The notes below the pieces were generated by a model. The model had not been told where the DNA came from. It saw nothing but the letters and a program-made list of their open reading frames with translations, and made no database searches. Made by a program: the position numbers and the translations under genes. DNA of 25,682 nucleotides from a virus: IMG/VR virus record IMGVR_UViG_3300031521_000328, positions 1 through 25,682 of that record; one strand, 5' to 3'. Positions 1 through 25,682 of the stretch are shown piece after piece (position 1 is the stretch's first letter; each line of letters opens with the position of its first letter).

Positions 1-2
1 TA

Positions 3-170
3 ATGGGTGGCTTTGTAAGAACTAAACCGTACGTGGCAATGGACGATGAAGATTTGATACAGAGGTCGGAGGAGTTGAAAGACTTGTTCACACCTAATGG
101 CAACAACTGGGATGAATTAACGGAGTTGCTAGAGATTGAAAGAGAATTAACTTTACGAGAGGATATATAA
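3..170 (+). CDS. hypothetical 55-aa acidic protein
   Basis: Not recognised. The reading frame from ATG at 3 runs to TAA at 168-170. It encodes a small acidic peptide with a helical second half (EELKDLF, WDELTELLEIEREL). The window begins TAATGG, so this ATG would overlap a preceding stop in the TAATG arrangement used by several gene pairs here. The next gene's ATG in turn overlaps this stop (TAATG at 168-172). The ribosome binding site lies outside the window, so the true start could be further upstream. Confidence 0.55.
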   Translation: MGGFVRTKPYVAMDDEDLIQRSEELKDLFTPNGNNWDELTELLEIERELTLREDI

Positions 171-664
171 TGCTACAACTAAAACGTCAACAAGTCAAGG
201 CTATGCTAGACATTATCAGTAAAGATAATACTAGACCAGCAATCGAGAATGCAAAAGTTTTGAAGTATAATGATAAACTATACTTAACAGGAACAGATGG
301 TTATGTTATGTTTATGCTAGAAGTTGAGGATGACAACTTGCAGGGACGTACAATACACCGTAGTTACATCGAGACATGGTACAAGTTGGCAAGTGGCAAG
401 GACTACTTAACAGAAGAGTTGCTAGAGGGTATGACATACAGTTATAATACCTTTCCAGATATAACAACGACTGTTGATAGAGCACTAGTCGGGGCTAATT
501 CTGATAGAATTGGATTCAACGCTGATTATGCCAAAAAGATTCAAGCACTATTTGCGAGTGACGGGTTAACGTTCAAGCTGAATGGTATACTCGGAGCAAT
601 GGTACACAAGCAGACAGGGTACAACTCGGGTTACGGTATACTAATGCCACTAAAGACTAAATAA
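170..664 (+). CDS. putative DNA sliding-clamp-like protein (beta-clamp fold)
   Basis: 164 aa. Two patches recall bacterial beta clamps: TGTDGYVMFMLEV around residues 41-53, like the TDG-hydrophobic strand that follows each clamp domain start, and a C-terminal GYGILMPLK, like the usual ...MPM/L end. The N-terminus (QLKRQQVKAMLDIISKDNTRPAIENAKV) resembles the first clamp helix and strand. Known bacterial clamps have about 370 aa in three domains. This one is less than half of that, so it would be a reduced clamp or only clamp-like. It could serve as processivity factor for a phage polymerase outside the window. It is coupled to the upstream gene by TAATG. The assignment rests on motif resemblance only; a structure prediction would settle it. 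Confidence 0.35.
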   Translation: MLQLKRQQVKAMLDIISKDNTRPAIENAKVLKYNDKLYLTGTDGYVMFMLEVEDDNLQGRTIHRSYIETWYKLASGKDYLTEELLEGMTYSYNTFPDITTTVDRALVGANSDRIGFNADYAKKIQALFASDGLTFKLNGILGAMVHKQTGYNSGYGILMPLKTK

Positions 665-675
665 GGGAGATTGAT

Positions 676-855
676 ATGAGCTATGTAAAAAAGACAACAC
701 TAGAAGATTTTGATAAAGCATGGAGGTACGGTGCAACGTTAACACTAGATGAATTGGCAACATGGGACAAGCTAATCAATAAACTCGTTAAAGACCAAGG
801 GGAAGACAGCGAAGTTGTCAAGCACGTAATTAAAGTAAGGGAGAACTACTTATGA
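676..855 (+). CDS. hypothetical 59-aa protein
   Basis: Not recognised. Small mixed-charge helical protein (begins MSYVKKTTLEDFDKAW). A good Shine-Dalgarno sequence, AAGGGAGA, lies 5-6 nt before the ATG. Its TGA stop overlaps the start of the next gene (ATGA at 852-855), so the two are probably translationally coupled. Confidence 0.6.
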   Translation: MSYVKKTTLEDFDKAWRYGATLTLDELATWDKLINKLVKDQGEDSEVVKHVIKVRENYL

Positions 856-1058
856 GCCACAGAATATATTTGACAGGCAGTAACGAAGATGTCCTACAGA
901 AAATGCAAGCAAACGGGTTCAACGTAACCACTTGCGGTGATTGTGGTGCTTTAGTACTACATGAATGCCCAGTGAAGAATGATTTGCTAGAGTGTGATAA
1001 TTGTGGACTGGTATCAGACCCATGTGATTTTCCAGACCTGATAGTTGTGGATAGTTAG
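852..1058 (+). CDS. small zinc-ribbon-like protein
   Basis: 68 aa with two CxxC knuckles: CGDCG at residues 28-32 and CDNCG at 48-52, plus Cys39 and Cys58. This is the pattern of a small zinc ribbon, so nucleic-acid or protein binding is plausible but the target is unknown. AAGGGAG lies upstream, and the start overlaps the preceding TGA. The TAG stop is followed immediately by the next ATG at 1059. Confidence 0.6.
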   Translation: MSHRIYLTGSNEDVLQKMQANGFNVTTCGDCGALVLHECPVKNDLLECDNCGLVSDPCDFPDLIVVDS

Positions 1059-1208
1059 ATGGACGAGCATAGCAGGTTTAACGAGGAGCACTATAGAAAT
1101 TGCCAAGATTGTTATGAAGCACACCTTGACTTTATGCAAGAGTGTGAGATGGATGCAAGAATGGACGCTGAGTCCGAAAGGGGTGAATATGAAGAAGAAG
1201 ATAATTAA
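1059..1208 (+). CDS. hypothetical 49-aa acidic Cys-containing protein
   Basis: Not recognised. ATG directly abuts the preceding TAG. The product is very acidic at the C-terminus (GEYEEEDN) and contains CQDC near residues 15-18 and another Cys at 29, so it may bind metal like its upstream neighbour. It has no separate strong ribosome binding site and would rely on re-initiation. Its last 20 nt overlap the next gene in another frame. Confidence 0.45.
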   Translation: MDEHSRFNEEHYRNCQDCYEAHLDFMQECEMDARMDAESERGEYEEEDN

Positions 1209-1344
1209 GATTAAACAAGTAAGTGAGACAGATGCTGAGAAGCGACTAGAAGATGGGGTTAGTATGAAGACAATAATATATAGTAGTAACAACAGTGGTG
1301 GTAGTTTCTGGTTAAAAGATGAGGACTGGAAGGATGAAAGATAG
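1189..1344 (+). CDS. hypothetical 51-aa basic/acidic protein
   Basis: Not recognised. Start chosen at the ATG at 1189 because AAAGGGG lies 5-6 nt upstream; an earlier in-frame ATG at 1045 would only read through other genes. The N-terminus is lysine-rich (MKKKIIKIKQ) and the C-terminus charged (LKDEDWKDER). After the TAG stop the same frame stays open to 1488; see the separate finding on possible read-through. Confidence 0.5.
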   Translation: MKKKIIKIKQVSETDAEKRLEDGVSMKTIIYSSNNSGGSFWLKDEDWKDER

Positions 1345-1386
1345 TTAGGTACGCTTGCGACTGAAGCTAAAAAAGAGTTTAGGTCA

Positions 1387-1488
1387 ATGCGATTAGCTAT
1401 AAAAGAGTTTGAAGCAATAACTGGTGAAGACGCAGACGATGAAGGTTGTGAATGTTGCGGTCAACCACATAACTTTTACGAGGAGTAA
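1387..1488 (+). CDS. hypothetical 33-aa peptide, possibly the 3' part of the 1189 frame
   Basis: Not recognised. Reading frame with a Cys cluster near the end (CECCGQPH). The first ATG in frame is at 1387, but the nearest purine stretch (AGG) is only 3 nt before it, which is a poor ribosome binding site. The frame is the same as that of the 1189-1344 gene, and the 14 codons between TAG and this ATG also look coding (LGTLATEAKKEFRS). It may be an independent peptide or an extension made by read-through or lost by a nonsense mutation. Confidence 0.35.
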   Translation: MRLAIKEFEAITGEDADDEGCECCGQPHNFYEE

Positions 1489-1489
1489 T

Positions 1490-1744
1490 ATGAGCAGAGA
1501 ATCAATTTACAAGGGTGTACTAGCATTTAAGCTGGAGAACACAAAATATATCATCAAGTACGTTAAAACTAACGATGAATTACGACAAAAACTTGATATG
1601 GCAGGCAAGGCAGGAATTGAAGCTGAAGCATTTAGATGGGCTGAAGCACATAACAATGAGTTCGGTAATAGATTTGAAACAGAATTGTATGATGTATTCT
1701 GGGAGAAGGTCTGGTATGGTATTAGAGCCAAACAATCCGTTTAA
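1490..1744 (+). CDS. hypothetical 84-aa protein
   Basis: Not recognised. Start at the ATG at 1490, preceded by GAGGAG about 5 nt upstream and just after the previous stop (TAATATG). Predicted beta strand then helices (KYIIKYVKTNDELRQKLDMAGKAG; WAEAHNNEFGNRFETELYDVFWEKVW), soluble, no membrane segment. A longer in-frame start at 1424 lacks a binding site. Confidence 0.6.
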   Translation: MSRESIYKGVLAFKLENTKYIIKYVKTNDELRQKLDMAGKAGIEAEAFRWAEAHNNEFGNRFETELYDVFWEKVWYGIRAKQSV

Positions 1745-1829
1745 AGACCCAAAGTTTGTAGTCATCTTACTAGTGTTGATAGTGTGGCTATTGTATATTC
1801 TACAACACATTATTGCCAAAAGTGCTTGA
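1716..1829 (+). CDS. 37-aa single-pass membrane peptide
   Basis: Short peptide with one strongly hydrophobic segment (FVVILLVLIVWLLYIL, about residues 14-29) preceded by a soluble polar N-terminus and ending in HIIAKSA. GAGAAGG lies 5 nt upstream of the ATG, and the gene overlaps its predecessor by 29 nt. The TGA stop lies inside the -35 box of promoter P1, and the conserved CTACAACAC box lies within its last codons. Function unknown; a membrane-targeted host-takeover peptide is one option. It is too short for most gene callers. Confidence 0.5.
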   Translation: MVLEPNNPFKDPKFVVILLVLIVWLLYILQHIIAKSA

Positions 1830-1854
1830 CTTTTAGACAAAAGTTTGATATAAT
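1800..1854 (+). promoter_or_regulatory. promoter P1 with upstream CTACAACAC box
   Basis: CTACAACAC at 1800-1808, -35 TTGACT at 1826-1831, 17-bp spacer, extended -10 TGATATAAT with TATAAT at 1849-1854. Transcription should start near 1861. The box-to-35 distance of 26 bp and the core AGTTTGATATAAT are identical at P2 (5115-5169) and P3 (8792-8846). Confidence 0.85.
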
Positions 1855-1871
1855 CCCTACATGACTCAAGA

Positions 1872-1883
1872 CAAAACGTTTTG
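1872..1883. promoter_or_regulatory. perfect 12-bp palindrome just downstream of P1
   Basis: CAAAACGTTTTG is a perfect palindrome beginning about 12 bp after the predicted P1 start. The position would suit an operator for a dimeric repressor or a weak 5' hairpin. P3 has a related CCAAAACGG in its leader, but P2 has no copy, so a role is unproven. Confidence 0.3.
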
Positions 1884-1931
1884 ATAATGGAGCATATATC
1901 ACAGGAAACTAGAGAGGGTGCAATCCCCTCA

Positions 1932-1991
1932 ATGACCGTTAAGCAGTTAGCTAACTTATTACAGGCAAGCACGAAAGTGTTCAAGCAGTAG
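1932..1991 (+). CDS. possible 19-aa leader peptide in the P1 leader
   Basis: ATG to TAG encodes MTVKQLANLLQASTKVFKQ, which resembles the first helices of a small helix-turn-helix protein. The only purine-rich site, GAGAGGG, lies about 14 nt upstream inside a hairpin (GAGGG / CCCTC, around 1914-1930). It could be a leader peptide, a remnant of a regulator gene, or chance. Confidence 0.25.
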   Translation: MTVKQLANLLQASTKVFKQ

Positions 1992-2043
1992 GGTATAGGT
2001 CGGGATACATGTTTAGAGGACTCAAGGGGAACTCTAGGTGTTG

Positions 2044-2202
2044 ATGATACGAAGTCGTAACGATGGGAAATACATTAACTCTCTCCTACTTCTCTCAGAA
2101 GTACATAATCGTAACTCGATTGTGCTGGGGGATAGTAGGGGGGAGTGTATCCAAAACTCAGAGCGTTCAATAAGAAATACCATCGGGTCTCGGTGGACTT
2201 AA
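2044..2202 (+). CDS. hypothetical 52-aa Ser/Arg/Asn-rich protein
   Basis: Not recognised. Open frame from ATG at 2044; an in-frame GTG at 2038 is 7 nt after AAGGGGA and may be the true start. The stop TAA overlaps the Shine-Dalgarno sequence of the next gene (TTAAGGGG), a typical operon join. Against it: it uses GGG four times, unlike its neighbours, and is rich in Ser, Arg and Asn. The same DNA can fold into two stems (CATAATCG/CGATTGTG at 2104-2124, and CTCTCCTAC with GTAGGGGGGAG), so a structured RNA is the alternative. Confidence 0.4.
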   Translation: MIRSRNDGKYINSLLLLSEVHNRNSIVLGDSRGECIQNSERSIRNTIGSRWT

Positions 2203-2210
2203 GGGGAAAC

Positions 2211-2414
2211 ATGGAACAATGGAAATCACCACGTAAACGTGAAGAAGAAGTTAAACAATATAGGTCTAAACGTTTTGAAGATTATATGGTTATGGCTGAT
2301 GAAGGTAAATTGCCTCGGGCATTAGCTATTACGGCTTTTAGAGAGGAATTACAACATTGTGAAGAAGCATCAATGGTTTTACGAGGAAACTCTGCTGAAC
2401 GGCAAGATGTTTAA
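2211..2414 (+). CDS. hypothetical 67-aa charged helical protein
   Basis: Not recognised. The ATG at 2211 is 4 nt after AAGGGGA, so I prefer it to the GTG at 2145 in the same frame, which would read through the leader. The protein is almost entirely charged helix (KSPRKREEEVKQYRSKRFED; ITAFREELQHCEEASMVL). Confidence 0.6.
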   Translation: MEQWKSPRKREEEVKQYRSKRFEDYMVMADEGKLPRALAITAFREELQHCEEASMVLRGNSAERQDV

Positions 2415-2439
2415 TATATATAAAAAGAAGGAGAAAGAT

Positions 2440-2616
2440 ATGGAAGCGAAAGTACTGACAAAGACACCTCATATTAAAGTTGACAAAAAGAAGAATACAT
2501 TGTCTATTTATACATACTTAAACTTTAAAAGGTTTGGTTTGTCAATAGCTATTGATAATGGAATTAAAGTTAACGTTTTATGGTTTGAGACAAATATCAA
2601 GTTTGAAAAACACTAA
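2440..2616 (+). CDS. hypothetical 58-aa basic protein
   Basis: Not recognised. The start at 2440 is fixed by a strong AAGGAG 7 nt upstream, rather than by the in-frame ATGs at 2359 or 2407. A lysine-rich N-terminal part (HIKVDKKKNTLSI) is followed by beta-prone sequence (RFGLSIAIDNGIKVNVLWF). Confidence 0.6.
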   Translation: MEAKVLTKTPHIKVDKKKNTLSIYTYLNFKRFGLSIAIDNGIKVNVLWFETNIKFEKH

Positions 2617-2624
2617 GGGGTAAT

Positions 2625-2921
2625 ATGGCAGGGAAAAGTCGAGCGAAACGAGTAGAACACGTTGGGCAGGGGAATCTTCTATCTGGCGAAATCGAAGGTC
2701 TTGATAAACTTGTCAGTAAACCAGGTGTGTTGGAACATGATGGGCTGAAAGTTGTCAAGCTAGTGATAGCACAGAAAGAGATTGACACGCCTAAATATGT
2801 TGAAACTGCATTGGCAGTAGCACGTAAATTAGTACCAGATATTAAGTCTAAAGAGAAACCACCTTGGCTACAACAGGGGTGGCAAGTCCGAAGACGTAAA
2901 GCACAGATGGGTATAGCATAA
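2625..2921 (+). CDS. hypothetical 98-aa basic protein
   Basis: Not recognised. Very basic N-terminus (MAGKSRAKRVEHVG) and C-terminus (WQVRRRKAQMGIA), with a helical middle (YVETALAVARKLVPDIKSK), so nucleic-acid binding is plausible. AAGGGG is upstream of the ATG. The stop overlaps the start of the HNH gene (TAATG at 2919-2923). Confidence 0.6.
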   Translation: MAGKSRAKRVEHVGQGNLLSGEIEGLDKLVSKPGVLEHDGLKVVKLVIAQKEIDTPKYVETALAVARKLVPDIKSKEKPPWLQQGWQVRRRKAQMGIA

Positions 2922-3397
2922 TGGAGATGTACAAGTATAAAACGAAAGTTATTATTACTCGTGTGAACCATTGCAAAATCGAAAACTGTTCTGGACAAGG
3001 TGATTTAGCGAGTAATAGTAATAGATACTTAAAACTTGGATATTGCGTTAGACACTATAAACGATTTAAGAAATATGGAGACCCATTAAAGACTGTTATA
3101 GCACCTAATCAGGGTAGAAAATCACATCCACTCTATATAACATATAAGTCAATGAGACAAAGGTGTTATAATCCAGCCTCAGAAGACTATAAGTATTGGG
3201 GTGCTAGGGGAATAATCATCTGCGAAAGATGGATGGATATAGAACAAGGTTTTTGGAACTTTGTATTGGACATGGGCAATAAGCCAAATGGTAAATATAC
3301 TATTGACAGAATAGATGTTGATGGTAACTATGAACCAAGAAATTGTAGATGGGCTACAGATGAAGAACAGTCTAGGAACAGGAGAAATGTAAGATGA
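2921..3397 (+). CDS. HNH endonuclease with N-terminal zinc finger
   Basis: 158 aa. The first 55 residues hold a Cys-rich module (CKIENC around 18-23, then YCVRHYKRFKKYGDP), a small DNA-binding zinc finger seen at the front of phage HNH proteins. The rest matches the common phage HNH family: W-GARGI-I-C-RWMD near residue 92-106, then G-YTIDRIDVDGNYEP-NCRWAT around 123-146, where D/H, N and R residues form the betaBA-metal site. Such proteins nick or cut DNA and often behave as free-standing homing endonucleases. It is inserted between a basic protein and the helicase, with a 4-nt overlap into the helicase start. Confidence 0.8.
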   Translation: MEMYKYKTKVIITRVNHCKIENCSGQGDLASNSNRYLKLGYCVRHYKRFKKYGDPLKTVIAPNQGRKSHPLYITYKSMRQRCYNPASEDYKYWGARGIIICERWMDIEQGFWNFVLDMGNKPNGKYTIDRIDVDGNYEPRNCRWATDEEQSRNRRNVR

Positions 3398-4626
3398 TAC
3401 AAAGTAGGGCGATAGAGATTATGCTGTCGGGGGCAAACGTTCTACTCACTGGTCAAGCAGGTTCTGGTAAAACATGGACAATCAATGAGTTTGTGAAGCA
3501 AGCGAAACGTAAGCATAAGAAGGTTGTTATAACAGCTACAACAGGTCTTGCATCTTCACACATTGGTGGACAAACTATCCACAGCTGGTCTGGCATGGGT
3601 CTTGATGACCATCTACACGATGACTACATTTACACAATGAGCGAGACTAGGAAGAAAGATATTCGGAAGACTGATGTTCTAATTATAGATGAAATCAGTA
3701 TGATGCACGATTACAATCTGGATATGGTCGATATGGCTATGAGACTGATTCGTGAGAATAATGAGCCGTTTGGGGGGATTCAGATTATCCTAGTTGGAGA
3801 CTTCTTTCAGTTACAACCTGTTAAACAGGGCGGTTCGGGGAAGTTCGTTGTATTCAGTGAAGTATGGAAACGCATGAATGTCAAGGTATGTTACCTAGAA
3901 GAACAATTCAGGCAGGATGATGTAGAATTACAGGGAATCTTAAATGCAATGCGTGATGGAACGTTGAATCAACACCATCTTAACTTACTTAAAAGTCGCA
4001 TTGGATATAAGGCATCCGATAATGTTACACGTCTTTACACGTTAAACATAGATGTTGAGAATATCAACAACAAGAAATTGGATGAATTGACAGGAGATAC
4101 GCATTATTATTTGCGTACAAGCCGAGGTAATTCATGGAACGATTTGCAGATATTGCAAAAGAATGTTCTAGCACCAGAGATACTCAGGCTTAAGTTGGGT
4201 GCGACAGTAATGGCAGTAAAGAATGACTCAGAAGGTCGATTCTTTAATGGCAGTATTGGAGTAATCACAGCGTGGTCTACAGAAGGATTCCCAGTAGTTG
4301 ACTTTGGAGATAAATATGCTTTTACAGTATATCCAGAGGAGTGGGAATACAAACGAAGTGAGAGAACAACAGCAGCTTTGACACAGATTCCTATACGATT
4401 AGCGTATGCAATAACAGTACACAGGTCTCAGGGGATGACACTAGACACAGCGGAAGTTGATTTGTCTAAGGCATTTGTTGAAGGCATGGGATACGTTGGA
4501 TTGAGTCGAGTTAGAAGCCTCAAAACATTGTACTTGAAAGGCTTTAATCAAAGGTCTTTGATGGTCAGTGGAGTAGCACGAGCAATAGATATTAAGTTCA
4601 AGCAGAGGAGCACTGAAAATGAATAA
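3394..4626 (+). CDS. PIF1/Dda-type superfamily 1 DNA helicase
   Basis: 410 aa, close to T4 Dda (439 aa). Motifs in order: Walker A GQAGSGKT (residues 20-27), motif Ia TATTGLAS, Walker B VLIIDEIS (residues 95-102), motif III GDFFQLQPV (about 143-151), motif IV region YLEEQFRQDD, then FFNGSIGVI, and the C-terminal AYAITVHRSQGMTLD and YVGLSRVR that close the ATP site. This places it in SF1B, moving 5' to 3' on single-stranded DNA, with probable roles in replication start, fork restart or recombination. It sits between an HNH gene and small basic proteins in the P1 block. Confidence 0.92.
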   Translation: MIQSRAIEIMLSGANVLLTGQAGSGKTWTINEFVKQAKRKHKKVVITATTGLASSHIGGQTIHSWSGMGLDDHLHDDYIYTMSETRKKDIRKTDVLIIDEISMMHDYNLDMVDMAMRLIRENNEPFGGIQIILVGDFFQLQPVKQGGSGKFVVFSEVWKRMNVKVCYLEEQFRQDDVELQGILNAMRDGTLNQHHLNLLKSRIGYKASDNVTRLYTLNIDVENINNKKLDELTGDTHYYLRTSRGNSWNDLQILQKNVLAPEILRLKLGATVMAVKNDSEGRFFNGSIGVITAWSTEGFPVVDFGDKYAFTVYPEEWEYKRSERTTAALTQIPIRLAYAITVHRSQGMTLDTAEVDLSKAFVEGMGYVGLSRVRSLKTLYLKGFNQRSLMVSGVARAIDIKFKQRSTENE

Positions 4627-4765
4627 AAAAGTAGATTTGTTTAGTAAGTTGATGCGAAAAAAAGAGCGTAACGATGAGCAGGTGGTCATTCGTACTAAGA
4701 AGCGAAGAGCAGCTAAAAAAGTGACCAAGTTAGGTCAACAAGCAGCAAGACGAAGGGCAAAATAA
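4619..4765 (+). CDS. 48-aa highly basic protein
   Basis: Not recognised. Starts inside the helicase stop region (8-nt overlap) with GAGGAG upstream. About 40% Lys/Arg (for example KKRRAAKK and ARRRAK near the end), so it probably binds nucleic acid. Its stop overlaps the next ATG (TAATG). Confidence 0.6.
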   Translation: MNKKVDLFSKLMRKKERNDEQVVIRTKKRRAAKKVTKLGQQAARRRAK

Positions 4766-4983
4766 TGCAGGATATAATGTTTGGTGGTGATAGGGACGAG
4801 CAAGCAAAATATGATTTTGTAAACTACCTACTGGAACACCCACATGAACGATTCTGGCAGGCAGTACGTAATTTCCAGCATTTTAACTTCATCTATGCAA
4901 GCAATAAGCTGATTGATGACCCAGAAGTGAAAGATACTTTCTATTGGGAAGATTTAAAGACAAAAAAAGAACCCAAGGCATAG
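4765..4983 (+). CDS. hypothetical 72-aa protein
   Basis: Not recognised. Soluble, aromatic-rich helical protein (FVNYLLEHPHERFWQAVRNF). Last gene of the P1 block. Its 3' end, from 4962, coincides with the predicted minus-strand terminator of the small RNA, so the two transcripts overlap tail to tail. Confidence 0.6.
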   Translation: MQDIMFGGDRDEQAKYDFVNYLLEHPHERFWQAVRNFQHFNFIYASNKLIDDPEVKDTFYWEDLKTKKEPKA

Positions 4984-5000
4984 GGGAATACCAAGGGTTC
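4962..5000 (-). terminator. Rho-independent terminator on the minus strand
   Basis: Read on the minus strand: GAACCC (5000-4995), a small mismatched region with a further GG/CC pairing, GGGTTC (4974-4969), then TTTTTTT (4968-4962). Stem plus uninterrupted U tract is the intrinsic terminator pattern. It lies about 45 nt after the predicted start of the small RNA's linker region. Confidence 0.65.
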
Positions 5001-5044
5001 AAGAAAGGAGTTAAGCGTAGAGTAACGACAAAGAAATCTCTACA
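4962..5044 (-). ncRNA. predicted ~80-nt regulatory small RNA
   Basis: Not an annotated family; inferred from signals. A consensus minus-strand promoter (5051-5079) should start RNA near 5044, and a stem followed by seven U residues ends it near 4962. The RNA would have three parts: a 5' hairpin GTAGAG/CTCTAC (5038-5043 with 5017-5022), an unpaired pyrimidine-rich linker containing UAACUCCUUU (5013 down to 5004), and the terminator stem GAACCC/GGGTTC. The linker is an anti-Shine-Dalgarno sequence, perfectly complementary over 10 nt to AAAGGAGTTA at 5272-5281, the ribosome binding site of the HIRAN nuclease gene. A role as translational repressor of that gene is inference. Confidence 0.6.
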
Positions 5045-5068
5045 TGTGGTATTATACCATAACTCCTT
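5005..5068. repeat. inverted AAGGAGTTA repeats around the small RNA promoter
   Basis: AAGGAGTTA at 5005-5013 and its reverse complement TAACTCCTT at 5060-5068 flank a TGGTA-TTA-TACCA dyad (5047-5059) that contains the minus-strand -10 box. A third, direct copy lies at 5273-5281 in the ribosome binding site of the HIRAN gene. It may be an operator-like dyad or an RNA three-way junction, or may simply reflect the anti-Shine-Dalgarno design of the small RNA. Confidence 0.5.
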
Positions 5069-5079
5069 AGTAAAGTCAA
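5051..5079 (-). promoter_or_regulatory. minus-strand promoter of the small RNA
   Basis: On the minus strand: -35 TTGACT (5079-5074), exactly 17 bp, -10 TATAAT (5056-5051), then ACC as at P2 and P3. The core resembles P1-P3, but the CTACAACAC box is absent at the corresponding position, so its control should differ. Confidence 0.7.
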
Positions 5080-5114
5080 TAGATAACAGGTTAGGAAACA
5101 TAAGAATGTTAATT

Positions 5115-5169
5115 CTACAACACATTTCCTGGAAAAACTATTGACTTTTAGCCTCCAGTTTGATATAAT
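5115..5169 (+). promoter_or_regulatory. promoter P2 with upstream CTACAACAC box
   Basis: CTACAACAC at 5115-5123, -35 TTGACT at 5141-5146, 17-bp spacer, extended -10 with TATAAT at 5164-5169. Predicted start near 5176. Same design and distances as P1 and P3. It is divergent from the small RNA promoter; the two -35 boxes are about 60 bp apart. Confidence 0.85.
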
Positions 5170-5192
5170 ACCTAGTATGATGAAAGGTAAAG

Positions 5193-5267
5193 ATGATACT
5201 AATAATAGTATGTATAGCGTTTCCGATAATCTGCGGTATGGTAGGCTATGACAACGACCCAAGATAA
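5193..5267 (+). CDS. 24-aa hydrophobic microprotein
   Basis: ATG at 5193 preceded by AAAGG about 6 nt upstream, directly in the P2 leader. It encodes a peptide that is almost wholly a membrane segment (MILIIVCIAFPIICGMVGYD, then a polar tail). It ends 16 nt before the HIRAN gene, which has its own ribosome binding site. An overlapping frame at 5177-5251 is less convincing. Like the 37-aa peptide before P1, it is a tiny membrane peptide placed beside a P-type promoter. Function unknown. Confidence 0.4.
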   Translation: MILIIVCIAFPIICGMVGYDNDPR

Positions 5268-5283
5268 CAATAAAGGAGTTAGA

Positions 5284-6549
5284 ATGAGTAAAGTATTCAA
5301 ATACAACAGTAAGTTGGTTGGAGTCACTTTCGAGGGTAGGCAAGCAGTTATTTCTACTCTTAAAGGCAAAGAACCACTACGAGTAAGGCGTGAAGCTGAG
5401 AACGAGTATGATAAGAATGCAGTAGCGGTTGATGTACAGGTTGGCGAAGAGTGGCTACCTATTGGCTACATTGCAAAAGACAAGAACCTAGAGATTGCAA
5501 AATCTATGGATGCAGAAGTTCCAGTACAAATTGTATTGTCAATTATCACAGGTGGAAGTGGCAAGAGCTTTGGTGTTAACATTGAATTGCAATATGCTGA
5601 AGCACCTAAAGAAGTTAAGAAAGCAGAAGTTGCAGAAGACGCAAAGCCTGTAGAAAAGCCAACGAAGGCTCAGATGCAGTCAGTTCTAGCTTACTTGACC
5701 CAGGTAGTGGATGCAAGCGGTGTTAAGAAAACAGTCGAACCTATAACATACAATAGTGTGCTCATTGGTAAGAACATCGAAATCAATGAAGTAAATGGTC
5801 ACAAACGACTTGAAGGCTTCTTAAGTGGTAGCAAGTTCCCAGAACAATTCTACGCTGAGTTTGATAAGACTGAAATCCTTAAGGCTATCCAGAATAAGCA
5901 TAAGTTAACAGATGCACAAGTAGAGCAAATCAAAGCGATGTGGGAAATTAACTCACAAATATCGACAAACTTTGGTAACTCAATTCACTTTGCAATGGAA
6001 AACTATGACCGTAACTTTGAACTTGGTGATAAAATCAAGAGTGTCAAAGAGTTCAAGACAAAGCCACCAGTTATTGGTGTAAACAAGGCACTCAACCGAA
6101 ACCCTCTAATGAAGAAAGTTGTTGAATCATTCCACGAATTATTTGGTGGTGATTACATCCGATTCAATGAAGAGTTTGTATGGGAAAAAGGTCTTAAGCT
6201 ATGTGGTTCGATTGACCGAATCAAAGTAGTAGACATGAAGAAACGAATCATCAGGATTCAGGACTTCAAAACAGATGCAGACATCCATGAAACTAAATAT
6301 CAGTTAGTTGATTCACCATTCTACGCATTGACTCAGGGCACAGCTCCTAAGTTAGGTAAAGAACTGTTGGACTGCCACTGGTTACAGCTTTCATTCTACG
6401 CATTCATCTTGCAACGTGCAGGCTGGACTGTAGAAGGACTAGACATCTATTGGGTAAACGGTGAGAAACTCGCTAACGGTGAAAACCCTTGGGAAGAGTT
6501 TAGTCACGATGTAATTGATATAACTAATGTAATTGTAGGAGAAGAATAA
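5284..6549 (+). CDS. HIRAN domain + PD-(D/E)XK (RecB-like) nuclease
   Basis: 421 aa. Residues 1-105 form a HIRAN domain (KLVGVTFEGRQ, LRVRREAENEYDKNAVAV, PIGYIAKD), known to bind stalled forks or 3' single-stranded ends. A Lys/Glu/Pro-rich linker follows (105-130). Residues 155-415 are a RecB-like nuclease: GNSIH (231-235), GSIDRI with Asp311, QDFKTD with Asp327 and Lys329, and QLSFY (368-372). Start at 5284 is set by AAAGGAG 5 nt upstream; the in-frame ATG at 5248 has no binding site. Followed at once by an SSB-like gene, it fits a phage recombination module that processes DNA ends. Its ribosome binding site is the predicted small RNA target. Fusion of these domains is known in phages. Confidence 0.85.
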   Translation: MSKVFKYNSKLVGVTFEGRQAVISTLKGKEPLRVRREAENEYDKNAVAVDVQVGEEWLPIGYIAKDKNLEIAKSMDAEVPVQIVLSIITGGSGKSFGVNIELQYAEAPKEVKKAEVAEDAKPVEKPTKAQMQSVLAYLTQVVDASGVKKTVEPITYNSVLIGKNIEINEVNGHKRLEGFLSGSKFPEQFYAEFDKTEILKAIQNKHKLTDAQVEQIKAMWEINSQISTNFGNSIHFAMENYDRNFELGDKIKSVKEFKTKPPVIGVNKALNRNPLMKKVVESFHELFGGDYIRFNEEFVWEKGLKLCGSIDRIKVVDMKKRIIRIQDFKTDADIHETKYQLVDSPFYALTQGTAPKLGKELLDCHWLQLSFYAFILQRAGWTVEGLDIYWVNGEKLANGENPWEEFSHDVIDITNVIVGEE

Positions 6550-6550
6550 A

Positions 6551-7006
6551 ATGTCACAAGCATTTAAAGTAGCACAGGCATTCCAAGCGACAGTAAGCAA
6601 GGAAGACAAAACACCAAAGACCGTCACATTTGATGGCAACACATTCAACGCTTGGAAAGTCAAGCTAGATGGTCATTCTGATAAGGGATGGATTAATGTA
6701 AACAAGAAACCAGGTAACGAAATTGCTGCAGGCGATGAACTATTTGGTGATATTGTACAAATTGATGGAACGTTTGGAACATTCTATAACTTCAAATCAG
6801 CATCACGTCCACTAGGACAAGCACCTGCACAGGAAGCACAAGCTCCTGCAGATGACTTTACCGCTAACGTGAGTACAGAAATTGTTCACGATAAGCTCGA
6901 CTATGTTATTGGTTTACTAGAGGGAATTGCTGAGAAACTCGGTGCAGAACCTATCGCTAACCAAACCTCGTCAGCTGCTCCTGACCTAGACGACCTGGAT
7001 ATTTAA
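6551..7006 (+). CDS. putative single-stranded DNA-binding protein (SSB-like)
   Basis: 151 aa. A beta-rich N-terminal half (KTVTFDGNTFNAWKV, GWINVNKKPG, GDELFGDIVQIDGTFGTFY) suits an OB fold. It is followed by an Ala/Pro/Gln linker (PLGQAPAQEAQAPADD), a helix (LDYVIGLLEGIAEKL) and an acidic hydrophobic tip, DLDDLDI. Phage and bacterial SSBs end in a comparable acidic tip that recruits partner enzymes. Start ATG 2 nt after the previous stop, with GGAG in the nuclease's last codons as binding site. Placement between an end-processing nuclease and a helical protein supports the recombination module. The family call is by architecture, not by a specific motif. Confidence 0.5.
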   Translation: MSQAFKVAQAFQATVSKEDKTPKTVTFDGNTFNAWKVKLDGHSDKGWINVNKKPGNEIAAGDELFGDIVQIDGTFGTFYNFKSASRPLGQAPAQEAQAPADDFTANVSTEIVHDKLDYVIGLLEGIAEKLGAEPIANQTSSAAPDLDDLDI

Positions 7007-7007
7007 T

Positions 7008-7442
7008 ATGTCACCTGAAGATACAGCACAGTTAATCGAAAAAATAATGAAGATTAACCGTCAGTTGTCTGATGAGAAGTTCCTTAAAAGTCTAACTGGT
7101 GATGTTCTTTCATACATTGGGGTAAAACTCAGTGCTATGAAGGCATCACTACTAGATGTCAAGGTGGACGCACACCGAGATGCAATGCGGAAAGAAACCC
7201 TTATGCAAGCAGAAAAGGGAAGAGCATTCTTACGTGCTAAAGAAGCACACAATTCTACATCAGCAGGTGACGCTAAATACACTGACGAAAAGTTCATTGA
7301 GGCACAAAATACTTACACAGATGCTAAAGTTCTCTATGAGCAACTTAAGTCAATCGTTGCAGATAGCCATGATTTAATTGATGCTATCAAGTCTCGAGTT
7401 ATTGACCTACAGGGTGCTCGGAAGGACGAAAGGCTAAGTTAA
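7008..7442 (+). CDS. hypothetical 144-aa helical protein; probable target gene of the adjacent HNH element
   Basis: Function not recognised. Long amphipathic helices with coiled-coil character (FLRAKEAHNSTSAGDAKYTD in the middle; TYTDAKVLYEQLKSIVADSH). In position it would be an accessory of the SSB/recombination module. The C-terminus RKDERLS is repeated exactly at the end of the following HNH protein, but with different synonymous codons in six of seven positions. This suggests that a homing element inserted at this gene's 3' end and supplied a recoded tail. The stop overlaps the HNH ATG. Confidence 0.7.
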   Translation: MSPEDTAQLIEKIMKINRQLSDEKFLKSLTGDVLSYIGVKLSAMKASLLDVKVDAHRDAMRKETLMQAEKGRAFLRAKEAHNSTSAGDAKYTDEKFIEAQNTYTDAKVLYEQLKSIVADSHDLIDAIKSRVIDLQGARKDERLS

Positions 7443-7960
7443 TGAGTAAGTGGGTAGACATACCAGGTTACAACGGCATGTATCAAGTAAACGGAGTCGG
7501 AGAGATTAAGAGCTTTATGAAAGACCCAAAAGGTCGTGTTAAGGTTCTGAGGCTTCGTAAAGACGGATATTTGCAGACACAACTTGCCAGCAATGGTGTA
7601 GCCTTCGATATTCGGGTACACAGAATAGTAGCACAGGTCTTTATTGATAATCCAGATGGCAAAACACAGGTTAACCATAAGAACGGAATCAAAACAGATA
7701 ATCGTGTAGAAAACCTAGAATGGTGTATCCACACCGAGAATCAGGTACACTCCTATAAAGAACTCGGAAGAGTCAGACCTGATGGTGCTGGATTAAAACC
7801 AACGCCAGTAATATGTGTTGAGACTGGTATAAAATACCCTTCGATACACAAGGCAGGTAGACAAACTGGTATAGAGCAATCTAGTATTAGCAAAGCTATT
7901 GCTAGATACATAACTCATGCTGGTGGATATAGGTGGCGTAAAGATGAACGACTCAGCTAA
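7442..7960 (+). CDS. NUMOD4-HNH-NUMOD1 homing endonuclease
   Basis: 172 aa, modular. NUMOD4 at residues 3-50 (WVDIPGYNGMYQVNGVGEIKS). HNH core at 58-100 (VHRIVAQVFI, then QVNHKNGIKTDNRVENLEW with His-Asn-His type metal ligands). NUMOD1/helix-turn-helix DNA-binding part at 120-165 (VICVETGIKYPSIHKAG, SSISKAI), ending in GGYRW. Such proteins are free-standing homing endonucleases of phages. The last seven residues RKDERLS go beyond the usual family end and copy the upstream gene's C-terminus. The stop region overlaps the next gene's start by 17 nt. Confidence 0.88.
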   Translation: MSKWVDIPGYNGMYQVNGVGEIKSFMKDPKGRVKVLRLRKDGYLQTQLASNGVAFDIRVHRIVAQVFIDNPDGKTQVNHKNGIKTDNRVENLEWCIHTENQVHSYKELGRVRPDGAGLKPTPVICVETGIKYPSIHKAGRQTGIEQSSISKAIARYITHAGGYRWRKDERLS

Positions 7961-8162
7961 GATAATCAAAGAGTTCGCTGGACGCAAAGGTGGAAGGCGA
8001 AGGGTGAAAAAAGGTTTCGCCAAAACATTAACTAGCGAGAAAGCGAGAGAGTATGCCAACAAAAGATGGGCTTACAAAAGAAGCCAGGAAGCTGCAGTGG
8101 AAGCCGTACAAGAACAAGTTCGAGTACATGACAGCGAACCACATCCGCAGCAGGAAACTTGA
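7944..8162 (+). CDS. hypothetical 72-aa basic protein overlapping the resolvase gene
   Basis: Not recognised. Start at ATG 7944 within the last codons of the HNH gene, with AGGTGG upstream. Strongly basic middle (GRKGGRRRVKKGFAK) and a helical C-terminal half. The last 110 nt are read in another frame as the N-terminus of the resolvase. If the HNH gene is an insertion, this start originally overlapped the 3' end of the 7008 gene. Confidence 0.55.
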   Translation: MNDSAKIIKEFAGRKGGRRRVKKGFAKTLTSEKAREYANKRWAYKRSQEAAVEAVQEQVRVHDSEPHPQQET

Positions 8163-8481
8163 CTTCAGTTACGAAACCGAGAAGTTGGAATACACTCTTA
8201 CTAAGAAATATATTCCTGATTTCATACTGGAAACTAACTCTAAGCACAAAATATATATTGAGACCAAAGGCAATGGACGAAGCTGGGATTCAGCCGTCAG
8301 AGCCAAGATGGTAGCAGTTAAAGCAGAGCATCCTAACGTAGATATAAGAATCTTATTCTGGGCTAATGGAGAGTTTGGTGCTAAACGTAAAGATGGAACT
8401 CGTAATACTCAACTCGCATGGGCTGAGAAGAACGGTTTCATAGCTGCAGTGAGAGAGATACCTAATGAATGGTTACTATAA
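8053..8481 (+). CDS. Holliday-junction resolvase, T7 endonuclease I family
   Basis: 142 aa, near the 149 aa of T7 gp3. It lines up with T7 endonuclease I over the catalytic core: Glu24 (FEY, equivalent to T7 Glu20), Asp56 in IPDFIL (T7 Asp55), and Glu70/Lys72 in IETKG (T7 Glu65/Lys67). The helper strand HPNVDIRILF and the C-terminal IPNEWL also match. It cuts branched DNA such as four-way junctions, resolving recombination and replication intermediates before packaging. The internal ATG at 8128 would remove Glu24, so the start at 8053 is favoured although it gives a 110-nt overlap with the previous gene. Confidence 0.9.
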   Translation: MPTKDGLTKEARKLQWKPYKNKFEYMTANHIRSRKLDFSYETEKLEYTLTKKYIPDFILETNSKHKIYIETKGNGRSWDSAVRAKMVAVKAEHPNVDIRILFWANGEFGAKRKDGTRNTQLAWAEKNGFIAAVREIPNEWLL

Positions 8482-8788
8482 TAGCAGTTTAAACTCAATG
8501 GGGGACAAAACACATGAATGGCTCAAGTTCATCCAGAAATGGAAGAAACAAAATCCACCACTCGATAACGGTTGTTACGTCTGTGGACATTGCGGAAGGT
8601 TCATCATTGCCGAGGAAGTCACGCTCGGTCATATCTACTCCAGGTCAAGAGAACCGTCTCGTGTATTCGACCCGACTAACCTACATCCAGAACATGCTAA
8701 ATGCAACAACTGGAAGGGTAGCAGATATTTTGAACCAAAGTTCACGGTAGCACAGTACGATTTTATGTACTGGATGAGCAATATGTAA
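8465..8788 (+). CDS. HNH endonuclease
   Basis: 107 aa. A zinc-binding pair CYVCGHCG (residues 37-44) is followed by EEVTLGHIYSRSR (50-62) and NLHPEHAKCNNWKG (72-85), the HNH motif with a structural Cys4-type zinc site. Compact HNH proteins of this kind serve as packaging-associated or homing nucleases; which applies here cannot be told. Last gene of the P2 block; its first codons overlap the resolvase stop region by 17 nt. An internal ATG at 8498 is an alternative start. Confidence 0.75.
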   Translation: MNGYYNSSLNSMGDKTHEWLKFIQKWKKQNPPLDNGCYVCGHCGRFIIAEEVTLGHIYSRSREPSRVFDPTNLHPEHAKCNNWKGSRYFEPKFTVAQYDFMYWMSNM

Positions 8789-8791
8789 AGA

Positions 8792-8846
8792 CTACAACAC
8801 TTTATTGTAAAAAGCCCTTGACTTTTTGGCTCGAGTTTGATATAAT
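8792..8846 (+). promoter_or_regulatory. promoter P3 with upstream CTACAACAC box
   Basis: CTACAACAC at 8792-8800, -35 TTGACT at 8818-8823, 17-bp spacer, extended -10 with TATAAT at 8841-8846. Start near 8853. It heads the muralytic gene, the tRNA-like region and possibly the whole block to the terminator at 17.9 kb. The 8854-8955 leader contains a GACT-ATC-AGTC hairpin and no gene. Confidence 0.85.
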
Positions 8847-8955
8847 ACCCAGTAGAGTAGAACAGTTAGAGAGAACCGTTCAGAACCATTTAGGTTAAGA
8901 ATTACCAAAACGGACTATCAGTCACTACCCTATATCAAATAACGAAAGGACGTTT

Positions 8956-9578
8956 ATTCGTACAATCGTAAAATGGTCTAAGACAGCAGCTATCCTGGCA
9001 GTTGTTACAGTCCTTCTAGTTGCTTATGTGTTTGTGCAGACTGCTCATGCAGCCTCAATCCAAAAAGCGGAGCAATCCCTTCAGGAGTCACAGCAAGAGA
9101 CTAGTAAAATCGAATCGAATCTGAAGACCGTGCAAACGGAAAAACAACAGTTGACAACAGCTGTTAGTGAAAAAGATGCGAAGATTACACAACTAGAACA
9201 GGAAAACTCCGCTTTAAAAGACTAAAGCAAGAAAAGTTAGAGGCAGCACGGCAGCAGACCATTAGAGTATCTACTCAGGTTGCAGTCAGTGGTAACTGTC
9301 AGGCTTGGCTTGCTTCTGTCGTTAGCAGTTCGGAACTCAATAGTGCTATTGAATTACAAAGACGTGAGAACGGCTCTTGTAACCCTCAGTTGTACAATAC
9401 TGGAGGCTCGAATGCTTGTGGAGTAGCCCAGGAATTACCCTGTGGCAAATCTGGTTGCGGAATGCCACCAAACGCAGACGGTGCTTGTCAAATACGCTGG
9501 ATGAACTCCTATGTTATAGGACGTTACGGCTCTTGGGCAAATGCCCTACAGCACCACAATGCGGTTAACTGGTATTAA
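8956..9578 (+). CDS. membrane-anchored coiled-coil muralytic protein, expressed by -1 frameshift
   Basis: Two frames appear to make one protein. Frame one runs from a probable ATT start at 8956 (AAAGGA 5 nt upstream; no ATG, GTG or TTG fits as well) to TAA at 9225, giving 89 aa: basic start, membrane segment at 11-27 and a signal-peptidase-like AHA-A at 30-33, then a coiled coil rich in Gln, Glu and Lys. At 9213-9219 the heptamer T TTA AAA allows a -1 shift into a frame that ends at 9578, giving about 207 aa. The shifted part holds a Cys-rich lytic transglycosylase/Apf-like domain: GNCQAWLASV, ENGSCNP with the probable catalytic Glu, ACGVAQELPCG, CQIRWMNSYV, RYGSWANA and HNAVNWY. It would cut peptidoglycan outside the membrane. 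A real mutation is the alternative. Confidence 0.7.
9200..9219 (+). promoter_or_regulatory. predicted programmed -1 frameshift site
   Basis: Zero-frame codons read GCT TTA AAA GAC TAA, so T TTA AAA at 9213-9219 fits the X XXY YYZ slippery rule. An internal Shine-Dalgarno-like AGGA at 9200-9203 ends 9 nt upstream, about the distance used by E. coli dnaX. The zero-frame stop comes two codons later. I see only a weak downstream stem (CTAA/TTAG), so stimulation by the upstream site is more likely. Confidence 0.6.
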
Positions 9579-9604
9579 ATGAATAATTATTGAAGGAAGT
9601 AAAT

Positions 9605-9685
9605 ATGCCAAATATTTTACCACATCTGCCCAACCGAATGTTCGGAAACCAGGGTACAGACCAGTCAAGAATTATAAACTTGTAG
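9605..9685 (+). CDS. possible 26-aa peptide
   Basis: Not recognised. ATG at 9605 follows GAAGGAAG by 5-6 nt and encodes a peptide beginning MPNILPHLPNRMFG, ending at TAG 9685, just before the tRNA-like region. The binding site is good, but the length gives little coding evidence. Confidence 0.35.
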   Translation: MPNILPHLPNRMFGNQGTDQSRIINL

Positions 9686-9761
9686 ATAGGAAGATGGGTT
9701 CGGCTACATGGAGTAGTTGACGCAAGTGAGGCACGCACTCCTCAGCCCTGTCCTCCTTTCT

Positions 9762-9843
9762 GGGGTATCAATGGTTAGACCAGGCGTAAATCCACGAGTT
9801 GGAAACCCTTGGGACGAGAGTTCGATTCTCTCATACTCCACCA
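9762..9843 (+). tRNA. tRNA-like element A (encoded CCA; lower half non-standard)
   Basis: Acceptor GGGGTAT (9762-9768) pairs over 7 bp with ATACTCC (9833-9839), then A and encoded CCA. T arm GAGAG-TTCGATT-CTCTC (9816-9832) is perfect. No standard D arm or anticodon arm can be drawn from the 41 nt in between, and position 8 is C, not U. A second 5' partner for the 3' strand exists at 9710-9716 (TGGAGTA with TACTCCA). The isotype cannot be assigned; it could be a diverged tRNA, one with an insertion, or a tRNA mimic. Confidence 0.5.
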
Positions 9844-9850
9844 AATATAT

Positions 9851-9937
9851 GACGTAAAGGCGTGTGCAAGGTAACGCAGCTCCATGTATGAGCACAAATA
9901 TAGGAGCATGTTTCAGGTTCAATCCCTGATTACGTTT
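9851..9937 (+). tRNA. tRNA-like element B (enlarged anticodon region, no CCA)
   Basis: Acceptor GACGTAA (9851-9857) pairs with TTACGTT (9930-9936). D arm GCGT-GTGCAAGGTA-ACGC, with the usual GG in the loop. T arm TCAGG-TTCAATC-CCTGA. Between them GCTCC/GGAGC (9879-9883 with 9903-9907) encloses a 19-nt loop instead of 7. An alternative 4-bp stem GCTC-CATGTAT-GAGC gives a 7-nt loop without U33 and leaves a long variable arm. CCA is not encoded (TGG follows). Isotype not assignable. Confidence 0.5.
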
Positions 9938-9947
9938 TGGATGAACT

Positions 9948-9976
9948 GGGGCGACACCGTAAAAGTCTCTCCACCA
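9948..9976 (+). other. CCA-ended hairpin (minihelix-like)
   Basis: GGGGCGAC (9948-9955) pairs with GTCTCTCC (9965-9972) with one mismatch and one wobble, loop ACCGTAAAA, followed by A and CCA at 9974-9976. It has no T-arm motif. It looks like an isolated acceptor-type hairpin between two tRNA-like elements; it may be a remnant or part of a larger fold. Confidence 0.35.
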
Positions 9977-9980
9977 ATAA

Positions 9981-10074
9981 TGCGATGTAGCTCAGCGGCA
10001 GAGCGGAGGTCTAATAAACCTTGACTATCAAAGTACACGATAATGCCCAGGTTCGATACCTGGCATCGCAGCCA
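9981..10074 (+). tRNA. tRNA-like element D (long variable arm, encoded CCA)
   Basis: The best tRNA of the group: acceptor TGCGATG (9981-9987) with CATCGCA (10064-10070), TA at 8-9, D arm GCTC-AGCGGCA-GAGC, anticodon stem GAGGT/ACCTT (10006-10010 with 10018-10022), T arm CCAGG-TTCGATA-CCTGG, G discriminator and encoded CCA. The anticodon loop CTAATAA reads AAT (Ile, rare in bacteria). The 24-nt variable region, with a TATC/GATA stem, is of class II size although the D arm is of class I type. If the U-A closing pair opens, CTA would follow U33. Isotype uncertain. Confidence 0.65.
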
Positions 10075-10381
10075 TAAATACAATACACATGCTAATCAGG
10101 CGTAAGTCAGCCAAACGAGATTTCCGTAGAGCTGTTGATGACAGTTCCGTAGTATATTATCCTTTAACCATACGAGTACTCTCGTGTCCTGTCTTAATGG
10201 TACTGGATTTAATCACCAGGTGTTTCGGTACGAACCGTACTGCATTCAGGCGAATTGGTTAGCAGTTGTATTGTATTTAAAACCCTTCCTATAATGAGTA
10301 ATTAAACCGTAAGTGTCTTCGGACTGTAATACGGAGCTTAGTTATTTTACGGAAGGGGTTGTGAATATAATAGGAGAATAA
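10075..10381 (+). other. non-coding stretch with repeated CCGTA and several hairpins
   Basis: No gene seen. It contains a direct repeat TTCCGTAG (10122-10129 and 10145-10152), hairpins CTGT-TGATG-ACAG (10132-10144), ACGAG-TACT-CTCGT (near 10170-10185) and CGGT-ACGA-ACCG (near 10225-10237), and the larger fold at 10281-10360. CCGTA occurs four times here and once in the minihelix at 9957. CAGGCGTAA also occurs both here (near 10097) and in element A, so it may contain a decayed further tRNA-like copy. Confidence 0.45.
10281..10360 (+). ncRNA. structured RNA element upstream of the 10382 gene
   Basis: A 9-bp closing stem AACCCTTCC (10281-10289) with GGAAGGGGTT (10351-10360, one bulged G) encloses a second stem CCGTA/TACGG (10307-10311 with 10330-10334) capped by GTC-TTCG-GAC (10315-10324). 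UUCG is a stable RNA tetraloop. The element ends about 20 nt before the start of the next gene, so it could control it or protect or process the transcript after the tRNA region. No known family recognised; there is no U tract, so it is not a terminator. Confidence 0.45.
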
Positions 10382-10471
10382 ATGTCAAATAGTAATAAAC
10401 CAGACGATGTGGAGACTTGGCTACTCAACGAGGCAACACTGGAAGAAATTGAGAAGATAGCAAATGAGTAG
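10382..10471 (+). CDS. hypothetical 29-aa acidic peptide
   Basis: Not recognised. TAGGAGAATAAATG gives a clear ribosome binding site (AGGAG, 6 nt). Acidic helical peptide (VETWLLNEATLEEIEKIANE). Its stop overlaps the exonuclease start (ATGAGTAG), so it may act as a coupling leader. Confidence 0.5.
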   Translation: MSNSNKPDDVETWLLNEATLEEIEKIANE

Positions 10472-11210
10472 AATTATCTTATACGACCTGGAAACTAGTC
10501 GTACACAAGTAGAGGGTTACGGCAATCGCTGGGACTTCAAGGTGGTTAAGTTCACCAAACAATCAGAATTAATGTGTTATTCATGGAAAGAGTTAGGGGA
10601 AAAGAATGTCCATTTTGTATCACGGTACGATTTCAAAACGTATCACGATTTTGTCCAGAGCTTACAAGCGTTACTGGATGGTGCGGATATTACTATCGCA
10701 CACAATGGTGGCAGCTTTGATGATAAGATGTCTAACAGGTTCTTTGTCACTGAAGGTATCTTACCTCCAAAACCACGAAAAACCGTTGATACTAAACATG
10801 AGGCAAAACGCTGGTTCAGATTCGACAGCAACTCCTTGGATGACCTTGGGTACTTTCTTGGACTTGGTAGGAAGGAAAGCATAGGATATGCAAACCTCGA
10901 AGACGATTACATGTCTGGGAATCCTTCCAAGAAAACGGTCAAACTTCTTAAGAAATATAACGACCAAGATGTTAACCTTCTTGAAGCTATTTATCTTAGG
11001 ATGCTTCCTTTTATGGCTAGTCACCCTAATCTTGGGGATATTCATCAGTCTGATGGTATTTGTCCTAAGTGTGGTAGCGATAACTTGCATAAGCGTGGCT
11101 TTAACAAGAAACGTTCGGGTCAAACACAACGTTATCAATGTCAGAATTGTGGAGGATGGTGTTCAGAAGCATCACTTAAAAAGATAGGAAGGGTTGTAAA
11201 TGGAGTTTAG
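10464..11210 (+). CDS. DEDD-family 3'-5' exonuclease with C-terminal zinc ribbon
   Basis: 248 aa. Exo I: IILYDLETS (Asp8, Glu10). Exo II: IAHNGGSFDDK around residues 77-87. Exo III: YNDQDVNLLEAIYL, a YxxxD-like motif near 165. These are the metal-binding acids of the DnaQ/RNase H-like exonuclease fold. After residue 195 comes a zinc ribbon, CPKCGSDNLHKRG...QRYQCQNCGG, of the kind found in IS1 InsA-type and other DNA-binding proteins. It may act as proofreading or DNA/RNA-trimming nuclease targeted by the ribbon. It overlaps the start of the next gene by 11 nt. Confidence 0.82.
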   Translation: MSRIILYDLETSRTQVEGYGNRWDFKVVKFTKQSELMCYSWKELGEKNVHFVSRYDFKTYHDFVQSLQALLDGADITIAHNGGSFDDKMSNRFFVTEGILPPKPRKTVDTKHEAKRWFRFDSNSLDDLGYFLGLGRKESIGYANLEDDYMSGNPSKKTVKLLKKYNDQDVNLLEAIYLRMLPFMASHPNLGDIHQSDGICPKCGSDNLHKRGFNKKRSGQTQRYQCQNCGGWCSEASLKKIGRVVNGV

Positions 11211-11388
11211 TCCACAAGAAGTTTTGCCAGGAATGACAGAACAAGAGACTTTAGAAGGATTCAATCCTGAACAATTAACAGAATATAAAGGCTTTCTGCT
11301 AGAACGTTACTCAGACCTAGAACGACAAGTTCACCTAGTTAATGATATACTAGGCGGTTACGGAGCGCTTCCAGGCGAAGCAGCGTAA
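11200..11388 (+). CDS. hypothetical 62-aa acidic protein
   Basis: Not recognised. Starts inside the exonuclease 3' end with GGAAGGG upstream. Acidic, helical in the second half (YKGFLLERYSDLERQVHLVN), ending GYGALPGEAA. Confidence 0.6.
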   Translation: MEFSPQEVLPGMTEQETLEGFNPEQLTEYKGFLLERYSDLERQVHLVNDILGGYGALPGEAA

Positions 11389-11398
11389 AGGGGGATAG

Positions 11399-11749
11399 AT
11401 GGCTAAAGAGTTTAGTATCGAGTGGTTGAGAGAACAGTTGCAAGAGCAAATCAAAGCAGCTAAAGAAGAGGATAAGAAATATGTCCTAGCTAAACTTGTA
11501 CCATCTATTTTTGTCACTCAAGGTGATAGAGTAGACACATTTGCATTAGAAGCTAATGGTAAATGGAGTCAAGATAAGTATCCTAGAGAGCTTTTACCAG
11601 CAGTTAGGGCATACAAAACGGCACTACTCAAAGAACTCCTACAGGCTGAGTATTACATACGGTACTTACAGGACGATGGATTATATCCTCTAGGGAGAAT
11701 AGAAACTAAAGTAACCTACGAGGAAAAAGAAGATGATAACAATTTATAA
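11399..11749 (+). CDS. hypothetical 116-aa protein
   Basis: Not recognised. AGGGGGAT before the ATG. Helical N-terminus (EWLREQLQEQIKAAKEEDKK), a beta section (SIFVTQGDRVDTFALEANG), then helices. Acidic tail EEKEDDNNL, whose codons overlap the glutaredoxin start by 17 nt. Confidence 0.65.
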   Translation: MAKEFSIEWLREQLQEQIKAAKEEDKKYVLAKLVPSIFVTQGDRVDTFALEANGKWSQDKYPRELLPAVRAYKTALLKELLQAEYYIRYLQDDGLYPLGRIETKVTYEEKEDDNNL

Positions 11750-11969
11750 GACACCAACATGTTCATATTGCAAGGCAGTAGCCAAGCTATTTGATATGAA
11801 AGGTGTTAAGTACGAACTTGTTGACATTAGCGAAAACCCGAAGCTACGTCAAGAAGTAATAGAAAAATCGGGTGCTATGATAGTACCTATCACGGTGTTG
11901 AACGACTGGGAAGATTTCACAATCAGTTTCAATCCTGGTAGATTACTTGCTATAGCAGCAAAGGGGTAA
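11733..11969 (+). CDS. glutaredoxin-like (NrdH-type) protein
   Basis: 78 aa, the usual length of NrdH redoxins. Starts with ITIYKTPTCSYCKAVAKLF, the thioredoxin-fold strand and CSYC active site (Cys10, Cys13); cis-proline in IVPITV near residue 52; C-terminal helix LLAIAAKG. Phage NrdH proteins pass electrons to ribonucleotide reductase or reduce other targets. No reductase is in the window. Translation is likely coupled to the preceding gene. Confidence 0.85.
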   Translation: MITIYKTPTCSYCKAVAKLFDMKGVKYELVDISENPKLRQEVIEKSGAMIVPITVLNDWEDFTISFNPGRLLAIAAKG

Positions 11970-11973
11970 TTCA

Positions 11974-12141
11974 ATGGGAGTTGAGTCAATAGTAATTGTA
12001 AAGAACGCAGACCTTGGTTTTGTAGCCAGTCTACGATTTATGGATAGCATAAGAGATTGTGATATTGCACATACGGACAAACAGAAACTTTACAGTATGA
12101 TTAATTATACAGTTAGGAAGGGTGGTCATGTCAGCGAATAA
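11974..12141 (+). CDS. hypothetical 55-aa protein
   Basis: Not recognised. AAAGGGG about 6 nt before ATG 11974. A beta strand (SIVIVKNADLGFV) is followed by polar helix. The last 14 nt overlap the next gene. Confidence 0.55.
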   Translation: MGVESIVIVKNADLGFVASLRFMDSIRDCDIAHTDKQKLYSMINYTVRKGGHVSE

Positions 12142-12388
12142 CGTTTGGATTGTAAAAGAACACAAAGGCAAGTTTTACGGCTGGGATGAGATGGCTGAAG
12201 AGAACATGGATGATGCACAGGATGGCTATAGGCTATTGAACTACGCATCTGCTATGGTCGAAGAAGACAGCATGGACGCAGCAGTAAAGAAACTTGAGGA
12301 ACGTGGCTATCTTGGATACGCAGAATATGGCGTTGATACAAGTGGACGTTTACCAAAAGACGGAACACTAATTAAGTTTGTAGAATAG
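12128..12388 (+). CDS. hypothetical 86-aa acidic protein
   Basis: Not recognised. ATG at 12128 chosen over the GTG at 12122 because AGGAAGGG lies 5 nt before it. Pattern NNVWIVKEHKGKFYGWDEMAEEN with a DxxxAVKKLEERGYLGY helix; a small alpha/beta fold is likely. Similar short acidic proteins are common in phage accessory regions. Confidence 0.65.
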   Translation: MSANNVWIVKEHKGKFYGWDEMAEENMDDAQDGYRLLNYASAMVEEDSMDAAVKKLEERGYLGYAEYGVDTSGRLPKDGTLIKFVE

Positions 12389-12398
12389 GGGTATTCAA

Positions 12399-12701
12399 AT
12401 GGCAAAAATATACGGCAATAAAGTTCCTTCTGTTTCTGTTCGTTTTAGCGATGGGACGTACAAAGTATGGAAGAAGTGGACAGAACGCAAATTAATCAAC
12501 GAACTTACTAAACTTTTGTCTCAAAAATCGACATTATTGGGTAGGGCTGATGGCACAATTACAGTTGTGTATCAGAAAGACCCAGACGGTGATTACAAAA
12601 CGGTTTTTAGTTTCCAAAGTTTAGCTGATTGTTTGGTTAAGATTCAACCTTCAATCGAACCTGCTATGCTAAGGTGGTTCTATGACAACACAAATAGCTA
12701 A
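12399..12701 (+). CDS. hypothetical 100-aa basic protein
   Basis: Not recognised. Beta strands then helix (SVSVRFSDGTYKVWKKWTE, TITVVYQKDPDGDY). GGGGT before the ATG. The end overlaps the nucleotidyltransferase start by 20 nt. Confidence 0.6.
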   Translation: MAKIYGNKVPSVSVRFSDGTYKVWKKWTERKLINELTKLLSQKSTLLGRADGTITVVYQKDPDGDYKTVFSFQSLADCLVKIQPSIEPAMLRWFYDNTNS

Positions 12702-13416
12702 AGTACTAGTAGGGAGTAGATTACATGGGCTTAATACGGGCACTAGTGATTACGATTTTCGTGGCATACATATACACAGCTTACAGGATAAACTTAGTCC
12801 TTTCAAAACTCTTAAGAACACTACGTGGATAGAGGGTGATGAAGACAATACGAGTTACGAACTCGCAGATTTCTGTAAGCAAGCGGTACATGGGAACGCA
12901 ACAATCCTCGAAGTCTTCTTTTCAGACGAAATCATTGAAACGACTCCGATACACGCTGAACTTAGAGCCAACTGGAAAAAGTTTATTGATACGAAACGAT
13001 TCGTTGCAGCCAGTAGAGGTTATGCTCACAATCAATGGAACAAGTTCTACAACTTTGAAGACGTAGGAGTTCTTGGTCAACAACGCACAGCTAAGTTCGC
13101 AGTAGCATTCTTACGTGTCATGTGGCAATGTGAACAATTCTTACTTACTGGTCAATTCAAATGCAACATTGCAGAAGCTGACATCTATCCTCTATTGAAG
13201 AAGATTAAGCCTATGACGCTTGAAGAGATTCGACCATTCACACCAGAAATTGTAGCAGCTATGGATGAAATGTCCAGGCGTGTTGCAACCGCAGAGTCTA
13301 TCAGCCCAGTTATGGACTGGAAACCAGACATTGAATGGATAGAAGATTTCATTTACAGAGCATACACTGAAGAGTTACAGGAATATAAATGGAAGTATGA
13401 GGATTTAAGTGAGTAA
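12682..13416 (+). CDS. RlaP-type nucleotidyltransferase (RNA-repair associated)
   Basis: 244 aa. N-terminal VLVGSRLHGLNTGTSDYDFRG (residues 8-28) holds the polymerase-beta fold signature G11-S12 then Asp23-x-Asp25 for two-metal catalysis. The rest is helical (FCKQAVHGNATILEVFF, RGYAHNQWNKFYNF), typical of the PF10127 family that genome surveys linked to RNA ligases and named RlaP. It probably adds a nucleotide or nucleotidyl group to damaged RNA ends or to a protein; the true substrate is not established. It overlaps the RNA ligase gene by 8 nt, matching the known pairing. Confidence 0.82.
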   Translation: MTTQIAKVLVGSRLHGLNTGTSDYDFRGIHIHSLQDKLSPFKTLKNTTWIEGDEDNTSYELADFCKQAVHGNATILEVFFSDEIIETTPIHAELRANWKKFIDTKRFVAASRGYAHNQWNKFYNFEDVGVLGQQRTAKFAVAFLRVMWQCEQFLLTGQFKCNIAEADIYPLLKKIKPMTLEEIRPFTPEIVAAMDEMSRRVATAESISPVMDWKPDIEWIEDFIYRAYTEELQEYKWKYEDLSE

Positions 13417-14332
13417 AACAGCAGCTTTCCCTAAGATTCTACATATCGGGGACAAACAAATCCTTGACCTTTTTGAAGGTGAGGTGGAGATTACTGAGAA
13501 ACTTGACGGTTCACAGTTTTCATTTGGTAAAATAGATGGAGTAGTTGTTACTCGCTCAAAAGGACGTGAGTTTGAAGAGCCAGATAAACTATTCCGACCA
13601 GTATGGGAATATGTGCATTCGATAGAAGACAGGCTTCCAGAGGGTATTTGGTTCTACGGTGAAACACTGGGAACTCCACGCCACTCGACACTAGCATACG
13701 ATAGAACGCCTAAAAACTTCTTCGCAATGTTTGGTGTATATGTTAGCGAGACACATGAGTATCTTAACTACGATTCAATCAAGGAATGGTCAGATAAACT
13801 AGATGTTGACCCAGTTCCGTTATTGTTCAGGGGTGAGATTAGCCAGAGTGCGATACTAGATATGGTAGAAGACACAGTTAGCTATCTCGGTGGACAAAAG
13901 ATTGAAGGTGTTGTAGTAAAGGCATACAAGAATTGGTTATTCCTTGGACAGATTCCGTTATCGGTTATGTCTGGTAAATATGTCACAGAGGCATTTAAGG
14001 AAGTACACCAGAAAGATTGGTCTAAGCTAAACACTGGTAAGGGTAAGTTCGATGTCTTGAAAGAGAATTATCGTACAGAGGCTCGATGGAATAAGGCAGT
14101 ACAGCACCTCCGAGACAATGGAGAGTTGACTGGTACACCTAAAGATATTGGTTTGTTACTTAAGGAGGTCTATGTTGACTTAGATACTGAAGAGCAAGAG
14201 AATATCAAAGAACAACTTTATAGTATCTATAAATCAGATATTATGAAGTACGCCACATTTGGGTTAGCCCAGTGGTATAAAGAACAACTATTGGAAGGAA
14301 AAATCAATGGAATCAGTACAGAAAATCAGTAA
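13409..14332 (+). CDS. RNA ligase (nucleotidyltransferase family)
   Basis: 307 aa. Motif I ITEKLDGSQF with Lys31 as the AMP-accepting lysine; motif III FYGET (82-86); motif IIIa NFFAMFGV (103-110); motif IV EGVVVKAY (166-173); motif V region around SGKYVTEAFKE (188-198). This matches the ATP-dependent Rnl2-like RNA ligase core (about 200 aa) followed by a helical C-terminal domain that usually binds RNA. It would seal 5'-phosphate/3'-OH breaks prepared by Pnkp. Position between RlaP and Pnkp genes supports a tRNA-repair role. Confidence 0.9.
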   Translation: MSKTAAFPKILHIGDKQILDLFEGEVEITEKLDGSQFSFGKIDGVVVTRSKGREFEEPDKLFRPVWEYVHSIEDRLPEGIWFYGETLGTPRHSTLAYDRTPKNFFAMFGVYVSETHEYLNYDSIKEWSDKLDVDPVPLLFRGEISQSAILDMVEDTVSYLGGQKIEGVVVKAYKNWLFLGQIPLSVMSGKYVTEAFKEVHQKDWSKLNTGKGKFDVLKENYRTEARWNKAVQHLRDNGELTGTPKDIGLLLKEVYVDLDTEEQENIKEQLYSIYKSDIMKYATFGLAQWYKEQLLEGKINGISTENQ

Positions 14333-14480
14333 CGCATACATCACAGAAACCATTTTACATGGAGATGTAGACGGACAGCCACATGAGAGTATCATTACTC
14401 GTGGTGCAGCACTAATCCAGGTTGGCGATGTTTGTCACACTAACACTGGTGTTTACGAAGTAGAATCAGTAAAGGAGTAA
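14307..14480 (+). CDS. hypothetical 57-aa protein
   Basis: Not recognised. AAGGAAAAATCAATG gives the start inside the ligase 3' end (26-nt overlap). Beta-rich acidic protein (ITRGAALIQVGDVCHTN, VYEVESVKE). Confidence 0.6.
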   Translation: MESVQKISNAYITETILHGDVDGQPHESIITRGAALIQVGDVCHTNTGVYEVESVKE

Positions 14481-14481
14481 T

Positions 14482-14796
14482 ATGAGCGTATTTGATAGAA
14501 TCACAACAGACCGTCTTTACAAAGACATTGACGCAGCTGCTAATCAGGCAGCACCGTTGTTTAACCTTTATGGTTGGACTTACGGAGAAGACCACGTTCC
14601 GACACATGGTGAATTAGTTGATTGTATTTCACGATTGACAAGTTCAGCACTAGAATACTTTTATGGCTCAGAAGAGGAATACCGAGAAGCACAAGTTTCT
14701 TTAGGTCGTTTCACTGTATGGGTAAAAGAGTTTGAAGATGAAGTTGCAGTTCGCATTTCACTAGAATTAGGAGGTCACGAATGGTTCAAAGCATAG
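14482..14796 (+). CDS. hypothetical 104-aa acidic protein
   Basis: Not recognised. AAAGGAG upstream, 1 nt after the previous stop. A helical part with aromatic residues (APLFNLYGWTYGEDHVPTHG), then a beta pair (GRFTVWVKEFEDEVAVRISL). Overlaps the DUF6378-like gene by 16 nt. Confidence 0.65.
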   Translation: MSVFDRITTDRLYKDIDAAANQAAPLFNLYGWTYGEDHVPTHGELVDCISRLTSSALEYFYGSEEEYREAQVSLGRFTVWVKEFEDEVAVRISLELGGHEWFKA

Positions 14797-15299
14797 ACGA
14801 AATATTGAAAGAACGTGGCACACGCTACGGTGCATTCATAAACCAAGCAGGAATAGCTCAGGGGTTACATCAAGTAATTGAGTTTGGAATGCAAGTCACA
14901 GGTAAAACTCGATTCGATTTTTATGTTGACGAACTTGAAGCAATCAATATGATTGTTAATAAGTTGGCACGTATCATCAATGGAGACCCACATTACTCTG
15001 ACTCATGGAGGGACATAGCGGGTTACGCTACATTAGTTGCTGACAGACTCGATAACGACTACAACAATCAAAAGCTAATCGAGGCAAAAGAATATGACCC
15101 AGGAACAGACCGACCAGATGTTGAAGCAGATAGAACAAGTGATGAGCCAAATCGACCCGAAGGACATCGGGGACTCCAAGAAGATACAACAACTGACGAG
15201 TATCATCGACCCACAGGACTTGCTGAATTGCGAGGGTTGCCAGTAGATGGAACGTCCGAAGAAACCAGAATTGCAGTACGAACAACGCCAAGAAACTAA
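14781..15299 (+). CDS. DUF6378-like phage protein with overprinted tail
   Basis: 172 aa. Residues 5-100 carry the pattern LKERGTRYGAF...LDEAINMIVNKLARIINGDP-Y-DSWRDIAGYATLV that I know as DUF6378, frequent in phage genomes near nucleotide-metabolism genes; its activity is unknown. An all-helical fold like MazG-type phosphohydrolases is possible. From residue 105 the sequence turns into a Thr/Asp/Arg/Pro-rich tail, exactly where two other frames (15094-15246 and 15247-15339) contain better-looking genes. The tail may be a by-product of overprinting. Confidence 0.7.
   Translation: MVQSIDEILKERGTRYGAFINQAGIAQGLHQVIEFGMQVTGKTRFDFYVDELEAINMIVNKLARIINGDPHYSDSWRDIAGYATLVADRLDNDYNNQKLIEAKEYDPGTDRPDVEADRTSDEPNRPEGHRGLQEDTTTDEYHRPTGLAELRGLPVDGTSEETRIAVRTTPRN
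15094..15246 (+). CDS. 50-aa helical protein encoded inside the DUF6378 3' end
   Basis: Not recognised. ATG 15094 with GAGG about 9 nt upstream. Protein starts MTQEQTDQMLKQIEQVMSQI and ends NCEGCQ, a natural amphipathic-helix composition. It lies wholly within the preceding gene in another frame. TAG is followed at once by the next ATG. Confidence 0.5.
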   Translation: MTQEQTDQMLKQIEQVMSQIDPKDIGDSKKIQQLTSIIDPQDLLNCEGCQ

Positions 15300-15339
15300 C
15301 GGTGTTACGGTAATACAATTAACGGTAGAATCTGAGTAG
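15247..15339 (+). CDS. 30-aa peptide abutting the previous stop
   Basis: Not recognised. ATG follows TAG directly (re-initiation). Begins MERPKKPELQYEQRQETNGV and ends TVESE, beta-prone. No independent ribosome binding site, so support is modest. Confidence 0.35.
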   Translation: MERPKKPELQYEQRQETNGVTVIQLTVESE

Positions 15340-15400
15340 AGATGGTCAACTTATTTAAGAGAAGACCACTTTGCTCGGCAAGCTATATATAGGAGTTTAC

Positions 15401-15556
15401 ATGCAGGGGAAGAAGAAGTTTCCAATACCTAATGTTGTGTACAGCATTGCGAGTAAAGGTGCAGCATGGTTTCACTATCCATTTAATAGTGGAGAGAATA
15501 AAAGAAAACTTGAAGAATTAAGAGGGAAATTAGATGGACACAGCGACCAAACCTGA
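15401..15556 (+). CDS. hypothetical 51-aa basic protein
   Basis: Not recognised. ATAGGAGTTTACATG gives a strong start at 15401, better than the TTG at 15371 in the same frame. Basic N-terminus (MQGKKKFPIPNVVYSIASKG) and helical end (KRKLEELRGKLDG). Overlaps the Pnkp gene by 23 nt. Confidence 0.6.
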   Translation: MQGKKKFPIPNVVYSIASKGAAWFHYPFNSGENKRKLEELRGKLDGHSDQT

Positions 15557-16448
15557 AAAGGTTAAACGACAAGTCGCACAAATGCATCCTACACTACTAG
15601 TGTTAAAAGGTCTGCCAGGTTCTGGTAAGACCACATACGCTAGGGAGCTGGTGAATAAAGGGTGGGTTCGTGTGAACAAAGATGACTTACGTGCCATGTT
15701 ACACAATAGTAAGTTTAGTAAGGATAACGAGAAGTTTGTCCTGAAGCTCCGTGATGATGTTATCGTCCGAGCATTGACTCAGGGTCAGAACGTGGTAGTA
15801 GATGATACTAACCTCGACCCTAAACACAGTGAGACATTCAAGAATCTAGCAATAGTTTTTGAAACGTTTTACGAAGAGAAGTTCTTTGATGTATCTGTTA
15901 AAGAATGCATTAGGCGTAACCAATTACGTGACAAGCCAGTACCTGATAAGGTAATCTACGCTATGCACGATAGGTATTTAGTACCGCCGCCTGCAGTTAT
16001 CGCATATGATGACAATAAAGAAGAAGCTATCATTGTTGATATTGATGGCACACTAGCACACATCGCAGATGGTCGCAGTCCTTATGACGCAAGCCGAGCT
16101 ATGAACGATTCACTAGATGATGCAGTATCAGTAGTCACCGCTATGATGTATGACCACGGCTACAAAGTTATTATCCTTACTGGACGTAACGAAGACCACC
16201 GAGAAGTTACAGAAGAATGGTTGAAAGCAAACAACGTAGAATATGATGAGCTTTACACTCGACTCAACAGTGATGTTGATGACAAAGGTAAACAACTCGA
16301 AGATTCAATAGTTAAAGAACGACTATTCCGCACACATGTAGAACCACGATTCAATGTTAAGTTTGTACTTGATGACCGAAACCGTGTAGTAGATATGTGG
16401 AGGAGAATTGGTCTCAAGTGTTTCCAAGTAGCTGAAGGAAACTTCTAA
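15534..16448 (+). CDS. pnkP: T4-type polynucleotide 5'-kinase/3'-phosphatase
   Basis: 304 aa, the length of T4 Pnkp (301 aa) and similar along its whole extent. Kinase domain: P-loop GLPGSGKTT (26-34), VNKDDLR (47-53) with the acid/base Asp, VDDTNLDP (89-96). Phosphatase domain: VDIDGTLA (168-175) with the nucleophile Asp169 and Asp171 of the DxDGT family, LTGRNEDH, and the C-terminal DDRNRVVDMWRRIG-KCFQVA that T4 shares almost word for word. It removes 2',3'-cyclic or 3' phosphate and phosphorylates 5'-OH ends, preparing cut tRNA for the ligase. Start at 15534 follows AGAGGG. Confidence 0.95.
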   Translation: MDTATKPEKVKRQVAQMHPTLLVLKGLPGSGKTTYARELVNKGWVRVNKDDLRAMLHNSKFSKDNEKFVLKLRDDVIVRALTQGQNVVVDDTNLDPKHSETFKNLAIVFETFYEEKFFDVSVKECIRRNQLRDKPVPDKVIYAMHDRYLVPPPAVIAYDDNKEEAIIVDIDGTLAHIADGRSPYDASRAMNDSLDDAVSVVTAMMYDHGYKVIILTGRNEDHREVTEEWLKANNVEYDELYTRLNSDVDDKGKQLEDSIVKERLFRTHVEPRFNVKFVLDDRNRVVDMWRRIGLKCFQVAEGNF

Positions 16449-16450
16449 TA

Positions 16451-16741
16451 ATGGAAAAGAACCGACTATTGTATTCACTCAATAAAAGAGATAAGTATGG
16501 AGCAGTAATTCACCCAGGAGATGTGTGTGTCTGGGGAAGCAAAGCAGGTGCAATCATCTGTGTATACGCTGGGGGTACTCCAGGGAGTAGTGCAACTGGT
16601 CGATATGGTAGGTTTCATACTCCAATCGGAATCAAGAGCATAGCATACAAGAACATAGTAATAGCCTACGACCCAATGGGAACAGGTAAACGTGTTAGTC
16701 ACGATATAAGTAAACGATTATTAAGGGAATATTACGGATAG
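16451..16741 (+). CDS. hypothetical 96-aa beta-rich protein
   Basis: Not recognised. Starts 2 nt after Pnkp with GGAA upstream. Beta-rich and glycine-rich (GAVIHPGDVCVWGSKAGAII, YAGGTPGSSATGRYGRF), suggesting a small SH3-like barrel; basic C-terminal helix (ISKRLLREYY). Confidence 0.6.
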   Translation: MEKNRLLYSLNKRDKYGAVIHPGDVCVWGSKAGAIICVYAGGTPGSSATGRYGRFHTPIGIKSIAYKNIVIAYDPMGTGKRVSHDISKRLLREYYG

Positions 16742-16745
16742 ATAT

Positions 16746-17336
16746 ATGAAGTACAAATTAGTAAAAGCAAGTGAACTAAAGAAACTTCTAGCTACGGCTG
16801 AGGAAGTTAAACAAGACGCTATTGACGAAGCCTACAACAAGGGTTACGAAGAAGCAGAACGTGAACAAGAATATGCAGTAGAAGAATTGCAAATCAAAAC
16901 TAATGAGCAATCTACTAAGATTAAAAAGCAAGCTCGTGAAATCGCTGCTAAAGATGTAGAGATTGAAGTTCTTACTAAGCAAAAGAGTGATGCTCGTGAT
17001 GTTGTTACTAAGCGATTGGCTAACGAAAACATTGCTGCAGACCTTAAGGCTCGTGAAGAGTTAGTTGCAAAGCGTGAAACCAAAGTACAGACTCGAGAAG
17101 ATGCAGTTAGCAATTCAGAAGTAAGTGAAGAAGACAAGCAGTACAAATCAGGTTACGCAGATGGTATCGCTGATGGTGTACGAAAGATTGGTGAAATCAC
17201 TCAAGTTGACCGTCAGAACGCTATGGATGTCGCAATGGTATCTGCAGCTTCACACACTCAACCTGAAACTGTAAAGGCGGTATTAGATGGCTCAAAAGCA
17301 ATTAAGTCCAGTCTTGCAAACAAGGAAGATAAATAG
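16746..17336 (+). CDS. 196-aa coiled-coil protein
   Basis: Function not recognised. Residues 5-115 are continuous charged heptad-like helix (AEEVKQDAIDEAYNKGYEEA; EREQEYAVEELQIKTNEQS; KKQAREIAAKDVEIEVLTKQ). The C-terminal part has YKSGYADGIADGVRKIGEI. No signal peptide or membrane segment. Could be a scaffold-like or host-interaction protein. The last 50 nt overlap the next gene. Confidence 0.7.
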   Translation: MKYKLVKASELKKLLATAEEVKQDAIDEAYNKGYEEAEREQEYAVEELQIKTNEQSTKIKKQAREIAAKDVEIEVLTKQKSDARDVVTKRLANENIAADLKAREELVAKRETKVQTREDAVSNSEVSEEDKQYKSGYADGIADGVRKIGEITQVDRQNAMDVAMVSAASHTQPETVKAVLDGSKAIKSSLANKEDK

Positions 17337-17877
17337 TCTTCCTAAAGACCTAAGAAAAATTGCTGATGAATTACTAATTAAGAAGTTCGGTTCTGATAAT
17401 ACAGTCGAGAAGGTAGTAGAGCGTCAAAACTCTGCCTACTTTCGAGAATATGTACCAGAACTTGAACAACTTAATGCTGGATTCTCTTCGCTATCAGACA
17501 TCACCTATGTGGTAAATATCGGGGGATTTCAATCTGGAAGACCTCGTATCAACACCAGGGTCGATAGTTACAATCGCAGATGCATCGTTAGTACGCCCTT
17601 TGAGCGTATCAGCACTCGAGGAATCCGTGATGCAATTCATGTCTTCGACATGGAGAACCTTCCAAGAACCAATCGAGTCATACGGCTTAGTCCAGGATTT
17701 TGGAATGAGCTTAAAAGAGGTGCCGACCTTGGATACTACATGGGATATAGAGAGAATGCGAGAGATGCTATTCGGGGAAGCTATACTGAAGACCCCAGAG
17801 CATACGTTGGCGAAATGTTTGGCTGTTGCATAATGGTGCAACCAGACTACGGTAATGAACTAGAAGTAAGTTTTTAG
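17287..17877 (+). CDS. hypothetical 196-aa basic protein
   Basis: Not recognised. Last gene of the forward block, overlapping the coiled-coil gene by 50 nt and ending just before the terminator. Mixed alpha/beta, Arg-rich (GGFQSGRPRINTRVDSYNRR; PRTNRVIRLSPGFWNELKRG). Recurrent Tyr and the ending FGCCIMVQPDYGNELEVSF. GGCGG lies some 10 nt before the ATG. Confidence 0.65.
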   Translation: MAQKQLSPVLQTRKINSLPKDLRKIADELLIKKFGSDNTVEKVVERQNSAYFREYVPELEQLNAGFSSLSDITYVVNIGGFQSGRPRINTRVDSYNRRCIVSTPFERISTRGIRDAIHVFDMENLPRTNRVIRLSPGFWNELKRGADLGYYMGYRENARDAIRGSYTEDPRAYVGEMFGCCIMVQPDYGNELEVSF

Positions 17878-17883
17878 GCAATA

Positions 17884-17914
17884 AAAAAAGACCCCTTAAT
17901 TGGAGGTCTTTTTT
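17884..17914. terminator. bidirectional Rho-independent terminator
   Basis: AAAAAAGACC (17884-17893) pairs perfectly with GGTCTTTTTT (17905-17914), loop CCTTAATTGGA. A and T runs on both sides make it work in both directions. It separates the converging forward and reverse gene blocks, 7 nt after the last + gene and 13 nt from the last - gene. Confidence 0.93.
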
Positions 17915-17926
17915 ATTTGGTTTAAA

Positions 17927-18196
17927 TTAAACCGAGCTACCCTTCAGCTTACTTGTAAACTGATTGTAGCTAATTGCTGCGATAACAGCGATGAGGAGAG
18001 CTGTACCTGCTGTCTGTGCAACACTCACAAATGTGAATGTTGGAGCGACAACTAGTACGGCTGCGATAACTGATAGTATGCCGTTAACCCATGCAGGATA
18101 CTTGCTAGTAAACGTTATAGGGATTAACTTCAAGAGTTCAGTTAGGAGCAATACAGCACCTGCGGAGAGGGCTGTTGCTTGTGTAAATAGTTCCAT
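17927..18196 (-). CDS. putative holin
   Basis: 89 aa with about three hydrophobic segments: SAGAVLLLTELLKLIPI (10-26), VNGILSVIAAVLVVAP (37-52) and AGTALLIAVIAAISY (63-77), plus a short basic/polar tail (TSKLKGSSV). Size and topology fit a phage holin that opens the cytoplasmic membrane. It is the last gene of the reverse block, 1 nt after the endolysin gene. Confidence 0.65.
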   Translation of the reverse strand: MELFTQATALSAGAVLLLTELLKLIPITFTSKYPAWVNGILSVIAAVLVVAPTFTFVSVAQTAGTALLIAVIAAISYNQFTSKLKGSSV

Positions 18197-18197
18197 A

Positions 18198-19271
18198 TTA
18201 TTTCTTTCTGGTTATTTTACTAATTAGTGACTTCACCCATGCGATTATTTTATCTTTATTAGCCCAAAGTTTAGTAACTTGAGTTAAAATAAACGCTTTA
18301 AAAGCAATAAGTGTGTCATTGGTAGGTTGTGAAAGTTTTGGATTATTTTCAGTAGGAACTTCAGGTTCAGTTACAGGCGGTTCAACAGTCGTTGGGACTT
18401 CCTGTGTTCCGAAGTAAATCACTTCATCTACTGGTTGTACAGTTATATCACTGATAACTTCACGTCCTGTTTCATTGCCATCCGTATATGTAATACGAGT
18501 AATAACAGTGTGAGAGCCTTCAGTACCAGATTGTACTTGCTGTTCCCATCCTACAGGCTTGTCTGATTCAGGGTTACGAACCACCGTGAATGGCAAGACA
18601 TCAACTGTCTGTTCATCCTTAGTAGTTATAACAGGAGCAGGAGGTTGTACTGGGGGAGTTCCACCACCAGCATAGCGTCCCCATGCTTCACGACTCATGT
18701 AAGCTACGTTACGGTCAAGTGTACCAGCAGAACTAGTATATTGCCATAGTGCAGCGAATCCCCAAGGACTCGTATCGTAAGGCATTTCGCCTTCAGCTGG
18801 AGTAGGTGGGTTAGTTACATTGTATCGGTTAGGGTATCCAGCAATCCAAAGACCGAAATCTTCGTTTACTACTGGTTGCCAGTTTGCACGGCTAAGTGTA
18901 GATGCACTCATATAGATAAGTGGCTTCACACCAGTGCGGTCACGAACCCTTCGTAGCCAAGTGATAGCCCAGCTTACGTCAGCTAAGTTACCAGCTTCCC
19001 AGTCAAGTACTAGAATAGCTTCTTTTGCTTGCCAATATCCTGCAGTATTATCTACAAAGAAGTCAGCTTCAGCGATAGCACCACCCAGGTCAGGACGAGC
19101 GAAGTCGTATATGCCCAGGAGTTTGCCTTTTGATTTTGCGTATTGGTATTTAGTATCACAAGTAGGGTCTACATATCCGACACCCTCAGTAGCTTTGACT
19201 ATTACGAAGTCTTGCCCGAGGTCTACGGCAGATGTATTTTGCCACTTGCTTATATCTATGCCTTTAAGCAT
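18198..19271 (-). CDS. GH25 endolysin with G5 domain
   Basis: 357 aa. Residues 3-200 are a GH25 (Chalaropsis-type) muramidase: GIDISKWQ with Asp6, VIVKATEGVGY, LVLDWEAG with the catalytic pair Asp90/Glu92, PLIYMSAS, LWIAGYP, and ALWQYTSS. After a Pro-rich linker, residues about 214-290 form a G5-like domain (VLPFTVVRNPESDKPVGWEQ, GREVISDITV). The end is a Pro/Thr linker and a basic amphipathic helix (FKAFILTQVTKLWANKDKII). GH25 enzymes cut beta-1,4 bonds between MurNAc and GlcNAc. G5 domains are thought to bind cell-wall sugars. No signal peptide, so release should need the holin. The start overlaps the previous stop (TAATG). Confidence 0.92.
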   Translation of the reverse strand: MLKGIDISKWQNTSAVDLGQDFVIVKATEGVGYVDPTCDTKYQYAKSKGKLLGIYDFARPDLGGAIAEADFFVDNTAGYWQAKEAILVLDWEAGNLADVSWAITWLRRVRDRTGVKPLIYMSASTLSRANWQPVVNEDFGLWIAGYPNRYNVTNPPTPAEGEMPYDTSPWGFAALWQYTSSAGTLDRNVAYMSREAWGRYAGGGTPPVQPPAPVITTKDEQTVDVLPFTVVRNPESDKPVGWEQQVQSGTEGSHTVITRITYTDGNETGREVISDITVQPVDEVIYFGTQEVPTTVEPPVTEPEVPTENNPKLSQPTNDTLIAFKAFILTQVTKLWANKDKIIAWVKSLISKITRKK

Positions 19272-19405
19272 TATAAGCTCCTATACCATTTGATTAGTTT
19301 CTTAGTCAATGCAGCAAACCCAAATGCGAGTAGTGTTCCGAGGAATGTACCAATCATCGCACCTGTGCTTACATACAAAAACCAGTAGAGTAGTAAATCG
19401 TTCAT
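19271..19405 (-). CDS. 44-aa small membrane protein of the lysis cassette
   Basis: AAGGAG lies about 10 nt upstream of the ATG at 19405. One or two hydrophobic stretches (LLLYWFLYVSTGAMIGTFLG; LLAFGFAAL) and a basic end (TKKLIKWYRSL). Its stop overlaps the endolysin start. It could be a second holin, an antiholin or a membrane anchor. Confidence 0.6.
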   Translation of the reverse strand: MNDLLLYWFLYVSTGAMIGTFLGTLLAFGFAALTKKLIKWYRSL

Positions 19406-19424
19406 CTTTCTTATTCTCCTTTTA

Positions 19425-19796
19425 TTAGTGAATCAATATGTTGTTGAAAGCATACGCAGTAAGTAGGGCTAGTATAGCACCAAATATTGCAGATAATGTA
19501 TTCTGTACCCAGGTTTTCTTTTGGAGCTTCTGGACATCTTCCTTCACATCTTCGATTTCTTCATATATAGCCTTGTGTTCAGCTTGAGCCTGGTCTTTAG
19601 CAACTTCAATATCCTTGTGGGTAGCGAAGTGTGTAGATAGGTTTTCTAACTTATCACTGAGAGACTTGAATCCCTCACGGCTTGCTTTTTCTAATTCACC
19701 CACCCTGTAGGCGAGAACAGGTTGACTGTCCTCTGTACTACCGTTTAGTGGGTTAATATTAACTGTTTGTGGTTGTTGACTATTTGTTTTAGACAT
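19425..19796 (-). CDS. XhlA-like coiled-coil protein with C-terminal membrane anchor
   Basis: 123 aa. Polar N-terminus, then a long coiled coil (residues 30-95: VGELEKASREGFKSLSDKLE; AEHKAIYEEIEDVKEDVQKL), then one hydrophobic segment (TLSAIFGAILALLTAYAF, about 100-117). This is the build of haemolysin XhlA-type proteins that work with holins in Gram-positive phage lysis. It overlaps the giant virion gene's stop by 1 nt. Confidence 0.6.
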   Translation of the reverse strand: MSKTNSQQPQTVNINPLNGSTEDSQPVLAYRVGELEKASREGFKSLSDKLENLSTHFATHKDIEVAKDQAQAEHKAIYEEIEDVKEDVQKLQKKTWVQNTLSAIFGAILALLTAYAFNNILIH

Positions 19797-22700
19797 TACT
19801 TATTCTCATATTTACTTACGTTTATCAGTTTGTCGGTTAGATAAGAGCTTCCACTTAATTCGTTTCCACTTTGGTCATAACCTACTACAGCAGGAATATC
19901 TTGATAATCTGCGTAGTATTTCTTCAGGCTATCTTTCACTTTTGAGTTGTACTCATTAGCTAATCGAATTGCCTTATTTGTATCACCTGCATCTATAGCA
20001 GCCTTTACATTAGTAAGAGTATCCTGTCGTCCACCAGTTTGGTTTAGAGCAATAAAGAACTCTGCAGTTTTCTTCTTAGCATCTTGCGAGCCAAGTCCGT
20101 CAACTGTTTTTGTCTGTGTATCAGACAGAGTTGGGAAACCGTTTGTTACCCACTCGTGTCCAGCTTGCGTACTGTACTTACCGAATACTGCAGCCTGTAA
20201 TTGACTAGTAGCATCAGTGTTCTGTAGGAACTGGATTTGACCATTCTTATTCTTAGACACACCACTAGTGGTAGAATCTATTCCCTTAATGGTTCGTTGT
20301 GCCTGAGCACTACCAGGAATCAAGTTAGTCAAGAACTTACTTCCAACCTTAGATGCGATAGCACCACGTTGGTCGTTAGAGGCTGTTGCTACCTGATATA
20401 AACCAGGATTTTGTGCATCACCACCTACACCAAGTAAGTTGAAAATAGGAGACTGTGGCATTTGACCTTGAGTAATATCAGTTCCAAATGGAATCAATTC
20501 TTCAGGTTTCATACCAACGGCAGAACCAACAGAGTAGTAGAATCCTGCAGTACCAGCAGCAAATCCTAGAAGGCTGTATACACCCTTAGCATTTATCTTA
20601 CCGTTACTAATCAGTGAATCTTCATGTCCATGAAATAGGTTCTTAACGAAGTTAGCTTGTTGCAAGTTCCATGACTGCATCTGGAGAGCTAGTTTACCCA
20701 TGTCTCCATCAAGTGCAACTGGAACGTCTAATGGTGTAAACTCGAAAGAAGTATCTCGAGCACCAGTGCGACCAGCCTTCATTGCACCACGTAATTCTTC
20801 AGGTGAAGCATTGTCTAATGTCTTACCTACACCTCTAAGGAATGAATCCCTCTTGGCGAAGTAAGCAGTAGCACGTCCAAGTTGGTCAACATTTCGCATC
20901 ATAGTCCACAATGGAACTTCAGCTTTGTCGATAGCTTGGGTTACTTTACCGCCACCTTGGTGAGAAATATCACGGATGAAGTTCGAGAACGAAGCATCCA
21001 TAACACCAGCCTGGTATAGCTCACGCCATTCAGAACTGTCTGCACGAAGCGATTTACCTGCAGCCATAATAGCGTGTGGTAAGTCTTGTGGTGGAATCTT
21101 TGCAGCAATGTTTACGAATGCCTGAGTGTTCTTCAACGCAGTTGATACAGAACCACCCATCAAACCTGCGTTTGTGAGTCGTCTGAATCCACGAATCAAT
21201 CTACCACTTGCATCAGGTATAGGAATAACCTTTTGGATTACCCCATCTAGTGCAGTTTGTAGTTCTGATTTGTTTGTACCACGAAGGTTGTTGAACAGGT
21301 CAGTAACATATCGTTGCTGTGAAGCAGAGAATCCGTTAGCCTTGTCTGAAACAGTTTTTGCAATATCTTGCATAGCTGGCTCAAGGTAGACTTTACGAGC
21401 ACCAAGTGTATCATATAGGTTGACAACGGACAGAAGATTCTTCTGGAAGCCAGTGTCACCAGTACGGTGTTCAAGGAATCCGTTCTTAAACTGATAAGAG
21501 GTATTAAGGTCTAAGTAACGCATTGTTGCTGGGTCTAGCCCACTCAACTGAGCACTTAAGTTCCTTCGTACCGTAGAAGTCAAAGGATTACCCTTTGCAT
21601 CTTTACCATACTTAAGCATTTGGATTGTCTGGTCTAGGGCAGTTGCCTCTTTACCAGTCTGACTTTTAATAAGGTGAGGAACATAATCAGTGATTCGACC
21701 TTCTGGGTCAATTCCTAATTTATCAGCCATCTCAGTAAAGTATTCACGAGCATCTTTGTAAACAGTAAGTTCATTGGCACTTAGTTTATCAATGTTACCA
21801 TTGTCTAGTGCGTTGAATACAGCTTCTCGAGACTTGTCAGATTTACCAAGTAGTTCATCCCATTGGCGAACACGTAGAATCTGAGTACCACGATGTGAAG
21901 TATAGTCAAACATTGCGTTGTCAAGTTTGTCTGCAAACTGTTGTCCAGCCTCACCCCAGCTTTTAATAACATCACGAGGTATACCAAGTACACGTCCGAC
22001 AATGCTAGTAGACATAGGGTTTTGCTTCATTGCAACAGTAGCTGTATCAGCGTTAGCAGCAACAGTATCAGAAGCCTTTTGAGCAACTGGGTCTGTATTT
22101 AGCTTATCAACAAACTCTTGTGGATTCTGCGATGTATCTGCAGCATGAACAAGTTCATCTGTAGCAGTAACTGAATCTGGGACTTTCGTAGGTTGCATAA
22201 ACTCTGCAGTTTTAGCTTCATACATTTTAGTATGTAACTCAGCTTGGTATGCAGTATCAGCACCTGGGTCAAGTGTACGATAGATATTAGGGTTTGAATC
22301 CATCATTCTATTCGCATCCATGACAATCTGGCTTTCTTTCTGGTTAACGAAGTCGTTTATCTGTTGGTCATGTTGACGAGCAGCAGCAGTATCGTTATAC
22401 ATACCATCAAGATTTTGCATATTTTGGTCTAAGGTTGCAGTAAGTTCGTCAATTTTTTGCTGTTTGTAAGGAGAATCTGGCATACTGTTCAGGTTCTTAA
22501 TATCAGCATTATAACTATCAACAAAGCCTAGCTTAGATTTCTCATAAGTAGCAGTGTCCATAAAGTTAGGAGCATTCAATCGAGCATCATTAGCTTGCTG
22601 TAATACTTGGTTAGCAGAATCACGGACTTGTTGAGGCAACTTAGGGTTATTAACAACGTCTAAGATGTCTGCAGGTCGTTGGTCTGGAGTATAAAGCGTA

Positions 22701-24280
22701 TCTGGTTTCTTACCAGCAGCATAATCAGCAGCAGCCTGTTGTACGTCAGCTACCTTTGGGGCAGCAGAGAGTCGTTCGTTAGCAGCAGATTGAGCAACAT
22801 TTGCTTCTCTTGCGAGTGCATCTTTATATTGTGTCTGGAGTTCAGTAAACTTAGCCTTAACAGCATCAGCATTTACAGTCGTGCTTGAACCAGTACCAGT
22901 ATTAACACCAGCTGCATCAGATGCAGGAGTATATTTCTGTTCTAGTTGTGCGTTTAACTGTTCATACTTATTATTTATCTTATTAGCAGCATCGGCTTTA
23001 GCAGTAGTATCAAGTGCAGTATTCTTGTCAAGTGCCTTTAATTCAGCATCATAACTAGTAGATAGAGCAGTTTGGTCTTTAGCAAAATTAGGGTCTTTTA
23101 TAGCAGCAGGTTTACTGTCTACAGTGTTCATCAAGTCAGGAGAATAGTTGCCGTTCTGTAAGTCTTGAATCTGTGCAGCAATATCCTTGCTAGAAGGTTG
23201 TCCATCACCGAGTAATTTCTGTCCAGCTGGAGGAGCATTAGGGTCTATTGGAGCACTAGGTGTTGTATTATCTACAGCATTTACTGCAGCATCAACAGGT
23301 TTACCATCTTTGCCTAGAGCTTTACGGATTAGTTTTCCACCTAAGTTTCCAACTATTCCTAGTCCAGCACCAACGGCAGCACCTTGAGTAATACCAGTAC
23401 CGACATCTTGTCCATTAGCAGCAGCTTGTATACCACCGTAAGTACCATTGATAATAGCACCTTCAGCAGCAGAGCCAACTACAGTCCTACTTAAATCAGC
23501 AGCACTCTTTTTAGCGACAGCACCAGCTACAGCTTCAGTAGTTGCTTTAGCAGCAATACGTTCTGCAGCGGTTTTACTACCAGCTTTGGCAGCAGCACTA
23601 ACACCTGCTTCAATGGCAGCTTTACCACCAGTTTTAACAAGTCCACCTACACCTAATGTAGCAACATCTAGGAAGTTACTAGCAGTATTAAGTGCAGCTT
23701 TCTTGGCATCAACTGCTTGAGATTCAGCAATAGTCTTATTATTTGCGTCAGTCTTTGCAGTAGCAGCATTAGCTTTATTTTGGTCAGCACCAGCAGCTTG
23801 TCGCTGTGCATCGGTAAGACCACCACCTTGACCATTTTCGATTGCCAACTTATTAAGTTGATTCTGTAGGTCTTTTACCTGTGGATTATCCCATGTAGCC
23901 TGGTCAGTTTTATCACCTGTGAGGGCATATAACTTATCGCTAATTTCTTTTTGTTTTTTGCGGTAATCTTCGGTTGCTTTTAAGTTGTCGTTAGCAGCGA
24001 ATGAACCTTGTATGACACGTCCTACATCACCAACACCATGATTCCATAAGTCAGCGACAGAACTTGCTACACTACCTACAATATCAGCACTCTTTTGGAA
24101 GATGTTTTTGTTGTCTTGTTTTGTTTGTTCAGCCTGTTGTGTTTGCTGTGCATTAAAATCTGCTTCAGCTTGTGCCTTGGCTTGGTCTTGTGCGTACTTA
24201 GCCCAACGGCTAGTGTATCCACCAGATTGTGGGGCAGCACTACCAGTTAACCAACCGTATCCTGTATCTTTACTAGCCAT
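19796..24280 (-). CDS. very large virion protein, probable internal/ejection protein
   Basis: 1494 aa, the largest gene. N-terminal 190 residues are Gln/Ala/Lys-rich coil. Residues 200-320 contain Ala/Gly-rich hydrophobic stretches (DVATLGVGGLVKTGGKAAIE; GITQGAAVGAGLGIVGNLGG), as in proteins that cross membranes during ejection. Residues 330-780 are acidic helical repeats rich in Asp, Ala and Asn. The second half is a globular helical region (LRVRQWDELLGKSDKSREAV; RITDYVPHLIK; QLGRATAYFAKRDSFLRG) resembling large polyvalent/internal virion proteins. T7 gp16 (1318 aa) plays such a role. No transglycosylase motif seen. Encoded between the 235-aa partner and the lysis genes. Confidence 0.6.
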   Translation of the reverse strand: MASKDTGYGWLTGSAAPQSGGYTSRWAKYAQDQAKAQAEADFNAQQTQQAEQTKQDNKNIFQKSADIVGSVASSVADLWNHGVGDVGRVIQGSFAANDNLKATEDYRKKQKEISDKLYALTGDKTDQATWDNPQVKDLQNQLNKLAIENGQGGGLTDAQRQAAGADQNKANAATAKTDANNKTIAESQAVDAKKAALNTASNFLDVATLGVGGLVKTGGKAAIEAGVSAAAKAGSKTAAERIAAKATTEAVAGAVAKKSAADLSRTVVGSAAEGAIINGTYGGIQAAANGQDVGTGITQGAAVGAGLGIVGNLGGKLIRKALGKDGKPVDAAVNAVDNTTPSAPIDPNAPPAGQKLLGDGQPSSKDIAAQIQDLQNGNYSPDLMNTVDSKPAAIKDPNFAKDQTALSTSYDAELKALDKNTALDTTAKADAANKINNKYEQLNAQLEQKYTPASDAAGVNTGTGSSTTVNADAVKAKFTELQTQYKDALAREANVAQSAANERLSAAPKVADVQQAAADYAAGKKPDTLYTPDQRPADILDVVNNPKLPQQVRDSANQVLQQANDARLNAPNFMDTATYEKSKLGFVDSYNADIKNLNSMPDSPYKQQKIDELTATLDQNMQNLDGMYNDTAAARQHDQQINDFVNQKESQIVMDANRMMDSNPNIYRTLDPGADTAYQAELHTKMYEAKTAEFMQPTKVPDSVTATDELVHAADTSQNPQEFVDKLNTDPVAQKASDTVAANADTATVAMKQNPMSTSIVGRVLGIPRDVIKSWGEAGQQFADKLDNAMFDYTSHRGTQILRVRQWDELLGKSDKSREAVFNALDNGNIDKLSANELTVYKDAREYFTEMADKLGIDPEGRITDYVPHLIKSQTGKEATALDQTIQMLKYGKDAKGNPLTSTVRRNLSAQLSGLDPATMRYLDLNTSYQFKNGFLEHRTGDTGFQKNLLSVVNLYDTLGARKVYLEPAMQDIAKTVSDKANGFSASQQRYVTDLFNNLRGTNKSELQTALDGVIQKVIPIPDASGRLIRGFRRLTNAGLMGGSVSTALKNTQAFVNIAAKIPPQDLPHAIMAAGKSLRADSSEWRELYQAGVMDASFSNFIRDISHQGGGKVTQAIDKAEVPLWTMMRNVDQLGRATAYFAKRDSFLRGVGKTLDNASPEELRGAMKAGRTGARDTSFEFTPLDVPVALDGDMGKLALQMQSWNLQQANFVKNLFHGHEDSLISNGKINAKGVYSLLGFAAGTAGFYYSVGSAVGMKPEELIPFGTDITQGQMPQSPIFNLLGVGGDAQNPGLYQVATASNDQRGAIASKVGSKFLTNLIPGSAQAQRTIKGIDSTTSGVSKNKNGQIQFLQNTDATSQLQAAVFGKYSTQAGHEWVTNGFPTLSDTQTKTVDGLGSQDAKKKTAEFFIALNQTGGRQDTLTNVKAAIDAGDTNKAIRLANEYNSKVKDSLKKYYADYQDIPAVVGYDQSGNELSGSSYLTDKLINVSKYENK

Positions 24281-24289
24281 TAGTTACTC

Positions 24290-24997
24290 CTAAAACAGAC
24301 CGTAATCTGATGCGTAAGTTTTATATCCTGAGTTGACGTATCCAGAGAAGGTCGAGTTGAAAGTATCAACACTACCACCACTAGCAACCCATGCTTGTCG
24401 TGCTTTCTGCCATGTAGCAGGAGCAACGTGATTATCTGAACCCTTTTTACTCTCAAGGAATGTACCAGTATTATTAGTAAGACTCTTGAGTAGTTCTGCA
24501 TTCTTTGCTTGTTCAGCAGCAGCAGAGCTAGTCGCAGCAGCTTGAGAGGCACGATTTGCAGCACCTTCACGAGCCTGAGCATCAATTTGTGCTTGGCTTA
24601 AGTTCCACTGATTAACAGCCTGTGTTTGGTTGTTCTGAGTATCAAGGGCTTTGGTACGCATATCAGTATTAAGTGCAGCAGCCTGACCAGCTAGTGTTAG
24701 CTTATCAGAGTTTTGCTTTGCTTGAGCTTGTTGTACCCCAGGCAAGTAAGTAGTAGAAAGGTAATTAGCCTGTTCGTTAGTTGGTAGCCCAGAGAAAGTA
24801 TTACCCTTACCTGTAGCTTGGTCGTTTATTTGATTAAAACCCTGGGTCTTAGCAGCGTCCAGTGCAAGGCTCTGGGCTTTGTATGTGGCATCAGTGTTAG
24901 CAGATTGCTGACCGATGATAGCCTGTTGTGCTTGATAACCAGGTTGCAGACTCGCCATAATCTGGTCGAGCGTTTGCACTGTTGGAGCATTAGCCAT
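24290..24997 (-). CDS. Ala/Gln-rich structural protein, possible small internal virion protein
   Basis: 235 aa. Low-complexity helical protein rich in Ala, Gln, Asn and Thr (LDQIMASLQPGYQAQQAIIG; AREGANRASQAAATSSAAA), with a Gly/Tyr-containing end (GYVNSGYKTYASDYGLF). No Cys. First gene after the reverse promoter, 9 nt upstream of the giant virion gene; by order and composition it could be the small partner (T7 gp14-like role). Recognition is by context only. Confidence 0.5.
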   Translation of the reverse strand: MANAPTVQTLDQIMASLQPGYQAQQAIIGQQSANTDATYKAQSLALDAAKTQGFNQINDQATGKGNTFSGLPTNEQANYLSTTYLPGVQQAQAKQNSDKLTLAGQAAALNTDMRTKALDTQNNQTQAVNQWNLSQAQIDAQAREGAANRASQAAATSSAAAEQAKNAELLKSLTNNTGTFLESKKGSDNHVAPATWQKARQAWVASGGSVDTFNSTFSGYVNSGYKTYASDYGLF

Positions 24998-25026
24998 TAG
25001 GTTTCCTCTTTTGTTATTCTTTGTGT

Positions 25027-25055
25027 ATTATATCACACTTTGATTATTTTGTCAA
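25027..25055 (-). promoter_or_regulatory. reverse-strand promoter for virion/lysis genes
   Basis: On the minus strand: -35 TTGACA (25055-25050), 17 bp, extended -10 TGATATAAT with TATAAT at 25032-25027. It lies in the 62-bp gap between the 25060 gene and the 24997 start. It has no CTACAACAC box at the -26 offset, so it is not of the P1-P3 type. Confidence 0.8.
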
Positions 25056-25059
25056 TACC

Positions 25060-25677
25060 TTAATTGTCTATATCTACGGCTGGTATAACAGGTAATGTAT
25101 AGTTGCTATGTGGGAATCTAGCCGATGAAGCACCATCAATGAACTGATAGGTGTAACTATAGACAGAACTGTAAGTTCCAGCAGATACGGTAGTACGAGT
25201 GAAGCTGGGATTTACACCAGACAAATCATTAGTATATGGGTTTACTGTAACAGAGTCGTAGTAAACAAAACTGCCAGTAGGAGAACCACCACCACCCGAG
25301 CCACTAGGAGTAGCACGAGTTGAGTTAGCGATTTCCCAGTAGTAATAACCATCTTCAAATGCTTCGGTAGAAGGCATAATAGTAATACTACCCTTTACCC
25401 ATCGAAGTATAGTTCTGATAACAAGATACTTGCCATTAATAAAATAGTTATAGTGTACATCAACTTGGTTAGTACCGTCATTATAGAAGTTCGTAGTGAA
25501 AGCAAGATTCTTTTTATTAACAGCTACACGCACGAATACTTGTGGCTTACTAGCAAATGAGAATAAACTTGCATTAGGAACTGTTAAGTTTCTCAGTGGG
25601 ATACATTGGTCTGCTACATATCCAATATTTGAACTATTAATTGTGATTGAAGAACCACGCTTTATAGTGCCAGACAT
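25060..25677 (-). CDS. putative tail/virion surface protein
   Basis: 205 aa. Beta-rich throughout, with many Ser, Thr, Asn and Tyr (MSGTIKRGSSITINSSNIGY; VFVRVAVNKKNLAFTTNFYN) and a Gly/Ser hinge (PSGSGGGGSPTGS) at about 122-135. The second half is again beta-rich (YDSVTVNPYTNDLSG). This suits a tail, head-decoration or fibre-associated protein; no family recognised. Its start overlaps the stop of a gene outside the window (CATTAATG). Confidence 0.55.
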   Translation of the reverse strand: MSGTIKRGSSITINSSNIGYVADQCIPLRNLTVPNASLFSFASKPQVFVRVAVNKKNLAFTTNFYNDGTNQVDVHYNYFINGKYLVIRTILRWVKGSITIMPSTEAFEDGYYYWEIANSTRATPSGSGGGGSPTGSFVYYDSVTVNPYTNDLSGVNPSFTRTTVSAGTYSSVYSYTYQFIDGASSARFPHSNYTLPVIPAVDIDN

Positions 25678-25682
25678 TAATG

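Follow-up and report, generated by a model that had tools for sequence, protein, structure and literature searches.

A conserved small RNA gene with a predicted anti-Shine-Dalgarno linker in a family of uncultivated phages

A gene for a small RNA (sRNA) is present on the minus strand of the phage DNA studied here, divergent from the promoter of a nuclease gene. The DNA, referred to as the window, is the whole stretch of 25,682 nucleotides that was analysed. The gene is real and forms a closed family, while its transcription is inferred from the sequence. By its anatomy, it resembles the sRNAs that mask Shine-Dalgarno (SD) sequences. Among phage sRNAs, a known kind, it is a new family with unusual conservation. 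With roughly even confidence, it is proposed to be a trans-acting phage sRNA, which exposes CUCCUUUCU and masks SD sequences in host messages, the likely targets, and possibly in the divergent P2 transcript as well. The features of the region are as follows.

5051–5079, minus strand: sRNA promoter, TTGACT (5079–5074), 17-bp spacer, TATAAT (5056–5051)
4962–5045, minus strand: predicted sRNA, about 84 nt
5017–5043, minus strand: 5′ hairpin, GUAGAG/CUCUAC, with an invariant 15-nt loop, AUUUCUUUGUCGUUA (loop at 5037–5023)
5002–5016, minus strand: linker GCUUAACUCCUUUCU, unpaired by fold prediction
4962–5000, minus strand: intrinsic terminator, with a GAACCC/GGGTTC stem, an inner stem, a loop with UCCCC, and seven U
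5107–5126: TGTTAATTCTACAACACATT, a conserved box separating the divergent promoters
5141–5169, plus strand: divergent promoter P2 (TTGACT-17-TATAAT) of the nuclease transcript
5272–5281, plus strand: AAAGGAGTTA, the ribosome binding site (RBS) of the nuclease, a candidate target with 10 nt of complementarity to the linker
5284–6549, plus strand: HIRAN + PD-(D/E)XK-like nuclease gene, 421 aa

The sRNA promoter matches the consensus at 11 of 12 positions and carries a TG ahead of the -10 box; only five sites of such quality are found across the whole 25.7 kb window. The 5′ end of the RNA was placed from the position of the -10 box and the onset of conservation. At the other end, the terminator arms GAACCC (5000–4995) and GGGTTC (4974–4969) enclose the inner stem GGUAU/AUGCC and are followed by the seven U at 4968–4962. 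A simple scanner overlooks this terminator because its stem is interrupted, but it becomes visible on folding. The 83-nt RNA is predicted to fold into a hairpin, an unpaired linker and a terminator at -22.9 kcal/mol, as compared to -10.1 ± 2.3 kcal/mol for its shuffled versions (z = -5.5; none of the 200 was as stable). The part of the linker at 5010–5002, CUCCUUUCU, is an anti-SD sequence. The linker is predicted to be fully unpaired and its seed is conserved, a feature of the trans-acting sRNAs that pair with SD sequences.

The sequence-only reading had described a self-contained minus-strand RNA of about 80 nt, arranged as hairpin, linker and terminator, with TTGACT-17-TATAAT at 5079–5051 and a GAACCC/GGGTTC terminator with seven U. 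The promoter is indeed present in the sequence, the terminator is borne out by both the sequence and its folding, and the computed fold agrees with the arrangement of the putative transcript. The RNA also appears to be self-contained, as it has its own promoter and terminator, and the element recurs in 13 other contigs. It may be argued that a promoter-like sequence fell beside a terminator-like one by chance, and that the anti-SD string arose from an SD-like sequence on the opposite strand. The promoter and terminator counts in 4000–6500 do lie within the shuffle range. Nevertheless, such an origin is vanishingly improbable, as it is refuted by the conservation described below and all the comparative results stand against it. 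A protein-coding reading of the conserved body was also rejected. There is no plausible ORF, only a GUG and then a UAG, and the AUG found in the window and in two relatives (L051 and L063) is directly followed by UAG.

The element was sought in IMG/VR by hairpin-plus-linker patterns, along with helicase and nuclease scans, and was found in 13 further contigs, 11 of them distinct from the window. As L001 and L013 carry the window's own sequence, and G002 and G004 are near each other, these represent about ten distinct lineages. Some contigs bear two handles (G001 = L013, G002 = L016, G003 = L018, G004 = L010, G005 = L012, G006 = L014, G007 = L015, G008 = L017 and G009 = L011). The element always lies, in leftward orientation, between the nuclease and a Pif1-type helicase or the small genes that follow this helicase, and the nuclease synteny is unbroken wherever the element is present. 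Searching with a covariance model of the body gives a single strong hit in each phage. Every relative with a readable region carries the element, except the sub-group L053–L055 (helicase identity 56–57%), in which a nuclease-like gene follows the helicase without it. The contig L050 stops within the region, inside a similar terminator-like sequence. Another contig, L019, has 19 nt in common with the element, without the hairpin, promoter or terminator, and was rejected as a relative.

The 44-nt body of the RNA is conserved to a striking degree. In the relatives that align without an insert, 39–43 of its 44 positions are identical to the window, although the helicase shares 61–89% amino-acid identity and its four-fold degenerate sites only 24–58%. 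With the body frozen and the neighbouring synonymous sites near saturation, nearly every base is under selection, and the body is thus constrained as an RNA beyond the neighbouring neutral sites. The conserved block begins at the expected transcription start and finishes at CUCCUUUCU. On both sides of it, the promoter and terminator sequences are wholly replaced in G003, G007, L051, L052 and L063. The replacement promoters read TTGACA/T-17-TATAAT/TATAGT and keep their distance to the body, which is followed by a terminator-like hairpin and its T-rich tail. Thus, all 12 relatives have a minus-strand promoter with a 17-bp spacer at a constant distance from the body, and in all 12 a promoter and an intrinsic terminator flank the short structured RNA, as expected for a stand-alone intergenic sRNA gene. 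Conservation and anatomy are directly observed, and transcription is predicted from them.

Within the hairpin, one stem pair of L051 is altered on both sides, from A-U to U-A, with the hairpin kept, and the basal stem pair alternates between U-G and U-A among the relatives. The covariation is weak because the stem hardly varies, and 85 of 500 shuffles do as well. L052, the most divergent copy, keeps the hairpin and most of the loop, contains ACUCCUUCCCUCC and has an extra small hairpin inserted. In almost all copies, stem and loop are conserved in sequence, beyond structure alone.

The conserved segment could, in principle, act as DNA or as a plus-strand element (an origin, a binding site or the leader hairpin of a read-through mRNA) rather than as a minus-strand RNA. 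The sequences AGAAAGGAGTTA ... TAACTCCTTTCT flank the hairpin in G005 and G006, so the plus strand could fold as well. However, this repeat is part of the promoter spacer, and G003, G007, L051, L052 and L063 lack it. Moreover, the conservation sets in at the expected minus-strand start, the last hairpin has its T-runs on the minus-strand side, and all 12 relatives have rebuilt their promoters on the minus strand. Such a role is, therefore, very unlikely.

The neighbouring nuclease matches the HIRAN domain with an E-value of 4e-9 and PDDEXK_1 with 0.0012, the latter being below the curated cut-off. Its promoter P2 and the sRNA promoter are arranged back to back, with the -35 boxes about 62 bp apart, around the conserved box TGTNAATTCTACAACACATT. 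A similar box also precedes the P2-type promoters at 1826 and 8818, which suggests that the sRNA and P2 transcripts may share a regulator. The early promoters at 1826, 5141 and 8818 (plus strand) are near-identical (TTGACT-17-TATAAT, GTTTGATATAAT), each lying behind the box (T)TGTAnATTCTACAACACATT, which is likely a regulator site. Between P2 and the nuclease, on the same transcript, there is a small ORF of about 25–33 codons (about 5193–5267 in the window). It is also present in L012, L014, L010, L018, L015, L051 and L063, and is hydrophobic in most relatives. An example is MILTIIVLVALVVTLLVSRKFVKELDSE in G005. In several phages, the nuclease RBS is made up of the KEL codons of this ORF. In L017, L051, L063 and L053–L055, the HIRAN N-terminus seems to be swapped for MxxITxATxxxPTVQYGN..., while the C-terminal nuclease part aligns; the gene in question follows the sRNA position or the helicase.

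The sequence-only reading had further proposed that the linker pairs with the nuclease RBS, so that the RNA would serve as a repressor of its divergent neighbour. The claimed complementarity of 10 nt, UAACUCCUUU to AAAGGAGTTA at 5272–5281, with CAA after one mismatch, is present in the sequence. The extra CAA pairing needs a linker end that is one base shorter, which is not common to the other relatives. Of the ten paired nucleotides, 6–7 form the SD core itself. When this core was fixed and the flanks were shuffled, 14% of the shuffles equalled the pairing of the window. With CUCCUU fixed, the share of equally good flank shuffles was 3–24% across ten phages and 8–24% in most of them, but rose to 52% in G009 and 82% in L052; the window's linker was used for L052, and the tests are not independent as the phages are related. 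As a sign of more than chance, the pairing with the nuclease RBS is, thus, marginal. A preference of the phage RBSs for the linker flanks was not seen in most genomes and was weak in G004 and G008.

A dedicated local repressor would delay the synthesis of the nuclease by pairing with its RBS or, in other phages, with that of the small ORF which precedes it on the P2 transcript. Several observations agree with it. Of the 45 start regions tested in the window, the linker pairs best with that of the nuclease, which also ranks first by the mean over relatives. The P2 leader falls among the best 0–11% of equal-sized genome windows for linker pairing in 11 of 12 phages and, counting either the nuclease RBS or that of the small ORF, within the best 10% of the genome in 10 of 12. 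A generic 16S tail gives unremarkable values on the same leaders, which suggests that this pairing does not reflect SD strength only. The unbroken nuclease synteny also fits. However, the extended match is lost at the nuclease RBS while the linker is unchanged in G009 (where the RBS turned to TAAGGAAGG), G007 (TAAGGAGAAG), L051 (TAAGGAAGC) and L063 (a weak GAAGAG). In three of these, L063, L051 and G007, the linker match occurs at the RBS of the small ORF instead. In G002–G006, the match AAGGAGTT(A/G) doubles as the KEL codons of the overlapping hydrophobic small ORF. On co-folding of whole molecules, the nuclease leader ranks only 12th of 37, as 11 of the 36 other start regions gain more energy, and the predicted joint structure does not depend on the proposed linker pairing. 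The flank shuffles above also weigh against such a role, which, moreover, leaves the frozen hairpin and loop unexplained.

The co-variation of linker and nuclease RBS, suggested earlier as a check, is thus mostly absent, the linker staying UAACUCCUUUCU while the RBS changes. Complementarity to one target RBS is not maintained among the relatives, which is not what is seen with a dedicated RBS-blocking RNA of the c4/sar type. Of the repressor loop proposed earlier, the unpaired anti-SD linker and the well-pairing P2 leader stand, while the nuclease RBS as a dedicated target is not established. The unusually good pairing in 10 of 12 phages speaks for the duplex with the P2 leader, and the co-folding rank against it. 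The reading as a dedicated repressor of the HIRAN nuclease is, therefore, only weakly supported and is rather improbable. The adjacent nuclease gene is at most one target of the sRNA, and the P2 transcript may be one among several. The latter is unlikely to be the cause of the frozen 44 nt, though it is plausible as a secondary target.

In the favoured reading of SD masking in trans, the sRNA would be transcribed from its own strong host-type promoter, divergent from P2, and ended by its own terminator. The linker GCUUAACUCCUUUCU would pair with SD sequences of the AGAAAGGAG(UUAAG) type and block the loading of ribosomes, so that the translation of chosen messages is probably prevented. CUCCUUUCU copies the nine bases with which the 16S rRNA of many Gram-positive bacteria typically ends; with this match, SD masking would be a natural mechanism. 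A fully unpaired anti-SD sequence with an extension is also the textbook seed of an SD-masking sRNA. The hairpin or its loop would add specificity or bind a fixed partner, the loop UUUCUUUGUCGUUA being a possible second seed or a protein site. The 44-nt body is frozen while the candidate phage targets, neighbours, promoter and terminator vary. It therefore probably acts mainly on a partner from the host, either mRNAs or an RNA-binding or ribosomal factor. If true, these phages would possess a compact RNA tool to redirect translation, and the invariant body offers an immediate bait for a partner search.

The sequence constraint on the whole hairpin exceeds the need of a simple base-pairing RNA and suits a protein-binding role as well. 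The hairpin and the pyrimidine tract might act as a decoy, or as a scaffold, to which an RNA-binding protein, a ribosomal protein or a nuclease of the host (or phage) binds, the pairing being incidental. The conservation of stem and loop in sequence, and not in structure alone, in almost all copies is consistent with this, as is the recurrence of the tract CUCCUUUCU in another RNA context. In the phage genomes, moreover, no partner consistently complementary to the loop UUUCUUUGUCGUUA was seen. Loop complements at the start of a small G004 gene (GUAACGACAAAGAGACC, -20 kcal/mol) and in the G005 kinase gene are absent from the orthologues and were judged accidental. On the other hand, the P2 leaders pair unusually well with the linker, and the unpaired anti-SD sequence with its extension is the seed of an SD-masking sRNA. 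It is an unlikely alternative, yet one to be taken seriously.

The database searches covered both the RNA and its surroundings. Rfam covariance models gave no match at 4962–5045 up to E = 1, and phage records held no homologue of the DNA of the region. The sRNA itself found no homologue in phage and plasmid records, only chance matches of 23–29 nt. An exact scan of 85,000 genomes (GTDB species) for TACTCTACGCTTAACTCCTTTC, which would miss variants, found none, so the sRNA does not belong to the known host or prophage sequences of these genomes. As regards the host, the GH25 + G5 lysin shows weak Gram-positive matches, and the terminase and RNA ligase only distant ones. The phage looks virulent (an endonuclease I is encoded and no integrase was noticed).

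Experiments on lambdoid and other enterobacterial prophages have supplied most of the described phage sRNAs; the present one was read from the raw sequence of an uncultivated phage. Phage sRNAs are already a known kind, including c4, sar, OOP, PreS and VpdS (PMC12197685). The antisense RNAs c4 (P1/P7) and sar (P22) are repressors of ant (PMC12197685). Like them, the present sRNA is a small phage RNA that could block an RBS by pairing, and lies near a candidate target. In contrast to them, only a short stretch pairs with the neighbour and the relatives do not preserve this pairing, the RNA itself is frozen, and the phage looks virulent, without a known immunity role. PreS (lambda, dnaN) and VpdS (VP882) are host-directed (PMC12197685). 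They, too, are encoded by stand-alone genes, and an action on both host and phage messages has been proposed or demonstrated for them, but they are Hfq-dependent and experimentally shown, whereas the present sRNA is known from sequence alone; no sequence relation to them was found in Rfam or in the phage and plasmid record searches. In Gram-positive bacteria, the C-rich sRNAs of the RsaE/RoxS type pair with SD sequences (PMC4409812, PMC10433868). Both they and the present RNA have hairpins exposing unpaired pyrimidine/C-rich seeds complementary to SD, here CUCCUUUCU and, in clade 1, the UCCCC of the terminator loop. However, RsaE/RoxS are bacterial and not phage RNAs, their seeds are UCCC repeats, and the present sRNA has no Rfam match.

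The 3′ end of 16S rRNA also has a hairpin followed by an unpaired tail with CUCCUUUCU. The sRNA might, thus, be a mimic of this end, which, made from a near-consensus promoter, would compete with ribosomes for SD sequences or sequester a factor of the 16S tail, and so reshape host translation in the course of infection. This is a doubtful proposal. Only about 9–10 nt are in common, with AA in place of AC just 5′ of the core, the hairpin is unrelated, and the sRNA runs on into its terminator unless processed. If it were true, the sRNA, along with the same tail before a tRNA-like gene and a tmRNA-like tRNA domain in these phages, would amount to a coordinated RNA-based takeover of translation.

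The tail in question, CTCCTTTCT at 9753–9761 of the window (plus strand), has the same nine bases as the sRNA and lies directly 5′ of a tRNA-like gene. CUCCUUUCU stands directly before such a gene in five phages (window, G004, G005, G008 and G009), and this recurrence suggests that the motif itself is useful to the phages. In G004 and G005, the nine-base tail follows a hairpin with the loop UGCGUUAAG and different stems. Next to it, an 82-nt RNA is located at 9762–9843 of the window (plus strand) and at 14093–14174 of L027, with homologues in G001, G002, G004, G005 and G008. It matches both ends of the Rfam tmRNA model (1–374), with about 15 nt replacing roughly 306, and scores above the gathering threshold in L027; an internal [GC]CGUAAAUCC is conserved. 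Judged from these matches, it is the tRNA-like domain (TLD) of tmRNA without the messenger part. A TLD-only RNA was reported in mycobacteriophage DS6A, and such a molecule was reported to inhibit tmRNA (PMC4131195, PMC11915505). The region 9560–10350 of the window holds a cluster of odd tRNA-like sequences, some of which are not called by ARAGORN, and includes a 94-nt tRNA-Ile(aat) at 9981–10074 (plus strand). The phages with this cluster also encode an RNA ligase, PNK and RlaP.
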